Positions 1-64,000 of a stretch of DNA of 64,000 nt are shown here, piece by piece. The notes under the pieces were generated by a model. That model searched no databases. It was given only the letters and a program-made list of their open reading frames with translations, and had not been told where the DNA came from. Every line of letters starts with the position of its first letter. The first letter of the stretch is position 1. The stretch is from an uncultured Roseobacter sp. (GTDB lineage: Bacteria > Pseudomonadota > Alphaproteobacteria > Rhodobacterales > Rhodobacteraceae), in assembly GCF_947499265.1 (NCBI RefSeq), contig NZ_CANMNK010000006.1, forward strand, positions 62,001-126,000, written 5' to 3'. The position numbers and the translations under genes are program-made.

Positions 1-456
1 GTTGAGGTGATCCGCGCCGTCAAATTCGGGCTCATAGAGAAAGCCCGTCCCCACTGCGATTGTGTAGGGCTGCAGCGAATTCAACCCACGATACATGATA
101 TCCGATCCGTTCTTTCGAACGAATTTCACCTGCGTCTTGAAAAACGCGTCGGAATAGCTGAGCGACACCTGCATTTCCGGGTCAAGAAACAGGCTGGTCA
201 CAACATCATAGTCGCCAGCTTTGGCGCCGCTGACCACACGCGACCAGGGCAGGATCGCCGTTTCCACGATATATCCGGCACGTGTCAAAACCGCACGTGT
301 CACGTCTATCGAGATGCCCTGGCCCGGTAATGTCCCTCCGGAGAAAGGTGGCCATTCATCGGCCACCACGATCAGTTTTTCATCCGCAAAGGCAGGGCTT
401 TTCGGGAGAAAAAGAGCAATTGTCAGAACAAAAAACCATTTTTTCAACAATGACAT
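1..456 (-). CDS. Family 3 extracellular solute-binding protein, partial (C-terminus outside window)
   Basis: The reading frame is open from an ATG at 456 down to base 1, giving 152 codons with no stop, so the gene runs off the left edge. The first 24 or so residues form a signal peptide (MSLLKKWFF, then a hydrophobic stretch ending SPAFA before DEK), so the product should be periplasmic. The mature start, IVVADEWPPFSGG, followed by GQGISIDVTRAVLTRAG, is the usual opening of family 3 (amino-acid type) binding proteins. The later LPWSRVVSGAKAGDYDVV fits the same fold. An AGGTG lies about 8 bases before the ATG. In this family such proteins feed an ABC importer or act as orphan sensors; the partner genes would be to the left. 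Ligand unknown. Confidence 0.8.
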   Translation of the reverse strand, partial: MSLLKKWFFVLTIALFLPKSPAFADEKLIVVADEWPPFSGGTLPGQGISIDVTRAVLTRAGYIVETAILPWSRVVSGAKAGDYDVVTSLFLDPEMQVSLSYSDAFFKTQVKFVRKNGSDIMYRGLNSLQPYTIAVGTGFLYEPEFDGADHLN

Positions 457-813
457 GGGAGGATCACCTATGCGCCTGTGCAAATCTGTCGGCGATTGTA
501 TGAATAAATAGCCTGAGATTACAAGCTAGGGTAGCAAGACGAATGATCTAGTCGCCACGAACTTTTATTGCACAGAGGCGCCTTTCTCGTCCAATAAGCG
601 TCCTCTTGAGACAGCGGATCAGAGCAACTTTCCCGCATCCGCCCCGTCGCTGTCCGCTCTTATAGGGAAGGAAGCAAATCCGCTGCGCAGCCATTTCGAA
701 TTCCCGTCCACCCATCTAGGCAGGGGCAATAAAATCGGATGCACAGGAAACCGAACATGCAGACAAACCGAGGCCAGAAACGAAGCAAGCCAAGGGGGCG
801 TGGAGCCCAAACG
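457..813. other. Intergenic region between two divergent genes
   Basis: About 357 bases separate the divergent solute-binding protein gene and the first hydrolase gene. It must hold both promoters. Open frames crossing it show no recognisable protein motif, and I see no strong inverted repeat or RNA gene. Confidence 0.4.
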
Positions 814-1527
814 ATGGGTAAATCCAGTCGATGCATTTACAGGTATGGCGACCTGATCAGATCCATGGTTGCGGCGCTGTTGATGGTCTTGATTTCCAGC
901 GCGGCACCTGCTGGTGAGGTGTTTTCCACCTTTCCAAAGACCCCTGACACGGATCAGCGATACATCATTTACGTCCACGGACGCATCATCGAAACCGAAG
1001 GGGTCGACCCTGTATCGCCGCGGTTTGGACTGTATGCATACGGCGATATTGTTGCAGCTCTCGCCCGAACCGAGGCGCATGTCATTGCCCATTTGCGCGT
1101 AGGCGATACCGATCCGTTCCACTACTCCGATTTCCTGACCCAAGAGATCAACGCAATGATATCGCACGGCGTGCCAGCGCAAAACATCACCTTGGTTGGC
1201 TTCAGCAAAGGCGGATACATCACCTTGCTCACGGCGAAGCGGTTGCAAATCCCATCTTTGCGATACGTGGTGATGGCCGGATGCACATCAGGTGTTGTGG
1301 ATGGCCGTGATCGGCGGGCGGACGGCTTGCAGGGGTCAATCCTGTCAATGGTCGATGTGGCCGACGACCTGGGCTTTTCCTGCGCCCCGCTCTTTGCACG
1401 CAACCCGCAGCTTTCGCAGGCCGACGACATGACATTCCACGCAGGAACGGCGCATGGCTTTTTCTATCGCGCCGATCCAGCCTGGATTAATGAGGTCCTG
1501 TCCTGGTCAGAAGCTGGCGCAACGTAA
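814..1527 (+). CDS. Exported alpha/beta-hydrolase-like protein
   Basis: From the ATG at 814 the product is 237 residues: a short basic N-terminus, a hydrophobic segment (MVAALLMVLISS) and a likely signal peptidase site at APAGEV. The rest reads as a small alpha/beta hydrolase. IIYVHGR resembles an oxyanion-hole strand, GFSKGG is a nucleophile elbow (G-x-S-x-G), and HAGTAHGFFY near the end may carry the catalytic histidine. An in-frame ATG exists at 739, but it would put about 25 polar residues before the signal sequence; GGAG about 8 bases before 814 supports the later start. ATG 865 is also possible. A second, unrelated alpha/beta hydrolase follows 60 bases later on the same strand. The substrate cannot be inferred; an esterase or lipase-like role in the periplasm is the most that can be said. 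Confidence 0.65.
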   Translation: MGKSSRCIYRYGDLIRSMVAALLMVLISSAAPAGEVFSTFPKTPDTDQRYIIYVHGRIIETEGVDPVSPRFGLYAYGDIVAALARTEAHVIAHLRVGDTDPFHYSDFLTQEINAMISHGVPAQNITLVGFSKGGYITLLTAKRLQIPSLRYVVMAGCTSGVVDGRDRRADGLQGSILSMVDVADDLGFSCAPLFARNPQLSQADDMTFHAGTAHGFFYRADPAWINEVLSWSEAGAT

Positions 1528-1587
1528 ATCGGCGGGTGCCGCGCCGGCGAAACCAATGACATCAAAGCCCGAAAGGTTGTCTCGAAA

Positions 1588-2364
1588 ATGCTCTATTGCA
1601 CAGAAATGGGCTCCCAGCAGGGCGATCCGATCTTGTTTCTGCACGCAGGCAGCTTTTCGGGAACGATGTGGCAGCAGATTGCAGGCGGTCTGCCGGAGAT
1701 GCGCTGTCTGCTTCCCGATCTCCCCGGTCACGGATACTCCCGCAACATCGAACTCCAGACCCTTGCGCACGCCGCAGATACCGTTGCGGCACTGCTTTTT
1801 GAGAAACCACGGCACCGCCCGGTGCATCTCGTTGGGCTCTCTTTCGGGGGCTATGTCGGATTGATCTTGATGGCGCGGCATCCTCAGCTGATATCGCGGG
1901 CGATGCTTAGTGGCATTCACCTGGGCGCCATCCCGAACCCGCGGATGATGCAGCTCTTTGCGGGGGCCATTTCGCCGCTTATCCGGTTGAAATGGTTTCG
2001 TAAAAGGATGGCAGCGTCGCTGGGCGTCACAACGCCGGAGATCTACGACCGGGCCGATGGTGCGGCCAATCTATCCCCGCGCACCCTCAGGAGGCTTCTA
2101 CACCTCGTTTCGGTATTTGACGTGCAGGACCTGCTTGCTGAGATCAACGTGCCGACGCTCATGATCGCCGGAAAAAAAGAGCATCCCACCATTCTGCAAT
2201 CGCTTTCCGACTTTCAGCAGCTGATGCCCCAATGCACCGCAAGAACCGTTCCCGAACTGGGGCACGCGTGGTGCAATCAAGACCCAAGGCTATTCACGGA
2301 AACGGTGCGTGCCTGGGTCAATCAGAGCCCGCTTCCAAGCCAATTGACTGCTGTGGCGCGTTGA
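1588..2364 (+). CDS. Alpha/beta hydrolase
   Basis: A 258-residue cytoplasmic alpha/beta hydrolase. LFLHAGSFSG corresponds to the oxyanion-hole HG region, with HA in place of the common HG. LPDLPGHGYS follows, then the nucleophile elbow GLSFGG at about residues 83-88 and the catalytic histidine in ELGHAW at about residue 228. The acid residue is usually the D of a G-x-x-D motif after the sixth strand. Here that strand ends IAGKKEH, so a glutamate or another residue must serve. The length is normal for family members such as 3-oxoadipate enol-lactonase-like or haloalkane-dehalogenase-like enzymes, but nothing identifies the substrate. It probably shares a transcript with the preceding exported hydrolase. 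Confidence 0.8.
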   Translation: MLYCTEMGSQQGDPILFLHAGSFSGTMWQQIAGGLPEMRCLLPDLPGHGYSRNIELQTLAHAADTVAALLFEKPRHRPVHLVGLSFGGYVGLILMARHPQLISRAMLSGIHLGAIPNPRMMQLFAGAISPLIRLKWFRKRMAASLGVTTPEIYDRADGAANLSPRTLRRLLHLVSVFDVQDLLAEINVPTLMIAGKKEHPTILQSLSDFQQLMPQCTARTVPELGHAWCNQDPRLFTETVRAWVNQSPLPSQLTAVAR

Positions 2365-2487
2365 AGTTTGTGCGAAGGAGAGCCGAGCCTTCCGTGCGCT
2401 TCGGATCGTTCCCGCTCCATCATCGGCGTCGTGAAAAACGTCACAGGGCAAATAGGGAGCTTGGCAGTCAGACCCGCTGCGGCGCAT

Positions 2488-3033
2488 TTAGATGTGGGGG
2501 TAGCAAAGGGCTCGTGTATCCACTCTTGGGCCGGTATCAATCCTGCTGATCTGGTCTAGAACGGTGCGATAGGACGCCGCAGCCAGACGGATCAGCGCGC
2601 CGTCAGCGGCGGAGGGTCGTCCAGCGCCTTCAGGGCTTGTGATCATGTTCAAAACAGGTGCGGAGGTCTTCGACCGCGTCTCTTTTTCGGTGCGTTCGGC
2701 ATGGTTGTCTGGCGCTGATTGTGCCGATGCGGCTCGACGACATTGACCACTGTACTGGCCTGAACGACCGCTTGCCGTTTTCTGTTGCGCGAAGTTGCGA
2801 TAGTCCGGTCTTGCCCGCTTCGACCGGGGGAGAGCGGTTTTTTTCAGATGTGCCGTCAAAGTGTCAGCGGCCGCATTGATACGCGCCAAGTGACGGGATG
2901 ACCGGCTCGGATCACTGGAACGATCAGGGTGATGCCTAAGCGCCATGGCCCGACGGACCCGCCGCACATCTTCGAGCGTGGCATCGTCACCGAGGCCTAA
3001 AACACGTGCGGCATGTTCTGGTGTAGCTGCCAT
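2488..3033 (-). CDS. Small J-domain (DnaJ-like) protein
   Basis: The 181-residue product begins with a J domain: AARVLGLGDDATLEDVRRVRRAMALRH, then the diagnostic HPD tripeptide in RHHPDRSSD at about residues 35-37, and a third helix ARINAAADTL. J domains stimulate the ATPase of DnaK-type Hsp70 chaperones. No G/F-rich linker, zinc finger or substrate-binding domain follows. The remaining 100 or so residues are polar and probably disordered, with a conserved-looking helix near the C-terminus (ALIRLAAASYRTVLDQI). This is a type III J protein whose client is unknown. It is convergent with the hydrolase gene and its 5' side faces the regulatory region of the large exoenzyme. Confidence 0.75.
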   Translation of the reverse strand: MAATPEHAARVLGLGDDATLEDVRRVRRAMALRHHPDRSSDPSRSSRHLARINAAADTLTAHLKKTALPRSKRARPDYRNFAQQKTASGRSGQYSGQCRRAASAQSAPDNHAERTEKETRSKTSAPVLNMITSPEGAGRPSAADGALIRLAAASYRTVLDQISRIDTGPRVDTRALCYPHI

Positions 3034-3095
3034 TTTCGCTCCAAAGTGTTGCGGAATTCGTTAAACTTTTTCTTTTATATTATGAAAAATTTGAA

Positions 3096-3119
3096 ACGAA
3101 TACTCGGATAAGTATTCGT
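3096..3119. promoter_or_regulatory. 24-bp inverted repeat (candidate operator)
   Basis: Perfect 9-bp arms, ACGAATACT and AGTATTCGT, flank 6 bp. The site is 63 bp before the J-domain gene and about 340 bp before the large exoenzyme gene, in an AT-rich stretch. The symmetry suggests a dimeric regulator. The rest of the 3034-3460 gap holds no gene I can support. Confidence 0.4.
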
Positions 3120-3460
3120 GGTTAACTGTCGTACCGGCCATTAGCACATTGTTATTATTTGGTGGAGGGTGCGGCGTAGCAGACAGAATACACAGGCACG
3201 CAGGCGGTTGTAGCGACCGTTGCATTGAAGGTCGCCTGTCCCGTTTTTCGCCGAAAAGCGCAACGATTTCACAAGTCTGTACGGCGCGTGTATCAAATCT
3301 GTTACGTTCTGCACCTAGCAATACGCTGGGGGGCAGGCGCTGCCTTAGTCAAATTGTAAACACGTCGGATCCAGTGCTTTGTCTGCATTGGTGTTGGTGT
3401 CGGTTGCCCCCGTTGAACGATCCTTGCGGATAGAAAGAACCATTTTGGGGGCCACGATAC

Positions 3461-6400
3461 ATGACATTCACGCTACAAATTCTTCACGCATCCGACCTTG
3501 AGGGTGGACTGGACGCGATTGAAAACGCGCCAAATTTCGCAGCCGTCGTTGATGCGCTTGAACAGGATGCAGCAGATAACGGTACCGCATCTGTTCTCTT
3601 GTCCGCAGGCGACAACTATATTCCCGGCCCCTTCTTTAATGCAGGCGGTGATTTCGGGCTGAGCGCGACCTTTGAAGGATTTTATAACGCGTTGTTTGGA
3701 CTAATTGATACTTCGGTTCTGGATCCGGCCGCGGACACTAACGGCGATGGGTTTTTCGACAATGCCGAAATTGAGGCAGAGATCACGGCTGGGTCGGTCA
3801 CCTTCGATCAGGTCTACACCACGGATGTGAACGGGGATGGGTTTGCCGATTACTTCGAGGAAATCGATACCGCCTCCGGGCGTCTTGATATTGCGATCAT
3901 GAACGCCCTTGATTTTGACGCTTCGGCAGTTGGCAACCATGAATTCGACGCTGGCACGGATGCCTTCGAGAACATCATCAACTACGATAGCGAAGAGGGC
4001 AACGCGCTTTCCTCCGGTCGCTACGGTACGGTGAACTTCTTGCAGGAAGTCGACACGCCCGGTGCGCAGTTTCCATACCTCAGCGCCAATTTGGACTTCT
4101 CACAAGACTTCGATGTGGGTGCGCTCTTTACCAACGAGATCCTGCCCAACACCGATTTTGCTTCCGATCTGCTGAGCGCGCGGGACAACCCCGCGGACCC
4201 TGCAGCGACGGCATCGGATTCCAATGACAGCAAGGTTGCGCAGGCCACGGTCCTTGAGGCCGGAGGTGAGCAAATCGGCGTGGTGGGCGCCACAACCCAG
4301 CTCCTGGCGTCGATTTCGTCGCCCGGCGACATTGATGACGTCTCCAACCCCGGCGCAAACGATATGGCGGCGCTGGCCGCTGTGCTGCAGCCGGTGATCG
4401 ATGATCTGATCGACGGTGCGGACAACACGCTGGGAACAGCCGATGACCTGAACAAGGTCGTGCTGGTCAGCCACCTGCAGCAATTCGCCCTGGAGCAGGA
4501 GCTGGCGGGCCTGTTGCGCGACGTGGACGTCATTGTCGCAGGCGGCTCTGATACCATCAACGCAGATGCGCAGGATCGGCTGCGCCCCGGCGATACTGCC
4601 GATCAACCCTACCCGGTGATTGTGGACGATGCGGATGGCAATCCGACAGCGATTGTTTCGACGGATGGCGAATATTCCTACGTCGGGCGTCTGGTGGTCG
4701 AATTCGACGATAATGGTAATATCGTACCCACCTCGATTGACGAAGACGTCTCAGGCGCCTTTGCAACGGATGAGCAGGGGGTTCTGGACGTCACCGGGGC
4801 AGCAACCCTCGTGGAGGCCATCGCCGCCTCGCAGATGGCGACGGACGTCAAGAACCTGACCCAAGAGGTCACGGGCATTGTCACTGCGCTCGACGGAGAT
4901 ATCGCAGGGCAAAGCGACGTGTTCCTGAACGGTACCCGCGAAGCGGTTCGTACCGAAGAAACCAATTTCGGCAATCTGACGGCGGATGCGAACCTGGCGG
5001 CGGCCCAGGAGGTGGACCCCGAGGTGGTGGTGTCGATCAAGAACGGTGGCGGTATCCGTGCCTCGATCGGCGAGTTGGTTGATAATGGCGATGGTACCTC
5101 CTCGCGCCTGCCCACGGCGGCAAACCCGCTGTCGGGCAAGGATGCGGGCGAGATTTCGGAGCTGGACATCGATAATGCGCTGCGTTTCGACAATGGCCTG
5201 TCCATTGTCGAACTGACGCCCGAGGAGTTGAAAATCATTCTGGAACATGGCGTGGCGGCCACCGAAGATGGCGCCACCCCGGGGCAGTTCCCCCAGGTCG
5301 GCGGTCTGCGGTTTTCGTTTGATCCCAGCGGTGAGGCGCAGGTTCTGGACGGCAGCGGCACTGTCACCACCGAGGGCGCACGCATCCAGAATGTTGTGCT
5401 GATTGATGAAAACGGCACCGCGATCCAGCAGATCATCACCGATGGCGAGGTTGCAGTGGGTGCGCCCGCGTCGATCAAGGTTGTGACACTGGATTTTCTG
5501 GCCGGTGGCGGCGACGGGTATCCGTTCAGCAATTTCTCCAGCGTGACCGACCTTGGTATTGGCGAACAGCAGGCACTATCTGACTTCCTGACCGACAACT
5601 TCCCGGAGGACGGGAGCACGTCGTTTGATCTGGCAGATACCGACGCGCAGAGCGATACCCGCATTCAAAACCTGTCTGTGCGGGATGACAGCGTCAACGT
5701 GCCGCTCGCCAGCGAGGAGCTGCGCTTTGAGATTGTCGCGGAATTCGAAGGCGAAGGGGGCGAAGGCGCCTCTGAAGTCGTCGTGCATGAGGATGGCAAG
5801 CTCTATGTCACTAACGGCGAGATGGACCGGATCGATGTCTTTGACATTGCCAGTGACGCACTTGCCATGTCCATCGACCTTTCCGGTCTCGATGGCTACG
5901 ACGGTGTTCAATCCGTGGCGGTCAAGAACGGTGTCGTGGCCGCGGCAGTTGCACGCGACGTTGTCGAACAAATGGTTTTCGGCGAAACCGTGGACCTGTC
6001 GCAACCCGGCTTTGTCGCGCTCTTTGATGCGGAAACGGGTGAGCTCCTGTCGCGCGTCGATGTGGGCAACCTGCCGGATCAGCTCACCTTCAACGACGAT
6101 GGCACGCAGCTTCTGGTCGCAGGCGAAGGCGAAAAGAACGACGACAGCGATCATGACGACAACCCATTGGGGACCGTTGCGATTATCGACACAACTGATC
6201 CCACCGCGCCGGTGGCAAACGTGCTGGATTTCACCGCGTTCAATGGCCTCGAAGATGTCGCGCGTGACGCTGGCATCCGCATTCAGGAAGGGGTGAGCCT
6301 CGCCGAGGACGTCGAGCCGGAATACATCGCGATCAGCCCCGATGGCAGCACCGCCTTTGTGTCCCTGCAAGAGAACAACGCCATTGCGAAGGTGGATCTG

Positions 6401-9400
6401 GAGACCGGTGAGATCTTTGACATCTTCTCGCTCGGCACAGTCGATTTCAGCAGCGAGAGCAAGCTCGATGCAGATGACAACGGCGTCATCGATATCCGCA
6501 ATTTCGACAATCTGGTGGGCTTCCGTATGGCCGATGCGATTTCCAGCTTCGAGATTGACGGTCAGACCTATATTGCCACCGCGAATGAAGGTGACAGCCG
6601 CGATTTCGATGAGGACCGCGTCGAGGATCTGGCCGAAGACGGGCTGCTGGACGACAGCGTCGACACCACCGGGCTGGAGCGTCTTGAGGTCTCCACCATC
6701 GACGGGGATACAGATGGCGACGGCGACGTTGACGTGCTGCATACCTTCTCCTCGCGGTCGTTTTCGATCTTTGATGAGGATGGCAATCTGGTCTTCGATT
6801 CCGGCCCCGAATTCGAACAGATCATCGCCAATCTTGCCCCTGAGCGGTTCAACGACGATGACGGTGATACCGATGGGGACGAAGACCGGTCCGATGCCAA
6901 GGGCCCGGAGCCTGAGGCGATCATCATCGGTGAGGTCGATGGCGATACCTTCGCCTTCATCGGGTTGGAGCGGGACAGCGGCGTGATGATTTATGACATC
7001 AGCGATCCGGCCAATGCGAGCTTCGTCAACTATATCCCACCTGCCTTTGTCGACACGACGCCCGGCGGCGATGTGGCACGTCATGGCCCGGAAACCATCG
7101 CCTTTATCTCGGCTGAGGAAAGCACCACGGGCAATGCACAGATTGCCGTGGCCTATGAGATTTCGGGCACAACCATCGTCTACGATCTGACCGCTGCGGC
7201 ACCCCGTCTGACCATCTCGGAAATCCAGGGGGCCGGGCATGTCTCCGCCTTTGAAGGGCAAGAGGTGCGCACCACCGGCATCGTCACGGCCATCGATGGC
7301 GCGGGTTTCTATCTTCAGGACCCGGAGGGTGACGGCGATGACGCCACCTCCGATGCGATCTTTGTCTTCACCGGGTTTGGCAACACGGATGTTGTCTCTG
7401 TCGGGGACGCCATCGATTTGCGCGGCACAGTCAGCGAATTCATCCCGGGCGGTGCCGGATCCGGCAACCTCTCGACCACGCAGATCAGCAATGCGCAGAT
7501 CGAGGTCACCAGCAGCGGCAATGCCCTGCCAGCGGCCACTGTGCTGGGGGCTGCGGGCCGGACACCGCCGACCGATGTGGTGATTTCGGAGGGCGAATTG
7601 CCGGTGAACCTGCAGGACGAACCGGGCACCTTCAATCCGGAAACCGATGGGATCGATTTCTACGAGAGCCTCGAAGGGATGCTGGTCACCATCGACAATC
7701 CGACCGCTGTCGGCGCCACCAACCGTTTTGGCGAATCCTGGGTGGTCGCAGATGATGGTGCGGGTGTGACCTCGCCCACAGGCGGTCTCAACGACCGGGG
7801 CGGGCTGACCATCAACGCAAATGCTGAAGGGACCGGGGATCTCAACCCTGAAAAGATCCAGGTGCAATACGACCGCGATCTTCTGCCCGACGGGTTTGAT
7901 CAGTTCGACGTCACGGTGGGCGATGCGCTGACCAATATCACCGGCGTCGTCGACTACGGCTTCGGTAACTTCGAAGTGCGCGTCACCGAAAGCTTCGAGG
8001 TGGAAACGCCCAGTGAGAACGACCGCGAGGTGACGGAATTGGAAGGCACGGATGATCGCCTGTCGGTGGCCACCTACAACGTGCTCAACATCACCTCGGC
8101 ACCGGCGGATGGTGATGCAGCGCAAATCGCGGAGCTTGGCGAACATATCGCCACAAATCTGGGCGCGCCGGACATCCTCGCCTTGCAGGAAATCCAGGAC
8201 AACAGCGGCGTGGCCGATGACGGCACGCTGGATGCGGATGAAACGCTGCAGGCGCTGGTGGATGCCATCGAAGCGGCGGGTGGTCCGCGTTATGAGTTCG
8301 TGAGCGCAATTGTGGATGAGGATGGCGAGAACGGCGGCGTGCCGGGCGGCAATATCCGCAACGCTTTCCTCTACAATGCGGAACGGGTTGACCTGAAGGA
8401 GGTCGAAACGCTCGAATCCGACAAGCTTGCTGAATACGGTGTGACAAACTCAGACGCCTTTGAGGGCACGCGTGATCCGCTGCTTGGGGTGTTTGAATTC
8501 AACGGCCACGATGTGACGCTGATCAACAACCACTTCAGCTCCCGGTTCGGGTCGACGCCGGTCTTTGGCGGACCGCAGCCCTTCGTTCAGGCGGGTGAAG
8601 CGGAACGCGAACAGCAGGCTTTGACGCTCAACGAAGTGGTGGACGCCATTCGTGCCGACGACCCACAGGCTAAAATCTCGGTGCTGGGGGACCTTAACAC
8701 CTTTGAGTTCACGGATGAGTTGGCCGAAGATCTGCCAGGTATCGGCGAAGCCAAGGTTCTCACCAACCTGATCGAAAATCTGGAGGGCGACGCGGCCTAT
8801 ACCTTCAACTTCCAGGGCAACAGTCAGTCGCTGGATCATATCTTCGTCACCGACAACCTACTCGCGGATGCGGAAATCGACGTGGTCCATGTCAACACCG
8901 ACTTCAGCGATTTTGCTTCTGATCACGAACCGATTGTGGCGACTTTCCTGCTGGAGGACGAGGGTGGCGAAACGCTTGTTGGCGACAACCGCAAGAACGT
9001 GCTGGAGGGCGGGAACGGCGATGATCTGATCCTCGGCCTCAGGGGTCATGACATGCTCTTTGGCAACAAGGGGGACGACGAGATTTTCGGTGGCCGTGGC
9101 CGCGACATGATCGATGGCGGTGAAGGTGACGATAACCTCTTTGGCGGGCGCGGTCGCGATTTCATCAACGGCGGTGACGGCAATGATGTCATCAGCGGCG
9201 GTAACGGCAGCGATACGATCATCGGTGGCGAAGGCGACGACACCATGAGCAGCGGTGCCGGTGCTGACGAGTTCATCTTCTCGGGGATGTTTGGCAATGA
9301 TGTGATTGCTGATTTCAACAAGAACAGCGATTCGCTGGATTTTGTCGGCGTCGCCCAGGATGAGCTGGCGATTGAAGAGAACGATCTTGGCACAGTGATC

Positions 9401-9478
9401 ACCGCATCAGGCGACGCGGAGGGTACCGTGACTTTGGTGGGCGTGTTCGATTACGACCACGAGTTCTCGTTCGTCTGA
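3461..9478 (+). CDS. Secreted multidomain phosphatase/nuclease with RTX repeats
   Basis: A 2005-residue protein with no signal peptide. Domains in order: a calcineurin-like 5'-nucleotidase domain (LQILHASDLEGG at the start, GNHEFDAG near 157); a 5'-nucleotidase C-terminal domain (about 490-740, NFGNLTADANLAAA, KNGGGIRASI); a choice-of-anchor I beta-propeller-like region (about 750-1245); an OB-fold segment (from about 1249, LTISEIQGAG); an endonuclease/exonuclease/phosphatase domain (about 1533-1830, SVATYNVLN, LALQEIQD, SDHEPIVA); then RTX nonapeptides (about 1840-1943, repeated GGxGxD units) and a short C-terminal tail. RTX repeats and the absent signal peptide point to type I secretion and calcium-dependent folding outside the cell. 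In this family such enzymes hydrolyse extracellular nucleotides and nucleic acids, for phosphate scavenging or DNA degradation. The gene stands alone, with a strong terminator after it. The ribosome binding site is weak (GGGGG about 12 bases before ATG). Confidence 0.9.
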   Translation: MTFTLQILHASDLEGGLDAIENAPNFAAVVDALEQDAADNGTASVLLSAGDNYIPGPFFNAGGDFGLSATFEGFYNALFGLIDTSVLDPAADTNGDGFFDNAEIEAEITAGSVTFDQVYTTDVNGDGFADYFEEIDTASGRLDIAIMNALDFDASAVGNHEFDAGTDAFENIINYDSEEGNALSSGRYGTVNFLQEVDTPGAQFPYLSANLDFSQDFDVGALFTNEILPNTDFASDLLSARDNPADPAATASDSNDSKVAQATVLEAGGEQIGVVGATTQLLASISSPGDIDDVSNPGANDMAALAAVLQPVIDDLIDGADNTLGTADDLNKVVLVSHLQQFALEQELAGLLRDVDVIVAGGSDTINADAQDRLRPGDTADQPYPVIVDDADGNPTAIVSTDGEYSYVGRLVVEFDDNGNIVPTSIDEDVSGAFATDEQGVLDVTGAATLVEAIAASQMATDVKNLTQEVTGIVTALDGDIAGQSDVFLNGTREAVRTEETNFGNLTADANLAAAQEVDPEVVVSIKNGGGIRASIGELVDNGDGTSSRLPTAANPLSGKDAGEISELDIDNALRFDNGLSIVELTPEELKIILEHGVAATEDGATPGQFPQVGGLRFSFDPSGEAQVLDGSGTVTTEGARIQNVVLIDENGTAIQQIITDGEVAVGAPASIKVVTLDFLAGGGDGYPFSNFSSVTDLGIGEQQALSDFLTDNFPEDGSTSFDLADTDAQSDTRIQNLSVRDDSVNVPLASEELRFEIVAEFEGEGGEGASEVVVHEDGKLYVTNGEMDRIDVFDIASDALAMSIDLSGLDGYDGVQSVAVKNGVVAAAVARDVVEQMVFGETVDLSQPGFVALFDAETGELLSRVDVGNLPDQLTFNDDGTQLLVAGEGEKNDDSDHDDNPLGTVAIIDTTDPTAPVANVLDFTAFNGLEDVARDAGIRIQEGVSLAEDVEPEYIAISPDGSTAFVSLQENNAIAKVDLETGEIFDIFSLGTVDFSSESKLDADDNGVIDIRNFDNLVGFRMADAISSFEIDGQTYIATANEGDSRDFDEDRVEDLAEDGLLDDSVDTTGLERLEVSTIDGDTDGDGDVDVLHTFSSRSFSIFDEDGNLVFDSGPEFEQIIANLAPERFNDDDGDTDGDEDRSDAKGPEPEAIIIGEVDGDTFAFIGLERDSGVMIYDISDPANASFVNYIPPAFVDTTPGGDVARHGPETIAFISAEESTTGNAQIAVAYEISGTTIVYDLTAAAPRLTISEIQGAGHVSAFEGQEVRTTGIVTAIDGAGFYLQDPEGDGDDATSDAIFVFTGFGNTDVVSVGDAIDLRGTVSEFIPGGAGSGNLSTTQISNAQIEVTSSGNALPAATVLGAAGRTPPTDVVISEGELPVNLQDEPGTFNPETDGIDFYESLEGMLVTIDNPTAVGATNRFGESWVVADDGAGVTSPTGGLNDRGGLTINANAEGTGDLNPEKIQVQYDRDLLPDGFDQFDVTVGDALTNITGVVDYGFGNFEVRVTESFEVETPSENDREVTELEGTDDRLSVATYNVLNITSAPADGDAAQIAELGEHIATNLGAPDILALQEIQDNSGVADDGTLDADETLQALVDAIEAAGGPRYEFVSAIVDEDGENGGVPGGNIRNAFLYNAERVDLKEVETLESDKLAEYGVTNSDAFEGTRDPLLGVFEFNGHDVTLINNHFSSRFGSTPVFGGPQPFVQAGEAEREQQALTLNEVVDAIRADDPQAKISVLGDLNTFEFTDELAEDLPGIGEAKVLTNLIENLEGDAAYTFNFQGNSQSLDHIFVTDNLLADAEIDVVHVNTDFSDFASDHEPIVATFLLEDEGGETLVGDNRKNVLEGGNGDDLILGLRGHDMLFGNKGDDEIFGGRGRDMIDGGEGDDNLFGGRGRDFINGGDGNDVISGGNGSDTIIGGEGDDTMSSGAGADEFIFSGMFGNDVIADFNKNSDSLDFVGVAQDELAIEENDLGTVITASGDAEGTVTLVGVFDYDHEFSFV

Positions 9479-9541
9479 GGATTGGGTTCCCGCGGATCGC
9501 CGATCATCAAGGATCTGGTCGGCGATCTATTCCCATGCTGC

Positions 9542-9574
9542 AAGATGTCTCCGGTTTGGGCCGGGGACATTTTC
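9542..9574 (+). terminator. Rho-independent terminator after the RTX exoenzyme
   Basis: TGTCTCCGG and CCGGGGACA pair (one G-U wobble) around the loop TTTGGG. The stem can extend through flanking A/T pairs and runs into TTTTC. It lies 65-95 bp after the stop at 9478 and before the convergent regulator gene. Confidence 0.7.
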
Positions 9575-9638
9575 TATGGGTGCAATCGATACATCGGTCG
9601 ACCAAGATCAGATAGGAAGCCATGCGCAATATCGGCTG

Positions 9639-10679
9639 TCATACCGTCCCAAGATCATCAAACCGCATTGTATTGACCAGGCGTTTCTTGCGGTAAGCCG
9701 AAGCTGACAGCCCGACATGTCGTTTGAAAGCGTTCCTGAAGCTGGAGGGTTCTGAATAGCCCACTTCTGCCGCGATGTCCTCGATGGCCGTGTCCGTTGT
9801 TTCCAGCATCTGCTTCGCTTCTTCGATGCGCAATGTCTGGATGTAATCCGCGGGCGACTGACCCGTGGCACTGCGAAACCGTCGCAACAGGCTGCGTTCG
9901 GTGAGCCCGGACCTTTGCGCCATGGCCGCTACCGGTTTTGGCACCGCGTAGTTATCTGCTGCCCAAATCTGGGCCTCGGCCACCACCGCGTCCTCATGCT
10001 GGCGGCCTGCAATCAGCGATGCATAGTGGAGTTGCCCCTCCGTGTGCGGCTGTAACAGATAGAGCTTCGCCATGTGTCTGGCCTCTTGCTCACCGGCAAA
10101 TCGACCGATCAGATAGAGCATCAGATCCCCCCAGGCGGAGGCCCCGCCGGCTGTGACCACGCGGTGACCTTCCCCCGCCGGAACGAGAATGCGTTCGCGT
10201 CGCAACTGAACGTCGGGAAAGGCGCGCGCCATGAAATCGCAAAAGCCCCAATGGGTCGTGGCATCCAGACCATCCAGAAGGCCGGTGGCCGCCAGCAGAA
10301 CCGAGCCGGAGCACACGGATGTGATGATGGCACCATTGGCATGGGCATCAAGGACATAGGCTGCCATTAGGTCAAATTCCGCGGGCATCGGTTGTGATGG
10401 ATCGAGGTGCAGGTCCGGCACGATGACCAGATCTGGCTGCGCGATATCGCAGAGCGCGCCGTCGGGTGTGATGACGCGGCCGTTTACATCGCTGTAGGGT
10501 TTACCATCCAGCGACAGCAGCTTTGCCGCAAAGGCGGGCGCACGCGGCTCTGCGCCATGCAGCACCTCCCAGTCGCGCCCGACCGACGCCATCACGTCAA
10601 GAATGCCGAAGACTGTTGAAGTGCCGACACAAGGCATCGCGAGCACAGCCGTCCGACAAGCCGTTGGTTCATGGGGCAT
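9639..10679 (-). CDS. GlxA-family AraC-type transcriptional regulator
   Basis: The 346-residue product has two parts. Residues 10-190 form a DJ-1/PfpI (class I glutamine amidotransferase-like) domain with a nucleophile-elbow cysteine in SVCSGSVLLAATG. Residues 225-335 form an AraC/XylS double helix-turn-helix (MAQRSGLTERSLLRRFRSATGQSP, and IAAEVGYSEPSSFRNAFKRHVG). This is the GlxA architecture, in which the amidotransferase-like domain acts as a ligand sensor rather than an enzyme. The gene diverges from the methyltransferase at 10796, with only 116 bp between, so it probably controls that gene and the monooxygenase downstream of it. The effector is unknown. Confidence 0.88.
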   Translation of the reverse strand: MPHEPTACRTAVLAMPCVGTSTVFGILDVMASVGRDWEVLHGAEPRAPAFAAKLLSLDGKPYSDVNGRVITPDGALCDIAQPDLVIVPDLHLDPSQPMPAEFDLMAAYVLDAHANGAIITSVCSGSVLLAATGLLDGLDATTHWGFCDFMARAFPDVQLRRERILVPAGEGHRVVTAGGASAWGDLMLYLIGRFAGEQEARHMAKLYLLQPHTEGQLHYASLIAGRQHEDAVVAEAQIWAADNYAVPKPVAAMAQRSGLTERSLLRRFRSATGQSPADYIQTLRIEEAKQMLETTDTAIEDIAAEVGYSEPSSFRNAFKRHVGLSASAYRKKRLVNTMRFDDLGTV

Positions 10680-10795
10680 GGGTGTGTCCGATTTTCACCG
10701 TTTCGATCTGTTGGCCGCATATCACGACTCAAAAACATCCGGCAATACCACAGTCGACAGACGGGGCATTCCGCTGCGTCGCTCGGAGCAAGATT

Positions 10796-11878
10796 ATGAC
10801 TGAACACACATCCCTGTTGCCCATTGATGAGGCCAAGGCCCAGGATTTCGCAAACCGCATGGTCGGCGCTTTGAACAGCGCTGCCTTGTCCCTGATGACG
10901 TCGCTGGGTCACCGCACCGGTCTCTTTGACACCCTCTCGGCGCTGCCTGGCGCGACCTCGCAGGAGCTGTCTGACCAAGCTGGTCTGGCGGAGCGATACG
11001 TTCGCGAATGGCTTGGCGTGATGGTCACGTCAGACGTGGTTGAATACGATCCGCAGAAGCGGTCTTTCACGTTACCACCCGAGCACGCGGCGTTTCTGAC
11101 GCGCGCCGCAACGCCCAACAACATTGCAGTGACCAGCCAGTTCATCGGCGTTGCCGCCGCGGTCGAAGAGGAGATGCTGGCGCGCTTTCAGGACGGAAAC
11201 GGCACGCATTATCACCACTATGATCGGTTTCATGCGGTCATGGCAGAGGACAGCGCGCAAACCGTGGGCGCTGCCCTGATGGATCATATTCTGCCAATTG
11301 TGCCGGGTCTCCGTGACAGGTTGCAGGCGGGCATCGATGTCGTTGACGTCGGGTGTGGCGGTGGCCGCGCGATGCTGCTGCTGGCTCAGAAGTTTCCGGC
11401 CAGCCGCTTTACCGGGATCGATCTATGCGCGGACGCTTTTGCGGACAGCGCTGCGGAAGCAAAGCGGCTAGGCCTTACAAACCTGACCTTCAGGGCGCAG
11501 GATCTGGCCGAGGTCGACACGCTGGGACCATGTGACCTGATCACTGCCTTCGATGCGGTGCATGATCAACGCGATCCACAGGGTCTGCTGGATCTGATTT
11601 TCAGATCGTTGAAACCCGGCGGGCTTCTTCTGATGCAGGATATTGGCGGGTCGCGTGATCTGGAGATCAACAAGGAAAATCCCTTTGCGCCGCTGCTTTA
11701 TACAATTTCCCTGATGCATTGCACGCCGATTTCGGTGGGGCAGGGCGGACCGGGGCTTGGGGCCATGTGGGGCGTTGAGACGGCGCAGGAATTCCTGGCA
11801 TCCGCTGGCTTCCAGCAGGTCGATATGCAGCGCCTGCAGCATGACCCAATCAACGCCTATTTCATCGCGCGAAGGTGA
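10796..11878 (+). CDS. Class I SAM-dependent methyltransferase with N-terminal winged helix
   Basis: I place the start at ATG 10796 (GGAG 7 bases upstream). An in-frame start at 10523 would run through the divergent regulator gene and gives a meaningless N-terminus. The 360-residue product has an N-terminal winged-helix-like region (about residues 25-110, SLGHRTGLFDTLSALPGATSQELSDQAGL, an O-methyltransferase dimerisation type). The Rossmann fold has motif I VVDVGCGGGRAML near residue 181, the acidic ribose-binding end of strand 2 (FTGIDLC) and motif IV-like DLITAFDAVHD. It is followed at 26 bp by a flavin monooxygenase and preceded by a divergent GlxA regulator. Small-molecule methylation is likely; the substrate is unknown. 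Confidence 0.85.
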   Translation: MTEHTSLLPIDEAKAQDFANRMVGALNSAALSLMTSLGHRTGLFDTLSALPGATSQELSDQAGLAERYVREWLGVMVTSDVVEYDPQKRSFTLPPEHAAFLTRAATPNNIAVTSQFIGVAAAVEEEMLARFQDGNGTHYHHYDRFHAVMAEDSAQTVGAALMDHILPIVPGLRDRLQAGIDVVDVGCGGGRAMLLLAQKFPASRFTGIDLCADAFADSAAEAKRLGLTNLTFRAQDLAEVDTLGPCDLITAFDAVHDQRDPQGLLDLIFRSLKPGGLLLMQDIGGSRDLEINKENPFAPLLYTISLMHCTPISVGQGGPGLGAMWGVETAQEFLASAGFQQVDMQRLQHDPINAYFIARR

Positions 11879-11904
11879 CGCCGTTCTGAGTGAGGAGAGT
11901 ACCA

Positions 11905-13131
11905 GTGACAGAAGATTTCAAGAACAGCGCAATTGTGATCGGTGCGGGCTTGTCGGGCCTGGCCGTGGCAAAAGAACTCCGCGCGCGCGACATTCCGGTG
12001 AAGATCCTGGAGGCGCAGAATCAGGTGGCTGACCCGTGGCGGTCGCGGCATCCACAATTGCGGCTGAACATCCACCGGCATTACGCCGCTCTGCCCGGCA
12101 AGAAGATGACACGGGCGGATGGCACCTTTGTGCGCCGAGACACGGTGGTGCAATTCCTTGAGGAATACGCGCATGATCTGGATGTAGATATCCATTTTGG
12201 CGAATCCGTCAGCGCAGTCGAGCGCGCCTGGGGCGGTTGGCAGGTGGTCACCAACCGGGGCGTGCATCGGGCGGCTTATCTGATCGTCGCCACAGGTCGG
12301 GAGCGGTTGCCGGTGATTCCGGTCTGGCCTGGCATTGAAGACTTCGGGGGCGCGGTGATCCACGCAGCCGACTTTGCAGATCCGCGATCCTACGATGGCA
12401 AACGGGTGCTTGTGGTGGGGGCAGGAAACTCCGGCACCGACGTGCTCAACCACCTGTCGCGCAGCGCGCCGTCAAAGGTTTGGGTGTCGCTGCGGCACGG
12501 GCCATCGATCCTGCCCACGCGGGTTTTCGGGTTCCCATTGCATCGGTTGGCGGGGCTTTTTCTGCACGTCCCAAAATGGTCGCTGGATCCGCTTTTTGCC
12601 GCGATCCAATGGCTGGCCTTTGGCAATCTTCGCAGTCATGGGATGCGGCGCCATGTCTTGGGCGGCGGGACGCGCATGCTGCGTGAGGGGGTGACTTTTG
12701 CCCTTGATGACGGGTTCGTTGCCGCGCTGAAATCCGGTCGGGTCGAAGCGGTGGCGGAGACCGTCGGATTTACGCCGAACGCCGTAAAGCTCGCTGATGG
12801 GCGGAAGATTCTCGCCGACGTGGTGATCTGCGCGACCGGCTACGCGACCGGGTTGGCGCCATTGTTCGAAAAATTTGGTGTTCTGGATGCCGAAGGGAGG
12901 CCTCTGCACCCCACTGGTGAGCCTGATGAGAATTGCCCGGGCCTGTGGTTCACGGGGTACAGAACTCATTTCAAAGGGTTTTTCCATAGAGCAAGCGTAG
13001 GCGCGCAACGCATTGCAGAGGCAATTAGCGCGTCTGAAAAAAAATTATCGACCGTGAACCGCGTCACATACGGCGCGAACGACTTGGCGCTAAAGGCGCT
13101 CAATGTGAATGGAGTTAACGATGACCAGTAA
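11905..13131 (+). CDS. Flavin-containing monooxygenase-type NAD(P)/FAD oxidoreductase
   Basis: A 408-residue flavoprotein with two dinucleotide-binding sites: VIGAGLSGLAVA at residues 11-22 for FAD, and VLVVGAGNSGTD near 168 for NAD(P)H. The motif ATGYATGLAPLF near 310 is the family ATG signature. The arrangement matches bacterial relatives of YUCCA/FMO and Baeyer-Villiger enzymes, which oxygenate carbonyl or heteroatom substrates. A GTG at 11905 is preceded by GAGGAGAG at the right spacing, so it is preferred over the GTG at 11890. It likely forms an operon with the methyltransferase 26 bp upstream. Its 3' end overlaps the DUF1127 gene. The substrate cannot be read from the sequence. Confidence 0.85.
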   Translation: MTEDFKNSAIVIGAGLSGLAVAKELRARDIPVKILEAQNQVADPWRSRHPQLRLNIHRHYAALPGKKMTRADGTFVRRDTVVQFLEEYAHDLDVDIHFGESVSAVERAWGGWQVVTNRGVHRAAYLIVATGRERLPVIPVWPGIEDFGGAVIHAADFADPRSYDGKRVLVVGAGNSGTDVLNHLSRSAPSKVWVSLRHGPSILPTRVFGFPLHRLAGLFLHVPKWSLDPLFAAIQWLAFGNLRSHGMRRHVLGGGTRMLREGVTFALDDGFVAALKSGRVEAVAETVGFTPNAVKLADGRKILADVVICATGYATGLAPLFEKFGVLDAEGRPLHPTGEPDENCPGLWFTGYRTHFKGFFHRASVGAQRIAEAISASEKKLSTVNRVTYGANDLALKALNVNGVNDDQ

Positions 13132-13321
13132 AGTTATGAACCGCTTGGTACCGCACAGACCGGGCCTGCGAAAGATTCTGCAAAAATGGGTAGCAGACCT
13201 GCGCCAACGACGTGAACTGCGTGCCCTTGATGATTTGCCCGACCACCTGTTGCGGGACATGGGGTTGGACCATCACACCCGCGCAGAACGCAACCGGTTC
13301 GGTCGCGATCTCTGGAACTGA
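13121..13321 (+). CDS. DUF1127 small protein
   Basis: A 66-residue basic protein ending in the DUF1127 signature: RQRRELRALDDLPDHLLRDMGL, then a short arginine-rich tail. Members are abundant in alphaproteobacteria; some are RNA-associated regulators of stress, phosphate or small-RNA responses. The ATG at 13121 has GGAG 6-7 bases upstream and overlaps the 3' end of the monooxygenase gene by 11 bp, so the two may be translationally coupled. An in-frame ATG at 13109 is less likely. Confidence 0.85.
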   Translation: MTSKVMNRLVPHRPGLRKILQKWVADLRQRRELRALDDLPDHLLRDMGLDHHTRAERNRFGRDLWN

Positions 13322-13352
13322 TCCAAATCTAGAAACCAAATTTGAACAAGAG

Positions 13353-14882
13353 ATGAGACCGATGCAGCACCTGCAAACCCGTCCTGCCGCCCAACTGTTC
13401 TTTCGGCGCTTTTTCACGACCGTCAGCGCAATTTCAATCATCGCGATGTCTGTAGGCGGCGTGTTTCACGCCAAGGCGGAAGAAAAGACGATGCGACCGG
13501 CACCATTAACGGATGCGGCCTTCCTCTACGATGGCGCGCCGCCGGAGGCGATGGTTTCTCTGGGCCGCGCTTTGTTTTTCGACCCCATCCTGTCCGGAAA
13601 CCAGAATATCGCCTGCGGCACCTGCCATGATCCCGCGCGCGGAAGCAGCGATGGTGTTGCCTTGTCGATTGGCGAAGGCGGAACCGGTTTTGGCCCGGAT
13701 CGGCGCACTGCGGATGGTGTTATTGAACGCATTCCGCGCAATGCGCAGGCGCTGTGGAATATTGGTGCGCGCGAATATGTCTCCATGTTTCACGACGGGC
13801 GGCTGGAGCCTGATGTCGCGGGCACCTTTGCAAGCGGGTTCTGGAGCCCCGCCCGCGAAGATTTGCCAGAAGGCTTGGATACGCTGCTCGCCGCACAGGC
13901 GATGTTCCCGGTGTTATCGCCGTCCGAGATGGCGGGGCAGAAGGGTGAAAACCCGGTTGCAACCGCTGTTGCCGAAGACCGCCTTGGTGATGCCTGGCGT
14001 CTGCTGGCCGCGCGTTTGGATGCAAATCCCGACTATCGGGCCATGTTTGACACGGCCTTTCCCGAATTGGCATCGGACACGCCTGTTTCCTTTGTCGCGG
14101 CGGCGCGGGCCTTGGCGGCGTTTCAAACCGTCGCGTTTCGATCTGATGAGAGCCCCTTCGACAGGTGGAGCGCCGGCGACGACACGGCCCTTGATGCGCA
14201 GCAGAAGCGTGGATTTGTGCTTTTTAATGGCAAAGCAGGCTGTGTGACCTGCCACTCCGGTCCCCTAATGACGGATCACGCATTTCACGCGATCGGCGTA
14301 CCGCAGGTAGGCCCCGGCAAGGGGCATGGCGCGGATACCGGCTATTGGCGGGCGTCTGGCTTCAAGGATCGGCTGGAGGATGAAGGGCGCTACCGCGTCA
14401 CTTTTGAAGAAGCCGACCTTTTCGCCTTTCGCACGCCCAGCCTGCGCAACGTCGCGCTGACCGGCCCGTGGGGGCACAATGGTGCCTTTGGTGATCTGGA
14501 GGCGATGGTGCGTCACCACCTCGACAGCACCGCGTCACTGCATGCCTACGATGTCGCCGAGGCGAGATTGCTACCGCTAGATCAGGTGATCGAGGCGAAA
14601 GGTGAAGGATCAAAGCTGCTCTTTCCGCTGGTCGATGCGAAGCGCCGCGCGGCGTTTGATCTGCGTGACACCTGGGTGCACCGATCCGACAACCTGCGCC
14701 ACCGGATTGCTGCTGCAGCGCAGATCGATCCGGTGGCGCTGGAGGATGAGGAGGTTGATGCCTTGATGGCCTTCCTGCACAGCCTGACAGATCCGACGGC
14801 AATTGACCGCACACATCTCATACCTGCGCGCGTTCCCTCCGGTCTGCCACCGCAACCCGCCGCTTCGCAGGATGTGCCCTAA
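13353..14882 (+). CDS. Diheme cytochrome c peroxidase/MauG-family protein
   Basis: The ATG at 13353 gives 509 residues; an alternative ATG lies at 13362. A signal peptide (FFTTVSAISIIAMSVGGVFHAKA) leads to the periplasm. Two c-type heme motifs are present: CGTCH near residue 86 and CVTCH near residue 296. This and the length match the CcpA/MauG superfamily (FDPILSGNQNIACGTCHDP; FNGKAGCVTCHSGP; FRTPSLRNVALTGPWGHNGAF). Members either reduce hydrogen peroxide or, like MauG, use a high-valent diheme state to modify another protein. I cannot assign the axial ligands. The next gene encodes a secreted protein that could be its partner, though a hairpin lies between them. Confidence 0.88.
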   Translation: MRPMQHLQTRPAAQLFFRRFFTTVSAISIIAMSVGGVFHAKAEEKTMRPAPLTDAAFLYDGAPPEAMVSLGRALFFDPILSGNQNIACGTCHDPARGSSDGVALSIGEGGTGFGPDRRTADGVIERIPRNAQALWNIGAREYVSMFHDGRLEPDVAGTFASGFWSPAREDLPEGLDTLLAAQAMFPVLSPSEMAGQKGENPVATAVAEDRLGDAWRLLAARLDANPDYRAMFDTAFPELASDTPVSFVAAARALAAFQTVAFRSDESPFDRWSAGDDTALDAQQKRGFVLFNGKAGCVTCHSGPLMTDHAFHAIGVPQVGPGKGHGADTGYWRASGFKDRLEDEGRYRVTFEEADLFAFRTPSLRNVALTGPWGHNGAFGDLEAMVRHHLDSTASLHAYDVAEARLLPLDQVIEAKGEGSKLLFPLVDAKRRAAFDLRDTWVHRSDNLRHRIAAAAQIDPVALEDEEVDALMAFLHSLTDPTAIDRTHLIPARVPSGLPPQPAASQDVP

Positions 14883-14996
14883 GGCGACCGATCTGTTTTG
14901 AACACGCACTCTGACCCCGAATGGTCCCGGATCGATGGCTTACATCTGACCCGGGACGTGCCGACAGCCCAAAACACCCGCTGCTGGCTTTCACCT

Positions 14997-15030
14997 GGCC
15001 CGATCTCATCCCTTTCGGATCGGGCCGTTT
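14997..15030 (+). terminator. Hairpin between MauG-type gene and secreted protein gene
   Basis: Perfect 9-bp arms, GGCCCGATC and GATCGGGCC, enclose 12 bases and are followed by GTTTTCC. It lies about 115 bp after the cytochrome stop and 46 bp before the next start, so it is either a terminator or part of the next gene's leader. Confidence 0.5.
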
Positions 15031-15075
15031 TCCAAAAAGGCAATTTCGCCAAATCAACTTATGAAGGACTGAAAA

Positions 15076-15849
15076 ATGCATAAATCTCTCTTCTCCGGCG
15101 CGTCGCTACTGGTTCTTGCAACGGCGGCCCTGGCTGCGGATAAAGCTGAGCTCGAATTCGATTCCGGGGTTCCGGTTGGGTCGGTCGCAAACACCTCGGC
15201 GACGCTGGCCACATCCGCCGCGCCTGAACACATGACCCTGAGTTTCATTTTCCACATTGATGAAGGCATGGCAGAGCAGGACGTCTTCTACGAAAAAGTG
15301 CCGGGCTCGGGTGAGGTGTTCCGCCCAACGGCGGCCACCCGCGATATGGAGGCCCCCCTCTATGCACCGGCGGTTCCTGTTGCCCATAATTTCCTGGATA
15401 CCACGGACACGGGCCCCTATCCGAAAGGTCCTGCGCTGGGCATCACACTGGGTGAGTGGTTTGCGGCCAAAGGCGCAGGCACCTACACCTGCGAGGACGG
15501 CGTCGGTGAGGTGGATTTCGCCTTCGAAAACCTCGTGCCGAATGGTGTCTATACGATGTGGCATGATTTCATGGTGTGGCCGCCGACAGAACCGTTCATC
15601 GGCACCTACGATCTGCCTTTTGGCGCACGCGATGGATCGGAAAACGTCTTTGTCGCAGAGGCGGACGGGTCGGCGAAATTCATGCGGACGATCTCACCCT
15701 GTCTGCAGCTTACCGGAGAGCACCTCATGGCCGATCTTGCGGTGGCGTGGCATTCAGACGGTCAGACCTACGGGCCGCTGACCGGCGAATTCTCCACCGT
15801 CACACATGTGCAGATGTATGTCGGCCTGCCCAAGCGCGCGGGCATGTAG
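15076..15849 (+). CDS. Secreted protein of unknown function next to a MauG-type enzyme
   Basis: The 257-residue product has a clear signal peptide (MHKSLFSGASLLVLATAALA, cleaved before ADKAE). The mature part is rich in beta-strand-like segments and aromatic residues: MTLSFIFHIDEGM, then YTMWHDFMVWPPTEPF and THVQMYVGLPKRAGM. It has two cysteines (TYTCEDG and ISPCLQL) that could form a disulfide. I do not recognise a family. Its position behind a diheme MauG/CcpA-type gene makes a partner or substrate role conceivable, but the hairpin at 14997-15030 means the two may be transcribed separately. A terminator-like hairpin starts 11 bp after the stop. Confidence 0.7.
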   Translation: MHKSLFSGASLLVLATAALAADKAELEFDSGVPVGSVANTSATLATSAAPEHMTLSFIFHIDEGMAEQDVFYEKVPGSGEVFRPTAATRDMEAPLYAPAVPVAHNFLDTTDTGPYPKGPALGITLGEWFAAKGAGTYTCEDGVGEVDFAFENLVPNGVYTMWHDFMVWPPTEPFIGTYDLPFGARDGSENVFVAEADGSAKFMRTISPCLQLTGEHLMADLAVAWHSDGQTYGPLTGEFSTVTHVQMYVGLPKRAGM

Positions 15850-15859
15850 CTGCAGGTTT

Positions 15860-15883
15860 CGGGGCGGTAAATGTGCCGCCCCG
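15860..15883 (+). terminator. Terminator-like hairpin between convergent genes
   Basis: CGGGGCGG and CCGCCCCG form a perfect 8-bp stem around an 8-base loop. It lies 11 bp after the secreted protein's stop and before the convergent tcuA. There is no clear T-run, so termination efficiency is uncertain. Confidence 0.45.
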
Positions 15884-16009
15884 GTGTCCTGACAAACTGC
15901 AAGGTGGTGGGCTTTGCGACGATGATCGAAGATCATTTGCACTCAAAACGCGCAAGCCAACGACATCCATTCCCAACCCCATGCAATTGACTGTTTGGAT
16001 AAATTCGGC

Positions 16010-17482
16010 TCAGGTGCCTCGGGCGGCGCCGTCCCCGGCGCGGCGCCCGAAAACGGCCCCCGAGGTCAGGCCGGACCCGCCGGGGTAACCTTCAAAGAAA
16101 ACGCCGCCAACCATTTCGCCGCAGGCGTATAAGCCGGGAATTGCGTTTCCGTCCCCGCTCATAACCGCCCCTTGCTCAGACACTTTAAGGCCGCCATAGG
16201 TGAAGGTGATGCCACCGGTGACCGGGTAGGCCTTGAACGGTGGGGTGTCGAGCTTTTGCGCCCAGTTGGATTTCGGCAGGTCGAGGCCAATCGTGTTCTT
16301 GCCGTCAAGGGTCGTGGGGTCAAAGGTGACCTCCTCGTTTACCGAAGCATTAAAAGCCGCCACCGTCTCTAACGCCCGGGTTTGGTCTACGCCGTCCATC
16401 TTGGCGCAAAGTTCCTCCAGCGTGTCCGCCTGCACGAAATGGGCATCATGGAACCGGTACTCCGCATAGAGTAAATCATCGACCTTTGCGTCGAAAACCT
16501 GCCAGGCGAAATGGCCTGGCTGCTCCAGCACCGCCTTGCCGAATTGCGCATAGGTGTAGTTGCGGAAATTCTCGCCCTCATCGACAAAGCGCGCACCCTT
16601 GGCGTTCAACATCACGCCCAGAAAGTAGCAGATCTTGCGGTAATTCTTGCGCTCAGAGGGGGGCAGGGACAGGCCGCCATAGTCCGCCATGTGCAAATCC
16701 ATCGGTGTGGCGTGGCAACCGGCGTAGAGCCCATATTGCATTGCCCCGACCCTGCCAGCCATCACCAGACCGTCGCCGGTGTTATGAGGGGTACCGCGCA
16801 CCTTTGCCTTGTCCCAATGCCCGCCCATCAGTTCCGCGCGCATGTCGGCACTGGCCTCAAACCCACCGCAGGCCAGTATGACGGCATCCGCGTGCAGCAC
16901 CCCACCGCCGGTCTCGACACCGCAAACACGTCCATCCTCCATGATCAGACCGGTGACCGCGCTGTCGTACCTGATCTCCCCGCCCAGTCGTTCGAAGGCA
17001 GCCAGTTCCATATCAAAAAGCCCGACGCCTTCGTTTTCGGTCGCAAGCGTCAGCCCACCCCAGAACACATGCCGCCCATTCTTCTCAAAACTCTGACGGC
17101 TGTAGATCGGTTCGAATTTGACACCATGATGTCCAAGCCATTGCATCGTCGGAAGGCTTTCTGCGATCAGGCTTTCCTGTTCCTCGGACAGGGCGCGCCC
17201 GCCGTTGAAGGCCAAGAGGTCACTGGCGAATTTGTCCCTTGTGTAACCCCCGAAATCGGTCACAGAGAGTTTCGGATCATCGGGGTCCTTGAGCAACGGC
17301 AGCAGGTCATCGGCGCTGTCATAGGCAAATCGCATCGCGCCCGCGGTATATTTGGTATTGCCACCGGCGAGCGTTTCATCCGCCTTTTCCAGCATCAGGA
17401 CCTTTGCGCCGGCTTCACAGGCGGCGATGCCAGCGCAGAGGGCGGCATTGCCCGATCCAACAACGATGACTTGCTTTGACAT
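16010..17482 (-). CDS. tcuA: FAD-dependent tricarballylate dehydrogenase
   Basis: A 490-residue flavoprotein of the fumarate reductase/succinate dehydrogenase type. VIVVGSGNAALCAGIAACEAG at the N-terminus binds FAD, and GGNTKYTAGAMRFAYDS is the TcuA-type substrate-loop signature. The C-terminus has the FAD-binding GLYACGEMVGGVFFEGYPGG. TcuA oxidises tricarballylate to cis-aconitate. The start has GAGGAGAG 6 bases upstream. A GTATAC-type operator lies 29 bp before the ATG, and a GntR regulator is divergent. No TcuB-like iron-sulfur/heme protein, which re-oxidises the flavin in the known system, is seen nearby, so either the acceptor is encoded elsewhere or the substrate differs. Confidence 0.85.
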   Translation of the reverse strand: MSKQVIVVGSGNAALCAGIAACEAGAKVLMLEKADETLAGGNTKYTAGAMRFAYDSADDLLPLLKDPDDPKLSVTDFGGYTRDKFASDLLAFNGGRALSEEQESLIAESLPTMQWLGHHGVKFEPIYSRQSFEKNGRHVFWGGLTLATENEGVGLFDMELAAFERLGGEIRYDSAVTGLIMEDGRVCGVETGGGVLHADAVILACGGFEASADMRAELMGGHWDKAKVRGTPHNTGDGLVMAGRVGAMQYGLYAGCHATPMDLHMADYGGLSLPPSERKNYRKICYFLGVMLNAKGARFVDEGENFRNYTYAQFGKAVLEQPGHFAWQVFDAKVDDLLYAEYRFHDAHFVQADTLEELCAKMDGVDQTRALETVAAFNASVNEEVTFDPTTLDGKNTIGLDLPKSNWAQKLDTPPFKAYPVTGGITFTYGGLKVSEQGAVMSGDGNAIPGLYACGEMVGGVFFEGYPGGSGLTSGAVFGRRAGDGAARGT

Positions 17483-17510
17483 TTGCGACTCTCCTCAGTA
17501 TTGCCGTATT

Positions 17511-17526
17511 GTATCCAGACGTATAC
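17511..17526. promoter_or_regulatory. GntR operator, site 1 (GTATcC-N4-GTATAC)
   Basis: A GTATCC-AGAC-GTATAC dyad, one mismatch from a perfect 6-4-6 repeat, lies between divergent tcuA and the GntR gene. The same pattern recurs at 20425-20440. FCD-type GntR regulators commonly bind short dyads of this kind near their own genes. Confidence 0.6.
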
Positions 17527-17545
17527 AATTTGGAAAGCCATTGTC

Positions 17546-18196
17546 TTGACCACTCCTGAACCAACGGATCTTTCTCAAGGGGGCGTGGCCTTCGCCAAAA
17601 TCATGGCGGCGATCCAGGCGGGGGAATTTAAGCCAGGCGACCGGTTGCGTGAGGTCGATGTCGCGAACCGCCTGTCCCTGTCACGCACCCCGGTGCGGGA
17701 GGCATTAAGGCGGCTTGAAGCCGAAAACATCATCGAGCACCGGCCGCGTAGTGGCGCCGTGATCCGAACCCTGTCGCGGACCGAGGTGGTCGAGCTTTAT
17801 GAGATGCGCCTGGTGCTGGAAAGCACGGCGGCACGGATGGCTGCCAAACACGCTGCCGAGGCCGAGGTTGATGCGCTGGCCGCCCTGAACGCGCAGATCG
17901 CCGCCGCCGTGCAAAAACCCACGGTCGCCGCCGCGATCAACCAGCAGTTTCACCGCTCGATTCATTTGGCGGCACGCAACCGTTTCCTGTTGGAATCTGC
18001 GCGTGCGCTCAACAACGCCCTTTTGCTTCTAGGGCCCACAACGCTGGCGGATGCGGCGCGGATCCGCACGGTCGTGGATCAGCATGCGGTGATCATCGAT
18101 GCCATCCGGACCGGGGATGCCGGAGCCGCTGCCGCCGCCGCTGAAACCCATTTGCAGACGTCATTGCGCCACCGTCTCATGGTGATGTCCGCATGA
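17546..18196 (+). CDS. GntR-family (FCD-type) transcriptional regulator
   Basis: About 216 residues from a TTG at 17546 (GGAAAG 8 bases upstream). A GTG/ATG-type start at 17483 would place coding sequence across the operator. The N-terminal winged helix is clear (IMAAIQAGEFKPGDRLREVDVANRLSLSRTPVREALRRLEAENII), followed by a helical FCD ligand domain with the metal-binding pattern E-x-R near 95 and histidines in INQQFHRSIH and ETHLQTSLRHR. FCD regulators sense small organic acids, often with a bound metal. It is divergent from tcuA with an operator between, and overlaps the permease gene by 4 bp (ATGA), so all three probably respond to one tricarboxylate inducer. Confidence 0.85.
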   Translation: MTTPEPTDLSQGGVAFAKIMAAIQAGEFKPGDRLREVDVANRLSLSRTPVREALRRLEAENIIEHRPRSGAVIRTLSRTEVVELYEMRLVLESTAARMAAKHAAEAEVDALAALNAQIAAAVQKPTVAAAINQQFHRSIHLAARNRFLLESARALNNALLLLGPTTLADAARIRTVVDQHAVIIDAIRTGDAGAAAAAAETHLQTSLRHRLMVMSA

Positions 18197-19221
18197 AACA
18201 GGTCATTCTATCGCATGCGATCGCAACCCTTGGCGTGGGTGCGTTTCACCTGCTGCACCTGCCGCTGCCGTGGTTGCTGGGGCCGATCACAGCCTGTCTC
18301 ATCGCGGCCCTTGCCGGGGTGCCGATGCGCGGGGTCCCGGTGGTCAACAACCTGATGCGCACCATTCTGGGGGTTGCCGTGGGGGCGACCTTCACCTGGG
18401 CGCTTGTGGTGACGATGGCGGGCATGTGGACGACGCTGATCCTTGTGCCACTGATGGTGTTTCTCATTGGTCTTATCGGGGTGCCGTATTTTCAGCGTCT
18501 CTGGGGGTTTGACTTCGCCACCAGCTACTATGGTGCGATGCCCGGCGGCCTGCAGGATATGCTGCTTTTCGGGGAGGAGGCCGGGGGGGACGTGCGCGCG
18601 CTTTCGTTGATCCATGCGACGCGGGTATTGGTCATCGTTGTGGCGCTGCCCTTCATTCTCAAGGGCTATTGGGGAGTTGATCTCAGCAATCCCCCTGGCG
18701 TGCCCGCAACGACGCTGCCGCTGTCGCAGCTGTTCCTGATGGCGGTTTGCGGGATCGTCGGTTGGCAGGTCGCGAAGCGGGTCGGGCTCTTTGGCGCGTC
18801 CATTCTGGGGCCAATGATCCTTGCGGGTGTCCTTGCGCTGCTGGGTGTTCTGCAGCACCGCCCCCCGGCAGAGGCGATCTGGATGGCGCAGTTTTTCATC
18901 GGGATGACGGTGGGCACAAAATACGCGGGTGTGACCGGCCATGAGGTGCGCCGCGACGTGACCGCAGCGCTGGGGTTCTGCCTGATCCTGCTGGTGCTGA
19001 CGAGCCTCTTTGTCGAGGCGATCCATCTGCTACAGCTTGCCCCACCGATGGAAACGCTGCTGGCCTTCGCCCCCGGGGGGCAGGCCGAAATGACCGTGCT
19101 TGCGCTGATTGCAGGGGCCGATATGGCCTTTGTGATTGCCCACCACGTGCTGCGCATTGTCGTGGTGATCCTTGGGGCACCGCTGGCGGCGCGGATGTTC
19201 AGCCCCAAACCTCCGGGTTGA
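18193..19221 (+). CDS. AbrB-family membrane protein (putative transporter)
   Basis: A 342-residue, very hydrophobic protein with about ten membrane segments arranged as two similar halves. Each half carries a glycine/proline motif (PWLLGPITACLIAAL in the first, GASILGPMILAGVLALLG in the second) and a loop such as AMPGGLQDML or AFAPGGQAEM. This is the AbrB duplication family, formerly labelled ammonia monooxygenase and now thought to comprise transporters. It is translationally coupled to the GntR regulator (ATGA overlap), suggesting export or uptake of a related organic acid. Its last 23 bp overlap the convergent hydroxyacid dehydrogenase gene. Confidence 0.8.
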   Translation: MKQVILSHAIATLGVGAFHLLHLPLPWLLGPITACLIAALAGVPMRGVPVVNNLMRTILGVAVGATFTWALVVTMAGMWTTLILVPLMVFLIGLIGVPYFQRLWGFDFATSYYGAMPGGLQDMLLFGEEAGGDVRALSLIHATRVLVIVVALPFILKGYWGVDLSNPPGVPATTLPLSQLFLMAVCGIVGWQVAKRVGLFGASILGPMILAGVLALLGVLQHRPPAEAIWMAQFFIGMTVGTKYAGVTGHEVRRDVTAALGFCLILLVLTSLFVEAIHLLQLAPPMETLLAFAPGGQAEMTVLALIAGADMAFVIAHHVLRIVVVILGAPLAARMFSPKPPG

Positions 19222-20167
19222 TCATGTTGATGGGCGCGCCATCGGCATAGGCGTTGATCTGGTCAAAGATGTCACTGAACTGCAGATCAAATTCATCCTC
19301 GGTGACATAGCCGATGTGCGGGGTTGGCAGCACATTGGGATGTGTCAGCAGCGGATGCGTCGTGTCGGTCAGGGGTTCGCTATCAAAGACATCGACGGCC
19401 GCGAAAATGCGGTTTCGCGTCATTTCCGCTTCAAGCACGCCGGGGGCGATCAGACCGGACCGCGACGTATTCACCAACAGACTGCGCGGTTGCATCGTGG
19501 CGAGGTCTGCGGCGGTCACGATGCCTTTGGTCTCAGGCTTCAGGCGCACGTGCAGGCTGACGATATCCGAGGTGGCAAAGAAGGCTTCGCGGTTGGCTGC
19601 AACTATCACCCCGTCTGCGGCGGCGCGGGCGCGCCCTTCCGGCGAGGCCCACCATTGCACCTGCATCCCAAGCGCCTCGGCATATCCCGCGACGGCCTTT
19701 GCGATCCTGCCGTAGCCATAGAGGCCTAGGGTTCGCCCCCGCAGGCTACGCCCCACACCCGATTGCCAGGTACCCGCGCGGAGCGAGGCAACTTGCTGGG
19801 GGATCTGCCGGTAGCTGGCCAGGATCACGGCCAGCGTATGTTCTGCGGCGGCATAGGAGGGCGTGTCGGAATGCATGTTCGAGCACAAGAGCACGTTATG
19901 ACGCGTGCAGGCGTCCACATCGATATGCGGATAGACGCTGCGCTGCGAAATCAGGCGCAGGTCGGGCAGGTGTTCCAGCAGATCCGCGCCGATCCGCGTG
20001 CGCTCGCGGAAAAGCACCAAAGCCTCCGCCTGCCGGAGCCGCGCCGCCAGACGTTCTGGGTCAGGTTCATGGTCGGTCCAAACGGTCACCTCATGCGCGG
20101 CCAGCTTGGCAAAGCAGGGCAGGGTGCGCAGCGTGTCGAACCAATCGTCCAGAATATGGACTTTCAC
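19199..20167 (-). CDS. D-isomer-specific 2-hydroxyacid dehydrogenase
   Basis: The GTG at 20167 overlaps the stop of the 79-residue gene upstream (GTGA) and gives 322 residues beginning VKVHILDDWFDTL. A longer in-frame ATG at 20296 lies inside that gene and adds a meaningless arginine-rich leader. The NAD-binding motif GLYGYGRIAKAVAGYAEALGM follows the family G-x-G-x-x-G pattern. The catalytic set is visible: R in VNTSRSGLI, E in DVFDSEPL and H in TPHIGYVTED. These enzymes reduce 2-oxo acids or oxidise D-2-hydroxy acids. Within this cluster the substrate may be a tricarboxylate-derived oxo or hydroxy acid, by inference only. Confidence 0.85.
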   Translation of the reverse strand: MKVHILDDWFDTLRTLPCFAKLAAHEVTVWTDHEPDPERLAARLRQAEALVLFRERTRIGADLLEHLPDLRLISQRSVYPHIDVDACTRHNVLLCSNMHSDTPSYAAAEHTLAVILASYRQIPQQVASLRAGTWQSGVGRSLRGRTLGLYGYGRIAKAVAGYAEALGMQVQWWASPEGRARAAADGVIVAANREAFFATSDIVSLHVRLKPETKGIVTAADLATMQPRSLLVNTSRSGLIAPGVLEAEMTRNRIFAAVDVFDSEPLTDTTHPLLTHPNVLPTPHIGYVTEDEFDLQFSDIFDQINAYADGAPINMINPEVWG

Positions 20168-20403
20168 CGGCTTTCTACGCCGTCGGCTGCTGTGGGCGCG
20201 CGCGGGGTCGGAATAAAGACGTCTTCTTCCAGCGAGCGGATCGCCAGCAACACCTTTTGTCGTTCCGCCAGCAGGTGATTGAATTGCGCGTCGCATCCCG
20301 AAATCGGGACCGGGTAAGCGCTGATTTCATCGCTGAGCAACCGGCGCGCCACGGCAAGTTCTGATTGCGCGGCCAGGATGCAGTCTTCGAACTGATCGGT
20401 CAT
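20164..20403 (-). CDS. Small protein of unknown function, first gene after operator site 2
   Basis: 79 residues with an exceptionally good ribosome binding site (AAGGAGG, 8 bases before the ATG). It is coupled by a GTGA overlap to the hydroxyacid dehydrogenase. The sequence is mostly helical (EDCILAAQSELAVARRLLSDEI and FNHLLAERQKVLLAIRSLEED) with a proline-rich tail. I recognise no domain, no signal peptide and no membrane segment. The strong start signal and coupling argue that it is real. It could be an accessory subunit of the dehydrogenase. Confidence 0.65.
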   Translation of the reverse strand: MTDQFEDCILAAQSELAVARRLLSDEISAYPVPISGCDAQFNHLLAERQKVLLAIRSLEEDVFIPTPRAPTAADGVESR

Positions 20404-20424
20404 GATGCTTCCTCCTTGTTTACT

Positions 20425-20440
20425 GTATACTATTGTATAC
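20425..20440. promoter_or_regulatory. GntR operator, site 2 (GTATAC-N4-GTATAC)
   Basis: A perfect GTATAC-TATT-GTATAC lies 21 bp before the small gene at 20403 and 15 bp after the PrpF-type stop. It matches site 1 in arm sequence and spacing and probably controls the small gene and the dehydrogenase. Confidence 0.65.
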
Positions 20441-20455
20441 TGAAATTAGGCTGCG

Positions 20456-21541
20456 TCAATCACCTGCCCAGACTGATGCGGGCACATAGACAGCGCCGCT
20501 CGCCAGTTTACGGGCGGTGCGCACCAATCCGGCGGATTTCACGGCAAAGCCGCTGGCGGTGTTCTCGAAGGCGACATCGACGTCAATGGCGCCGGATGGG
20601 TGTTCCAACGTGACCCGGGCGGGCGTTTCGTTTGGCAACGCCACATCGGCCACGGTGCCAGGGGTCAGAATGCAAGAGGCGAGGCATTGTGCGCCGGTCA
20701 CCGCCATGGAGGGGTGGCAATTCCACGGCATGAAATAGCGCGCCGTCATCGTTCCGCCGTCTCTTGCGGGGGCCAGCAAGCCAAACTTCGGTGTGACGGA
20801 TTGCGACACATCACCCATCCCCATGCGCAGGCCCGCTTCGCGACGCACCGCTTCCATACGCACGAAAAAAGCCTTGTTTTCATCAAGCTCCGTTGCACTT
20901 TCATACCCGTTCAGCCCGAAGCTTGCAGCGTTTGCGATCACCATGGGCATGGCCACATCCATGCAGGTGACCTCTATGCCCTTAATCACGTCGATCAGAT
21001 TGCCGGTGGGCAGGAAAGCCCCGGTCACGCCGCCGACGGTTTCCATGAACTGTAGCGCAACGGGGGCCGCACTGCCCGGCACCCCGGCAATCTGCGTATC
21101 ACCGTCATAGCGGACCTGACCACCCGGCGTCTGCACCAGCGCCGCAACCTTGGCTCCGGTATTTACGGCGCGAATGTTGACGGGCGTCTCGTCTTGCCGT
21201 GCGGGAACCAACCCCATTTCGATGGCCGCGGGGCCGACGCCCGACAGGATATTGCCGCAGGTGGGTTTGAAATCGACAAGCCTGTCTTCGACACTGACCT
21301 GCGCAAAGAAATAGTCGACATCCGCCCAAGGGTCGTCTGATTGCGAGAGCATCGCGACCTTGGTCGTGACCGCCACGCCGCCGCCGATCCCGTCGATATT
21401 GATCGGATGGCCTGACCCGAGCATGGCGATCAGCACCTCGGCCAGGGTCTCGGCATCCTCGGGCAGATCGGCGCGGTTGAGGTAGGGCCCGCGCGAGGTG
21501 CCGCCGCGCATGAAGAGGAAGGGGATGGCGGTCTGGGTCAT
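20456..21541 (-). CDS. PrpF-family isomerase (4-oxalomesaconate tautomerase-like)
   Basis: A 361-residue member of the PrpF/diaminopimelate-epimerase fold. The opening IPFLFMRGGTSRGPYLNRADLP is the PrpF signature. FKPTCGNILSGVGP carries the active-site cysteine, and the second half has PWNCHPSMAVTGAQCLA. Known members shift double bonds in tricarboxylic acids: 2-methyl-aconitate cis-trans isomerisation, aconitate isomerisation or 4-oxalomesaconate tautomerisation. With TcuA and a tricarboxylate importer nearby, an aconitate-type isomerisation is the most natural reading, but the family is too broad to fix it. It follows the TctA-TctB gene with a 10-bp gap, so it is likely the last gene of the tctC-tctAB transcript. 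Confidence 0.82.
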   Translation of the reverse strand: MTQTAIPFLFMRGGTSRGPYLNRADLPEDAETLAEVLIAMLGSGHPINIDGIGGGVAVTTKVAMLSQSDDPWADVDYFFAQVSVEDRLVDFKPTCGNILSGVGPAAIEMGLVPARQDETPVNIRAVNTGAKVAALVQTPGGQVRYDGDTQIAGVPGSAAPVALQFMETVGGVTGAFLPTGNLIDVIKGIEVTCMDVAMPMVIANAASFGLNGYESATELDENKAFFVRMEAVRREAGLRMGMGDVSQSVTPKFGLLAPARDGGTMTARYFMPWNCHPSMAVTGAQCLASCILTPGTVADVALPNETPARVTLEHPSGAIDVDVAFENTASGFAVKSAGLVRTARKLASGAVYVPASVWAGD

Positions 21542-21551
21542 GGCCGTCTGC

Positions 21552-23579
21552 TCAGGTCAACGGCCATGGCAAATCCGCATATTCCTGCAGCAGCCCGGGT
21601 GGAAAATCGCGGTTGAGCAGCCAGGCCATGCCACACATGAAGGTGAGGCCGACGGCAGTGTAGATCGCGGCATAGGCGGTGCTGACGCGGGCGCGCAGCT
21701 TCATGAAGCTGAAGAGGAAAACGGTGAGCGCGAGGATGAACCCGAAAAGCGAGGTCAGGATCAGCAGCCCGGCAAACCACGCCAGCGTCGGCCACAATCC
21801 ATGGGTGGCATCGGCCTCCTCCCCGCTCTTTTCGCGGTCGGCAAAGATCGTATCTGTTTCGGGCTTCAGCATCATGGTGATGATCAGGATCGCACAACCG
21901 ACCAGGCAGACCCCGGCGACAAACATCGGGAAGGTCCGGTCGCGGCTGAAGCTCGGGATCGAGGCGGCGTCATAGAAGGCGTAGGCGATATAGCCGGTCA
22001 CCACGAGCAGCATCACGAAAGGCGCACGCTTTGAACCGGATTGTACGTCGCCTTCGGCCATGATGTTTTTGGCCTGGCGCAGCCCCATCACGACAGAGAT
22101 CACAGTGATGATCAGCAGGACAATGACGATCGGGCTGAAGATGTAGTCGAGCCCGTCCTCGAAGCTTTTCCGGAACCGCGACTGCGCGATCTGGAGCGCC
22201 TGGTTGGCGTAGTTCTCCGCAGGGGTGGAGAGCACAAATCCGATCAGGAAGGCGGGCCGCGACCAGTCAAAGCGGCGCATCATCAGTCCCAGAAAGCCGA
22301 TGGCGAAGAGGGCGACAAGATCCATCAGGTTTTGACCGGACTGGAAGGCGGCAAAGCTGATGATCATAAAGAGGAACGGCGCCAGCAGGGCGAACCGAAT
22401 GGTCGTCAGTTTCGCAATGCCGCCGGAGGCCGCGATGCAGATGATGGTGCCCACCACATTTGCCAGCGCCAGCAACCAGACGATGGAATAGGTGATGTCG
22501 AGGTTGTTTTTCAACATGGCCGGGCCGACCTCGATCTGACCGGAGCCCAGAAGCGCGATGGCCCCGATGAAGATCGCCATGGAGCCGGAACCGGGGATAC
22601 CAAAGAGCAGGGTTGGCACGAGACCGCCGCCTTCCTTGGCGTTGTTGGAGCTTTCCGGTCCGATCACGCCGCGCACTTCGCCTTTGCCGAAGTTCGATTT
22701 GTCCTTGGTCGTCTGTACCGCGTGCCCGTAGGCGATCCAGTCCACGACCGACCCGCCCAAACCGGGGATCACGCCGACGACAACGCCGATGATCGAACAC
22801 CGCACGGACAGCCAGATGTTGGCAAACCAGTCTCTCACACCTTCGAGCCATCCACCGCCCAGTTGCGGCTCGCTGGAGATGGCGCGGTCCTGGCGCAACA
22901 GCGAGACAATCTCCGGGATGGCGAAGATACCAAGGCCGACGATCACCAGTTTCAACCCGTCGGTCAGATAGGGCAGGTCGTAGGAGGACATCCGCAGATC
23001 GCCGGAGGAGGCGCCTTCGCCGATGGTGCCGATGAGCATGCCAAGACCGGCCGCCACGATCCCCTTGATCGCCACGCGGCCCGCCAGAATGCCCACCATG
23101 GACAGGCCGAAGATCGTGATCATCAAAAGCTCCGGCGTGCGGAATTCGAGCACGATGGGCCGGGCGATCAGGATGAAGACGGTGAGGAAGCTAGCACCTA
23201 CCAACCCACCGAAAAGGGAGGAGGCAAAGGCGGCGGACAAGGCCCGCGCGGCCTTCCCTTTCTTGGCCATGGGGAAACCGTCGAGCACCGTCGCCTGCGA
23301 GGCGGATGATCCCGGAATCCCCATCAGGACGGAGGCAAAGGTGTCGGAGGTCGGCACCACCGCGACCATACCCACCATCAGCGCCAGGCCCAGGATCGGA
23401 TCCATCCCGAACATGAAGGGCAAGAGCAGCGACAGACCGGCAATCCCGCCGAGCCCCGGAAAGACCCCGATACACAGGCCCATCACAACGCCAAGCACCA
23501 GATACCCGATCACGACGGGTTGCAGGATCAACCCCCATGCATCGCCCAATGCGGGCAACGCCTCCATGATGACATCCAT
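21552..23579 (-). CDS. Tripartite tricarboxylate transporter, fused TctA-TctB membrane subunits
   Basis: I use the ATG at 23579 (GGGAGAG just upstream), giving 675 residues; an in-frame start at 23636 would cross the hairpin. Residues 1-500 are TctA: VMGLCIGVFPGLGGIAGLSLLLP, VGVIPGLGGSVVDW and LVPTLLFGIPGSGSMAIF are the duplicated G-L-G/P-G-S-G loops, with about twelve membrane segments. After about residue 530 come four more segments (PFVMLLVVTGYIAYAF; GVCLVGCAILIITMML; TLAWFAGLLILTSLFGFIL; AAIYTAVGLTFMCGMAWLL) that fit a TctB small subunit. No separate tctB gene is present, which supports a fusion. It imports tri- or dicarboxylates using the periplasmic TctC and an ion gradient. Confidence 0.88.
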   Translation of the reverse strand: MDVIMEALPALGDAWGLILQPVVIGYLVLGVVMGLCIGVFPGLGGIAGLSLLLPFMFGMDPILGLALMVGMVAVVPTSDTFASVLMGIPGSSASQATVLDGFPMAKKGKAARALSAAFASSLFGGLVGASFLTVFILIARPIVLEFRTPELLMITIFGLSMVGILAGRVAIKGIVAAGLGMLIGTIGEGASSGDLRMSSYDLPYLTDGLKLVIVGLGIFAIPEIVSLLRQDRAISSEPQLGGGWLEGVRDWFANIWLSVRCSIIGVVVGVIPGLGGSVVDWIAYGHAVQTTKDKSNFGKGEVRGVIGPESSNNAKEGGGLVPTLLFGIPGSGSMAIFIGAIALLGSGQIEVGPAMLKNNLDITYSIVWLLALANVVGTIICIAASGGIAKLTTIRFALLAPFLFMIISFAAFQSGQNLMDLVALFAIGFLGLMMRRFDWSRPAFLIGFVLSTPAENYANQALQIAQSRFRKSFEDGLDYIFSPIVIVLLIITVISVVMGLRQAKNIMAEGDVQSGSKRAPFVMLLVVTGYIAYAFYDAASIPSFSRDRTFPMFVAGVCLVGCAILIITMMLKPETDTIFADREKSGEEADATHGLWPTLAWFAGLLILTSLFGFILALTVFLFSFMKLRARVSTAYAAIYTAVGLTFMCGMAWLLNRDFPPGLLQEYADLPWPLT

Positions 23580-23606
23580 GAACTCTCTCCCTGCCTTGCT
23601 TGGAAA

Positions 23607-23633
23607 AGCGCCCCGACCGTTGGCCGGGGCGCT
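23607..23633 (-). terminator. Intercistronic hairpin between tctC and tctAB
   Basis: AGCGCCCCG and CGGGGCGCT pair perfectly (9 bp) around a 9-base loop, in the gap after tctC and just before the tctAB ribosome binding site. The T-run on the minus strand is short. It probably stabilises or attenuates the transcript so that the binding protein is made in excess. Confidence 0.55.
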
Positions 23634-23646
23634 CAAAAAACAAGGC

Positions 23647-24753
23647 TTAGTTCAGCGAAACGCCGTATTTTTCCTGCAGCCAATTGACCACGAAGTCCTT
23701 GGCTTCCGGCGTCACATTGGTGCCGCTTTCCAGCGCTGTTTGCGCGGCCTCACCAGTCATTTGCGGGTATTTGCCCAGACGTTTGCCGGAGATTTCCGCA
23801 AAGTCGGCCCGCGCCTTCACCGCTTCAAAGGCAGCGGTATAGGTGGCGATGGCATCCGCCGTCGCACCTGCTGGCAAGAAGACCATCTTCTGGGCGGGGA
23901 ATCCCGCGATGAAGAATGCCTTCCAGGCATCCCATTTTTCGCCGGAAGTTTCACAGCCATCGGTGGCCTCGCACACTTCCTTGAAGGTGGGAATGTCCGG
24001 GAAGGTCGGGTCCCGCACGATATTGCCCGCATCATCCAACGCGCCCCAGGTCATCATCGGCACGGCAGTGCCCGCCTCGACCAGCGGGGTCACACCCGAC
24101 AGATAAGAGGAAGAGGTCTGGTAGTCGATATTGGCCTCACCCCGTTCAAACATCAGGCGACCATCGCCGCGTCCCTTGATGCCCATGACGCTCTCGACAT
24201 TCAGCCCCAGCATTTCCCAGGCCAAAGTGGGCACAAGATCCAGACGGGTCGCGCCCTGATTGCCGTAGATGAAATCTTCACCCTGCAGCGGTGTGGCGCT
24301 CAGCCCGTCCATCTTTGCAGCCAGATCCGGTGGCAGATAGGCGACGCCACCGGTACCAGAGGCGAGCACCACGTTCCAGTCGGCGTAGTTGTATTTCACC
24401 CGCGGATCGCTCAGCAGGAACGGGAATTGCGTTGAGCCGCTGGAGCCGAAGATCAGCGTGCCATCGTCATATTCCTGCTCCTGAAAGAAGTTGGCGCCTT
24501 TGGTCGATCCGGCACCGGGCATGAACTTCACGACGACGGTGGGCTCGCCGGGCAACGCCTCAGACAGCAGCGGCGCATAGAAGTTGGCCCATTTGGCCGA
24601 TCCGCCGGTTTCGGAGAACGGAATGATCCACTCAACGGTCTTGCCGCTCAGATCGATGCCGTGGCCGCCCGCATGGGCCTGAAGTGAAAAAGTCGCAGCA
24701 GCCGCGGCCACAAGGCCAACCGCCACGCGACGCGTGGTTGTGATTAAGGACAT
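23647..24753 (-). CDS. TctC-type periplasmic tricarboxylate-binding protein
   Basis: The ATG at 24753 has AGGGAGGAA at ideal spacing and gives 368 residues; an in-frame start at 24879 would overlap the divergent regulator's leader. The signal peptide is MSLITTTRRVAVG then VAAAAATFSLQAHA. The mature protein has the TctC opening GKTVEWIIPFSETGGS and FMPGAGSTKGANFFQEQ, then TPLQGEDFIYGNQGATRL. Its job is to capture the carboxylate in the periplasm and deliver it to TctA-TctB. It diverges from tctD/tctE and leads the transcript that continues into tctAB and the PrpF-type gene. The C-terminal half is longer than in many TctC proteins. Confidence 0.85.
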   Translation of the reverse strand: MSLITTTRRVAVGLVAAAAATFSLQAHAGGHGIDLSGKTVEWIIPFSETGGSAKWANFYAPLLSEALPGEPTVVVKFMPGAGSTKGANFFQEQEYDDGTLIFGSSGSTQFPFLLSDPRVKYNYADWNVVLASGTGGVAYLPPDLAAKMDGLSATPLQGEDFIYGNQGATRLDLVPTLAWEMLGLNVESVMGIKGRGDGRLMFERGEANIDYQTSSSYLSGVTPLVEAGTAVPMMTWGALDDAGNIVRDPTFPDIPTFKEVCEATDGCETSGEKWDAWKAFFIAGFPAQKMVFLPAGATADAIATYTAAFEAVKARADFAEISGKRLGKYPQMTGEAAQTALESGTNVTPEAKDFVVNWLQEKYGVSLN

Positions 24754-24771
24754 ATGTTCCTCCCTGATATG

Positions 24772-24797
24772 TGGCGCTTCCTTTCGGGAAGACGCCA
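24772..24797. promoter_or_regulatory. Dyad in the tctC/tctD divergent region
   Basis: TGGCG-CTTCC and GGAAG-A-CGCCA form a 10-bp stem with one bulge around TTTCG, 18 bp before the tctC start. It could be a response-regulator site or a leader hairpin. Confidence 0.3.
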
Positions 24798-24884
24798 TGC
24801 AAAATCGCCGGTCTTGTCCCGGACCGGTTGATGTCACAAAGGTTACCTGCGAACCTTGCACGAAACTTTCAGGCTTCAAAAAAG

Positions 24885-25559
24885 ATGCGGATCACCCTTG
24901 TTGAAGACAATATTGGCCTCGCCAAAGGCATTGCCTACCGGTTGCAAGACACCGGACATGCGGTCGATTTGTTGCACGATGGGCACGAAGCCTCGGTGTT
25001 TTTGCGTGACGATAGCTCTGATCTGATCATCCTCGATATCAACCTGCCGGGGATCGACGGGCTGGCCCTGCTCAAGGAGCTCAGAGCGCGCGACGACGGG
25101 CGGCCGGTTATTTTGCTGACCGCGCGTGCGGAGACCGAAGACCGGGTCATTGGCCTCGATGCCGGCGCCGATGACTACTTGATCAAACCTTTCGAGATGG
25201 CGGAGCTGGAGGCACGCGTGCGTGCGTTGACCCGGCGGCGCGCGGTGCCGCACCGACAAACCGCGCAGATTGGCGCAGTGAGTTTCGACGCCGCCGCGCG
25301 CCAGCTTTTTGCCGATGACGCGCCCTTGGAATTGCCGCGTCGTGAGCTTTCGGTGTTTGAATGTCTTTTGTCTGCCGAAGGTCGGCTGGTGTCCAAGGCG
25401 GCCCTGCTGGACTATGCCTACGGCGTCGGCACAGATGTCGATGAGAAGGTCGTCGAGGTTTATATATCACGCCTCCGGTCACGGCTAAAGCCCTATAATA
25501 TTGGGATAAAATCCCAACGTGGCCTGGGATACCAAATGCGCTACGAGCCCGAGGCATGA
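24885..25559 (+). CDS. OmpR-family response regulator (TctD-like)
   Basis: 224 residues from the ATG at 24885, where the receiver domain begins (MRITLVEDNIGLAKGI). The acidic pocket is E7-D8, the phosphorylation site is D51 in LIILDINLPG, and K101 lies in YLIKPFE. The C-terminal winged helix (about 125-220) has the OmpR/PhoB pattern RRELSVFECLLSAEGRLVSK and KVVEVYISRLRSRL. It overlaps the sensor kinase by 4 bp (ATGA) and is divergent from tctC. In known systems TctD/TctE turn on the tricarboxylate transporter when citrate or a relative is present, and the arrangement here matches. Confidence 0.88.
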   Translation: MRITLVEDNIGLAKGIAYRLQDTGHAVDLLHDGHEASVFLRDDSSDLIILDINLPGIDGLALLKELRARDDGRPVILLTARAETEDRVIGLDAGADDYLIKPFEMAELEARVRALTRRRAVPHRQTAQIGAVSFDAAARQLFADDAPLELPRRELSVFECLLSAEGRLVSKAALLDYAYGVGTDVDEKVVEVYISRLRSRLKPYNIGIKSQRGLGYQMRYEPEA

Positions 25560-26977
25560 AGGTTCAATCGCTGCGCGCGCGGCTGATCCTGATCATCCTG
25601 ACGCCGCTTTTGCTGATCTCTGTCGTGGCCACGGCCTGGCAGTTTCACAACACGACCGACCGCGCCGAGGAGATCTTTGACCGCGGCTTGCTTTCGGCGG
25701 CGCTTGCCATTTCCCGTGACGTCGCGGTGTCCGGCGGCGATGCGCTCAGCCCGGCCACACGTCGGTTGGTGAGCGATACCTCGGGCGGTGAACTCTTTTA
25801 CCATGTCTTTGCGCCAGACGGCGTGTTCGTCACCGGCTATGCCACCCCGCCGGTGTCGCCTTTCCCGGTCGCTGCAGGGCCGCAGGAACCGCAATTCTAT
25901 GACGCGGTTTACCAGGGTCGCGATGTTCGTGTGCTGCGGTTCCAGGACGCGACGGTCATCGACAATGTCTCCGGCCTGTTCACCATTACCGTTTGGCAGG
26001 ACACGCAGGTGCGTGCCGGTTTCATCCGCGATGTGGTCCTGCGCGTGTTTGGCGTGATCGCCCTGATGGTGGTCAGTGTTGCCTTGGTTGTCTGGTTCGG
26101 TGTCGGCTTGGGATTGCGGCCCCTGCTGGATCTGCAGGAGGCCATTGCCCGGCGTAATCCGAATGAACTTGAGCCGATTCGCCGCAATGTACCGGTTGAA
26201 GCGCAGGGGATTGTCTCGACCCTGAACACGCTGCTGGACCGGGTGTCCCGCCGGATCAGTTCCAAGGACGAATTCATTTCAAACGCAGCGCATCAACTGC
26301 GCAACCCGATTGCGGGTGTGCTGGCGCTGGCCGAAGCGGTTGAGAAAGCCCCCACGCCGGAGGCTGCAAAATCCCGAAGCTCCGAATTGATCGCCGCCGC
26401 GCGCCATGCGACCCACCTGACAAACCAGTTGCTGTCCTTTGAGCGTGCAACCGGGTCAGATGTGGCCCTGAACGGCGAGGTGCTGGACGTTGAGGCGCTG
26501 ATTGCGCTGGTGGTAACCCGATTTGAACAGCAGCACCCGGGCTACACCGTCACGGTCACATCTGACCGAAAAACATCGCATCATCACATCTGGGGCGATC
26601 CCGTGATGCTGCAGGAGGCGTTTTTGAACCTGCTGGCCAATGCCGTGGTCCATGGTGGCCCACAGGTCTCGCGCATTGATCTGCACATTTCCGCCTCGGA
26701 CCGGGCCATCGAGATTATCGTGGAGGACGACGGTATCGGCATTGACCCTGCTGACCACGTTTTGGCCATTGGTCGTTTCAGCCAGGCCAAGGCCGGTCCC
26801 GGCAGTGGTCTGGGTTTACCAATCGCGGCGCGCGTAGTCGAAAACCACAAAGGCGCGTTGCAGATAAAACCCAGTACTTCCGGCGCGAAGATACAGATTT
26901 CCCTGCCTGTCTGGCGGGATCAGGATGCTGCGCGGCCTGCAGCGGCGGCGCACCAGCGTCATCTGTCTCAAACCTGA
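25556..26977 (+). CDS. Sensor histidine kinase (TctE-like)
   Basis: A 473-residue membrane kinase. The first membrane segment (LILIILTPLLLISVVATAW) is followed by a periplasmic sensor region of about 140 residues beginning HNTTDRAEEIFDRGLLSAALAIS, then a second membrane segment (VFGVIALMVVSVALVVWFGVGLGL). The HisKA box is FISNAAHQLRNPIAGVLAL with the phospho-accepting histidine near residue 246. The ATPase domain shows the N box LNLLANAVVHGG and the G boxes VEDDGIGIDP and SGLGLPIAARV. The periplasmic start is the 2CSK-N/TctE type. It is coupled to the response regulator and presumably senses the periplasmic tricarboxylate. Confidence 0.87.
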   Translation: MKVQSLRARLILIILTPLLLISVVATAWQFHNTTDRAEEIFDRGLLSAALAISRDVAVSGGDALSPATRRLVSDTSGGELFYHVFAPDGVFVTGYATPPVSPFPVAAGPQEPQFYDAVYQGRDVRVLRFQDATVIDNVSGLFTITVWQDTQVRAGFIRDVVLRVFGVIALMVVSVALVVWFGVGLGLRPLLDLQEAIARRNPNELEPIRRNVPVEAQGIVSTLNTLLDRVSRRISSKDEFISNAAHQLRNPIAGVLALAEAVEKAPTPEAAKSRSSELIAAARHATHLTNQLLSFERATGSDVALNGEVLDVEALIALVVTRFEQQHPGYTVTVTSDRKTSHHHIWGDPVMLQEAFLNLLANAVVHGGPQVSRIDLHISASDRAIEIIVEDDGIGIDPADHVLAIGRFSQAKAGPGSGLGLPIAARVVENHKGALQIKPSTSGAKIQISLPVWRDQDAARPAAAAHQRHLSQT

Positions 26978-27028
26978 CCCATCAGAGGGCTTTTCAAAAG
27001 TCTCGCCCGATCTTCGAAGGGACACAGA

Positions 27029-28576
27029 TCAAAGCGGGGCGGCGCTGTCTTCCGGGAAGCCTGCATTTCGCATCAGGTCGAGGTAATGCTCCAAATCCTC
27101 AGGTCTGAGAAACGGCTCAACGCGTTCCGTGCGCGCAACCGACGTCTGCGGCGCTGCGGCCAGAACCTTTTCGCGCGCGGCCTCGGCTTCCTCGGTCCGG
27201 CCGAGCTTTGCATAGGCGAGCGCCAACAGCTCATAGGTGCCCGTTGTCTTGGGGGAGCGCTGCTCCATCACCTCAGCCGTCTCCGCGTAGTGCCCGGCGA
27301 CAAGATGCGCGAAGGCCAGATCCCAAAGGTACCAGCCGGGGTAGCGCGGGTTCCGCTCCATCGCGCTTTCGATGAACTCGATCCCCTTGTCGGGCTCACC
27401 AGCGTAGGTCAGCGCCCAGCCAAGATGTACCAGCATTTCGGCATTGTTGGGGTTGAGATCAATGGCCTGCTGGTAGGCGGCCAGCGACTGCTCATGCCGC
27501 CGCTGATAAAGACGGATCGCCCCCATCGTCCAATGCCCGTAAGGATCATGCGGGTCGATCTCGATGGCCTTCTCCGCCCGGCGCTCCGCTTCGATCAGCG
27601 ATTGCTCCGGCGCGTCGCTCCAGCCGTTGCGAAAATCCTGCAGATAGGCCCAGCCTGCATAGGCATGCGCGCGCCCGTAGAGCGGATCAATCTGCAGGGC
27701 GCGGTCGAATTCGGTGATCGATTGCAGGGTCTCTTCCGCACGGTAGCTTTCAAATAAAACCAGCCCGTTGAGAAAGTGGTCGTAGGCGGCCAGGCTTGCG
27801 GTCGGCATCCGCTGCACCCGGGAAAGCTCGCTTGCGCGCAGCTTGCTGTTGGCCCCATCTGCAATGCCCACAAGGCGGACGACTTCGGTCACGATCTCGT
27901 TTTGCAGCACCAAGAGATCGTCCGCCGGACGCTCAAATCGTTCAGCCCAAACGGTCTTGGACGTGGCGGCTTCATAAAGCTGCACATTCACCCGGACCGT
28001 CTTGCCATGCCATTGCGCGTCACCCGACACAACGTAGCGCGCGCCCAACTGCCCGGCGATCTCCAACGGCGACATGCCCTGCGCGGCATAGGCAAAGGTG
28101 GTGTCGGCGGCGTAAACCAGAACGGTGCTGAATTGCGACAGATCGGTTACCATGTCGCGTGCGACAGCCGTGACAAAGGCCGTCTTCTCTGCGTCGGCTT
28201 GGCCAAAGGCAAAGGGCAGAACGGCCACCGACGGCAGGTTTGAGATGGCAGGCGGGGCAGAGACGCTTGCGACCATCCGATTGCCGGGCGTAAGCACCAG
28301 CCCCGCAACCAGTGATACCAGCAACGCTGCCACGGCAATCAAGGCCACGCGCCTGACCGGCCGTTTTGGTTCCGGTTCGACATTGGCAGGGCCGATTTCC
28401 TTGAGAAGCTGCATCTTGGTCCGGACGCCGAGCTTGCGGTAGATGCTGTTGAGATGCGTGCGGACGGTGGCAGGCGCGATACACAACCGCTCGGCGATCT
28501 CCTTGTGGCTCAGACCGTCCACATAAGCGCGTGCAATTTCGCTTTCTCTCTTTGTCAAAATCTCTTGGCCGGGCAT
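27029..28576 (-). CDS. Membrane-anchored LuxR-HTH/TolB-like/TPR regulator
   Basis: The 515-residue product has an unusual order. Residues 7-62 are a LuxR-type helix-turn-helix (LTKRESEIARAYVDGLSHKEIAERL, then RTHLNSIYRKLGV). About residues 77-98 are a single membrane segment (LIAVAALLVSLVAGLVL). Residues 115-260 are a TolB-like/FlgO-type domain (LPSVAVLPFAFG). Residues 275-500 hold TPR repeats (GHWTMGAIRLYQRRHEQSLAAYQQAIDLNPN). DNA binding in the cytoplasm with a sensor outside the membrane recalls CadC/ToxR, but with a LuxR HTH. It diverges from the cysteine-rich protein at 28768, with an inverted repeat in between, so it probably controls that cluster. Relatives with an adenylate cyclase domain in place of the HTH are common in alphaproteobacteria. 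Confidence 0.8.
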   Translation of the reverse strand: MPGQEILTKRESEIARAYVDGLSHKEIAERLCIAPATVRTHLNSIYRKLGVRTKMQLLKEIGPANVEPEPKRPVRRVALIAVAALLVSLVAGLVLTPGNRMVASVSAPPAISNLPSVAVLPFAFGQADAEKTAFVTAVARDMVTDLSQFSTVLVYAADTTFAYAAQGMSPLEIAGQLGARYVVSGDAQWHGKTVRVNVQLYEAATSKTVWAERFERPADDLLVLQNEIVTEVVRLVGIADGANSKLRASELSRVQRMPTASLAAYDHFLNGLVLFESYRAEETLQSITEFDRALQIDPLYGRAHAYAGWAYLQDFRNGWSDAPEQSLIEAERRAEKAIEIDPHDPYGHWTMGAIRLYQRRHEQSLAAYQQAIDLNPNNAEMLVHLGWALTYAGEPDKGIEFIESAMERNPRYPGWYLWDLAFAHLVAGHYAETAEVMEQRSPKTTGTYELLALAYAKLGRTEEAEAAREKVLAAAPQTSVARTERVEPFLRPEDLEHYLDLMRNAGFPEDSAAPL

Positions 28577-28632
28577 CGGGGCGCGCCTTTCAAAGATACC
28601 CCCTGATCCTAGCAGTAACCGCAGAATGGGTC

Positions 28633-28659
28633 AAAATGCGTAGGGAAAATACGCCATTT
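28633..28659. promoter_or_regulatory. Inverted repeat in LuxR-TPR / Cys-rich gene divergent region
   Basis: AAAATGCGTA and TACGCCATTT form an imperfect dyad (one extra base) around GGGAAAA, with a perfect GCGTA/TACGC core. Its place between the divergent genes fits an operator for the LuxR-type HTH. Confidence 0.45.
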
Positions 28660-28767
28660 GAACGATGCCAATTTCCAGCAATGCAGACCAGGCTTGAAGG
28701 GCGGCACTCATAGCCCGCGTCTGCCCATATCAACGTTTTCAAACCCTTTCAGTTCAGGAGTATTGCA

Positions 28768-29232
28768 ATGGACCGTCTCTCGCATTCTTATCGTTTCTCC
28801 ACGCAAATTCAGCGTGCCTGCACCGTGCTGATCTGCGTGACCGCAATCGCGGCCACAGCAGTCAGCGCGCAGGACAGAAGCAAAGCGCCACTGGAACCGG
28901 AGCCGATGGTGACCGACCGCTCCGTCATCGCGGGCACGGTCGGGATGCCGATGCTTTTCACCTTTGATCCCAAATCGGTGGAGGACGGGCCACACGAGCT
29001 TGCCCATGACATCCTCACCGGGCGCAGCCTTGTGGTGACGTTCAAGAACGGCAAATCGGAGCGTGCGTTTCTAAAGGTGCCGTTCAGCGGACGCATCGAT
29101 CTCAAAAGGACAACGGGCTTGAACAGCTGTTCGACCATCCACTGCGCCACCACGCAGGTGCCGACCTGTTTTGAGCTTCCAGAGGGTGGATGTACCTGCG
29201 TCTGCGGCGGCAGCTTCAAGGCGCTGGAGTAG
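28768..29232 (+). CDS. Secreted protein with cysteine-rich C-terminus, unknown function
   Basis: 154 residues. A signal peptide (RACTVLICVTAIAATAVSAQ, cleaved before DRSK) leads a mature part of about 120 residues with beta-strand-like segments (GMPMLFTFDP, RSLVVTFKNG). The last 35 residues contain six cysteines (SCSTIHCATTQVPTC and GGCTCVCGG), which suggests disulfides or a metal site. I recognise no family. It is the first gene after the divergent LuxR-TPR regulator and is followed within 4 bp by the 117-residue gene, so it is likely in an operon with the serine hydrolase. Confidence 0.65.
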   Translation: MDRLSHSYRFSTQIQRACTVLICVTAIAATAVSAQDRSKAPLEPEPMVTDRSVIAGTVGMPMLFTFDPKSVEDGPHELAHDILTGRSLVVTFKNGKSERAFLKVPFSGRIDLKRTTGLNSCSTIHCATTQVPTCFELPEGGCTCVCGGSFKALE

Positions 29233-29236
29233 GATC

Positions 29237-29590
29237 ATGCGTCAATCTGATTTCACATGGGTCAGCTTCCAGCAGGACTTCAATTCCGCGACCACAAATG
29301 CCAGTCGCGGCTTCAAGATCGACGGCACCCCGGTCGGGGTCGGATACCTGCTGATCCAGCAGTTTGATGTCGAGGCGGACACGCACCGCATTTTGATCAA
29401 CGGCAAGCCGCTCGACGGGTTCGACCTGGCCAGAGACAAAACCGATCGTGTCTGGACAACCTGGATGGATGGCATCCCGCCCGGGGTTCTCAAGCGGGGG
29501 TCCAACAAGATCAGCATTCTGCGCGACGCCCAAGCCAGCGAATTCTTTCGGATTGGCAGCGTCGCCATCCATTGGCGCGAAAACGGATAA
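29237..29590 (+). CDS. 117-residue beta-rich protein of unknown function
   Basis: ATG 29237 (GGAG upstream) is 4 bp after the previous stop; a longer in-frame start would overlap that gene. The product has no signal peptide and reads like a small beta sandwich (GVGYLLIQQFDVEADTHRIL; ILINGKPLDGF; NKISILRDA; FRIGSVAIHW). No enzyme motif or known domain is evident. It sits between a secreted cysteine-rich protein and a serine hydrolase with 4- and 12-bp gaps, indicating co-transcription. Confidence 0.65.
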   Translation: MRQSDFTWVSFQQDFNSATTNASRGFKIDGTPVGVGYLLIQQFDVEADTHRILINGKPLDGFDLARDKTDRVWTTWMDGIPPGVLKRGSNKISILRDAQASEFFRIGSVAIHWRENG

Positions 29591-29602
29591 AGGAGCGATC
29601 TG

Positions 29603-30910
29603 ATGAACAAGACCAAAACCGCCCTGTATTACCGTCCCAACTCCGCCACGGTGGACGATGAGCTCTTCGACGATCTGGCCAAAAAACATCCCGGGCGTGG
29701 GCGGCCCAGTGATGTCGGCATGCTGGTGCCCGATATTGCCTATCTCAAAATCGAAGACTGCGATGAAGAGCCGCCAGGCCGCCGTCCGGGGGTGTCAGAG
29801 CGTGTGCCCCGGCCCGCGATCAAGGTGGATGGCGGTCCGCAATTCAGCATCGACGCCTTTGCCGATGGCCTCCGGCTTCGGCTCAACAATCGCAGCACGG
29901 GCTGGGCCTTTGTCATCAATCAGAACGGGCAGGAGGCCATCTCGGATGCAGGCGGCAACGCCACGGTCGCGGGTGATCTCGATGGAGCTGGCACGATTTT
30001 GAGCGCACGGGCCTTCACCCCGGACACCCGCGTGAATGTGGCCAGTGTCTCCAAAACGATCACAGCGGTTGCGGTGCTGCGCCTGCTGCGGGCAACCGGC
30101 AAATCCGTCACCTCCAAGATCTGGCCCTATCTGCCCGCCGGTTGGCCGGTCGAGGCCTCGGGCGTCGCGGATCTGGAGTTTCGCCACCTGCTGACCCACC
30201 GCACCGGTTTGACCACCCAGAACGCCGCCTTTTCCCAGACGCTTTCCGATGGGGGGCTGCAAACCGCGCTTTTGCTCGGCGCAGACCCCGGTGCGCCCTA
30301 CGCCTACCGGAACGCCAATTTCGCGCTGTTCCGCCTGATCATTCCGGCCCTGTGGCGCGAAGCGGGAAACACCGCCGCCAACAACGACACCGATGTCGGG
30401 GCCGCGTTTTTCTATGCGGCTTACATCATCGACCAGCTGTTCGGTGAGATGGGCGGCGCGATCGGGGAGAATGCATCAACCAGTGTGCTCGATGACCCGC
30501 CCACGCGTTACTATGCGGCGGCGGGCACCGCGCAAGGAATCGAGTACCCGAATTGGGCGTTGCTTGCGGGGGCCGCCGGGTGGCATTTGTCGGCGCGCGA
30601 ACTTGCCGCCTTTCTGGCCTTCATCACCTATGATGACGATGTTCTGGACGCCGCTTCGCGGGCGCAGATGGACAGCCTGCGCCTTGGGTGGCAGCCAACG
30701 GGCAGCTACGATGGCAGGTTCGGTGATTATCGCGGTCACTCGGGCAGCATCCGGTCGACCGTCAATGGCGTCACCGGCAACACCCGCGCCGGGATCATGA
30801 AATTCGGCATTCAGGTCGAAGCCGCCTTTGTCGCCAATTCCTCCATACTTGGGGTCAACGCACCCGTTGCCGACCTTTTGGCGGATGCTTTTGACGCGGC
30901 CTGGGGGTGA
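29603..30910 (+). CDS. Beta-lactamase-family serine hydrolase with N-terminal extension
   Basis: 435 residues. From about residue 90 it is a class C beta-lactamase/D,D-peptidase-like fold. The S-x-x-K motif is SVSK near residue 148 (VASVSKTITAV), Y-x-N is YRN in YAYRNANFALFRL, and the third motif is HSG in RGHSGS. HLLTHRTGL precedes the Y-x-N, as in esterase-type members. Residues 1-90 are an extra segment (VDDELFDDLAKKHPGRGRP, EDCDEEPPGRRPG) without a signal peptide, so the cellular site is unclear. Family members cleave amides or esters; the substrate is unknown. The last gene of the three-gene set controlled by the LuxR-TPR regulator, by position. Confidence 0.8.
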   Translation: MNKTKTALYYRPNSATVDDELFDDLAKKHPGRGRPSDVGMLVPDIAYLKIEDCDEEPPGRRPGVSERVPRPAIKVDGGPQFSIDAFADGLRLRLNNRSTGWAFVINQNGQEAISDAGGNATVAGDLDGAGTILSARAFTPDTRVNVASVSKTITAVAVLRLLRATGKSVTSKIWPYLPAGWPVEASGVADLEFRHLLTHRTGLTTQNAAFSQTLSDGGLQTALLLGADPGAPYAYRNANFALFRLIIPALWREAGNTAANNDTDVGAAFFYAAYIIDQLFGEMGGAIGENASTSVLDDPPTRYYAAAGTAQGIEYPNWALLAGAAGWHLSARELAAFLAFITYDDDVLDAASRAQMDSLRLGWQPTGSYDGRFGDYRGHSGSIRSTVNGVTGNTRAGIMKFGIQVEAAFVANSSILGVNAPVADLLADAFDAAWG

Positions 30911-31039
30911 CGCTCAACAGCACGGCAAAAATCCGCAAAACCACGAAAATCGCGTGCCAAATTGACGTCGATCAACCCAATCCGGAATTTCCGCATCAGT
31001 TTGTCATCACCCCCAATTTCTGATGTGGAGCGCTGGCAT

Positions 31040-32062
31040 ATGCAAAAGACGATGAAGGCTGCGGTGGTCACCAAACTTGGTGATCCGCTGGATATTCGCG
31101 AGGTCGATGTTCCCGAAATCGGGCCCGGAGAGGTGCTTGTCCGCGTGCGTGCTTCGGGCGTCTGTCATACCGATCTACACGCCGCGAACGGCGACTGGCC
31201 GGTAAAGCCAACCGCCCCCTTTGTCCCCGGTCACGAAGGTGTTGGCGAGGTCGCGAGGCTCGGCGCGGGCGTTACCCATCTGAAAGAAGGCGATCGGGTG
31301 GGGGTGCCTTGGCTGCACACGGCGTGCGGGCGCTGCGAGCATTGCTCCGGAGGCTGGGAGACGCTGTGCGAAAGCCAGCAGAATACCGGGTATTCTGTCG
31401 ATGGCGCCTATGCGGAATTCGTCAAAGCGGATGCGGATTATGTCGGGCAAATTCCGGATGTGCTTGATTTCGGACCAGCCTCCCCGGTGCTTTGCGCTGG
31501 CGTGACGGTCTACAAGGGCCTCAAGGAAACCGAAGTGCGCCCGGGCCAGTGGGTTGCGATTTCAGGGATCGGCGGCCTGGGGCATATGGCGGTACAATAC
31601 GCAAAGGCAATGGGCATGAACGTGGTCGCGGTGGATGTCGCGGACAGCAAACTTGATCTGGCGCGCTCTCTGGGCGCGGATGAGGTGATCAACGCGGCCA
31701 AGACAGACCCTGTGAAGGAAGTCGCCAAGCATTTGGGCGGCGTTCACGGCGCATTGGTTACGGCCGTGAGCACCAAGGCGTTTGCCCAGGCCACGGGCAT
31801 GCTACGCCGTCACGGAACCATGTCTCTTGTGGGGCTGCCGCCGGGGGATTTCCCGCTCCCGATTTTCGAAGTGGTCCTGAAGCGCCTGACGATTCGCGGC
31901 TCCATTGTCGGCACGCGTCTTGATCTCTCGGAGGCTCTGTCCATCGCCGCCGAGGGCAAGGTGTCAACGACCTACAAATGGGACAAGCTCGAAAACATCA
32001 ACGCGGTGTTTGATCGGATGCGCCAAGGTACAATCGACGGGCGTGTGGTGCTGGAAATCTGA
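31040..32062 (+). CDS. adhP: Zinc-dependent alcohol dehydrogenase (AdhP type)
   Basis: From the ATG at 31040 (GGAG 9 bases upstream) the product is 340 residues; the in-frame start at 30962 adds an unrelated leader. Catalytic zinc ligands are C in GVCHTDLH, H in GHEGVGEV and C in VLCAGVTVY. The structural zinc site is the four cysteines of [21 protein letters not shown] binding is by [18 protein letters not shown]. It interconverts alcohols such as ethanol with aldehydes. It stands between two clusters of unknown genes, with more than 100 bp before it and 500 bp after, and is probably transcribed alone. Confidence 0.9.
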
Positions 32063-32563
32063 CGGCGCGCCCAACTGCCCGCGCAACACTCGCAGCTGCT
32101 CTCGGTGATTTGACGAAGAATGCTGCGCCCGCGTGCTGGAGATGCCGCAAATTCGGCGGTGGGGTATCCGCAGTCAGACGGCGTTTTATGCAGAGCATTC
32201 CGCTGGCTAGGGGGCGGGCCGAGAGCGTTTTCAAGCATAGATGTATCAGGGCGATGCTACGAATTCTGTGGATCATCATGACCTGAATCGAGATGATTTC
32301 ATGTTTGAAACAGCCTGTTCTTTGAGAGAATTTTACGCTGTGTAGCGGCCTCGCGCCAAGCGCATTGATGCGCTGCCCGACCAATGTGGATGCCAGCTCG
32401 AAAGACCCGCTTGCCGGTGCGTTGTGTCGCCCTCGGCCTCTTCCCTCTCGCCGTGCGATTCTCGTCAGGATAGAAAATCTCACATTTCTGTGATATGCTT
32501 TCCCCTATTCTAGTGATTTTTTGACAAGCTTTTTCCTCAGAACGATTGTTCGGAGTAGGCGCC
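32063..32563. other. 500-bp non-coding region before the giant-protein pair
   Basis: No reading frame here looks coding on either strand. It contains a 16-bp dyad AGCGCA-TTGA-TGCGCT (32358-32373) and the TCACA/TGTGA dyad listed separately. GC content drops toward the downstream gene, consistent with a promoter. Confidence 0.4.
32480..32493. promoter_or_regulatory. TCACA-N4-TGTGA dyad upstream of giant-protein pair
   Basis: Perfect 5-bp arms around TTTC, about 70 bp before the start at 32564. The arms are those of a CRP site but in reversed order, so this is not a CRP box. It may be an operator. Confidence 0.3.
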
Positions 32564-35500
32564 ATGGGTTCTTCGCTCACCCTCAAATTAGCCAACGCGA
32601 TAAATGACATTTCTGCAGCCGGAACCGACAGCCGCGCGCATCTCGACCTGGAAGAGATCGGTGATCTTTTTGCGCCACTCATCCCTGAACGGATCGAGCG
32701 CCGACGGATCATTCGACCGGAAGACCTCTTTGTCGCTGATCTGGTGCTGCACAATCTGAGCGTGACGCCCGGTCCACCCCAGCGGCTGATCCGTACGATA
32801 CAATCCCGACCGGCACATCTGTGCCTTGGCCTTCAGGGGCAGCACTTTGGCGAGGAAACACTGGTCACCGGTGCGGCGAATGGCATTCCCTCCGATTTGC
32901 TCTCGGGAGAGCTGGAAGTCCCACCCCCGGCGCCGCGTGTGATGCGTGCGCGGCTTGCCTACCCTAGCCGCGTGGTCGTGCGCATGCCGCAGACGCAGAT
33001 GGCGCTCGACTACACGGTGGATGCCATCCTCAAGGCCATCACCACCTGGCCGCTCAACCTTGATCCGCTGGCGCGCAGTCTGCCGGTCTTCGCAGAGTTC
33101 GGGGTTGCCGAGCTGACCAAGACGGATCTTTCTGATCTGGTAAAAGTCGACGCCTTGCAGAACGCGGTTTCCGCCTTGCAGCCGTTGAAGATGGACCTGC
33201 AGGATATGTTGAGCGAACTGGACGCCGCACCGGTTGCTCGTGGGGCCATTCGCGATGCCCGGCGCAGCGCTGTGGGGGCCCTGTCAACCAGATCCGCCGG
33301 GTTGGTTGGCGGTGCTGCAACCGATGACGCGACGGCGTTTCGCGCCAAGCTGGATGCAACACGCGGTCTGGATGACACCAAGAAAGCACTTGGAACGGCT
33401 CTCTTTGAGGTGCAACGCGCCAAGGACACAGCGGATCGGATCTCAGCCCAGCAAACATCTGATCGCCTCACGGTCGCAGAAATCTCGAAAATCTCGCAGG
33501 TGCTGATCTATGCGCTGCTGCCGCACCGCCCCGGCCATCTCGTCACCTCGCTCGAACTGCCCTATCGATTGCTGCAAAGCCCGCATTCGAACGCATCTTT
33601 TGTGCATCCAACCGCACCGGTGACGCTCTCTGATCGGACCGAGCTGTGGCGCACGACCCTGATGCGGCGCACGACGAGCGATCCTGCCCCGATCGGACCG
33701 AATGGATTGCCGATCACGGTGATGTGGAGCCCGGATTACACCGGATCGGCAGCGCCAAAGAAAGACCCCTTCCGGATGTCGCTGGCGCCACGCCATCGCG
33801 ATGATCTGGTGCGGCTGATGTCGGGACATACCGAACAATTGGCAACCACGGGCAAGAGCTACACGCCAACGCCCGCGCGTGCCCGACGTCTGCAGCTCTC
33901 CGCCTGGGGCGGTGTGTTAGAGGCGGACGGCGAGTGGATGGTGGATGTCCAGGGTGTCGACACCGAGGAGTGGAAACACGATGCCTCCTACGGGCGGGAT
34001 GAATTTGTGCGCGTGGTGGAAGGCGGGTTTCTCTTTCCCTTCGGACACCGCGCCGCCTTTGTCACCCTGACGCAGCGCGAGATCGAGGATCACACCGCGT
34101 CTGGCTGTGGCGCCTTTCTGCGCCAGCGTCGTTTCATCGTGTTGCGCGAGGCGGTGAAATCCTTTCCCGCGCCGGGTATGGTGCATGACGGGCGTAAGCT
34201 GCCGTTCAAAACCATCACCTGCCTGACCAGGAAAACGCCTGCCCTCGACAGCCCGTCAAATGCCCTCTCGAGCGTGGCGGGGCTGAATGAAATGCAGGCC
34301 TTCTGGCCGGTCGCCAACAATGAAGGCAGCCCGTTCCGTTTCGAATTCGAAGCGGTGGACATCTCTGGCCGACGCACGACTTTCAAAAGCAATGTGATCT
34401 TCGTCTTCAAATCCCTCGCCTTTCCGCCTGCGAACCAGATCAACAAGGTGCAGACCGGATTTGCCGGTGCGGGCTCATCGATCAACGACCGCAGCCGCGT
34501 GCCCTTTGAGGGGCAGGTGGTGCGCATGGCCCCGGTAGGCGACGGCACGCCGGGCGATGTGGACGTGCCATTGGACGAGATCGTCTTTGAGGGCACCAGC
34601 GCCCAAGGGCAGACCCCGCCGTTTCATCCTGCCGTCAGATGTGCGGATGCACGGCTCAAAGCCCTGGAAGGGGTCACCGGAAAAACCGCCTCCGAAACGG
34701 TGGAATTCGAAAAAAGCACCTATTTGCCGCAGGGCTATACCAACAATCCCTGGCGCGTGTTTCTGGAGCTGAAGACACCTTTCAAGGTCGATATGGGCGG
34801 CGACGTTCCAACCGACAAAGTGGGCGGCATCGGGCAGCCGACGCAATCGCTTTCGGCGATCTCCAACGGGTCGGGTGCTGTGTCAGGATCGGTATCGGCG
34901 CTGACGGGCGGCAATGTCGATCCCGCCGATATGTTCCCGGAGGCGAAAATCCTTGGTGGATTTGATCTCAAGGACATCATCGCGCCCTTTATCGCCGGTG
35001 CATTGGGGCAGGTGCCGGGGTTTAAGACCGAAGAGTTTCCCGACAAGATCGTCACCAGCTGGAATTATAAAGACGACAACATCACCGCCTCCATTCCCGG
35101 GCTGGTCTTTGGCGCGGGCGGGCAGAGCACACTCGAACTTGGGGCCAAGCTCACCGCCTATTTCACCTATCCGGACCCCGATCTGGGGTTCAAGAACAAG
35201 GACGGTGACCCGGCACCTGATTTCGGCGCGGGCACCGACCCCGGCTGGAAAGACCCGGAGGCGGAGGCGACCGGTAAGCTGACCAACTTCAAGCTCGATT
35301 TCTTTGGTTTCGTGATCGTCTGGTTTGATGAGTTCAGCTTCAAATCCACGGTCAAAAAGAAATTCGACCCCAACCCCAAGCTACATGACACCGACCCGGT
35401 GGTCTTTGGCGGCCCTCTGGAATTCATCAATACGCTCAGTGAGCTGATCCCGTCGGGTGGATTTTCCGACCCGCCCATCATCAAGCCCGGCCTGACCGAT

Positions 35501-36115
35501 TTGCAGGTGGGGTATGATTTCAAACTGCCCAACGTCGAGGTCGGCATTTTTGCCCTGAAAAACATGAAGATCGGCGCGATCCTGACCATCCCGTTCCAGG
35601 GCGATCCTGTGGCGCTCAAGTTCTTTTTCAACACCCGCGAAGCGCCGTTTTTGCTGACGGTTTCGATGTTTGGCGGTGGTGGCTTCTTTGCTCTGGTCAC
35701 GACGGCGGACGGTATTCAGGAGGTCGAGGCCGCCTTCGAGTTTGGCGCCTTTGCAAGCTTTGACATTGGCGTCGCGTCGGGCGGCGTCTACGTGAAGGGT
35801 GGCGTTTATTTCCACTGGAAAACCGACGCGGTCACGCTAGAAGGCTATGTCGAGATGGGCGGCGAGCTTTCCGTCCTGGGGCTGATCTCTGTCTCCGTCA
35901 CCTTCCATCTGTCGCTGGGCTACTACAAGGAAGCGGGCAACTCCTACGTCAAGGGGCAGGCGACACTGACCGTCGAGGTCGAAGTGCTGTTCTTCTCGGC
36001 CTCGGTCAAACTGAAGGTAGAGCGGAAATTCTCCGGCTCTCCGGGCGATCCAACCTTTGCGCAGCTCATTCCCGACGCCACCGTTTGGGAAGACTACTGC
36101 TCGGCATTCGGATAG
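32564..36115 (+). CDS. Giant protein A of unknown function (about 1183 residues)
   Basis: The ATG at 32564 follows GGAG by 8 bases; a TTG at 32546 is possible. No signal peptide. The first third is mixed helical (LDPLARSLPVFAEFGVAEL; helical stretch ALQPLKMDLQDMLSELDAAP). The middle has enzyme-free, aromatic-rich segments (WSPDYTG, LAPRHRDDLVRLMSG, EGGFLFPFGHRAAFVTLTQRE, FLRQRRFIVLREAV). The last 250 residues are regular, alternating beta strands with glycine turns (FDIGVASGGVYVKGGVYFHW; LEGYVEMGGELSVLGLISV; TLTVEVEVLFFSASVKLKVE), resembling a long beta sheet or barrel. It ends with a DYCSAFG tail. I recognise no named domain. It is followed after 12 bp by giant protein B, with its own ribosome binding site, so the two are surely made together. 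Confidence 0.8.
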   Translation: MGSSLTLKLANAINDISAAGTDSRAHLDLEEIGDLFAPLIPERIERRRIIRPEDLFVADLVLHNLSVTPGPPQRLIRTIQSRPAHLCLGLQGQHFGEETLVTGAANGIPSDLLSGELEVPPPAPRVMRARLAYPSRVVVRMPQTQMALDYTVDAILKAITTWPLNLDPLARSLPVFAEFGVAELTKTDLSDLVKVDALQNAVSALQPLKMDLQDMLSELDAAPVARGAIRDARRSAVGALSTRSAGLVGGAATDDATAFRAKLDATRGLDDTKKALGTALFEVQRAKDTADRISAQQTSDRLTVAEISKISQVLIYALLPHRPGHLVTSLELPYRLLQSPHSNASFVHPTAPVTLSDRTELWRTTLMRRTTSDPAPIGPNGLPITVMWSPDYTGSAAPKKDPFRMSLAPRHRDDLVRLMSGHTEQLATTGKSYTPTPARARRLQLSAWGGVLEADGEWMVDVQGVDTEEWKHDASYGRDEFVRVVEGGFLFPFGHRAAFVTLTQREIEDHTASGCGAFLRQRRFIVLREAVKSFPAPGMVHDGRKLPFKTITCLTRKTPALDSPSNALSSVAGLNEMQAFWPVANNEGSPFRFEFEAVDISGRRTTFKSNVIFVFKSLAFPPANQINKVQTGFAGAGSSINDRSRVPFEGQVVRMAPVGDGTPGDVDVPLDEIVFEGTSAQGQTPPFHPAVRCADARLKALEGVTGKTASETVEFEKSTYLPQGYTNNPWRVFLELKTPFKVDMGGDVPTDKVGGIGQPTQSLSAISNGSGAVSGSVSALTGGNVDPADMFPEAKILGGFDLKDIIAPFIAGALGQVPGFKTEEFPDKIVTSWNYKDDNITASIPGLVFGAGGQSTLELGAKLTAYFTYPDPDLGFKNKDGDPAPDFGAGTDPGWKDPEAEATGKLTNFKLDFFGFVIVWFDEFSFKSTVKKKFDPNPKLHDTDPVVFGGPLEFINTLSELIPSGGFSDPPIIKPGLTDLQVGYDFKLPNVEVGIFALKNMKIGAILTIPFQGDPVALKFFFNTREAPFLLTVSMFGGGGFFALVTTADGIQEVEAAFEFGAFASFDIGVASGGVYVKGGVYFHWKTDAVTLEGYVEMGGELSVLGLISVSVTFHLSLGYYKEAGNSYVKGQATLTVEVEVLFFSASVKLKVERKFSGSPGDPTFAQLIPDATVWEDYCSAFG

Positions 36116-36127
36116 AGGGAGGAGATC

Positions 36128-39100
36128 ATGGCGGACCGCACCCAACGCGTCATCTGGACGGCAATGCCCAACGGAGTGAACGAAGCAGGCCAATTACAAA
36201 TCACCGCACTTGCCTCTCCGCGGCTCGTCGCGCTGAACGCCCCGGTGGAACCCTTGCAGGAATGGCCGGATTTTACGTCCTGGGCAGACAAGATGCTGCA
36301 GGCGGAATTTATGGTTTTCCTCGGCGGGGCCGATGCCCGGGCGAAACGGGTGTCAGAGCCCGACCCCGATATCTGGAAAGCGCTTTTCGCGGAGAGCACG
36401 CCGGTGATCAACCATGCGTTTGAAGACCGGCGGGGGGATCGTATCCTATCCTATCCGGTGGCGCGTGTGCATGATTTTGTTGGTGAGGTCTACGGCGATC
36501 TCGGTATCTCGGTGGAGGATGAACTGCCGGAAAAACGTGATCTCCTGCGGCCGGTCATCACCCTGGTCAGGGAGGAGGTGCGCGACACCGATCTGCAAAG
36601 CGCGGTTCTGGAACGGCTTCATCCGAAAAATGATCGGGAGGGTCTCAAGGACGTCCCCGGCGCGTTTGTGCTGCAGGAAGTCTATAACATGCCACTTGCC
36701 GCGACGGACCCGGCGGCAGGTCAACATGTCAATCAGGGGCCGGACGATCCGCGCACCAATGCCGTTTGGCGCCAGCATAAGTTCGAGAGGCTGCCTGATG
36801 CGAATGATTTCCGGGATCAGATCGATTTCCATGCGATTGTCTCCGCGCTTAACCAATATCCGCATCTGCTGCGGCTGACCGGCCTTGCTGTCGATCTGGT
36901 TGTTGAGGCGGACGCGCTGCCCGACGGACCGTTGACTGATGCGCTGTCGCTCAAGGTTTCCTGGGAGCCAGATGCCAGCGGTGCGGTGGATACGCTGGAT
37001 GATGGGCTGCCGCGCACCATGACGCGGCGCGAAGATCGGGCGTTTCACGCTGTGCCCCGCCAGAACAATGGCGTCTTGTCCAATGGGTTCCTGAACATCG
37101 ACAACGAACGCTATCGTCTGATCCAGATGGATGTAGACGGCGCCGGGGTGAAGCTGCGCAACGCGGCCCGCAGTTTCCTGCGCGCGCCGTCCACCAAAGA
37201 AGGCCAAACGCCGGACCGGGCCGGCATCCCGACCATTCGAACAGCCGGGTTGCAATTGGTCGAGGTGGATCGCCATCTGAGCCTGGAAGGGGCTTTTGAT
37301 CGGTCGGGCGAGATGGAGGACGCACTGAACAACGGCCAGCCCATCGAGCTTTTTGCCGAAGACATCGTGCGGGGCTATCATGCGGATATCATCGACCAAA
37401 CCACCGCAAAGCCCTGGCAATCGCTCTGCCGCCGCGACAGCACTTACGATCTGATCAACAGCTCTGTCAGCCTGAACATCGAAGACGAAGAGGGGATGAT
37501 CCGGCTTGGCGCACAGGAGGCCGCCGATCCCGATGATCCGCAATTCCAGAACCTGGTGAAAATTGGCGAGCTGGTCTTTGCCTGGAGCGGGTGGAGCCTG
37601 ACGGCGCCGCGGCCGGGCCTCGCGATTTCCACGGCTGCGGATGATCACCCCGATGCCGCAGACAGCGCGGCCCCGCCGGGCTTGCCGCTGGAGACGAATT
37701 TCGCCGTTCACCCGAAATCGCTGCCCGTGCTGCGGTTCGGACATGAATACCGGGCGCGGGTGCGGGTCGCCGATCTCGCAGGCAATGCGCTGCCTTTACA
37801 AGAGGGCGACGCAAAGATCCCGCCCGAGGCCAGCGGTGCGCATGTCTTCCGCCGGTATGAACCGGTTCCGGCACCGTCGAATGCGCTGGTGGATGGGGTA
37901 GGCGGGCTGGAGCGGCCTGATGACGGCGAGTCCATGGGGCGCATGGCGATACGCTCCTTCAATGAGACCGAAGCAGACAACACCGTGGTGACTACTGCTG
38001 AGATTCGCCGCCATATCGTGCCGCCGCGCACCTCCCAGGTGATGGCCGAACAGCATGGCGCGATTGATGTCGACGGTGTTCCGGATCCGGCGCAATATCC
38101 GATGTTGGCCTCGCGGGATGACAATCTGGCCGAGATCGACGTGCTGCATGAAGATCCGCTCACCAACTCCTCCGATCTGGTCAAATACAGTGTCGGGCCG
38201 GAGGGCTTGTCGCTGCCATATCTGCCCGATTGGTTGGCGCGTATCGCCGTGGTGCGGCTGGATTTCGATCCTAAGGAGGGCGTGACCCAGCGCTTTGAAG
38301 TGCCCTACTACGAGGGTGCGGGCAAATGGCCGGATGCTGCCCCCTTCAAGCTGCGGATTTTCGAACAACCCGGCGAGGTGGCCGGGTTCGATGCCAGCAC
38401 GCGCACCCTGAATATGCCGCTGGATAAGGCGGAGATGATGCGTGTCCGGATCAGCCATAGGCTCAAGGACGCAGATCTGGATCTGATGGCGATCTGGCAG
38501 ACCATGCGCACGCGACCGGGGTTGGCCGATGATTTGCAGGCGAACCTGCAAGAACGCATCCTGCGCGGCGACCACTGGATGATCACGCCCTGGCTGGAGA
38601 TGGAACTGGTGCACGCGGTGCAGAAACCGCTGGTGCGCCCAGGTTTTCTGTCGCTCGGAGCAAACCGCGCGAAAGGTGCGACTGAGGCCACGATCAACTA
38701 CCGCTCGCCCGTGCACGCCAAAAGCACAGCCAAGGTCGAACTACTGGGTCGCTGGCGCGACCCCTCCGATGTGCCCGCCGAAGGACCGCCGCGCGTTATC
38801 AATCAATCCAGCAGCGCCTTTGACACGCGCCTCTATCGTGACAGCTTCCCGAACGGCGAATTGCGTGTCGTCGGCCCGCATGCGTTCGGTGATACCCGCT
38901 TTCGCCGGGTGCAATACCGGCTCGAAGCGCCTACGCGGTTCCCTGAATTCATGCCCCCGGCCATCCGCCAACAGCCCGACGTCATGAAAGTCACGTCAGA
39001 CCCCGGTGTGGCGCTGATCCCCAATGCGTCATCACCGCCGCCGCCAGAGATCGTGGAGGTCACCCCCACCTTCGGGTGGACGCGCACGACCAATGGCAGC

Positions 39101-40162
39101 CGCACCTCCAGTTTCCGCTCTGGCGGTGGTTTACGGGTCTGGCTGAAACGGCCCTGGTTCGCGACGGGTTTCGGCGAAATGCTGGGCGTGGTCATCGCCA
39201 ATTCCAGCAGCACCAAAGGGCAGATCACCGGCCCGCTGCTGAAATACGTGACGCAATGGGGGATTGATCCGATCTGGCGCTCGGGCACGATCAACAGCGC
39301 CTCACCCCCCGCAGGCGCCTTTCCAGACAGATTGGTTGGCGGGCCGATCCCGATTGACCGCTCTCCGGAGTTCGTGCCGGATGAAGAACGCGAACTGGTC
39401 CCGGCCTTTGCGCAGCTGAAGAACCTTTTCTTGCCCGAAAGCGGCGGGGCGCGGGTCGATGTGGTGCCCCATCCGGTAAACTATGATCCCGGCCGCGGGC
39501 TCTACTATTGTGACATCCGGGTACGTCCCGGCAGTTCCTATTACCCCTTCATCCGCATGGCGCTGGCGCGGTTTCATCCGGTGTCTGTCAACAGCGCGCA
39601 TCTCTCTGCCGTCGCCTTGGCAGACTACATGCAGATCGCGCCGGACAGGTTGCTGGTGATGACACCGGGGGCGGCACGTAACGAACGCAAATTGCAGCTC
39701 TTTGGCACCTCCTACACACGATCCGCCTTCAAGGAGCAGCGCCCGCGCAGCAATGGGGAACCGGTGGTCCGGGTCGAGATCCAGACCAAGGATCCCGACC
39801 TGTCGGACGAATTGGCGTGGAAACGTTTTGAACGCATCCAGATCGACGATCTGGTTTTTGGTGTCGCCGTGGAGACCACCCCGGCAAGTGCCACCGCGAT
39901 GGTCTTATCGCAGGCGGAGGATTTGAGGGCTGTGGCCACCAGCCCGGCACTGCAGGTGGATCTCGATCAGTTTGTGCACATTGGCCCGCCGCTGATCTGG
40001 GAAACCACGATCCGTGTGCCCAGACGGCGCGCGGGGGAGGAATTGCGCGTGATGGTCACCGAATACGAGCGTCATATGGTTGATTCCGATTGGGACGGTG
40101 CGGACAAGGATGGCCCGGACCCGGCGCTGCGTCTTGTCTACGCTGAAACGCTCGCCCTCTGA
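36128..40162 (+). CDS. Giant protein B of unknown function (1344 residues)
   Basis: ATG 36128 has GAGGGAGGAG just upstream and lies 12 bp after giant protein A. No signal peptide or membrane segment. There is an immunoglobulin/fibronectin-like strand pattern around residue 540 (FGHEYRARVRVADLAGNALP), a helical segment near 780-800 (AEMMRVRISHRLKDADLDL) and many tryptophan and arginine residues. Several segments look structural rather than catalytic (MITPWLEMELVHAVQKPLV; YYCDIRVRPGSSYYPFIRMALARFHP). The last 100 residues (LIWETTIRVPRRRAGEELRVMVTEYE) suggest another beta domain. No catalytic motif is apparent. The size, coupling and multi-domain look suggest the pair forms a large assembly. Confidence 0.8.
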   Translation: MADRTQRVIWTAMPNGVNEAGQLQITALASPRLVALNAPVEPLQEWPDFTSWADKMLQAEFMVFLGGADARAKRVSEPDPDIWKALFAESTPVINHAFEDRRGDRILSYPVARVHDFVGEVYGDLGISVEDELPEKRDLLRPVITLVREEVRDTDLQSAVLERLHPKNDREGLKDVPGAFVLQEVYNMPLAATDPAAGQHVNQGPDDPRTNAVWRQHKFERLPDANDFRDQIDFHAIVSALNQYPHLLRLTGLAVDLVVEADALPDGPLTDALSLKVSWEPDASGAVDTLDDGLPRTMTRREDRAFHAVPRQNNGVLSNGFLNIDNERYRLIQMDVDGAGVKLRNAARSFLRAPSTKEGQTPDRAGIPTIRTAGLQLVEVDRHLSLEGAFDRSGEMEDALNNGQPIELFAEDIVRGYHADIIDQTTAKPWQSLCRRDSTYDLINSSVSLNIEDEEGMIRLGAQEAADPDDPQFQNLVKIGELVFAWSGWSLTAPRPGLAISTAADDHPDAADSAAPPGLPLETNFAVHPKSLPVLRFGHEYRARVRVADLAGNALPLQEGDAKIPPEASGAHVFRRYEPVPAPSNALVDGVGGLERPDDGESMGRMAIRSFNETEADNTVVTTAEIRRHIVPPRTSQVMAEQHGAIDVDGVPDPAQYPMLASRDDNLAEIDVLHEDPLTNSSDLVKYSVGPEGLSLPYLPDWLARIAVVRLDFDPKEGVTQRFEVPYYEGAGKWPDAAPFKLRIFEQPGEVAGFDASTRTLNMPLDKAEMMRVRISHRLKDADLDLMAIWQTMRTRPGLADDLQANLQERILRGDHWMITPWLEMELVHAVQKPLVRPGFLSLGANRAKGATEATINYRSPVHAKSTAKVELLGRWRDPSDVPAEGPPRVINQSSSAFDTRLYRDSFPNGELRVVGPHAFGDTRFRRVQYRLEAPTRFPEFMPPAIRQQPDVMKVTSDPGVALIPNASSPPPPEIVEVTPTFGWTRTTNGSRTSSFRSGGGLRVWLKRPWFATGFGEMLGVVIANSSSTKGQITGPLLKYVTQWGIDPIWRSGTINSASPPAGAFPDRLVGGPIPIDRSPEFVPDEERELVPAFAQLKNLFLPESGGARVDVVPHPVNYDPGRGLYYCDIRVRPGSSYYPFIRMALARFHPVSVNSAHLSAVALADYMQIAPDRLLVMTPGAARNERKLQLFGTSYTRSAFKEQRPRSNGEPVVRVEIQTKDPDLSDELAWKRFERIQIDDLVFGVAVETTPASATAMVLSQAEDLRAVATSPALQVDLDQFVHIGPPLIWETTIRVPRRRAGEELRVMVTEYERHMVDSDWDGADKDGPDPALRLVYAETLAL

Positions 40163-40217
40163 AACAAGCGCAGGTTGGCCTTCACACAGTCAGGTCACGA
40201 CCCGCTTGCGACCACGG

Positions 40218-41435
40218 TCAATTCAGCCCTGACGCGTCTTTCTCCGCCACGCCAAAGGCATTCGAAATCGAGCGGAACGCCGCAACGGTTTCATGATCGC
40301 GTGTGTCAAAATCATAATCCGCGCTGGTTTTGACGATGACGATGTTTCGCCCGCGATCGATGTAGATGTACTGCCCCCAGATTCCGATTGCCAAGAATTC
40401 CTCCTGCGGGGCCTCCGGGATCCACCAATGATAGCCATAGCCAAATGTCCAGAAAGAGGCGGGGTTGTCGCCGGGTTCCAGATGCGGCGCGCTTGGGGTT
40501 GTGGAGGCGTGCACCCAGTCACGCGGTACAACCTGCATATCCTCGCGTGCACCTCCCTCCAGGTACAGCCGCCCAAAACGGGCGTAATCGCGCAATGTCG
40601 CGTTCAGGCAGCAAAATGGCAGCACTGGCCCGTTGCGCCCGGTGTTCCAAAAGGCGTCACCCTCGGCCCCCATCGGACCCCAAAGACGGGTTTCGAGGTA
40701 TTCTTCATTCGGGATCCCCGTCGCGGCCTCCAACACCAACCCCAACGCGATGCTGTCTGAACTGACGTAGTTGTTGTAGGTCCCGGGCGTGCGGACGCGT
40801 TCAAGGGGGGTGAGCACGTCCTCCATTGCGGTGCCTGCGGCCAGTGCAAAGAACAATCGGTTCACGTCGGAGACCGGGTTATTGTAATCCTCATCAAAGG
40901 CCACGCCGGACGACATGGTCAACGCATCCCTGATGCTCACCCCGGCATATCCGGAACTTGCGAGCGCGGGTACATATCGGTCAATCGGGTCATCGAGGCT
41001 GGCAATATGACCTTCATCCAGGGCGATGCCGATCAGGGCGGAGAGCACGGATTTCGCCAGAGACCATGACGTGAAACGTGAGGCAGCACTGGCCCCAAGG
41101 CGGTATTCTTCATGCAGGATGGTTCCATCCTTCACCACGATCAGGCCGGTGGTCGTTGTCTTGTCAAGAAACTGCGCCAGCGACTGTTGTTGCCCGTCAA
41201 ACTCGAAACTATCTGGCAAAGCTTGGGGGTCTTTTGTAAAGACCCAAGGATGCCCGGTCGCGGCAACCACGCGCGACGGAAAAACATCATCCATCGCGCG
41301 AAAATTCTCGACCCGGTTTGCTTCGGTAAAAAGCGTGATGCCCGCCCAATAGGGCGAGCTGCGCAGCCACAGAAACCCGGCGGCGCACGCCAGCGAAAGA
41401 GCGCAGATAAATCCCAGACCAAGCCGCATTCGCAT
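40218..41435 (-). CDS. NylB-like serine hydrolase, membrane-anchored
   Basis: I use ATG 41435 (405 residues), because a start at 41522 would overlap the divergent LytTR gene and leave no promoter. An N-terminal hydrophobic segment (LGFICALSLACAAGFLWL) anchors or exports it. The beta-lactamase-fold motifs are S-x-x-K as SLAK in SWSLAKSVLSALIG, tyrosine in YNNYVSSDSIALGLVLEAATG, and GIWGQYIYID near the end. This combination is typical of 6-aminohexanoate-dimer hydrolase-like proteins, which cleave amides or esters. The natural substrate is unknown. It is divergent from a membrane LytTR regulator with 85 bp between, so it is probably its target. Confidence 0.82.
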   Translation of the reverse strand: MRMRLGLGFICALSLACAAGFLWLRSSPYWAGITLFTEANRVENFRAMDDVFPSRVVAATGHPWVFTKDPQALPDSFEFDGQQQSLAQFLDKTTTTGLIVVKDGTILHEEYRLGASAASRFTSWSLAKSVLSALIGIALDEGHIASLDDPIDRYVPALASSGYAGVSIRDALTMSSGVAFDEDYNNPVSDVNRLFFALAAGTAMEDVLTPLERVRTPGTYNNYVSSDSIALGLVLEAATGIPNEEYLETRLWGPMGAEGDAFWNTGRNGPVLPFCCLNATLRDYARFGRLYLEGGAREDMQVVPRDWVHASTTPSAPHLEPGDNPASFWTFGYGYHWWIPEAPQEEFLAIGIWGQYIYIDRGRNIVIVKTSADYDFDTRDHETVAAFRSISNAFGVAEKDASGLN

Positions 41436-41520
41436 ATCGTTTTCTACATCCTCTTTTCCGACGATCTGCGCCGCGATACGGTGGCTGAAAGCCGCGGGAA
41501 ACCCAAATGACGCCAACAAC

Positions 41521-42306
41521 ATGCCAAATGTCGTGAACGACAGCGCCGTTACCTATGCGCTTTTCGAGGCGCGCGATCTGGCGTCTCGTCCGCGGTTTTG
41601 GCTCGGCATGATTGGCGTGTCTTTGGTGTTGGGGCTCGTGGGGCCTTTCGGCACATTTGAAACGCTGCCGATTGCCGGGCGGATCGGATATTGGTCCGTG
41701 GTTTGCCTTGTCAGTTTCTGGGTCGGGTTTCTTACGTCAACGGTCCTGGCGGGTCTTGCCGAGGACCGTGGCATACCCGATCCCGTTGCGGTGACGCTCG
41801 GCGGGCTTGGCGCGAGCCTGCCCATTGCAGGCACTGTCAGTGCGATGGATGCTGCTGTTTTTGGCGCGTCCTTCTGGTGCGAAATCGCGAGATTGTTGCC
41901 CTATGTTGCCGTTATTTCGGTCGTGGTTGCTGCGCTATTTGAGGTCATGAGCGGGCCGGACACCATCCCCGTCACCGCCGCAGAAACGCCCGACCTGCCG
42001 GAATGGACACGCCGCCTTCCCGCCGAGATCGGGCGCGATCTGATCGCGCTGCAGGCGCAGGATCACTATGTGACTGCGCGGACGTCGAAGGGTGAAACGT
42101 TGCTGCGTACCTCGATGACGGAGGCCGAAGAGGCATTGGGGGCATATGGGCTGCGCGTGCACCGGTCATGGTGGGTTGCAAGACAATGGATCGACACGAT
42201 CGAGACCCGGAGAGGCAGGCTGATGATTGTGTTGCGCGATGGCGCTCGTGTCCCTGTCGGGCGGGTGTATCGATCAGCGGTCCGCAAGGCGTTGCAGCGA
42301 CCCTAA
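41521..42306 (+). CDS. Membrane-bound LytTR-family regulator (paralogue 1)
   Basis: 261 residues. Four membrane segments occupy about residues 27-145 (GMIGVSLVLGLVGPFGTF; YWSVVCLVSFWVGFL; and two more). The C-terminal LytTR DNA-binding domain (about 160-258) has the family marks LIALQAQDHYVTARTSKG and HRSWWVARQWIDTIE. LytTR domains bind direct repeats near promoters. It has no receiver domain, so the signal probably enters through the membrane part. It diverges from the NylB-like hydrolase. A paralogue with the same GLVGPFGT and AQDHYV motifs lies at 46358. Confidence 0.85.
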   Translation: MPNVVNDSAVTYALFEARDLASRPRFWLGMIGVSLVLGLVGPFGTFETLPIAGRIGYWSVVCLVSFWVGFLTSTVLAGLAEDRGIPDPVAVTLGGLGASLPIAGTVSAMDAAVFGASFWCEIARLLPYVAVISVVVAALFEVMSGPDTIPVTAAETPDLPEWTRRLPAEIGRDLIALQAQDHYVTARTSKGETLLRTSMTEAEEALGAYGLRVHRSWWVARQWIDTIETRRGRLMIVLRDGARVPVGRVYRSAVRKALQRP

Positions 42307-42356
42307 ATGACGCGGCCTCTTTTGGGCCCGCTGGCGCATCGCATTTGGCAGGCTCG

Positions 42357-44894
42357 CTAGGTGGTCAGTCGGACCAGTTGGTCCTGCAGTTCCAGGGCGG
42401 AAACGGGCTTGGTCAGCAAGGGAATATCGGCCATTTCCGGTGCCATCGCCGCAGTATCCCCATACCCGGTGACGAAAAAGAAGGGCACGCCCAAATCCCG
42501 AAGCTTCCGCGCCACTGGAATGCTGGACGTATTTTTCCCCAGGTTCACGTCCAGAATGGCCAGCGAAACCTCTTCCAGTTCAAGGTGCCCAAGGGCATCA
42601 GACGTATTTGAAAACACTTCTACTTCCGAGACACCGAATTCCACCATCTGGTCCTTCATCTCTTTCGCGATGATAAAATTATCCTCAAGGATCAGCACCG
42701 GCGCCGTTAGATTTGAACCAATAAATTCCGCAGGCTCATTGATCTCAATAGGTGTCTGCTGCGACAGCTCACTGAATTGCGCGACATCGTCAAAATGCCG
42801 ATTGGGCAGGGTGAAAACCGCGCGTACGCCATCCGGTTCGAAAATCAGTTCTGCCGTGCCACCAAACTCGTGCGGGACCGCCTGTTCAATCATGGCCGTT
42901 CCAAACCCGGTGTCATCCGGGTGCGCGACGCCGGGGCCACCGTGTTCTTTCCATGTGATCTGAATGCCATCGGGCAAATGCTCAAGCAAGACGTGGATCT
43001 TGCCACTTTCCTGCGTCAAGGCGCCGTATTTGGCGGCATTGGTTACAAGCTCGTGAACGACCAGCGAAAAGATGGGCGCGATTTCAGCGCGTAGATTCCT
43101 GTCTTTCCCCTGCACGATGGTCTGCCGTTCGGCGATGCTTCCGTAGGGTTCAAATTCCTTCTTGATCAACTCAGTAATGGATACCGGGCTGACCAGCGAT
43201 CCAGCGCTCAGCTCATGGGATGCCGCCAGCGCCCGGATCCGGCTTTCCATGGCCGCGGCATAGCTGTCCAGCGATCCATACCGCCGGCGGGCCTGACGGG
43301 AGACAGAACGCACCAGGGCAAGAATATTACGCACCCTGTGGTTTAATTCATCAATCATCAGCGATTGCTGTCGATACATGGTGTTCAAAAGCGTTTGGCG
43401 TTCCGACGCGTGCAGCAATGTTCGGACATGCCTGACGAAATAAAGGTCATCCTGCGACCAGGCCTTGCTGTAGCCTTGCACGCGTTCCAGGTAGGTCGAA
43501 AACGATCCGCGCGGGGTGAGACGCTTTGATCCCTCGACCGTTTCGATTGTTTTTTCAGGATTTCCGGCCCAGGCGATTTCCTTTGTGATCTCGTTTCGAA
43601 ATATGCAGACGGCTTTGTCGTCCGAAATCTTGGTGATCAGCACGCCGGAACAGCCATTTGTGAGTTTCGCAAAGGCGGGGAACGCCATCGCCAGATTGTC
43701 TATCGCGACCACGTCCTCGTCCTGTTCCTGCGAAAATGCGAGCAAAGCCGACAGCAGCTTTGCGTCCGGCAAAGACGACCCGAATGAGTGCGTTGCGGCA
43801 TCGCTCAATGCCACGATGGCGTTCGCGTCAATGACCTCCAGGATCGTTGGGGCGATTTCCGGCAGCATGTTTTCGATTTTGACATCGCCGTGTTTTTTGG
43901 AAACGATTGCGCCGTCAAGCGACCTGATGCGCTCTAAGGTGTCTTTTTGTCGTATCGATAAGAGCTTGGACGAAAAGACGGGCACAAAGTTTTCCAGCAC
44001 TTCCCGCAGCTTGGGGGCGACCACCTTCGAGGCGCGATGATGCAGCGAAATGATCCCCCAGAGCTGCCCCTCCACGGTGATGTTCAGTGTCATTGTCGCT
44101 TTGCTGCCCAGATTGCGCAGGTACTCCATATGTACCGGTGACACGCCGCGGCAGGCGGCAAGGGTAATGTCCAACGGCGGGCACTCTGCCGAGGCCGCCA
44201 GCAGCGGGGGCGTAATCTGCTCCGTGTCTTCGATCAGGCGTAGTGGGATCTGTTTCATGATTGCGCGCGCCTGGCTTGGGATGTCCCAGCTTGGAAAGCG
44301 CAGACCCAGAAACGGCTGCATGGAAGAGCGACAGGTTTCGGCGATCACCTCGCCGTTAAATTCCTGGTCGAATTTGTAGATCATCACCCGGTCAAAACCG
44401 GTCATATGACGCATCAGTTCGACAGTCAGGTTAAACAATTCACTTTGCGTTTCGCAGGATTGCATCTGAGCCATTAGAAAGCTCATCGATTTAAGAGCGT
44501 CCGTGCCACCAAATGTCTCATCTGACGCCGGTTCGATTTCGAACACAAAGAAATCCTGACTTTGGAAAGCACTTATTTCAACAAGCGCCCCTGCAACCTC
44601 GAAGGTGCCCATTGTCATCCGTTGCTTGGAAAACCCCGATCTCGATGCCAGATTGCGCAATTGATGGATTGTCTCTGACCCCAGAATATCCACGAGGTTT
44701 TTGCCCAGAACCTCATCGGCAGACATGTCCAGAAAGGCGTCGCAGTTTGCACTTGCATAGGTCACGACGTTCGTCTTTGCGTTAGACGCCAGCAGGCAGG
44801 CAAAGGGCTGAATGATGCCAGGAATATGGACCGGTTCCGCCGCGCAGGTTTCCAACGCTTCGCGCAATTCACTTTCTTTCAAGCTTTTGTCCAT
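42357..44894 (-). CDS. bphP: Bacteriophytochrome histidine kinase with C-terminal receiver
   Basis: ATG 44894 (GAGGGGGG upstream) gives 845 residues; the longer frame to 45062 overlaps the divergent gene. C17 in LETCAAEPVHIPG is the biliverdin-attaching cysteine ahead of the PAS domain. The GAF domain (about 125-300) has FPSWDIPSQAR, the chromophore-contacting histidine in VHMEYLRNLG, and LWGIISLHH. The PHY domain has the tongue motif LTPRGSFSTYLERV. The kinase is HWE-type: ELNHRVRNILALVRSV with the histidine near 519, and TWKEHGGP. A receiver domain follows (D near 781, LAILDVNLG). IQPFA replaces the usual IQPHG after the cysteine. It should sense red/far-red light. A response regulator is divergent and heme oxygenase is nearby. 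Confidence 0.9.
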   Translation of the reverse strand: MDKSLKESELREALETCAAEPVHIPGIIQPFACLLASNAKTNVVTYASANCDAFLDMSADEVLGKNLVDILGSETIHQLRNLASRSGFSKQRMTMGTFEVAGALVEISAFQSQDFFVFEIEPASDETFGGTDALKSMSFLMAQMQSCETQSELFNLTVELMRHMTGFDRVMIYKFDQEFNGEVIAETCRSSMQPFLGLRFPSWDIPSQARAIMKQIPLRLIEDTEQITPPLLAASAECPPLDITLAACRGVSPVHMEYLRNLGSKATMTLNITVEGQLWGIISLHHRASKVVAPKLREVLENFVPVFSSKLLSIRQKDTLERIRSLDGAIVSKKHGDVKIENMLPEIAPTILEVIDANAIVALSDAATHSFGSSLPDAKLLSALLAFSQEQDEDVVAIDNLAMAFPAFAKLTNGCSGVLITKISDDKAVCIFRNEITKEIAWAGNPEKTIETVEGSKRLTPRGSFSTYLERVQGYSKAWSQDDLYFVRHVRTLLHASERQTLLNTMYRQQSLMIDELNHRVRNILALVRSVSRQARRRYGSLDSYAAAMESRIRALAASHELSAGSLVSPVSITELIKKEFEPYGSIAERQTIVQGKDRNLRAEIAPIFSLVVHELVTNAAKYGALTQESGKIHVLLEHLPDGIQITWKEHGGPGVAHPDDTGFGTAMIEQAVPHEFGGTAELIFEPDGVRAVFTLPNRHFDDVAQFSELSQQTPIEINEPAEFIGSNLTAPVLILEDNFIIAKEMKDQMVEFGVSEVEVFSNTSDALGHLELEEVSLAILDVNLGKNTSSIPVARKLRDLGVPFFFVTGYGDTAAMAPEMADIPLLTKPVSALELQDQLVRLTT

Positions 44895-45063
44895 ATAAAC
44901 ACCCCCCTCGTCGAAAGCGGCCGCGATTTTCAGATGAAATCCGACCGTAGGCGCGGGCGTCAAAACGCACTGGAAATTTTCGACCGCGCCATTGTAAACC
45001 GTATACTGCACGATGTAACTACACGCTATAGGTGTGTTCAGATCAAGCATTGGAGGGGACACT

Positions 45064-45474
45064 TTGGCTACTATTCTTCTGATGGAAGACGATTTGACGG
45101 TTGGTTTTGAGCTGAAAAGGGACCTGATAATGGCGGGTCACAGCGCGCGGATGTGCACCAGCGCTTCTGAAGCAAAAGAGGAGCTGTTGCGCGAAGAATA
45201 TGATCTTTTGATTTCAGATGTGATTGTCAAAGTGGACGGGCGCGCAGTGCCTGATGGTGGCATCGGTCTGGTCGGCTGGGTCAGGCGGACGGATAGGGTG
45301 CGTACATTGCCGATTATCGTGATCACCGGAACCTTCAGATATCCAGGCATGGAAAACATCCTGGACCTAGCGCGCCAAATTGGAGCAGATGTTGGAATCG
45401 AAAAGCCCTTTAAATCAAAGGAATTACTGGCCAAAGTTGATGTTTTGACCAGGTCGGACAAGAGGGCATCATGA
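45064..45474 (+). CDS. Single-domain response regulator
   Basis: The TTG at 45064 follows GGAGGGG at the right distance and starts directly at the fold (MATILLMEDDLTVGFEL), giving 136 residues. D near 54 in LLISDVIVK accepts the phosphate, with EDD at the start and K in GIEKPFKSKE. There is no output domain, so it probably relays phosphate or binds a target protein. It is divergent from bphP (170 bp between the start codons), which makes it the natural partner of that kinase. Confidence 0.83.
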   Translation: MATILLMEDDLTVGFELKRDLIMAGHSARMCTSASEAKEELLREEYDLLISDVIVKVDGRAVPDGGIGLVGWVRRTDRVRTLPIIVITGTFRYPGMENILDLARQIGADVGIEKPFKSKELLAKVDVLTRSDKRAS

Positions 45475-45547
45475 GGTGTGAGTGTGACTTAACGTATGGG
45501 GCTATATCTTCAGTCTTTGAATTAGATACCTGTCCTTACTCATTGCT

Positions 45548-46147
45548 TTAAAATGATTTTGTGGTTCTGTAGCTGTATTCTTCACAGTATGATTTCACAA
45601 ATTTACCGAAGCTTCTGAACATCATCGAAGTTGCCGAGGTCAATAGCAATTGTGCGACCGGGTCAGCGCCCATTACATCCAACTCTTGTACCAACAAGCG
45701 CCATGCCTTTGGGTCTGTTCCCGCGCTTAAGTAGCTCCTGGGGGCGTCGGGTAAAATCTTTTTTACGTTGTTATTCAAATGCTTGGCGCCGAAACCTGAT
45801 CCATGAAGTACATAGAGAGCCGCTAGGATTTCTGGCGGTGTCACTGGATTGGGTAACGCGGGTTGCTTGGGGGTGAACGGTTGGATTCCCAGCTCGAATA
45901 GGTCTGCTTCCAGGGCCCAAACGGCGCGGTCGACGGAGAGTTCGGCAAAGGTGTCAGCGGCGGATCGGGATGTCTCAATACTCTTGAAGAAAAGGCAATA
46001 AGATCCTAAAATCTTGCCGTAATCTTCCAGCACCAGAGTTTTGTCCGCCAACCGGGAAATCCATGGGTGATCGTGCAGCGCCTGATGATCCTGCTCCGTC
46101 GCTGCGGCGAGTGTTCGGCGCATGGAATTCGACCGCTCGCGCGTCAT
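45548..46147 (-). CDS. bphO: Bacterial heme oxygenase (biliverdin-forming)
   Basis: 199 residues, normal for the family. The proximal heme-ligand histidine is in ATEQDHQALHDHP near residues 20-25, and the distal-helix glycine motif is LYVLHGSGFGAKHL near 113-126. GAGGAGC precedes the ATG. It opens heme to biliverdin, carbon monoxide and iron. Linked to bphP, its purpose is to supply biliverdin to the phytochrome. It faces the response regulator gene convergently and may share a transcript with nothing else; about 210 bp upstream is free for its promoter. Confidence 0.88.
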   Translation of the reverse strand: MTRERSNSMRRTLAAATEQDHQALHDHPWISRLADKTLVLEDYGKILGSYCLFFKSIETSRSAADTFAELSVDRAVWALEADLFELGIQPFTPKQPALPNPVTPPEILAALYVLHGSGFGAKHLNNNVKKILPDAPRSYLSAGTDPKAWRLLVQELDVMGADPVAQLLLTSATSMMFRSFGKFVKSYCEEYSYRTTKSF

Positions 46148-46357
46148 GCGCTTTGCTCCTCAACAATTTTTTCTTCAGGAGGCAGGTTTTTTGACTACCT
46201 CCAGAAAGTTGAAATTCCTCCTAATGGTAGCATTCGTTGAGTTGAAGATGCCAGCAAGTTCCTCAGCTTCTACCGGGCCACACAGCGATGATCGTGATGG
46301 TTCGTTTCAGGTTGCCGAATGTCGGGTGATCTGAGTTTGGTGCCATGCAGCCTCCCG

Positions 46358-47125
46358 CTAATACAGCACCCCTGCTTCCTTGGCGTGTTTGCGGAAAGTA
46401 CGCCCCACCGGCACGGCGCTCCCGTCAGACAATTGCAATTGCAAGGCACCGTCCTTTCGACACATGGTCGTGACGGCATCGCTGGCCACCCAATGGGACC
46501 GATGCACCTGCGCCCCCGCAGTTGGCGAGGTTTCGTTGATCGCGTCGCGCAGCCGCATCTGTACAAGAGTGGCGCCGCGATCTGTTATGATTTCCACATA
46601 ATGGTCCTGGGCAGTCAGGCGGATCAGCCGACCTCGTTTGGCCCCCGGCAGACGGCGTAGAATGTTTGGGTGGGTTTTTGTGTCTGCGGGCGTTTGCGCC
46701 AAACGCAGCAATGTTGCGATGGCCAGGATGACCAAGGCAGACTGACCAAAAAGCCTTATGACATCCGCGATGTCCGGCCGCGCCCCAAAGCCGATAGCAA
46801 TGATCATCACCACGGCCGTGACCGGGCAGGCAGCGATGATCGACGCGGCGGGCACCCAGAACCTCTCCAGCCAGCCTGCGTGCTGCGCCAATCGGTCAAA
46901 AGCCAGAAAGATGATTTGGGCCGGTAGGACCGTGCCGAAAACCACCAGCATCCAATAGAGATAACGTTCGATCACAAGGAAGTCGGGCCGCGTGCCAAAG
47001 GGGCCAACAAGACCGGTCAACAGTGCGATCAGCAGCAGGATGGTAATCCGCCGCCGTGACCCGAAAAGCTCCTGTGTTGCTTCCACCAGCACGGAGTGGA
47101 TGTTGTTGGCGGCGAAAAGATGCAT
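46358..47125 (-). CDS. Membrane-bound LytTR-family regulator (paralogue 2)
   Basis: I use ATG 47125 (255 residues), since it aligns with the start of paralogue 1 at 41521 (about 45 residues before GLVGPFGT in both). Four membrane segments (TILLLIALLTGLVGPFGT; YWMLVVFGTVLPAQIIFLAF; IIAACPVTAVVMIIAIGFG; ALVILAIATLL) precede a LytTR domain with RLTAQDHYVEIITDRG and HRSHWVASDAV. It diverges from the Ntn hydrolase gene at 47213 with 87 bp between, paralleling the other LytTR-hydrolase pair. Confidence 0.83.
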   Translation of the reverse strand: MHLFAANNIHSVLVEATQELFGSRRRITILLLIALLTGLVGPFGTRPDFLVIERYLYWMLVVFGTVLPAQIIFLAFDRLAQHAGWLERFWVPAASIIAACPVTAVVMIIAIGFGARPDIADVIRLFGQSALVILAIATLLRLAQTPADTKTHPNILRRLPGAKRGRLIRLTAQDHYVEIITDRGATLVQMRLRDAINETSPTAGAQVHRSHWVASDAVTTMCRKDGALQLQLSDGSAVPVGRTFRKHAKEAGVLY

Positions 47126-47212
47126 TTCACGAATTCCCACTTGCAGGCCAGCGATCCAGTTCTCAGCACACCTCTGCGAATGAAAATCCAGAAGCATTGG
47201 AGCGAGAATAGC

Positions 47213-48307
47213 ATGAAAATTCGTTTTTTGGGAAACCCGGGACTTCAGGCAATGCGGTTGCCCATGGCCTTGATCGGGTCTCTTGTCACGTCAGCGGCGC
47301 TCGCGTGCTCGACGGTGGCGCTTGGACCGGACGAGACGACCCTGGTGGCCTATAGCTATGACACCTCCGCCACCGGTGCGGGATTTGTCGTCGTGAATCC
47401 GGCGGGTGCATATCGCACGTCGATCATGGAGGAAGGGCCCGCGCAGTGGCAGAGTGCATATGGCAGCATCACTTTCAATCAGCTGGGCGTCGGTATGCCA
47501 ACCGCGGGCATGAACACAGCGGGGCTGGCCATATCGCTTATGTGGAATGATGAGGCCAGGTTTCCGCCCCTTGCGGATCGCAGCGTTGTCAACGAGTTGG
47601 AGTTCATTCAATTCCTTCTGGATCGCGCGGGGTCCGTCGCCGAGGCCATTTCGCTTATCGATGAGGTGGGTGTGCAAGCATTGGTGCCGATCCACTATTT
47701 TATCGCGGATGCGACAGGCAATACCGCCGCGCTCACGCCAACACCTGAGGGGCTTGCCGTCCTATCCGGCATAGATATGCCGGTGCGCGCCTTGACCAAT
47801 TCGAGCTATGACCACCTAGTTGAAGGTTTGGCGGGGTTCACGGGCTTTGGCGGACACACCCCGATACCGCTGACCAGCAAAGTCGTTGATCCGGGCAGTC
47901 TGGCGCGCTTTGCGATCACGGCGGATGCAGCGCAATCCCGGGAGATGGTTTCAGTGGGGGAGGCCTTCGACGTTTTGACGTCTGTCGAAAACCCGCAGAC
48001 CCGCTGGCAGATCGTCTTTGCGCCAAGAGATCAGATGGTGCATTTCAGGTTGGCGGATCAGACAGCGCACGACGAGATCGATATGAGTGCGGTTGATTTT
48101 GCCTGCCATTCGGTACCTTTGGCCGCGAACCTTGCGGAGCTATCGGGGGATCGGATGAAACTCATCTTCCAGCCGATTGAGATCGGTCCGCTGACGGATG
48201 TGTTGGGTCAGGTGCTTGAGGGGTTCGTTGACGCCACCGGCCTCTCTCCGGAAATCGCCGGGCCGCTCGCGAGCGCGCAACTTGGTGCTGTTTCTTGTCG
48301 GTTTTAG
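47213..48307 (+). CDS. Linear amide C-N hydrolase (choloylglycine hydrolase family)
   Basis: ATG 47213 gives 364 residues; the longer frame overlaps the divergent regulator. The signal peptide (MRLPMALIGSLVTSAALA) ends directly before CSTVALGPDE, so cleavage would free the N-terminal nucleophile cysteine of the Ntn fold. GVGMPTAGMNTAGLAISLMWN (split by GMNTAG) and LTNSSYDH are typical of the conjugated bile salt hydrolase/penicillin V acylase family. Members cleave amide bonds in bile salts, penicillin V or acyl-homoserine lactones. A marine bacterium is unlikely to see bile salts, so an acyl-amide or a signal molecule is more plausible. It is divergent from LytTR paralogue 2. Confidence 0.83.
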   Translation: MKIRFLGNPGLQAMRLPMALIGSLVTSAALACSTVALGPDETTLVAYSYDTSATGAGFVVVNPAGAYRTSIMEEGPAQWQSAYGSITFNQLGVGMPTAGMNTAGLAISLMWNDEARFPPLADRSVVNELEFIQFLLDRAGSVAEAISLIDEVGVQALVPIHYFIADATGNTAALTPTPEGLAVLSGIDMPVRALTNSSYDHLVEGLAGFTGFGGHTPIPLTSKVVDPGSLARFAITADAAQSREMVSVGEAFDVLTSVENPQTRWQIVFAPRDQMVHFRLADQTAHDEIDMSAVDFACHSVPLAANLAELSGDRMKLIFQPIEIGPLTDVLGQVLEGFVDATGLSPEIAGPLASAQLGAVSCRF

Positions 48308-48502
48308 CTCTCCGCGGGCTGCAGGCCGCGGCCGTATCGAGGCAACTTCACATATGAATTTGGCCCGCTTTGCACTCAAATCGACGAATGTTGGGCGAGC
48401 GAGACTCACCGGGTCAAAGCCGACGCATTCAGGCCGAACTTGCCAAAAATTCATTTGAGTTCAAGAATGGTGGTAAGCGACGCTGAGCGGGAGGTGCCAG
48501 AT

Positions 48503-48793
48503 ATGTGTCAGATTTTTGCGGGCCAGGACCCAGAAGACTACAGGCCGATCACCCGTCGATTGCGCTTGAACGGCCAAAGCACAAGCATTCGCCTTGAACG
48601 CAATTTCTGGACGATTGTGGACGGCATTGCGCAGCGCGAGGGCATGACGACGCCAGCATTCATATCGAAGCTCCACTCTGAAGTTCTTGAACTTAGAGGA
48701 GAAGCTGCCAACTTCACATCGCTGTTGCGGTGCGCCTGCCTGATCCGGCAGGAGCAGTTCACTGCGGCAGGTGATGGCATCGCCGCTGAATAA
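48503..48793 (+). CDS. Ribbon-helix-helix domain protein
   Basis: The ATG at 48503 has GGAGGT 7 bases upstream and starts MCQIFAGQDPEDY, giving 96 residues. The core NGQSTSIRLERNFWTIVDGIAQREGMTTPAFISKLHSEV (residues split across the strand and two helices) is the ribbon-helix-helix pattern, here the aryl-sulfate-type RHH_4 group common in alphaproteobacteria. It ends with a LLRCACL segment. Such proteins bind operator DNA as dimers. An 18-bp perfect palindrome lies 10 bp after the stop. Confidence 0.8.
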   Translation: MCQIFAGQDPEDYRPITRRLRLNGQSTSIRLERNFWTIVDGIAQREGMTTPAFISKLHSEVLELRGEAANFTSLLRCACLIRQEQFTAAGDGIAAE

Positions 48794-48802
48794 TACGCCG
48801 AT

Positions 48803-48820
48803 GTAGTAGCGCGCTACTAC
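48803..48820. promoter_or_regulatory. 18-bp perfect palindrome (GTAGTAGCGCGCTACTAC)
   Basis: It lies 10 bp after the ribbon-helix-helix gene and 66 bp before the VOC gene. It could be a terminator stem (7 bp plus a 4-base loop, no T-run) or an operator for the downstream genes. Confidence 0.5.
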
Positions 48821-48885
48821 CAACGGCCTGATTTGGTTCGATATCCTGCTCAAACAAGCTGACTTCAACGGTTTGGGAGGACCCG

Positions 48886-49281
48886 ATGGCCAAGGCAATT
48901 CACAGCATGATTCGCGTTCTGAATGAAGAACGCTCCGTCAAATTCTACGAGGATGCCTTTGGCCTGTCGTCGGCCGAACGGCTGGATTTCGAGAAATTTA
49001 CGCTGGTCTATCTCAGCAATGCCGAGAACAGCTTCGAGCTGGAGCTGACCATCAACAAGGGCCGAACAGAGGCCTACGATCTAGGCGACGGCTACGGCCA
49101 TCTTGCCTTCTGCGTCGATGATCTGGCCGCCGAACACAAGCGATTTGAAGACGCCGGTTATGCGCCGCGCAAGATTGTCGATTTTGCACCGGGGGGGGAA
49201 ACACTTGCGCGGTTCTTTTTCGTGCAAGACCCGGATGGCTACGAGATCGAGGTCATGCAGAAGGCGGGGCGCTACCATTGA
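48886..49281 (+). CDS. VOC-family protein (glyoxalase/lactoylglutathione-lyase-like)
   Basis: 131 residues, one glyoxalase-fold unit made of two beta-alpha-beta repeats. The first strand, IHSMIRVLNEERSVKFYEDAFGL, carries the first metal histidine. ELELTINKGR carries a glutamate, YGHLAFCVDDLAAEHKRFEDAGY the second histidine, and DPDGYEIEVMQ the last glutamate, so all four metal ligands of a GloA-type enzyme are present. Glyoxalase I activity (methylglyoxal-glutathione adduct isomerisation) is likely, though the VOC family has other roles. GGGAGG precedes the ATG. The Tat-exported small subunit gene starts 31 bp after its stop. Confidence 0.85.
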   Translation: MAKAIHSMIRVLNEERSVKFYEDAFGLSSAERLDFEKFTLVYLSNAENSFELELTINKGRTEAYDLGDGYGHLAFCVDDLAAEHKRFEDAGYAPRKIVDFAPGGETLARFFFVQDPDGYEIEVMQKAGRYH

Positions 49282-49312
49282 ATTTGTTAGATCACGGGAG
49301 GAGATCACACAG

Positions 49313-49831
49313 TTGACCCATCAACATTCAAATTTGACAAGACGGCAATTGCTGTCGCGCAGTGCCGCGGCGGGCGCGGCTTTTGTCGTGGGCACGAGCT
49401 ATGTTGCCTCAAGTTCAGCCGCATGGGCCATGGAAGTCGAGCACTTGCAGCCGACGACGATGGCCACTCTGATCCAAATGGCACGCGACATTTATCCGCA
49501 CGACCACGTGGCCGATGCGTATTACGCCGCTGCAGTTAAAGGGTATGACAGCGCGGAGAATGCCGAGACGGTGGAGGCTGGTATCGCAGCTCTGAATGCT
49601 GCGGCGGCTGGCAAGGGCCACGCCAGCTATATCGATATGGGGTGGGAACGCGATCGCGTCGATATCCTGCGCGGTATGGAAAGCAGCAGTTTCTTTCAGA
49701 TGGTGCGCGGCGGTCTGGTGACCGGGCTCTATAACCAGAAAGCGGTCTGGCCGCTCTTTGGCTATGAGGGCGAGAGCTACTCCAAAGGTGGCTACATCGA
49801 CCGCGGCTTTGACGACATTTCTTGGATTTAA
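49313..49831 (+). CDS. Tat-exported small subunit of a GMC dehydrogenase
   Basis: A TTG at 49313 with GGGAGGAG 9 bases upstream gives 172 residues. The twin-arginine signal is NLTRRQLLSRSAAAGAAFVVG, then AWAMEVE. The mature part (TMATLIQMARDIYPHDHVAD; GMESSSFFQMVRGGLVTGLYNQK) matches the gluconate 2-dehydrogenase subunit 3 type, which accompanies a flavin subunit to the periplasm. It lies 15 bp before that flavin subunit, which itself has no signal, so export of the complex by this subunit is likely. No cytochrome subunit gene follows. Confidence 0.75.
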   Translation: MTHQHSNLTRRQLLSRSAAAGAAFVVGTSYVASSSAAWAMEVEHLQPTTMATLIQMARDIYPHDHVADAYYAAAVKGYDSAENAETVEAGIAALNAAAAGKGHASYIDMGWERDRVDILRGMESSSFFQMVRGGLVTGLYNQKAVWPLFGYEGESYSKGGYIDRGFDDISWI

Positions 49832-49846
49832 GGGGAGGATGGCACC

Positions 49847-51418
49847 ATGACGGCACCTTTTGACCTCACCGACGACAACGTGGTCGTCATCATCGGAACC
49901 GGCGCTGGCGGCGGGGTTCTGGCAAACGAATTGGCGCAAAAAGGCGTGAGCGTCGTAGCGCTGGAGGCGGGTGGGCGGTATCTGCCCGACGATTACATCA
50001 ACGACGAATGGGAAAGTTTTGGCCAGTTGGCCTGGCTGGATGCGCGTAGCACTTCAGGGGATTGGCGCGTCGCCAATGACTTTTCCGGGTTGCCCGCCTG
50101 GATCGTGAAGGCCGTGGGCGGCACTACCACCCACTGGGCGGGGGCGTCCCTGCGGTTTCAGGATCACGAGTGGAAAGCTAAATCCACCTATGGCGATGTG
50201 CAGGGGGCAAACCTGCTCGACTGGCCCATCGATCCGCGCGAAATGGATGACTACTACACGAAGGCGGAAGACAAGCTGGGCGTGACCCGCACCGGTGATC
50301 GGGCAGGGCTGCCGGGGTGCAATAACTACAAGGTCTTTGAGGCTGGCGCGAAGAAGCTGGGCTATAAAGAGGTTCACACCGGGCGCATGGCGATCAATTC
50401 CGCCGAGAACGACGACAGACCTGCCTGCCAGCAGACCGGGTTTTGTTTTCAGGGCTGCAAATGGGGCGCGAAATGGTCGGCGGCCTATACCGATATTCCG
50501 CGCGGCGAGGCCACGGGCAACCTGGAAGTGCGTGACCGGGCCCATGTGCTGAAGATTGAGCATGACGACAGCGGCAAGATCATCGGCGTGCTTTATGCAG
50601 ATGCCGAGGGCAACCAACACCTGCAAAAGGCACGGATTGTCTGTGTGGCGGGCAATTCTATCGAAAGCCCGCGGCTGCTTTTGAATTCCGCGTCATCAAT
50701 GTTCCCCGATGGGCTGGCCAATAGCTCCGGTCAGGTTGGGCGCAACTATATGCGGCACATGACCGGATCGGTCTACGCGGTTTTTGACAAGCCGGTGAAG
50801 ATGTGGCGCGGCACCACTATGGCGGGCATCATTCAGGACGAAGCGCGGCACGATCCGTCGCGCGGATTTGTCGGTGGATATGAGCTGGAGACGCTGGCCT
50901 TGGGCTTGCCGTTCATGGCTGCATTCCTCGACCCGGGTGGCTGGGGGCGTGAGTTCACCACGGCGCTGGATAGCTATGAAAACATGGCCGGCATGTGGAT
51001 CGTGGGTGAGGATATGCCGCAGGAGACCAACCGCATCACGCTGAACCATGATTTGAAGGATCAGTATGGGCTGCCTGCGCCGAACGTGCATTTTGATGAT
51101 CATCCCAACGATATCGTGATGCGCAACCACGCGTACCAGCAGGGGATGGCGGTCTATGACGCGGTGGGGGCCACGCGGGTGTTCCCGACGCCGCCGTATC
51201 CCTCGACGCATAATCTCGGCACCAACCGGATGTCAGAAAATGCGCGGGACGGGGTGGTCAACAAGCATGGGCAGACCCATGACATTGCCAATCTGTTCAT
51301 CTCGGACGGGTCGCAGTTCACGACGGGGGCCGCTGAGAACCCGACGCTTACGATCGTGGCGCTGGCCATCCGGCAAGCCGATCACATTGCAGAGGAGATG
51401 GGCAAGGGCGCTTTGTGA
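49847..51418 (+). CDS. GMC-family FAD-dependent dehydrogenase (large subunit)
   Basis: 523 residues. FAD binding is by VVIIGTGAGGGVLANELA and then ALEAGGRY at about residues 10-45. VGGTTTHWAGASLRFQ is the GMC flavin-attachment-type loop. CQQTGFCFQGCKWGAKWS carries cysteines seen in the gluconate/sorbitol/fructose dehydrogenase branch. The C-terminus has the GMC active-site pair (STHNLGTNRMSE; then PTLTIVALAIRQAD). It oxidises a polyol, sugar or sugar acid in the periplasm, passing electrons onward. It lacks a signal peptide and is paired with the Tat-signal small subunit. Substrate unknown. Confidence 0.85.
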   Translation: MTAPFDLTDDNVVVIIGTGAGGGVLANELAQKGVSVVALEAGGRYLPDDYINDEWESFGQLAWLDARSTSGDWRVANDFSGLPAWIVKAVGGTTTHWAGASLRFQDHEWKAKSTYGDVQGANLLDWPIDPREMDDYYTKAEDKLGVTRTGDRAGLPGCNNYKVFEAGAKKLGYKEVHTGRMAINSAENDDRPACQQTGFCFQGCKWGAKWSAAYTDIPRGEATGNLEVRDRAHVLKIEHDDSGKIIGVLYADAEGNQHLQKARIVCVAGNSIESPRLLLNSASSMFPDGLANSSGQVGRNYMRHMTGSVYAVFDKPVKMWRGTTMAGIIQDEARHDPSRGFVGGYELETLALGLPFMAAFLDPGGWGREFTTALDSYENMAGMWIVGEDMPQETNRITLNHDLKDQYGLPAPNVHFDDHPNDIVMRNHAYQQGMAVYDAVGATRVFPTPPYPSTHNLGTNRMSENARDGVVNKHGQTHDIANLFISDGSQFTTGAAENPTLTIVALAIRQADHIAEEMGKGAL

Positions 51419-51784
51419 ACGCTCACTGATCAAGGCAACAGAAATCCGCTGGGGGAACGCCCTTCTTCCAGCGGAAATTCTGCTGAAAATCTGGCGGTTA
51501 CCAATCGTGCTAGCTCGGGGGTGGCACTCCAAGTTTGTGTGGTCGGTGGTGACGCCTGGGTTGTGAAGCTCATCGTGAATTGTGGTGCTTTCGCGAAGCT
51601 CTTTCATGGCGTTTTTTATGCCGCAACTTGGCGGCTTGGCACCAGTCGGGGGCTGCCGACAATGCGTCGCCAAATGCACAGATGCTAGTCGCCGGAACAT
51701 GAGAGGCGCCAAGAACGCGCCATAAAAGGCTTCCAAATGCCAATCTTGTCGATTTGTGTTGTGCCGTCTCGAAGGTAGGCCCGC
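51419..51784. other. Non-coding region between the GMC gene and the secretion operon
   Basis: A hairpin at 51445-51475 (TCCGCTGG and CCAGCGGA around 15 bases) is a weak terminator candidate for the convergent genes. No reading frame here has recognisable content, and I see no other repeat. Confidence 0.4.
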
Positions 51785-53110
51785 TTATCGCTCGCCAAAT
51801 GCGCGTTCAAGCGAGCGATAAATTGGCTTACCCAGATACGCCAGCATGCTGCGTTCATCTGTGACAATCTCAGCACTACCGGTCATCCCCACGCGCAGCG
51901 GTTTTTCAAATGCACCGGCTCCAATGGTCAAACTGTCCAGCTCCACCACACCTCTAAAATAGACCTGACCATCCTTGGGATCCACGACTACAGTTGGTGA
52001 CAGGCTTGCAATTGTGCCCATGACCTCGCCGTAGCGACGTGCGTCAAAAGTTGTCAGCTTCAAAGACACCGTATCCCCCCGCTGAATGTGCCCGATGTCT
52101 GCCTCCTCGATGCGGATCTCCGCGACCAACTGATCGTTTGTATTGACCAACTCGAAAAGGGTCGCGCCAGCCTCGACAATTTCACCGATGCGGGGAAAAT
52201 CCACTGACTGAATGAGGCCTGCACTTGGCGCCCGCACCAAGAGTTCCTGTTGTTGATCTTCAAGCGATGCAAGTTGGGTGGCCAATGCCTCTTTCTCTTG
52301 CAGCAATGCGAAGAGCTCCGTCAGGGTTTGTTCACGCAGCGCCAGATCGCTTTCGATCGGCTGGTCACGCACTTCTGCGTAGTTTGCGCTTGTTGTGGCC
52401 AGTTCGATACTGGCGTCAATCAACCTGCCGCGCAATTCGTCCAGCGACTGTTGCTCGGCGTCAAGTCTGATGCGGGTAATGCTGCCGGATTCAAACAGTT
52501 TTGACAGACGGGCAACCGCGGCCTCTTTTTCCACGACACGGCTTCTCATAAGTTCTTGTGCGGCTTTCAGGCCTTCGATGATCGTCTTCAGGCTCTTTGC
52601 TCGATTGCGCGAAATCTCTTTTTGGAGCTCATGCAGGTAGAGCCGCGATCGTGCATAGTCTTCACCATCTGTGAGCAGCACATCTAATTCTGCGGGGTTT
52701 GACGTGGGTTTGTTGAGTTGATCCAGAATGAAGGACAAGGTTTCCGTTCTGGCACTGACGGCATCGTGCTGTTGTTGAACACTGCGAATGTTTCGCTCAA
52801 GGCTCGGTGATGTCAGAGTGGCCAGTACCTGACCTTCGCTGACCTGTTGCCCCTCTTTCACCAGCACTGAGTTTACGACACCGCTATTGATGCTTTCCAC
52901 TTGGTACGCGCGCCCGAGCGTGGTGATTTCACCGGTGGCGCGCGCGAGTTCCGGGACTTTGGTTTGGGTGGCAAGCGTGACGGCCGAAGCAAGAAAAGCC
53001 GCAAGCGTGAATACGATAACGGCAGAGATATTTGGCTCACGGCTTTTCTCTCGCGCGCTTTTTCTGTCAAAAATGCCAATCTGGTCCGTATGTGACTTAC
53101 GAAATGCCAT
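51785..53110 (-). CDS. HlyD-family type I secretion adaptor
   Basis: 441 residues from the ATG at 53110, one base after the preceding ABC gene's stop (AAGGAA upstream). A single membrane segment near residues 30-52 (AVIVFTLAAFLASAVTLA) leaves most of the protein in the periplasm. The barrel-sandwich half GVVNSVLVKEGQQVSEGQVLATL, a long coiled coil (about 100-270), the closing half and a beta-barrel domain (EIRIEEADIGHIQRGDTVSLK) follow in the family order. It connects the inner-membrane ABC pair to an outer-membrane channel, which is not encoded here. It closes the three-gene operon. Confidence 0.88.
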   Translation of the reverse strand: MAFRKSHTDQIGIFDRKSAREKSREPNISAVIVFTLAAFLASAVTLATQTKVPELARATGEITTLGRAYQVESINSGVVNSVLVKEGQQVSEGQVLATLTSPSLERNIRSVQQQHDAVSARTETLSFILDQLNKPTSNPAELDVLLTDGEDYARSRLYLHELQKEISRNRAKSLKTIIEGLKAAQELMRSRVVEKEAAVARLSKLFESGSITRIRLDAEQQSLDELRGRLIDASIELATTSANYAEVRDQPIESDLALREQTLTELFALLQEKEALATQLASLEDQQQELLVRAPSAGLIQSVDFPRIGEIVEAGATLFELVNTNDQLVAEIRIEEADIGHIQRGDTVSLKLTTFDARRYGEVMGTIASLSPTVVVDPKDGQVYFRGVVELDSLTIGAGAFEKPLRVGMTGSAEIVTDERSMLAYLGKPIYRSLERAFGER

Positions 53111-53111
53111 G

Positions 53112-55202
53112 TCAGGATTCCTTGTTTGCGGCAATCAGCGCGGTGATTTTACGCTGACCGTCTTTTCCGACGTCATTGGCAACGATCCGGCCCTCTGCCA
53201 TGAAAATGCAACGATCCGCCATCTGAATGTATTCAGGATCATCTGAGACAACGATGATCGTCCGCTGGCTCTTCAACCCATCCAGAAAACGTATCAGTGA
53301 GGCTCTGCGAAGGTAGTCAAGGCCGGCATTGGGTTCATTCAGCAAGTAAACCGCTGCAGGTCGGATGAAACTGCGCGCGAGAGCAAGGCCGCGCGATGTC
53401 GCGGAAGAAAGCGTCTTGCGGTAGTTCTCAGTCAATCGGGTATTCAGACCTTCCGGGAAGCCCTGGACCTCCTGTTCAAGCCCAAAGGCGGCAACAATCG
53501 CTTCGATGTCTTCAAGGGGGGCTGTCGGGGCTGCCAGGCGAAAGTTCTGCAGCAACGTGCCGTGAAACACCTCTGGTTTCTTTTGGGCGTAGCTGAAAGA
53601 TTGCCGCAAGTCGTCGACCGGGATTTGACGCACATCAATCCCATCAAGCTGCACTGAGCCCACGATCGGTTGATGCAGTCCCATCATCACTTCCAGCAGT
53701 GTTGTTTTGCCACTGCCGTTGCTTCCTGCGATCACCACGAACTCGCCTGCTGCGATGTCCAGCGACACCTGCGACAGCGCGGGCACCGTGGTTTCAGCAA
53801 ATCGATGTGTCACGCCTGCAAGCGTGATGCGCCCGTCAAACTCCTTCTGATGCGAAGAGGCTGCACCGCGCACCATTTCCTGCGGCATGGCAAGCACACG
53901 ATCAACCTGCTGTCGACTTTTGAAGAAGCCTAGAATCTGAGGCGCATTTGAGTACAAAGATTGAAGCGGGGTGAGAACCTTCCAGACAAGAGCCATGACC
54001 GCGATAAGCGCACCAAAAGACATGGTGCCTGCCATTGCCGCAAGTGTGCCCAGCACAATCGCACCGACACCCGCGATCATCATCAGGCTTTGGCCGAAGG
54101 ACTGACACACATGCTGAAAACGTCGCGCTTTGCGTGAGGCGCTCGCAGATTCCTGTGCGACGGCGGTATACCGTTTGCGCCAGAAATCCCCCAACCCTAA
54201 CCGATAAAGGTTGCGCTGTTGGCTGACGGTTTCAAACAGGTATTTTTGTTGTTTTGACTTGATCGTTGCCGCCTGCGTATTCAGGGATTGTTGCACAGGC
54301 AAGGTCACCCAGATTGCCAGCACGAAAACCGCAATCAGGCCCAGAACAAGAAATCCAACCTGAGGCGCTAGTGCGAAGATTATCCCCAGGAACACCAGGA
54401 TAAAGGGAAGATCCAACAGGGTTGTCAGAACCTGCCCGGCAAAGATATCGCGCATACCCTCAAATTGTTTGAACCGGGCAATCTGCTGTTCGACATCTGA
54501 TTTCTGAATTTGATCCGGTGGCAAACACAGCAGTTTTCTGAACAGGGCCAACCCCAGTCTGTGCTCGACGACGCGCCCCATATAGGCCACTGCCGAGGAT
54601 CGTGCGTAACGGAAGCCCGCATCTGCGGCCAGTACCAAGACAACGCCGAGTGCCAGAGAAATCACCAGACTGCTGGAGCCGGAGGGGATGACGCGATCAT
54701 AGATCATCATGATGAGAAGCGGCGTCGCCAATCCCATCAGGTTTGTCATGAACGATGCGCCGACCAGCCAGGGGATAAGACCCCGAAAACCGGCGGTGAT
54801 CATTCTGAAGTTTTCGAAGGTTTGGAGATTTTCAGATTGAGCGAAGCGCTCGATCTTTACGACAGTCCCGCGCACGTCAGACGGTGCACACCAGATCGGG
54901 TCATTTGCCTCGGTGCTGCTGAGCAGGAGCTTGCCGCCCTCTACGCCCAGAACCGCGATGACCTTTCCAGTTGCGTCTACGAATAGAGCAGGGCAGTCGT
55001 TTGCACGAATGTCGCTTTGTTTGGCCAGGGCGACAGATGTCGGGATGTCGAGATTGTCCAGGGTGGCAATCAGATCGTTCGCCGACATGCTGTCTGCTAG
55101 ATGTGGCGCGGCTTCGGTCAGGTTGCGGTGGCTGCTGTGCCACCCTGCCGCCATCATCAGTTTTTGCAGCAGGTTCAGACCGGGATGAATAATGGTGTCC
55201 AT
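53112..55202 (-). CDS. Type I secretion ABC protein B (C39-like domain, degenerate NBD)
   Basis: 696 residues: a C39-peptidase-like N-terminal domain without catalytic cysteine (about 1-130), six membrane segments (about 150-430), then the nucleotide-binding domain. Walker A is intact (GSNGSGKTT near 490) and Q-loop SYAQKK is present. The signature is LSSAT rather than LSGGQ (near 595), Walker B ends LLNEP with N for the usual D (near 619), and the switch histidine is D (VVSDDPEY near 655). It may bind but poorly hydrolyse ATP. It overlaps the upstream ABC gene by 1 bp (TAATG). Type I exporters of this group secrete large calcium-binding or adhesin proteins. Confidence 0.85.
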   Translation of the reverse strand: MDTIIHPGLNLLQKLMMAAGWHSSHRNLTEAAPHLADSMSANDLIATLDNLDIPTSVALAKQSDIRANDCPALFVDATGKVIAVLGVEGGKLLLSSTEANDPIWCAPSDVRGTVVKIERFAQSENLQTFENFRMITAGFRGLIPWLVGASFMTNLMGLATPLLIMMIYDRVIPSGSSSLVISLALGVVLVLAADAGFRYARSSAVAYMGRVVEHRLGLALFRKLLCLPPDQIQKSDVEQQIARFKQFEGMRDIFAGQVLTTLLDLPFILVFLGIIFALAPQVGFLVLGLIAVFVLAIWVTLPVQQSLNTQAATIKSKQQKYLFETVSQQRNLYRLGLGDFWRKRYTAVAQESASASRKARRFQHVCQSFGQSLMMIAGVGAIVLGTLAAMAGTMSFGALIAVMALVWKVLTPLQSLYSNAPQILGFFKSRQQVDRVLAMPQEMVRGAASSHQKEFDGRITLAGVTHRFAETTVPALSQVSLDIAAGEFVVIAGSNGSGKTTLLEVMMGLHQPIVGSVQLDGIDVRQIPVDDLRQSFSYAQKKPEVFHGTLLQNFRLAAPTAPLEDIEAIVAAFGLEQEVQGFPEGLNTRLTENYRKTLSSATSRGLALARSFIRPAAVYLLNEPNAGLDYLRRASLIRFLDGLKSQRTIIVVSDDPEYIQMADRCIFMAEGRIVANDVGKDGQRKITALIAANKES

Positions 55203-56914
55203 TATGCGCTCCTTTGCGAGGCGAGTGCTTGCGAGGCCGCGTCGTCATCCGCATCATCGTCCCAGAGCTGTAGGCTGTCCGTTGTGCTGTCCACCAACAT
55301 GATTTTCTGATCCGCGAGCGCGAGAAGCTGTTGGCGCGGCGTCGCCATCACGAGTGTTGTTTGACCCTTGATCGCTTCAATGCACCGCGCGAGCCGTGTC
55401 ACAGCGCGCTCATCCATCGCGGAGGTGGCGTCATTGAGCAAGAGGATGCGAGGCTCTAGCGCCAGCGCCCGAACAAGCGCGATGGTTTGCAGCAGGGCGA
55501 GACTGGACGTAATTGCGCCAACTTGCCCCATTGGCGTGCTGTACCCCATTGGCATGTGGTGCACTTTCTTCTCAAGGCCTAGCTCAGCGGAGTAAAAAAG
55601 GCTGCGTTCGATGGCCTCGCCTTCCCCAAAACAGGCAATGTTTTCGAGCAGCGTACCTGAGAAGACCGTGGGGTTCGGATCTGCATAAACGATACCACGA
55701 CGTCCACGCGTCGCGGCAAAATGTGTGATCGGTTTGCCATCAATCAGAATCTGGCCGGAAGCCGGTGCCTGCTCGCCCAGAACCAGGCGCATGAAAGTTG
55801 CCTGTCCAGATCCCGCTTCGCCAACCACACTCAGGGCCTTGCCTGCGCTCAGATCGAAGGTGACATCAGAGAAGACAAGCCCGTCCTGCGTGCTCCGTTC
55901 AGCGGAGACGTTTTCGAATGCAAGCTGGCCCTGCAGGTCCTCTGCAAACGCGGTTTCCGGATCGCGTTGCTGCAGCATCGATATTTCATCAACCTTGGAT
56001 TTTGCAGCGTCGATGCTTTCGGTTTGCGCCCAATGGCTCAGCATCTTTAGAAGGGGCTGAACCGTGCGTCCGTTCAAAAGCATGCAGGCTGCCAATTCGG
56101 CAATCCCGATCTTTTCAATGATGACCAGGTACCCTCCCAGAAGCCCCATCGCGGCAACGGCAGCCTGCGAGAACAGCGCACCAAACGACTGGGACATGCC
56201 GGAAACCTGGATCAGATTCTGGCTGATATCGACCGATTGCTTTTGCAGCACCTCGTACCGGCGCAGCAACTGCGGTTCCATCGTGTCGGCTTTGACTGTC
56301 ACAATCTGGGAAAGACATTCGATCAGGAAGGAATAGCGCCTGCCATCCAGCAGTTTCCGCTTCTCAAAGATGGGACCCTGCGCCCGCTGCAAAACGGACT
56401 TGAAGGCGTAGAGCATGACCAGACTGACCAGCGGTACAAGCACCAACCAGCCGCCAATCAACCCGATCATTATGATGAAGATCGCGGTAAACGGCATATC
56501 GACAGCAAACAGGCGCCCCTGTCCGCTGTAATAATCCCGCAACTGTGCGAATGCGTTCAGGCGTTCCAAATGAACCCCTGTCGAAGAGGCGTCATACGCG
56601 TTTGGATCGGCGTTCAACGATCGTTCCATGAAATGATCGCTCAGCTTCAGTTCGAACCGCTCGCCCTGATGCCCCATCAGAATGACGCGTGTCCATTTCA
56701 GGAAAAAGTCAAGAACGGCCACCACACAAAGGCCGATGAAAAGTAGCGTGAGTGTCGCATATGATTCAAATGGGATGACCCGGTCAAAAACCTGCAAAAC
56801 GACCAGTGGCAACGCCAGCGCGAGCATATTGATGGCAAGGGAAGATACCACGACAGATGCGCCCATCCGTGGTGGTGAGATCTTGTTTTGTTGCGCTAAC
56901 GTATCCGACCGCAC
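55202..56914 (-). CDS. Type I secretion ABC protein A (degenerate NBD)
   Basis: Start uncertain: a GTG at 56914 has GGGGAG 9 bases upstream, whereas the ATG at 56980 has none; 570 residues result. No C39 domain. Membrane segments cover about 20-290 (SLAINMLALALPLVVLQVFD onward). In the ATPase domain, Walker A is GEAGSGQAT, with Q for the essential lysine (near 363). The signature is AITSSL, Walker B is LLLNDAT (N and D for D and E, near 490), and the switch histidine is missing (VMATPRQ). This subunit is very unlikely to hydrolyse ATP. It is the first gene of the operon, divergent from the 963-residue PA14 protein. Confidence 0.82.
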   Translation of the reverse strand: MRSDTLAQQNKISPPRMGASVVVSSLAINMLALALPLVVLQVFDRVIPFESYATLTLLFIGLCVVAVLDFFLKWTRVILMGHQGERFELKLSDHFMERSLNADPNAYDASSTGVHLERLNAFAQLRDYYSGQGRLFAVDMPFTAIFIIMIGLIGGWLVLVPLVSLVMLYAFKSVLQRAQGPIFEKRKLLDGRRYSFLIECLSQIVTVKADTMEPQLLRRYEVLQKQSVDISQNLIQVSGMSQSFGALFSQAAVAAMGLLGGYLVIIEKIGIAELAACMLLNGRTVQPLLKMLSHWAQTESIDAAKSKVDEISMLQQRDPETAFAEDLQGQLAFENVSAERSTQDGLVFSDVTFDLSAGKALSVVGEAGSGQATFMRLVLGEQAPASGQILIDGKPITHFAATRGRRGIVYADPNPTVFSGTLLENIACFGEGEAIERSLFYSAELGLEKKVHHMPMGYSTPMGQVGAITSSLALLQTIALVRALALEPRILLLNDATSAMDERAVTRLARCIEAIKGQTTLVMATPRQQLLALADQKIMLVDSTTDSLQLWDDDADDDAASQALASQRSA

Positions 56915-57094
56915 AGTTGATTTCGCTCCCCAGATCACGTGGCTTTTTCTTATGGCGTGAGTCGTTAGTAAAACGTGCATCTGGCTGACTAGATGTGGAA
57001 AAATTTATAAAAATCAGATGTTTAAATTTTTGATTGTAAAGGTGCTCTTAACGGTATTCCCCACTGATGCGCGGCACGCACGCAGGAGATAAAG
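56915..57094. promoter_or_regulatory. AT-rich divergent promoter region, secretion operon and PA14 protein
   Basis: About 180 bp, locally very AT-rich (57000-57045), between the ABC operon and the 963-residue protein gene. It must contain promoters in both directions. I see no clear dyad. Confidence 0.45.
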
Positions 57095-59986
57095 ATGTCG
57101 GACAATGATCGCGTCGAGGAAGCCGAGGCGTTTCTTTCGCAAGCTGAAGAAACAAGCTCTGTTAAAGAGAAAGTGGCAGTGCAATCTCTGCGGGGCGACG
57201 TCACCCAAGAAGATGCATCGCGCAGCAACCTTCACTATGGTGAGCAAGAGGATGCGGGCGCAGATCGTACAAGAGACGATGCGACACCTTCTTCAAGTGA
57301 TGTTGATGCAGGGCTTTCGCAGGAGGCTCAGACCTCCGGCGGGCAACAATCATTGGATGCCGACAAAAGCGGTGTAGCAAACGCTGGTGCGCCTCAGCAG
57401 TCGGCTTTTGATCAATCGACGTCGCGAGGCGATGGTCAAAGCGACACAGTGCTTTCGCAGGAGCCCGCGCCAGAATCGCAGCCGTTTTCGACTCCGCGTA
57501 GTAACGCCGACCCCTTGTCGGTAGAAACGTTTTCCACAGAAAATGCCGCGCCCTCGGAGCGACCCCAGGAAGAGCAGTTATCTCAGCCCTTGCAAACAGG
57601 GGAAGAAACACAATTCGATCAGGAGGATAATCCGCAACAGGCAAAGGCTTCGCCGCCGCCAAATCACGCCCCCACAGAGCTTTCGTTGGATCCGGTTGAA
57701 CTGGCGGAGAATGATGCGGGCGCAATCGTTGGCCAACTCTCCGTCATTGATCCAAACGCAAGCGATGTGCATGAGTTTTCGGTTTCTGATGATCGCTTTG
57801 AAGTCGTCGAGGGTCAGATAAAGCTGAAACCGGGTGTTTTTCTCGACCATGAGCAGGAAGCATCGCTGCGCTTTGACGTTACGGCGACCGATGCAGATGG
57901 CGCCAGCTATACGGAATCCTTCGAGGTTTTTGTGGGTGATGTGAATGAAGCACCAACCAGCGTGTCGATCGATCAAAGTCATGTGGCGGTGGATCAAGCG
58001 GGCGCGGTTGTCGGACAGATCAACGTTGTCGATCCGGATCAGGAGGCGAACTACGAGTTCACGCTCTCTGACGACCGCTTTGAGGTGTCCGAAGGGCAAT
58101 TGAAACTGCGTGATGGGATTTCTTTGACAGAGGAGGATGCTGGTGATCTTGCCATTGAGGTGATGGTCACTGATCAGGGCGGGGAAACCGTGAGCCAGAC
58201 ATTCGATCTGGGCGTTGTGGAAACGGCAAGCGTCAACGTGAGTTCCGGGTTTCATGCCAGCTATTTTGACGTGGATCACAAGTTGTCGAAGCTGGATCAG
58301 ATCGACTGGACCGGCGAGGCGACGCATGAAGAGGTTGTGGGGGAGATCAACTACACCAACAGTCGGGAGTCCTTCTGGGAAGGCGGCTCCAAGGACACGT
58401 TCGGCGCAAGAATTACCGGCAACATCGAAGTGGAAGAGGGCGGTACGTTTGACTTTTTCATTGGCGGCGATGACGGGGTGATCCTGCTGGTGAATGGTGA
58501 AGAGGTGATCGACAACGACGGCCTGCACGGGTTCCGCACACGCAGCGGCGAGATCGAGCTGGAGCCGGGCACGCATAGCATCGAAGTGCGCTATTTCGAA
58601 AACTACGGTCACGCGGGCCTGAAGCTCGAATGGGAAGGTCCCGGCACCGACGGGCGGGAATTGGTGACAGCCCCGGAAGTCGATGACTTGCAGACCATCA
58701 ACGGGATGCCGATCGCGCTTGAGCTTGATGTTTCGGCGCCTGAAGCCACAGGTTCGGATCAAATCTCGCATCAGATAGAGGGGCTGCCGCCAGGCACCGT
58801 CGTTGAAGCGGGTGATATGAGTGTTGAAGCAGGCCCAGAGGGTACAGCCGACATATCAGGAATGGACCTTTCCTTGCTCACGGTGACGACACCCATCGAG
58901 TTTACCGGCCAGGTTTCGGCACAGATTGTGACAACCACAGATATTGGTGACGGCAATCAAGTATCCGTCACCGCGGATCTTGAACTCACGGTCAGCCAGG
59001 CGGATTTGACGCCCCCCAGCGTACAGATGGAGACCGGTTTCCGGGCCAGCTATTTTGACGTGGATCATAAGCTGTCGAAGCTGGATCAGATCGACTGGAC
59101 CGGCGAGGCGACGCATGAAGAGGTTGTGGGGGAGATCAACTACACCAACAGTCGGGAGTCCTTCTGGGAAGGCGGCTCCAAGGACACGTTCGGCGCAAGA
59201 ATTACCGGCAACATCGAAGTGGAAGAGGGCGGTACGTTTGACTTTTTCATTGGCGGCGATGACGGGGTGATCCTGCTGGTGAATGGTGAAGAGGTGATCG
59301 ACAACGACGGCCTGCACGGGTTCCGCACACGCAGCGGCGAGATCGAGCTGGAGCCGGGCACGCATAGCATCGAAGTGCGCTATTTCGAAAACTACGGTCA
59401 CGCGGGCCTGAAGCTCGAATGGGAAGGTCCCGGCACCGACGGGCGGGAATTGGTGACGGCAGTCGACGACCTTGCGGTTCCGCAAAACGGCATGATCGCC
59501 ATCGGTATTGGCGACGATAATCTGTCAGACGCGGCCACTGTGCAGATGTCCGGACTGCCTGCGGACACGATCTTGATGAGCGGCGATCAGGTTGCCGTGT
59601 CCGACGGGAGTGAGATTGACCTGACAGGGTGGGATTTATCCTTGCTGGAACTTGCACCACCGCCCGGATTTGAGGGGACGATTTCCGGGGAAATCACTAC
59701 CACGGATACGGCCTTCAACGGGCAGATGGTTTCGGGAAGTGATGTGTTTTCCATCGATGTCGGCGATGTCGACAACGGGCAAAATCAATCTTCGGACGGA
59801 GAGACTTCTGATGCCTGGGCTTCTTATGAGAGTGCTGACGCTTCATCCTCATGGGTGGATGCTGCCGACGATCAAGGGGCCGGTGATGAGCAAAATGAGG
59901 ATGTGATGGCAGAAGAGGTCGAGGAAAATCATGGGTCAGAACAGAACCATGAGATGAATGAGACCTATGAACGTCAAGATTGGTGA
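57095..59986 (+). CDS. Large cadherin-like/PA14 protein, probable type I secretion cargo
   Basis: 963 residues with AGGAG ideally placed; no signal peptide. Residues 1-180 are low-complexity (Q, E, S, D). Two cadherin-like domains follow (about 190-385, each with an ELAENDAGAIVGQLSVIDP-type opening). Two PA14 domains lie at about 387-525 and 650-787 (GGDDGVILLVNGEEVIDNDG). They are identical in protein sequence over about 137 residues. Two further beta-rich segments (GMPIALELDVSAPE; GMIAIGIGDDN) and an acidic C-terminal tail close it. There are no RTX repeats. Divergence from the type I operon and the missing signal peptide suggest secretion by that system. PA14 and cadherin domains bind carbohydrates or surfaces, so adhesion is a likely role. 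Confidence 0.83.
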   Translation: MSDNDRVEEAEAFLSQAEETSSVKEKVAVQSLRGDVTQEDASRSNLHYGEQEDAGADRTRDDATPSSSDVDAGLSQEAQTSGGQQSLDADKSGVANAGAPQQSAFDQSTSRGDGQSDTVLSQEPAPESQPFSTPRSNADPLSVETFSTENAAPSERPQEEQLSQPLQTGEETQFDQEDNPQQAKASPPPNHAPTELSLDPVELAENDAGAIVGQLSVIDPNASDVHEFSVSDDRFEVVEGQIKLKPGVFLDHEQEASLRFDVTATDADGASYTESFEVFVGDVNEAPTSVSIDQSHVAVDQAGAVVGQINVVDPDQEANYEFTLSDDRFEVSEGQLKLRDGISLTEEDAGDLAIEVMVTDQGGETVSQTFDLGVVETASVNVSSGFHASYFDVDHKLSKLDQIDWTGEATHEEVVGEINYTNSRESFWEGGSKDTFGARITGNIEVEEGGTFDFFIGGDDGVILLVNGEEVIDNDGLHGFRTRSGEIELEPGTHSIEVRYFENYGHAGLKLEWEGPGTDGRELVTAPEVDDLQTINGMPIALELDVSAPEATGSDQISHQIEGLPPGTVVEAGDMSVEAGPEGTADISGMDLSLLTVTTPIEFTGQVSAQIVTTTDIGDGNQVSVTADLELTVSQADLTPPSVQMETGFRASYFDVDHKLSKLDQIDWTGEATHEEVVGEINYTNSRESFWEGGSKDTFGARITGNIEVEEGGTFDFFIGGDDGVILLVNGEEVIDNDGLHGFRTRSGEIELEPGTHSIEVRYFENYGHAGLKLEWEGPGTDGRELVTAVDDLAVPQNGMIAIGIGDDNLSDAATVQMSGLPADTILMSGDQVAVSDGSEIDLTGWDLSLLELAPPPGFEGTISGEITTTDTAFNGQMVSGSDVFSIDVGDVDNGQNQSSDGETSDAWASYESADASSSWVDAADDQGAGDEQNEDVMAEEVEENHGSEQNHEMNETYERQDW
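58256..58668 (+). repeat. 413-bp direct repeat, copy 1 (PA14 domain)
   Basis: It matches 59045-59457 with only two differences near the 5' end, both synonymous (CAC/CAT and TTG/CTG). The spacing of 789 bp is a whole number of codons. Confidence 0.9.
59045..59457 (+). repeat. 413-bp direct repeat, copy 2 (PA14 domain)
   Basis: Second copy of the PA14 repeat. The flanking sequence between the copies is not duplicated, so the identity is confined to the PA14 domain, as expected from recent duplication or gene conversion. Confidence 0.9.
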
Positions 59987-60043
59987 CTGCGCTTCTATAG
60001 GTTGATCGCGTCGCAGCGCGTGAAAGCCTGCGCTAAACGGAAG

Positions 60044-60071
60044 GCGCTGAGATAGTCATTCATCCCAGCGC
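60044..60071. terminator. Hairpin between convergent PA14-protein and dabA genes
   Basis: GCGCTG-A-GAT and ATC-C-CAGCGC form a stem with one mismatch around 8 bases. It may end transcripts from both sides, but no T-run is seen. Confidence 0.3.
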
Positions 60072-60094
60072 TCTTGAACTGCAAACGCTTTTTC

Positions 60095-62512
60095 TCACGC
60101 AGCCAGGTTTGCCTTGATATCGGTGTGATCAGTCTGGAAGTCCTCCCATTGAAGATTGCCGGAATACCGCTTTACCAGTTGCCCCGAGCCATCCATCAGA
60201 AACAGATGCAGCCAGCGATTGTCGAAAAGGGCGCGTACATCCGGATGCCGGTCAAGAATGTCGGTCACGGCTTCCCGCGGTGCCTCGATGCAAACCGACA
60301 ATCGCAAAGGATCATGTGCGAAGGTTTTCCCATCGTGAACGGATTGCCAGGGAAGACCCGCGCGCAGCACGCCGCCATTGCCCTCCACAACGCCGATGCC
60401 CCCGGTAACGTTGTGCAGGAGCTTGCTGCCCGCCCCAAAAAGACCCGGAGCGACAACGGATCCGTAGTATTGCAGGCTGATCCAACTGGCGACAACAACC
60501 GGGGCGGTCAGGATTAATTCCAGAACATCAAACCCTTCGTCCTTGCGCCAATCGTAGTCATGCAGGAAGGCTCGCCCGTCGAGCGCCCTCCCGCGGGTTC
60601 TGCGGCGCGGGGCAGCGATGAAAGCGCTACATCCTGCGAGCGCCCATTCGGGACGGGTCTCAGACCAGTCCTGCGCGCGTGCTTTGACCGCGTCGCCGGT
60701 CGTGGATCTGGGCAACCGCAGCGCGCGCTCGGTCCGTGCGCGCTGGCCAGCAGCAGCCAGAAGTTCCTTGGCTTTTGTGACAAGCATCCGATCCGCGTCC
60801 GAATCCAGATCGGCATCGTAAAGCGTCACGTCATCTGTGGTCGTCTCATGCAACGCGCCGATGAAGCAGGTATCGTTGGGGATCTCAATCCCACTTCTGG
60901 CCAGGCCATCGCGCACATCGCGCGCGTTCAAGAGCCCGGCAAGCAATCTTGCATTGACCTCGCCAGAGTATCCACCGCAGGCGCCGCAATGCAGTGCGCT
61001 CGCATGAGGGTTGTTCACCACATTGGCGCCGTGTCCAACGATCAAAACCAGCGGGGCGAAGCCCTCTGTCAAAGACATCGCGCGAAGGATGGTACTTGCG
61101 ACCATGACTTTGTCTGCCAGCGTGAAGCTGTCCGCAAAGTGTGGAGCCTGCGTATCCGGCGCGGCAGCGTCATCCAAACCAAGCGCATCGCGCAGCAGTT
61201 TGCCGATGTAAATCGGGCCAGCCGCTTCCACAAACGCAAAGGAAGACACAGCCGCCAATTTGAAGCGGCCCCAGGCCCTGATGGCCCGTGCCGAAAGCCG
61301 TGTCGATTGCTCCTCCGAGGTCTTGCCTGATGGGCTTGAAGAGGAAGAGATGCCGGGGGTGAGCAAAACCGGCAGGCGCAACTCTTCAACATCCGACGCA
61401 AATCCGCGATGTGCAGCGGTCAGGCCGAAGAACCCCGCAAAGCCAAGCGTTTCCACGCCGGGATCGGTGGTTTCTAGCGCCCTGCGAAATACTTCGGAGC
61501 GAACGTCGATACAAAATGCGGCCTGAAGGGTCGGGCGGTTGCCCGCGCCTTTGGTGCTGGCCGAAGACAGGGTTCGTGCCAGACGTCTTTGCGCAGCATG
61601 TTCTGCGGCCTCCTGTAATATCGCATTTACAATTTGCGCAGAGGTCGGCTCGGGTATCGATGCATGCGCCGCCCGCGTGGCCTGCCATTCGGCATCGATT
61701 TGGGGTTTGTACCGCACATATAGGGCCTGCTCCCAGACAAGCCGTATCGTGAGCATATCTGTGGTGATCGGGTCAGTTTTCCGGTCCAATTCGGCCTGCC
61801 ACACTCTTTGCCGTGCGACCTGCGCCCAGCCCCCCAGGCTGGTCAGAAGCTGATGGAAATAGGTCGGTGCGCTCTGAGAGGACATCCCAAGCGCGTCGCA
61901 GGCCTGCGACAGGGCGGTGCGCGCACTGTCCGGTGTTGCGGCGACCAGGGCGGCAAAGCCCGACAGGCCGGTGATTTCGGGCGTCAGATCGCGACGTGCA
62001 AAAACCTGCCAGCTTTCAAATGCGCCGCGCCCGGCCGTCGCCTGCCACAGGGCCTGACCCGCATCGAAATATCCCGCCGCCCACGCGCCGATCCGCGCAT
62101 CAATGAGCGCAGGCCAGTCAAGGCCTGAGGCCCGAGCGGCCAAATCGGCAATAGTGGGCAGGGCGTCGATCTCTTCCTCCGCCTCCTGAGCCATCTCTTT
62201 GAGAACTTCAATCGAAGTTGGTGCCGCCGAGGGTGCGTGCTGCAATGCCGCCGTTAAATCGCCGTCGGAAATCGTGCCATCCGCAATTCGGTCCGCATAC
62301 CATGTTCGTGGCATGGTGAGGGAAGCCCCCGAGATCCGCGCAAGAAGGGCGGAGGTTTCGCTCAATGAAAGGTCGGTCTGGCCCAGAAACGGGTTGACCG
62401 CGACGGAGGAGGAGAGCGGCCAGAGCGGCGGGATGGCGCGGCTCGCGGTCTCAGAGCCTGCAATCAGTTCAAGATGTGCGCCGGAATAGCCGGTATAGGT
62501 GTCAGCCCTCAT
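60095..62512 (-). CDS. dabA: Inorganic carbon transporter subunit DabA
   Basis: 805 residues from the ATG at 62512, which overlaps the dabB stop (ATGA). The open frame continues upstream inside dabB, but that part is not real. The zinc-site motifs of the DabA family are present: [14 protein letters not shown] (cysteine and aspartate), and further on [13 protein letters not shown] (histidine) with [21 protein letters not shown] (cysteine), resembling a beta-carbonic-anhydrase site. [14 protein letters not shown] lies near the start. DabA is a soluble, zinc-containing protein that works with the membrane protein DabB to accumulate dissolved inorganic carbon, proposed to be vectorial CO2 hydration driven by the cation gradient. 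Confidence 0.9.
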
Positions 62513-64000
62513 TGTGCGGCTCCTTTCTGGGATTTTGCGGGAATAGACCAGCCGCGCAGCAGACGATCTTCGACTGCGTTGATGTAGAACCCGTTGGTCA
62601 GATGAATGCGCAGCCCCTGCGCGGCCGGGTGGTGTGACCAGAGCGGCAGTGTTGCCTGCGCCAGGGCAACCAGCCCGAAGCTCAAAAGCGCCAGCAGGAT
62701 CAGCGCCCACTCCAGCGCGCCGGGCATTGGGGTTGGCGGCAGGCTGGATGCTGTAAGCCAATAGACACCTTTTTGCAGCACGACGTAGCTGATCGCCGCG
62801 CCCAGCGACATCAGCGCCGTGCGCCATGTCAGCGCCCGGGGAGCCGCATCGGCCAGCCCTTGCGCCAGCAAATAGGCCACACCAAAAATCAGAATAGCGC
62901 CAAGGGCCACACTTTGCGGTGAGCTTCCTGCAAACCCGAAGAGCATGCTGAAAGCGGTGTAAACCGCGCCATAGATGGCGATGGCCAGCACAAAAGCACG
63001 GCTCACGGCGGCAAGGTCGGGCACCGCTACCGGACCAGGCCGCGCGATGCTTGCGACGCGTTCCACCGCGCCCCCTGCCGCCAGAAACGCATGCGCTTTG
63101 TAGAGCGAGTGTGCAACGATGTGCAAAAGCGCCAACGGGAAAAGGGCAAGCCCGCATTGCAGGATCATGAAACCCATCTGGGCCACGGTGGACCACGCGA
63201 GGGAGACTTTGACGGTTGGTTGCGTCAACATGACCAGCCCGCCAAAGAGCGCTGTGAAACCGCCAATCAATACCAGACCGGCGAGTACCAGCGGTGACAG
63301 CAACATCACGTCGGCGAAACGGATCAAGAGGAATCCGCCAGCGTTCACCACGCCAGCGTGCAGCAGCGCGGACACGGGTGTAGGTGTCTCCATGACTTCG
63401 GTGAGCCAGCCGTGGGTCGGGAACTGGGCGGATTTCAACAAGGCGGCGAGCGCGAGGAAGGCAGCAGCGGTCGCTGCCAAACCACCGCCCTGACCGAGTT
63501 GGGCCGCTGCCATGATCTGGGAGATCTGCAGCGTTTCATAGCTTATCGTCAGCAACACCGCCGCCGTGATCAGAGCAATATCACCCGCCCGCGCGGTTAG
63601 AAATTTTTTGCGCGCAGCGCGCTGTGCCGCGATCCTCTCGGGGTAAAACAGAAGCAGTCTGTGCAAGCACAGGCTGGTCACAATCCAGGCACCGACGAAT
63701 TGAACCAGGTTGCCCGACTGCACCAAGAGCAGCACCGCGGCGAGCGTGCCCAGCAGCCAGATGGTAAACGGGGTCTGGCGTGCCTCCCCGTCGAGGTAGA
63801 CGCGCGCATACCGCACAACGATCCACCCGATGAAGGCGACCAGCAACAGCATGGTGGCACTGACAGCATCAAGCCGCGCGGAAATGCCGATGCCCGAGGC
63901 GCCGATCAAAAAGCTGTCACTTGCACCCTGAGCGATCAGCAGTCCAAGTGCCAAGAAAGCGACGAGCAAAGCGACAAGCGACACACCTTCGCCAATCCTT
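62509..64000 (-). CDS. dabB: DabB, NuoL-like membrane subunit, partial at right edge
   Basis: A hydrophobic protein of the NuoL/MrpA proton-channel family with about twelve membrane segments. [29 protein letters not shown] is the conserved antiporter-subunit loop with its lysine and histidine, and [17 protein letters not shown] the second one. A GTG at 63984 (AAGGA upstream) is a possible start. Even so, the codons before it remain open to base 64000 and read RIGEG, like the loop before a second helix. Family members usually have one more N-terminal helix, so the gene more likely continues past the edge. It overlaps dabA by 4 bp and forms the transport partner. Confidence 0.85.

Follow-up and report, generated by a model that had tools for sequence, protein, structure and literature searches.

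Background

The driver of type I export is still disputed: ATP may act in cycles or as a gate, and the proton-motive force and folding outside the cell are the other candidates (PMC5018854, in excerpt). As described in the same excerpt, a switch-histidine mutant of HlyB binds ATP but does not hydrolyse it and exposes no substrate, and no pulling force of Ca2+ was found for HlyA. Since the mutant exposes no substrate, a type I exporter lacking an ATPase would contradict the best-studied case. Exporters of the TmrAB, TM287/288, TAP and BmrCD type keep one consensus composite site (PMC7756269, in excerpt). Among the literature matches listed, as far as their excerpts extend, we recognised no description of a type I system that lacks an ATPase or is degenerate at both sites, nor of the operon presented here.

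Organization of the locus

The window, that is, the whole 64,000-nucleotide stretch of DNA analysed, carries a four-gene module at positions 51785-59986 that encodes two ABC half-exporters (A and B), an HlyD adaptor and, divergently, a PA14/cadherin protein (S). On one point this refines the first-pass annotation of the same DNA: the divergent PA14/cadherin gene belongs to the unit, which has four genes in all.

51785..53110, minus strand: HlyD-family adaptor (TIGR01843, 232.6 bits against a cut-off of 208.65)
53112..55202, minus strand: subunit B, ABC half-exporter (TMD + NBD) with an extra N-terminal region, an open ORF
55202..56914, minus strand: subunit A, ABC half-exporter (TMD + NBD) with its catalytic motifs lost; ORF open to ATG 56980 (592 aa)
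57095..59986, plus strand: S, 963-aa protein, of PA14/cadherin type by domain matches, presumed dedicated substrate
59966..59983, plus strand: C-terminal tail of S, YERQDW, the sole YERxDW-stop in the genome

As the annotation had claimed, the A and B frames are both open in the window ORFs and free of frameshifts. GTG 56914 is the likelier start of A in preference to ATG 56980, since GGGGAG lies upstream of it and the 570-aa A ORFs of two related loci (L051/L052) begin at the matching residue. The HlyD ORF is open to TTG 53134, and ATG 53110 agrees with the start of 441-aa orthologues. Both A and B contain PF00664 and PF00005. Against the TIGR03375, TIGR01846 and TIGR01842 cut-offs of 693.1, 725.55 and 510.15 bits, A scores 332.7, 225.4 and 217.9 and B 373.4, 232.7 and 225.9, all of them below. 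The extra N-terminal region of B occupies the place of the C39-like domain in HlyB-type exporters; no Pfam C39 match was found in it in the window protein. Single-chain models were predicted with a mean pLDDT of 76.1 and pTM of 0.44 for A, and 79.7 and 0.43 for B. A fold search returned HlyB of the HlyB/D complex as the top PDB match of both, with the domains of the B model poorly positioned (TM 0.41). A and B probably form a dimer, to judge from their adjacency and from the fused A-B genes of relatives (L111, L197 and Azospirillum lipoferum 4B).

Catalytic motifs

The motif positions in the window, all on the minus strand, are given below; they come from motif reading plus alignment except where alignment alone is indicated.

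55796..55822: Walker A of A, GEAGSGQAT, Lys replaced by Gln
55499..55513: signature position of A, ITSSL
55430..55444: Walker B of A, LLLND
55337..55339: switch-His column of A, Pro548 in the numbering of the 592-aa ORF (alignment)
53700..53726: Walker A of B, GSNGSGKTT, retained
53580..53582: Q-loop column of B, Lys541 and not Gln (alignment)
53397..53411: signature position of B, LSSAT
53331..53345: Walker B of B, LLNEP, Asp replaced by Asn
53241..53243: switch-His column of B, Asp654

The substitutions that the first-pass annotation had listed for Walker A, signature, Walker B and switch histidine of A, and for the last three of these in B, were all found again, as was the retained Walker A of B. 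The Q-loops are lost as well: the column holds Pro in A, and B reads YAQKKP where YxPQxx is expected, with one Gln a residue ahead of the column. The catalytic motifs of B are thereby gone except for Walker A and the Walker B Glu. The annotation had further concluded that neither composite site is canonical, and the alignment bears this out, the window pair having two of the six essential residues at one composite site and none of the six at the other. Since all 39 comparison exporter ABCs in the same alignment keep the Walker A Lys, the Walker B Asp and Glu, the signature Ser and the second signature Gly, the losses in the window are not due to chance. The switch column of the comparison set holds His in 35 and Gln in 4 proteins. 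Read from the sequence, both A-B composite sites are non-canonical, and neither A nor B offers support for the functional ATPase site expected of a type I ABC protein.

Erosion across the A-B tree

Sixteen loci repeating contigs of L051-L066 were removed ahead of the counts. The paired A-B tree was built without L104 (partial), L090 (A only), L113 and L176 (B cut) and L208 (A in two pieces); near-copies (L051/L052, L067/L068, L097/L102, L170/L171 and L172/L174) are each counted separately in it. From the comparison alignment, L106 was left out of the A counts and L106, L111 and L113 out of the B counts.

In none of the 42 A-B pairs on the window side of the tree does either composite site have its full set of six essential residues. 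At the better site 36 rows have three or fewer, five have four (L066-L068, L080 and L101) and one, L065, has five. Within the core clade to which the window belongs (34 rows) every row has at most two at either site. On the other side of the tree at least five of six are kept at one site in 39 of 40 rows, the remaining row (L201) having four. The intact-site operons form a separate group of 38 loci from Alphaproteobacteria genomes, a Sphingomonas MAG and a betaproteobacterial MAG, and the two sides split with a support of 100 when only TMD columns are used (50 loci). The close orthologues found are impaired like the window copy; the annotation had proposed that close orthologues with normal motifs would mark this copy as simply decaying, and none were found.

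As a further refinement of the first reading the erosion is graded, 6 of the 42 window-side rows keeping four or five of six at one site. Residual ATP binding or slow hydrolysis is possible in these six.

For the branch as a whole, slow hydrolysis at one site with non-standard residues, sufficient for a slow or gated exporter, is a doubtful explanation. The Walker A and Walker B Glu of window B, together with the residues kept in the six rows just named, speak for it. Nearly everywhere in the core clade, however, the Walker B Asp, Q-loop, switch His and signature Gly are gone; the place of the Walker A Lys is taken by Arg in 21 of 42 B proteins, and this Lys is missing from 36 of 45 A proteins. 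In a Ruegeria/Phaeobacter subclade it is absent from both A and B. Nor are the catalytic columns specially conserved. Across 33 core rows their mean percentile of NBD conservation is 43 in A and 53 in B (permutation 0.78 and 0.40); across 38 rows of the other side it is 77 and 85 (permutation 0.0016 and 0 of 5000). The near-copies L052, L171 and L174 were omitted from this test. In the disabled branch, then, the aligned catalytic NBD columns are conserved no more than random NBD columns and the remainder is constrained, the TMD being the better conserved part of the proteins.

Selection and conservation of the module

Purifying selection on the operon, which the first-pass annotation had suspected from its intact frames, is borne out by low dN/dS ratios. 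Treating dS above about 1.5 as saturated, four unsaturated pairs gave NG86 values of 0.057-0.119 for A and 0.054-0.100 for B; YN00 values were somewhat higher. The near-copies L067-L068 gave 0.20 (A) and 0.25 (B). Values of about 0.03-0.06 for the window are only indicative, dS being saturated in all window pairs.

At least 18 of 292 genomes are carriers. The A-B-HlyD genes are present in 18 of 18 fetched loci and an S homologue in 15, the remaining three having a partial S at a contig end. The operon is also found on Phaeobacter plasmids, in P. gallaeciensis DSM 26640 and P. piscinae P36, which are marine aquaculture isolates.

Motif loss is progressive along the branch, as it would be in a pseudogene operon in slow decay. 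This explanation is nevertheless very improbable: the loci read have open frames, the low dN/dS includes the NBDs and contradicts it directly, and the four-gene layout and the tail of S are kept across many genera and on plasmids. Decay of the window copy alone was rejected, because its orthologues share the motif loss and selection persists. Judged by alignment and substitution rates, marine bacteria of the Roseobacter group have lost catalytic residues throughout this branch, and selection maintains the module.

Protein S and its tail

S contains no GGxGxD repeats, and no signal peptide is evident in it by eye. The loss of the RTX repeats also removes the classic ratchet. A conserved C-terminal tail, a putative secretion signal, marks the linked S proteins: ER-x-[D/E]-W ends 25 of the 32 with a complete C-terminus and two further S proteins on Phaeobacter plasmids. 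YERxDW-stop has a single occurrence per genome in 12 of 13 genomes, and reversed-pattern controls gave 0. The tail is missing from five of the 32 (L065, L066, L067, L068 and L113). Since these all belong to basal, less eroded loci, tail and erosion do not track each other neatly.

Other type I components in the carrier genomes

The motor might also be borrowed: A-B would serve as the channel specific for the substrate and would join, in a mixed complex, intact ABC dimers from a different type I system of the same cell. A PrtD-type ABC protein exceeds its family cut-off in 17 of 18 carrier genomes and an LssB-type one in 9 of 18; ABC-type ORFs lie in 8 of 36 neighbourhoods, and the top PDB match shared by both models is from a complex reportedly holding three ABC transporters, to go by a title. 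We consider this explanation unlikely. One genome of Litoreibacter type that is 99% complete in 5 contigs (G096) gave no PrtD-type match at E 1e-90 in a profile search and no further LssB-type ABC, its second match being MsbA-type; its sole HlyD-type adaptor is that of the operon, and OEP/TolC-family proteins are present. No ABC-type ORF neighbours its locus (L056). This genome speaks against hybrids with a second type I motor as the norm. Its branch has the Walker A Lys in A and B alike, which places it outside the most eroded set. Elsewhere a motor could be borrowed, given the PrtD-type proteins and neighbouring ABC-type ORFs of other genomes, but these ORFs vary in size and place and no companion gene is fixed.

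A replacement ATPase gene in the operon was rejected, no extra gene family occurring in more than 7 of the 36 neighbourhoods. The two commonest (ORFs of at least 120 aa; contig ends truncate some of the neighbourhoods) occur at 7 loci each, at varying distances, and one of them contains an ABC-type ORF (L074). No OEP-family gene is fixed beside the operon in the 36 neighbourhoods; OEP-family matches were found elsewhere in the genome in all three genomes searched.

Function and energy source

If these readings hold, the pump either works without an ATP motor of its own or has become something else. Our preferred explanation, to which we give a little short of an even chance, is a type I-derived conduit, mainly of the Rhodobacterales, in which the NBDs would now be structural and ATP hydrolysis by A-B would not supply the power. 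Both composite ATP sites would have eroded; what was kept would be the channel together with the scaffold of the NBDs, the HlyD adaptor and a dedicated protein of surface type. A-B-HlyD and a TolC-family protein would still form a conduit, recognise S by its ER-x-[D/E]-W tail and place it outside or on the surface. The energy would come from the proton-motive force, from extracytoplasmic folding of the PA14/cadherin domains, or from both. In the window lineage ATP perhaps still sits, as a static ligand, at the Walker A of B; with both Walker A lysines missing from the Ruegeria/Phaeobacter subclade, this cannot hold generally. The full proposition, that a large surface protein without RTX repeats is exported across both membranes by a type I-derived system driven by proton-motive force or outside folding and not by ABC ATP hydrolysis of its own, we regard as possible though on balance improbable.

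Alternatively, the former exporter would no longer transport S but would tether its C-terminal tail to the inner membrane and serve as a static envelope anchor or as a sensor or receptor, with the NBDs as a docking platform. The loss of the energy-coupling residues beside a conserved tail and much of the NBD and TMD is what such a scaffold would show, and ABC-derived regulators with impaired sites (SUR-type) are known. The PA14/cadherin domains, however, are typical of surface proteins, and S, in which no Sec signal was seen by eye, needs translocation if it works outside; HlyD is moreover kept as a full adaptor, and it is the TMD that is better conserved in the disabled clade. We therefore think a scaffold rather unlikely.

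Should the conduit explanation be true, NBDs can persist as structural parts of an exporter. A lineage without ATP sites that keeps channel, adaptor and partner, beside intact relatives of the same gene order, would offer a ready-made test of the driver.

Comparison with known systems

As with HlyB/HlyD/TolC, an ABC exporter is accompanied by an HlyD adaptor and a nearby substrate-like gene, and HlyB/D is the top PDB match of A and B. Unlike that system, the locus has two different, eroded ABC subunits and a partner protein without RTX repeats; secretion by HlyB depends on its switch His (PMC5018854, in excerpt). The LssB/LapB-type ABC family (TIGR03375) is the top NCBIfam match of both subunits, but 332.7 (A) and 373.4 (B) bits fall under its cut-off of 693.1.

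TmrAB, TM287/288, TAP and BmrCD likewise pair two unlike half-exporters with asymmetric NBDs, and several of their structures rank within the 50 best fold matches; they differ in that neither consensus composite site appears to remain in A-B.

The A-B-HlyD operons of other Alphaproteobacteria with an intact B (among them L170, L177 and L182, and the fused A-B of Azospirillum lipoferum 4B) lie on the other side of the tree. In contrast to the window side, the Lys, Asp and Glu of their B proteins are all present in 38 of 38 rows, the Gln and His are present in most, and A is variable; many of the signatures resemble LPGG, and RTX repeats occur in seven of eight complete neighbour proteins. They share with the present operon the gene order, a match to the S profile in 11 of 40 fetched loci and, in four operons with intact B residues, giant RTX neighbours that end in ERIEW.

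Gene organization and ATPase motifs

The operon and its divergent neighbour comprise four genes:

51785..53110 (-), third operon gene, HlyD-type adaptor above the TIGR01843 cut-off
53112..55202 (-), ABC half-exporter B, with PF00664 and PF00005 as in A plus an additional N-terminal region
55202..56914 (-), ABC half-exporter A, TMD and NBD (PF00664, PF00005)
57095..59986 (+), protein S, two PA14 domains and cadherin-like stretches, presumed dedicated substrate

The first-pass annotation had placed the two ABC ORFs correctly, both frames being open, and its motif readings, which described damaged ATPase motifs in A and B and no canonical composite site, were likewise correct. The Q-loop Gln is absent from both subunits; in B a Lys stands in the canonical column and the residue before it is a Gln. 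Six residues were counted as essential to each composite site. One subunit supplies the Walker A Lys, the Q-loop Gln, the Walker B Asp and Glu and the switch His, and its partner supplies the second signature Gly. The B-based site of the window has two of the six and the A-based site none.

Motif loss is common to the window and its orthologues, as counted in 45 A, 42 B and 39 comparison ABCs, L106 being set aside for A and L106, L111 and L113 for B. The Walker A Lys is kept in 9/45 A and 20/42 B (Arg replaces it in 21/42 B), Asn or Ser occupies the Walker B Asp column in 35/45 A and 31/42 B, the Asp is retained in 7/42 B, and a single B of the 42 has the switch His. All 39 comparison ABCs retain Lys, Asp and Glu. 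The farthest matches of the named-genome scan (L112, L114-L126), ordinary ABCs, were used for comparison. Four type I-like ABCs (L121-L124) from Legionellaceae MAGs and one gammaproteobacterial MAG carry Gln at the switch His (VTQRPS), their other motifs being intact.

Distribution and intact relatives

A was searched against 292 genomes from the order; among the matches listed, those above 250 bits came from 16 genomes, one of them the window's own. Eighteen loci were taken from 17 other genomes, three of these at ~216 bits, and at least 18 of the 292 genomes carry the A-B-HlyD-S module. The order A, B, HlyD is the same in 18/18 loci; an S homologue adjoins A divergently in 15, and in the remaining three partial S frames reach the contig end. 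When named genomes were scanned, 58 loci came up, with representatives in Roseobacter, Roseovarius, Ruegeria, Phaeobacter, Tritonibacter, Litoreibacter, Shimia, Leisingera, Pseudophaeobacter, Actibacterium and Meridianimarinicoccus. Two complete Phaeobacter plasmids, pP36_f and pGal_A255, carry the module (L209, L211), with A and B annotated merely as 'ABC transporter transmembrane domain-containing protein'. One genome (G059) holds two modules, L063 and L066, differing in erosion stage.

A class-wide search of 385 genomes with a profile of A revealed, among the matches listed, a wider A-B family from which 40 loci were fetched. A, B and HlyD occur together in nearly all that are long enough to contain them, and 11/40 have a match to the S profile, mostly through cadherin repeats (not next to A in L184). 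In B of these relatives the Walker A Lys and the Walker B Asp and Glu are present in 38/38 rows, and Gln and His are mostly kept; their A is more variable. An LPGG- or LPAG-like signature is frequent, and in many members of L169-L208 it replaces LSGGQ, with Pro at the signature Ser. A and B are fused into a single gene in a betaproteobacterial MAG (L111, 1419-5423), an alphaproteobacterium (L197, 8037-11990) and Azospirillum lipoferum 4B plasmid AZO_p3 (L210, 11833-15969), and these fusions are the strongest indication of A-B pairing.

Phylogeny and selection

The 82 loci carrying A as well as B were used for a FastTree phylogeny without the motif columns; it splits into 40 and 42 rows (support 100; the program flags a long branch at L065). 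The 40-row side includes 38 rows from genomes of the class, a Sphingomonas MAG (L106) and a betaproteobacterial MAG (L111); it keeps at least five of six essentials at one site in 39/40 rows, L201 keeping four. All named members of the window's side are Rhodobacterales; it also takes in two alphaproteobacterial MAGs (L097, L102; 3 and 3 of six essentials). Within it a core of 34 rows, support 100, holds the window and has at most two of six at either site; less eroded rows have five (L065) or four (L066-L068, L080, L101) at one site. Since TMD-only columns reproduce the split at support 100 (50 loci, IQ-TREE quick), it was not produced by NBD erosion. The root was not inferred by the program, and it is because the comparison ABCs are intact that we read the change as loss of residues rather than gain.

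The first-pass annotation had taken the intact operon to suggest selection for function. dS is saturated in the window's pairs; in four unsaturated pairs (L051-L052, L058-L062, L062-L108, L057-L082) NG86 dN/dS spans 0.057-0.119 in A and 0.054-0.100 in B, similar for the NBD alone (0.06-0.13), and somewhat higher by YN00. For L067-L068, near-copies from the middle of the group, the values are 0.20 (A) and 0.25 (B). In 33 core rows the ten catalytic columns lie at percentile 43 (A) and 53 (B) of NBD column conservation, not above random columns (0.78 and 0.40; 5000 permutations), whereas 38 rows from the opposite side place them at 77 and 85 (0.0016 and 0). Conservation of TMD versus NBD is 0.70 versus 0.58 (A) and 0.71 versus 0.67 (B) in the core, and 0.54 versus 0.53 and 0.54 versus 0.59 on the other side. 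In the core, therefore, constraint on the ATP sites has been lifted and that on the channel retained.

Protein S

By eye, the window's S has no signal peptide, and it contains no GGxGxD repeat; on the window's side such repeats number zero in 38/41 S homologues and one in 3/41. With nine homologues truncated by contig ends, 32 C-termini were readable: 25 end in ER-x-[D/E]-W, two in DRHDW or DRHDY, and five otherwise (L065-L068, L113). In both complete copies on Phaeobacter plasmids the C-terminus reads YERMDW. YERxDW-stop occurs exactly once per genome in 12/13 searched (reversed-pattern control, 0), lying in G150 and G248 on a different contig from the operon, where the S gene is cut.

Eight complete neighbours of intact-B operons comprise four giants ending in ERIEW, one ending in ERIEY and three in EKIEG or EKIEI; seven have two or more GGxGxD repeats and L182 none. 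ERIEW-stop occurs once in 7/10 intact-B genomes, four times within the neighbour gene and three times on another contig (reversed control, one match). In the core clade, then, the terminal ER-x-[D/E]-W seems to have been kept after the RTX block and the ATPase were both lost. It is a candidate export signal.

The PA14 copies of the window's S (58284-58668 and 59073-59457) share an identical 385-base run and are 97.7% identical over 426 bases, versus 81% over 390 bases (longest run 30) in L051, which indicates that the window's lineage has recently undergone duplication or gene conversion here. S homologues of two close genomes (L067, L068) have long DPDPVDPTPT repeats of differing length.

Energy source and possible function

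Another motor was sought near the operon and in the carrier genomes. The two most frequent extra gene families each occur in 7/36 neighbourhoods at varying distances, and other ABC-type ORFs in 8/36, differing in size and place. A PrtD-type ABC scores above cut-off in 17/18 carriers, and motor borrowing is therefore possible in most. The exception, G096 (99% complete, 5 contigs), has no PrtD-type match at E 1e-90; its two TIGR03375 matches at that threshold are the operon's B and an exporter of the MsbA type. Its one HlyD-type adaptor belongs to the A-B operon, and OEP/TolC-family proteins are present. Its locus (L056) keeps both Walker A lysines, and the canonical signature, Walker B Asp, Q-loop and switch His are all absent from A and B.

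In the excerpt of PMC5018854, a hydrolysis-deficient switch-His mutant of HlyB exposes no substrate. Against this background an eroded A-B lineage is unexpected, and the main alternative is a non-transport role, which we consider unlikely. The same excerpt mentions an early proton-motive-force step in secretion and calls the driving force an open question. The reading we tentatively prefer, at slightly below even confidence, is of A-B-HlyD as a conduit by which S would still be recognised and let through, the NBDs being retained as structural parts. The proton-motive force, folding outside the cell, or both would provide the energy, and this is the weakest step of the proposal.

Comparison with known systems

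Among the papers listed by literature searches, none was recognisable as describing an A-B-HlyD-S system. The A-B system descends from type I secretion systems, but it scores below the cut-offs of the three type I ABC families and, on its residues, would lack a functional ATPase. Heterodimeric exporters, according to the excerpt of PMC7756269, keep one good site, whereas A-B keeps none. ATP-free export, if shown, would merit more than the rank of a variant.
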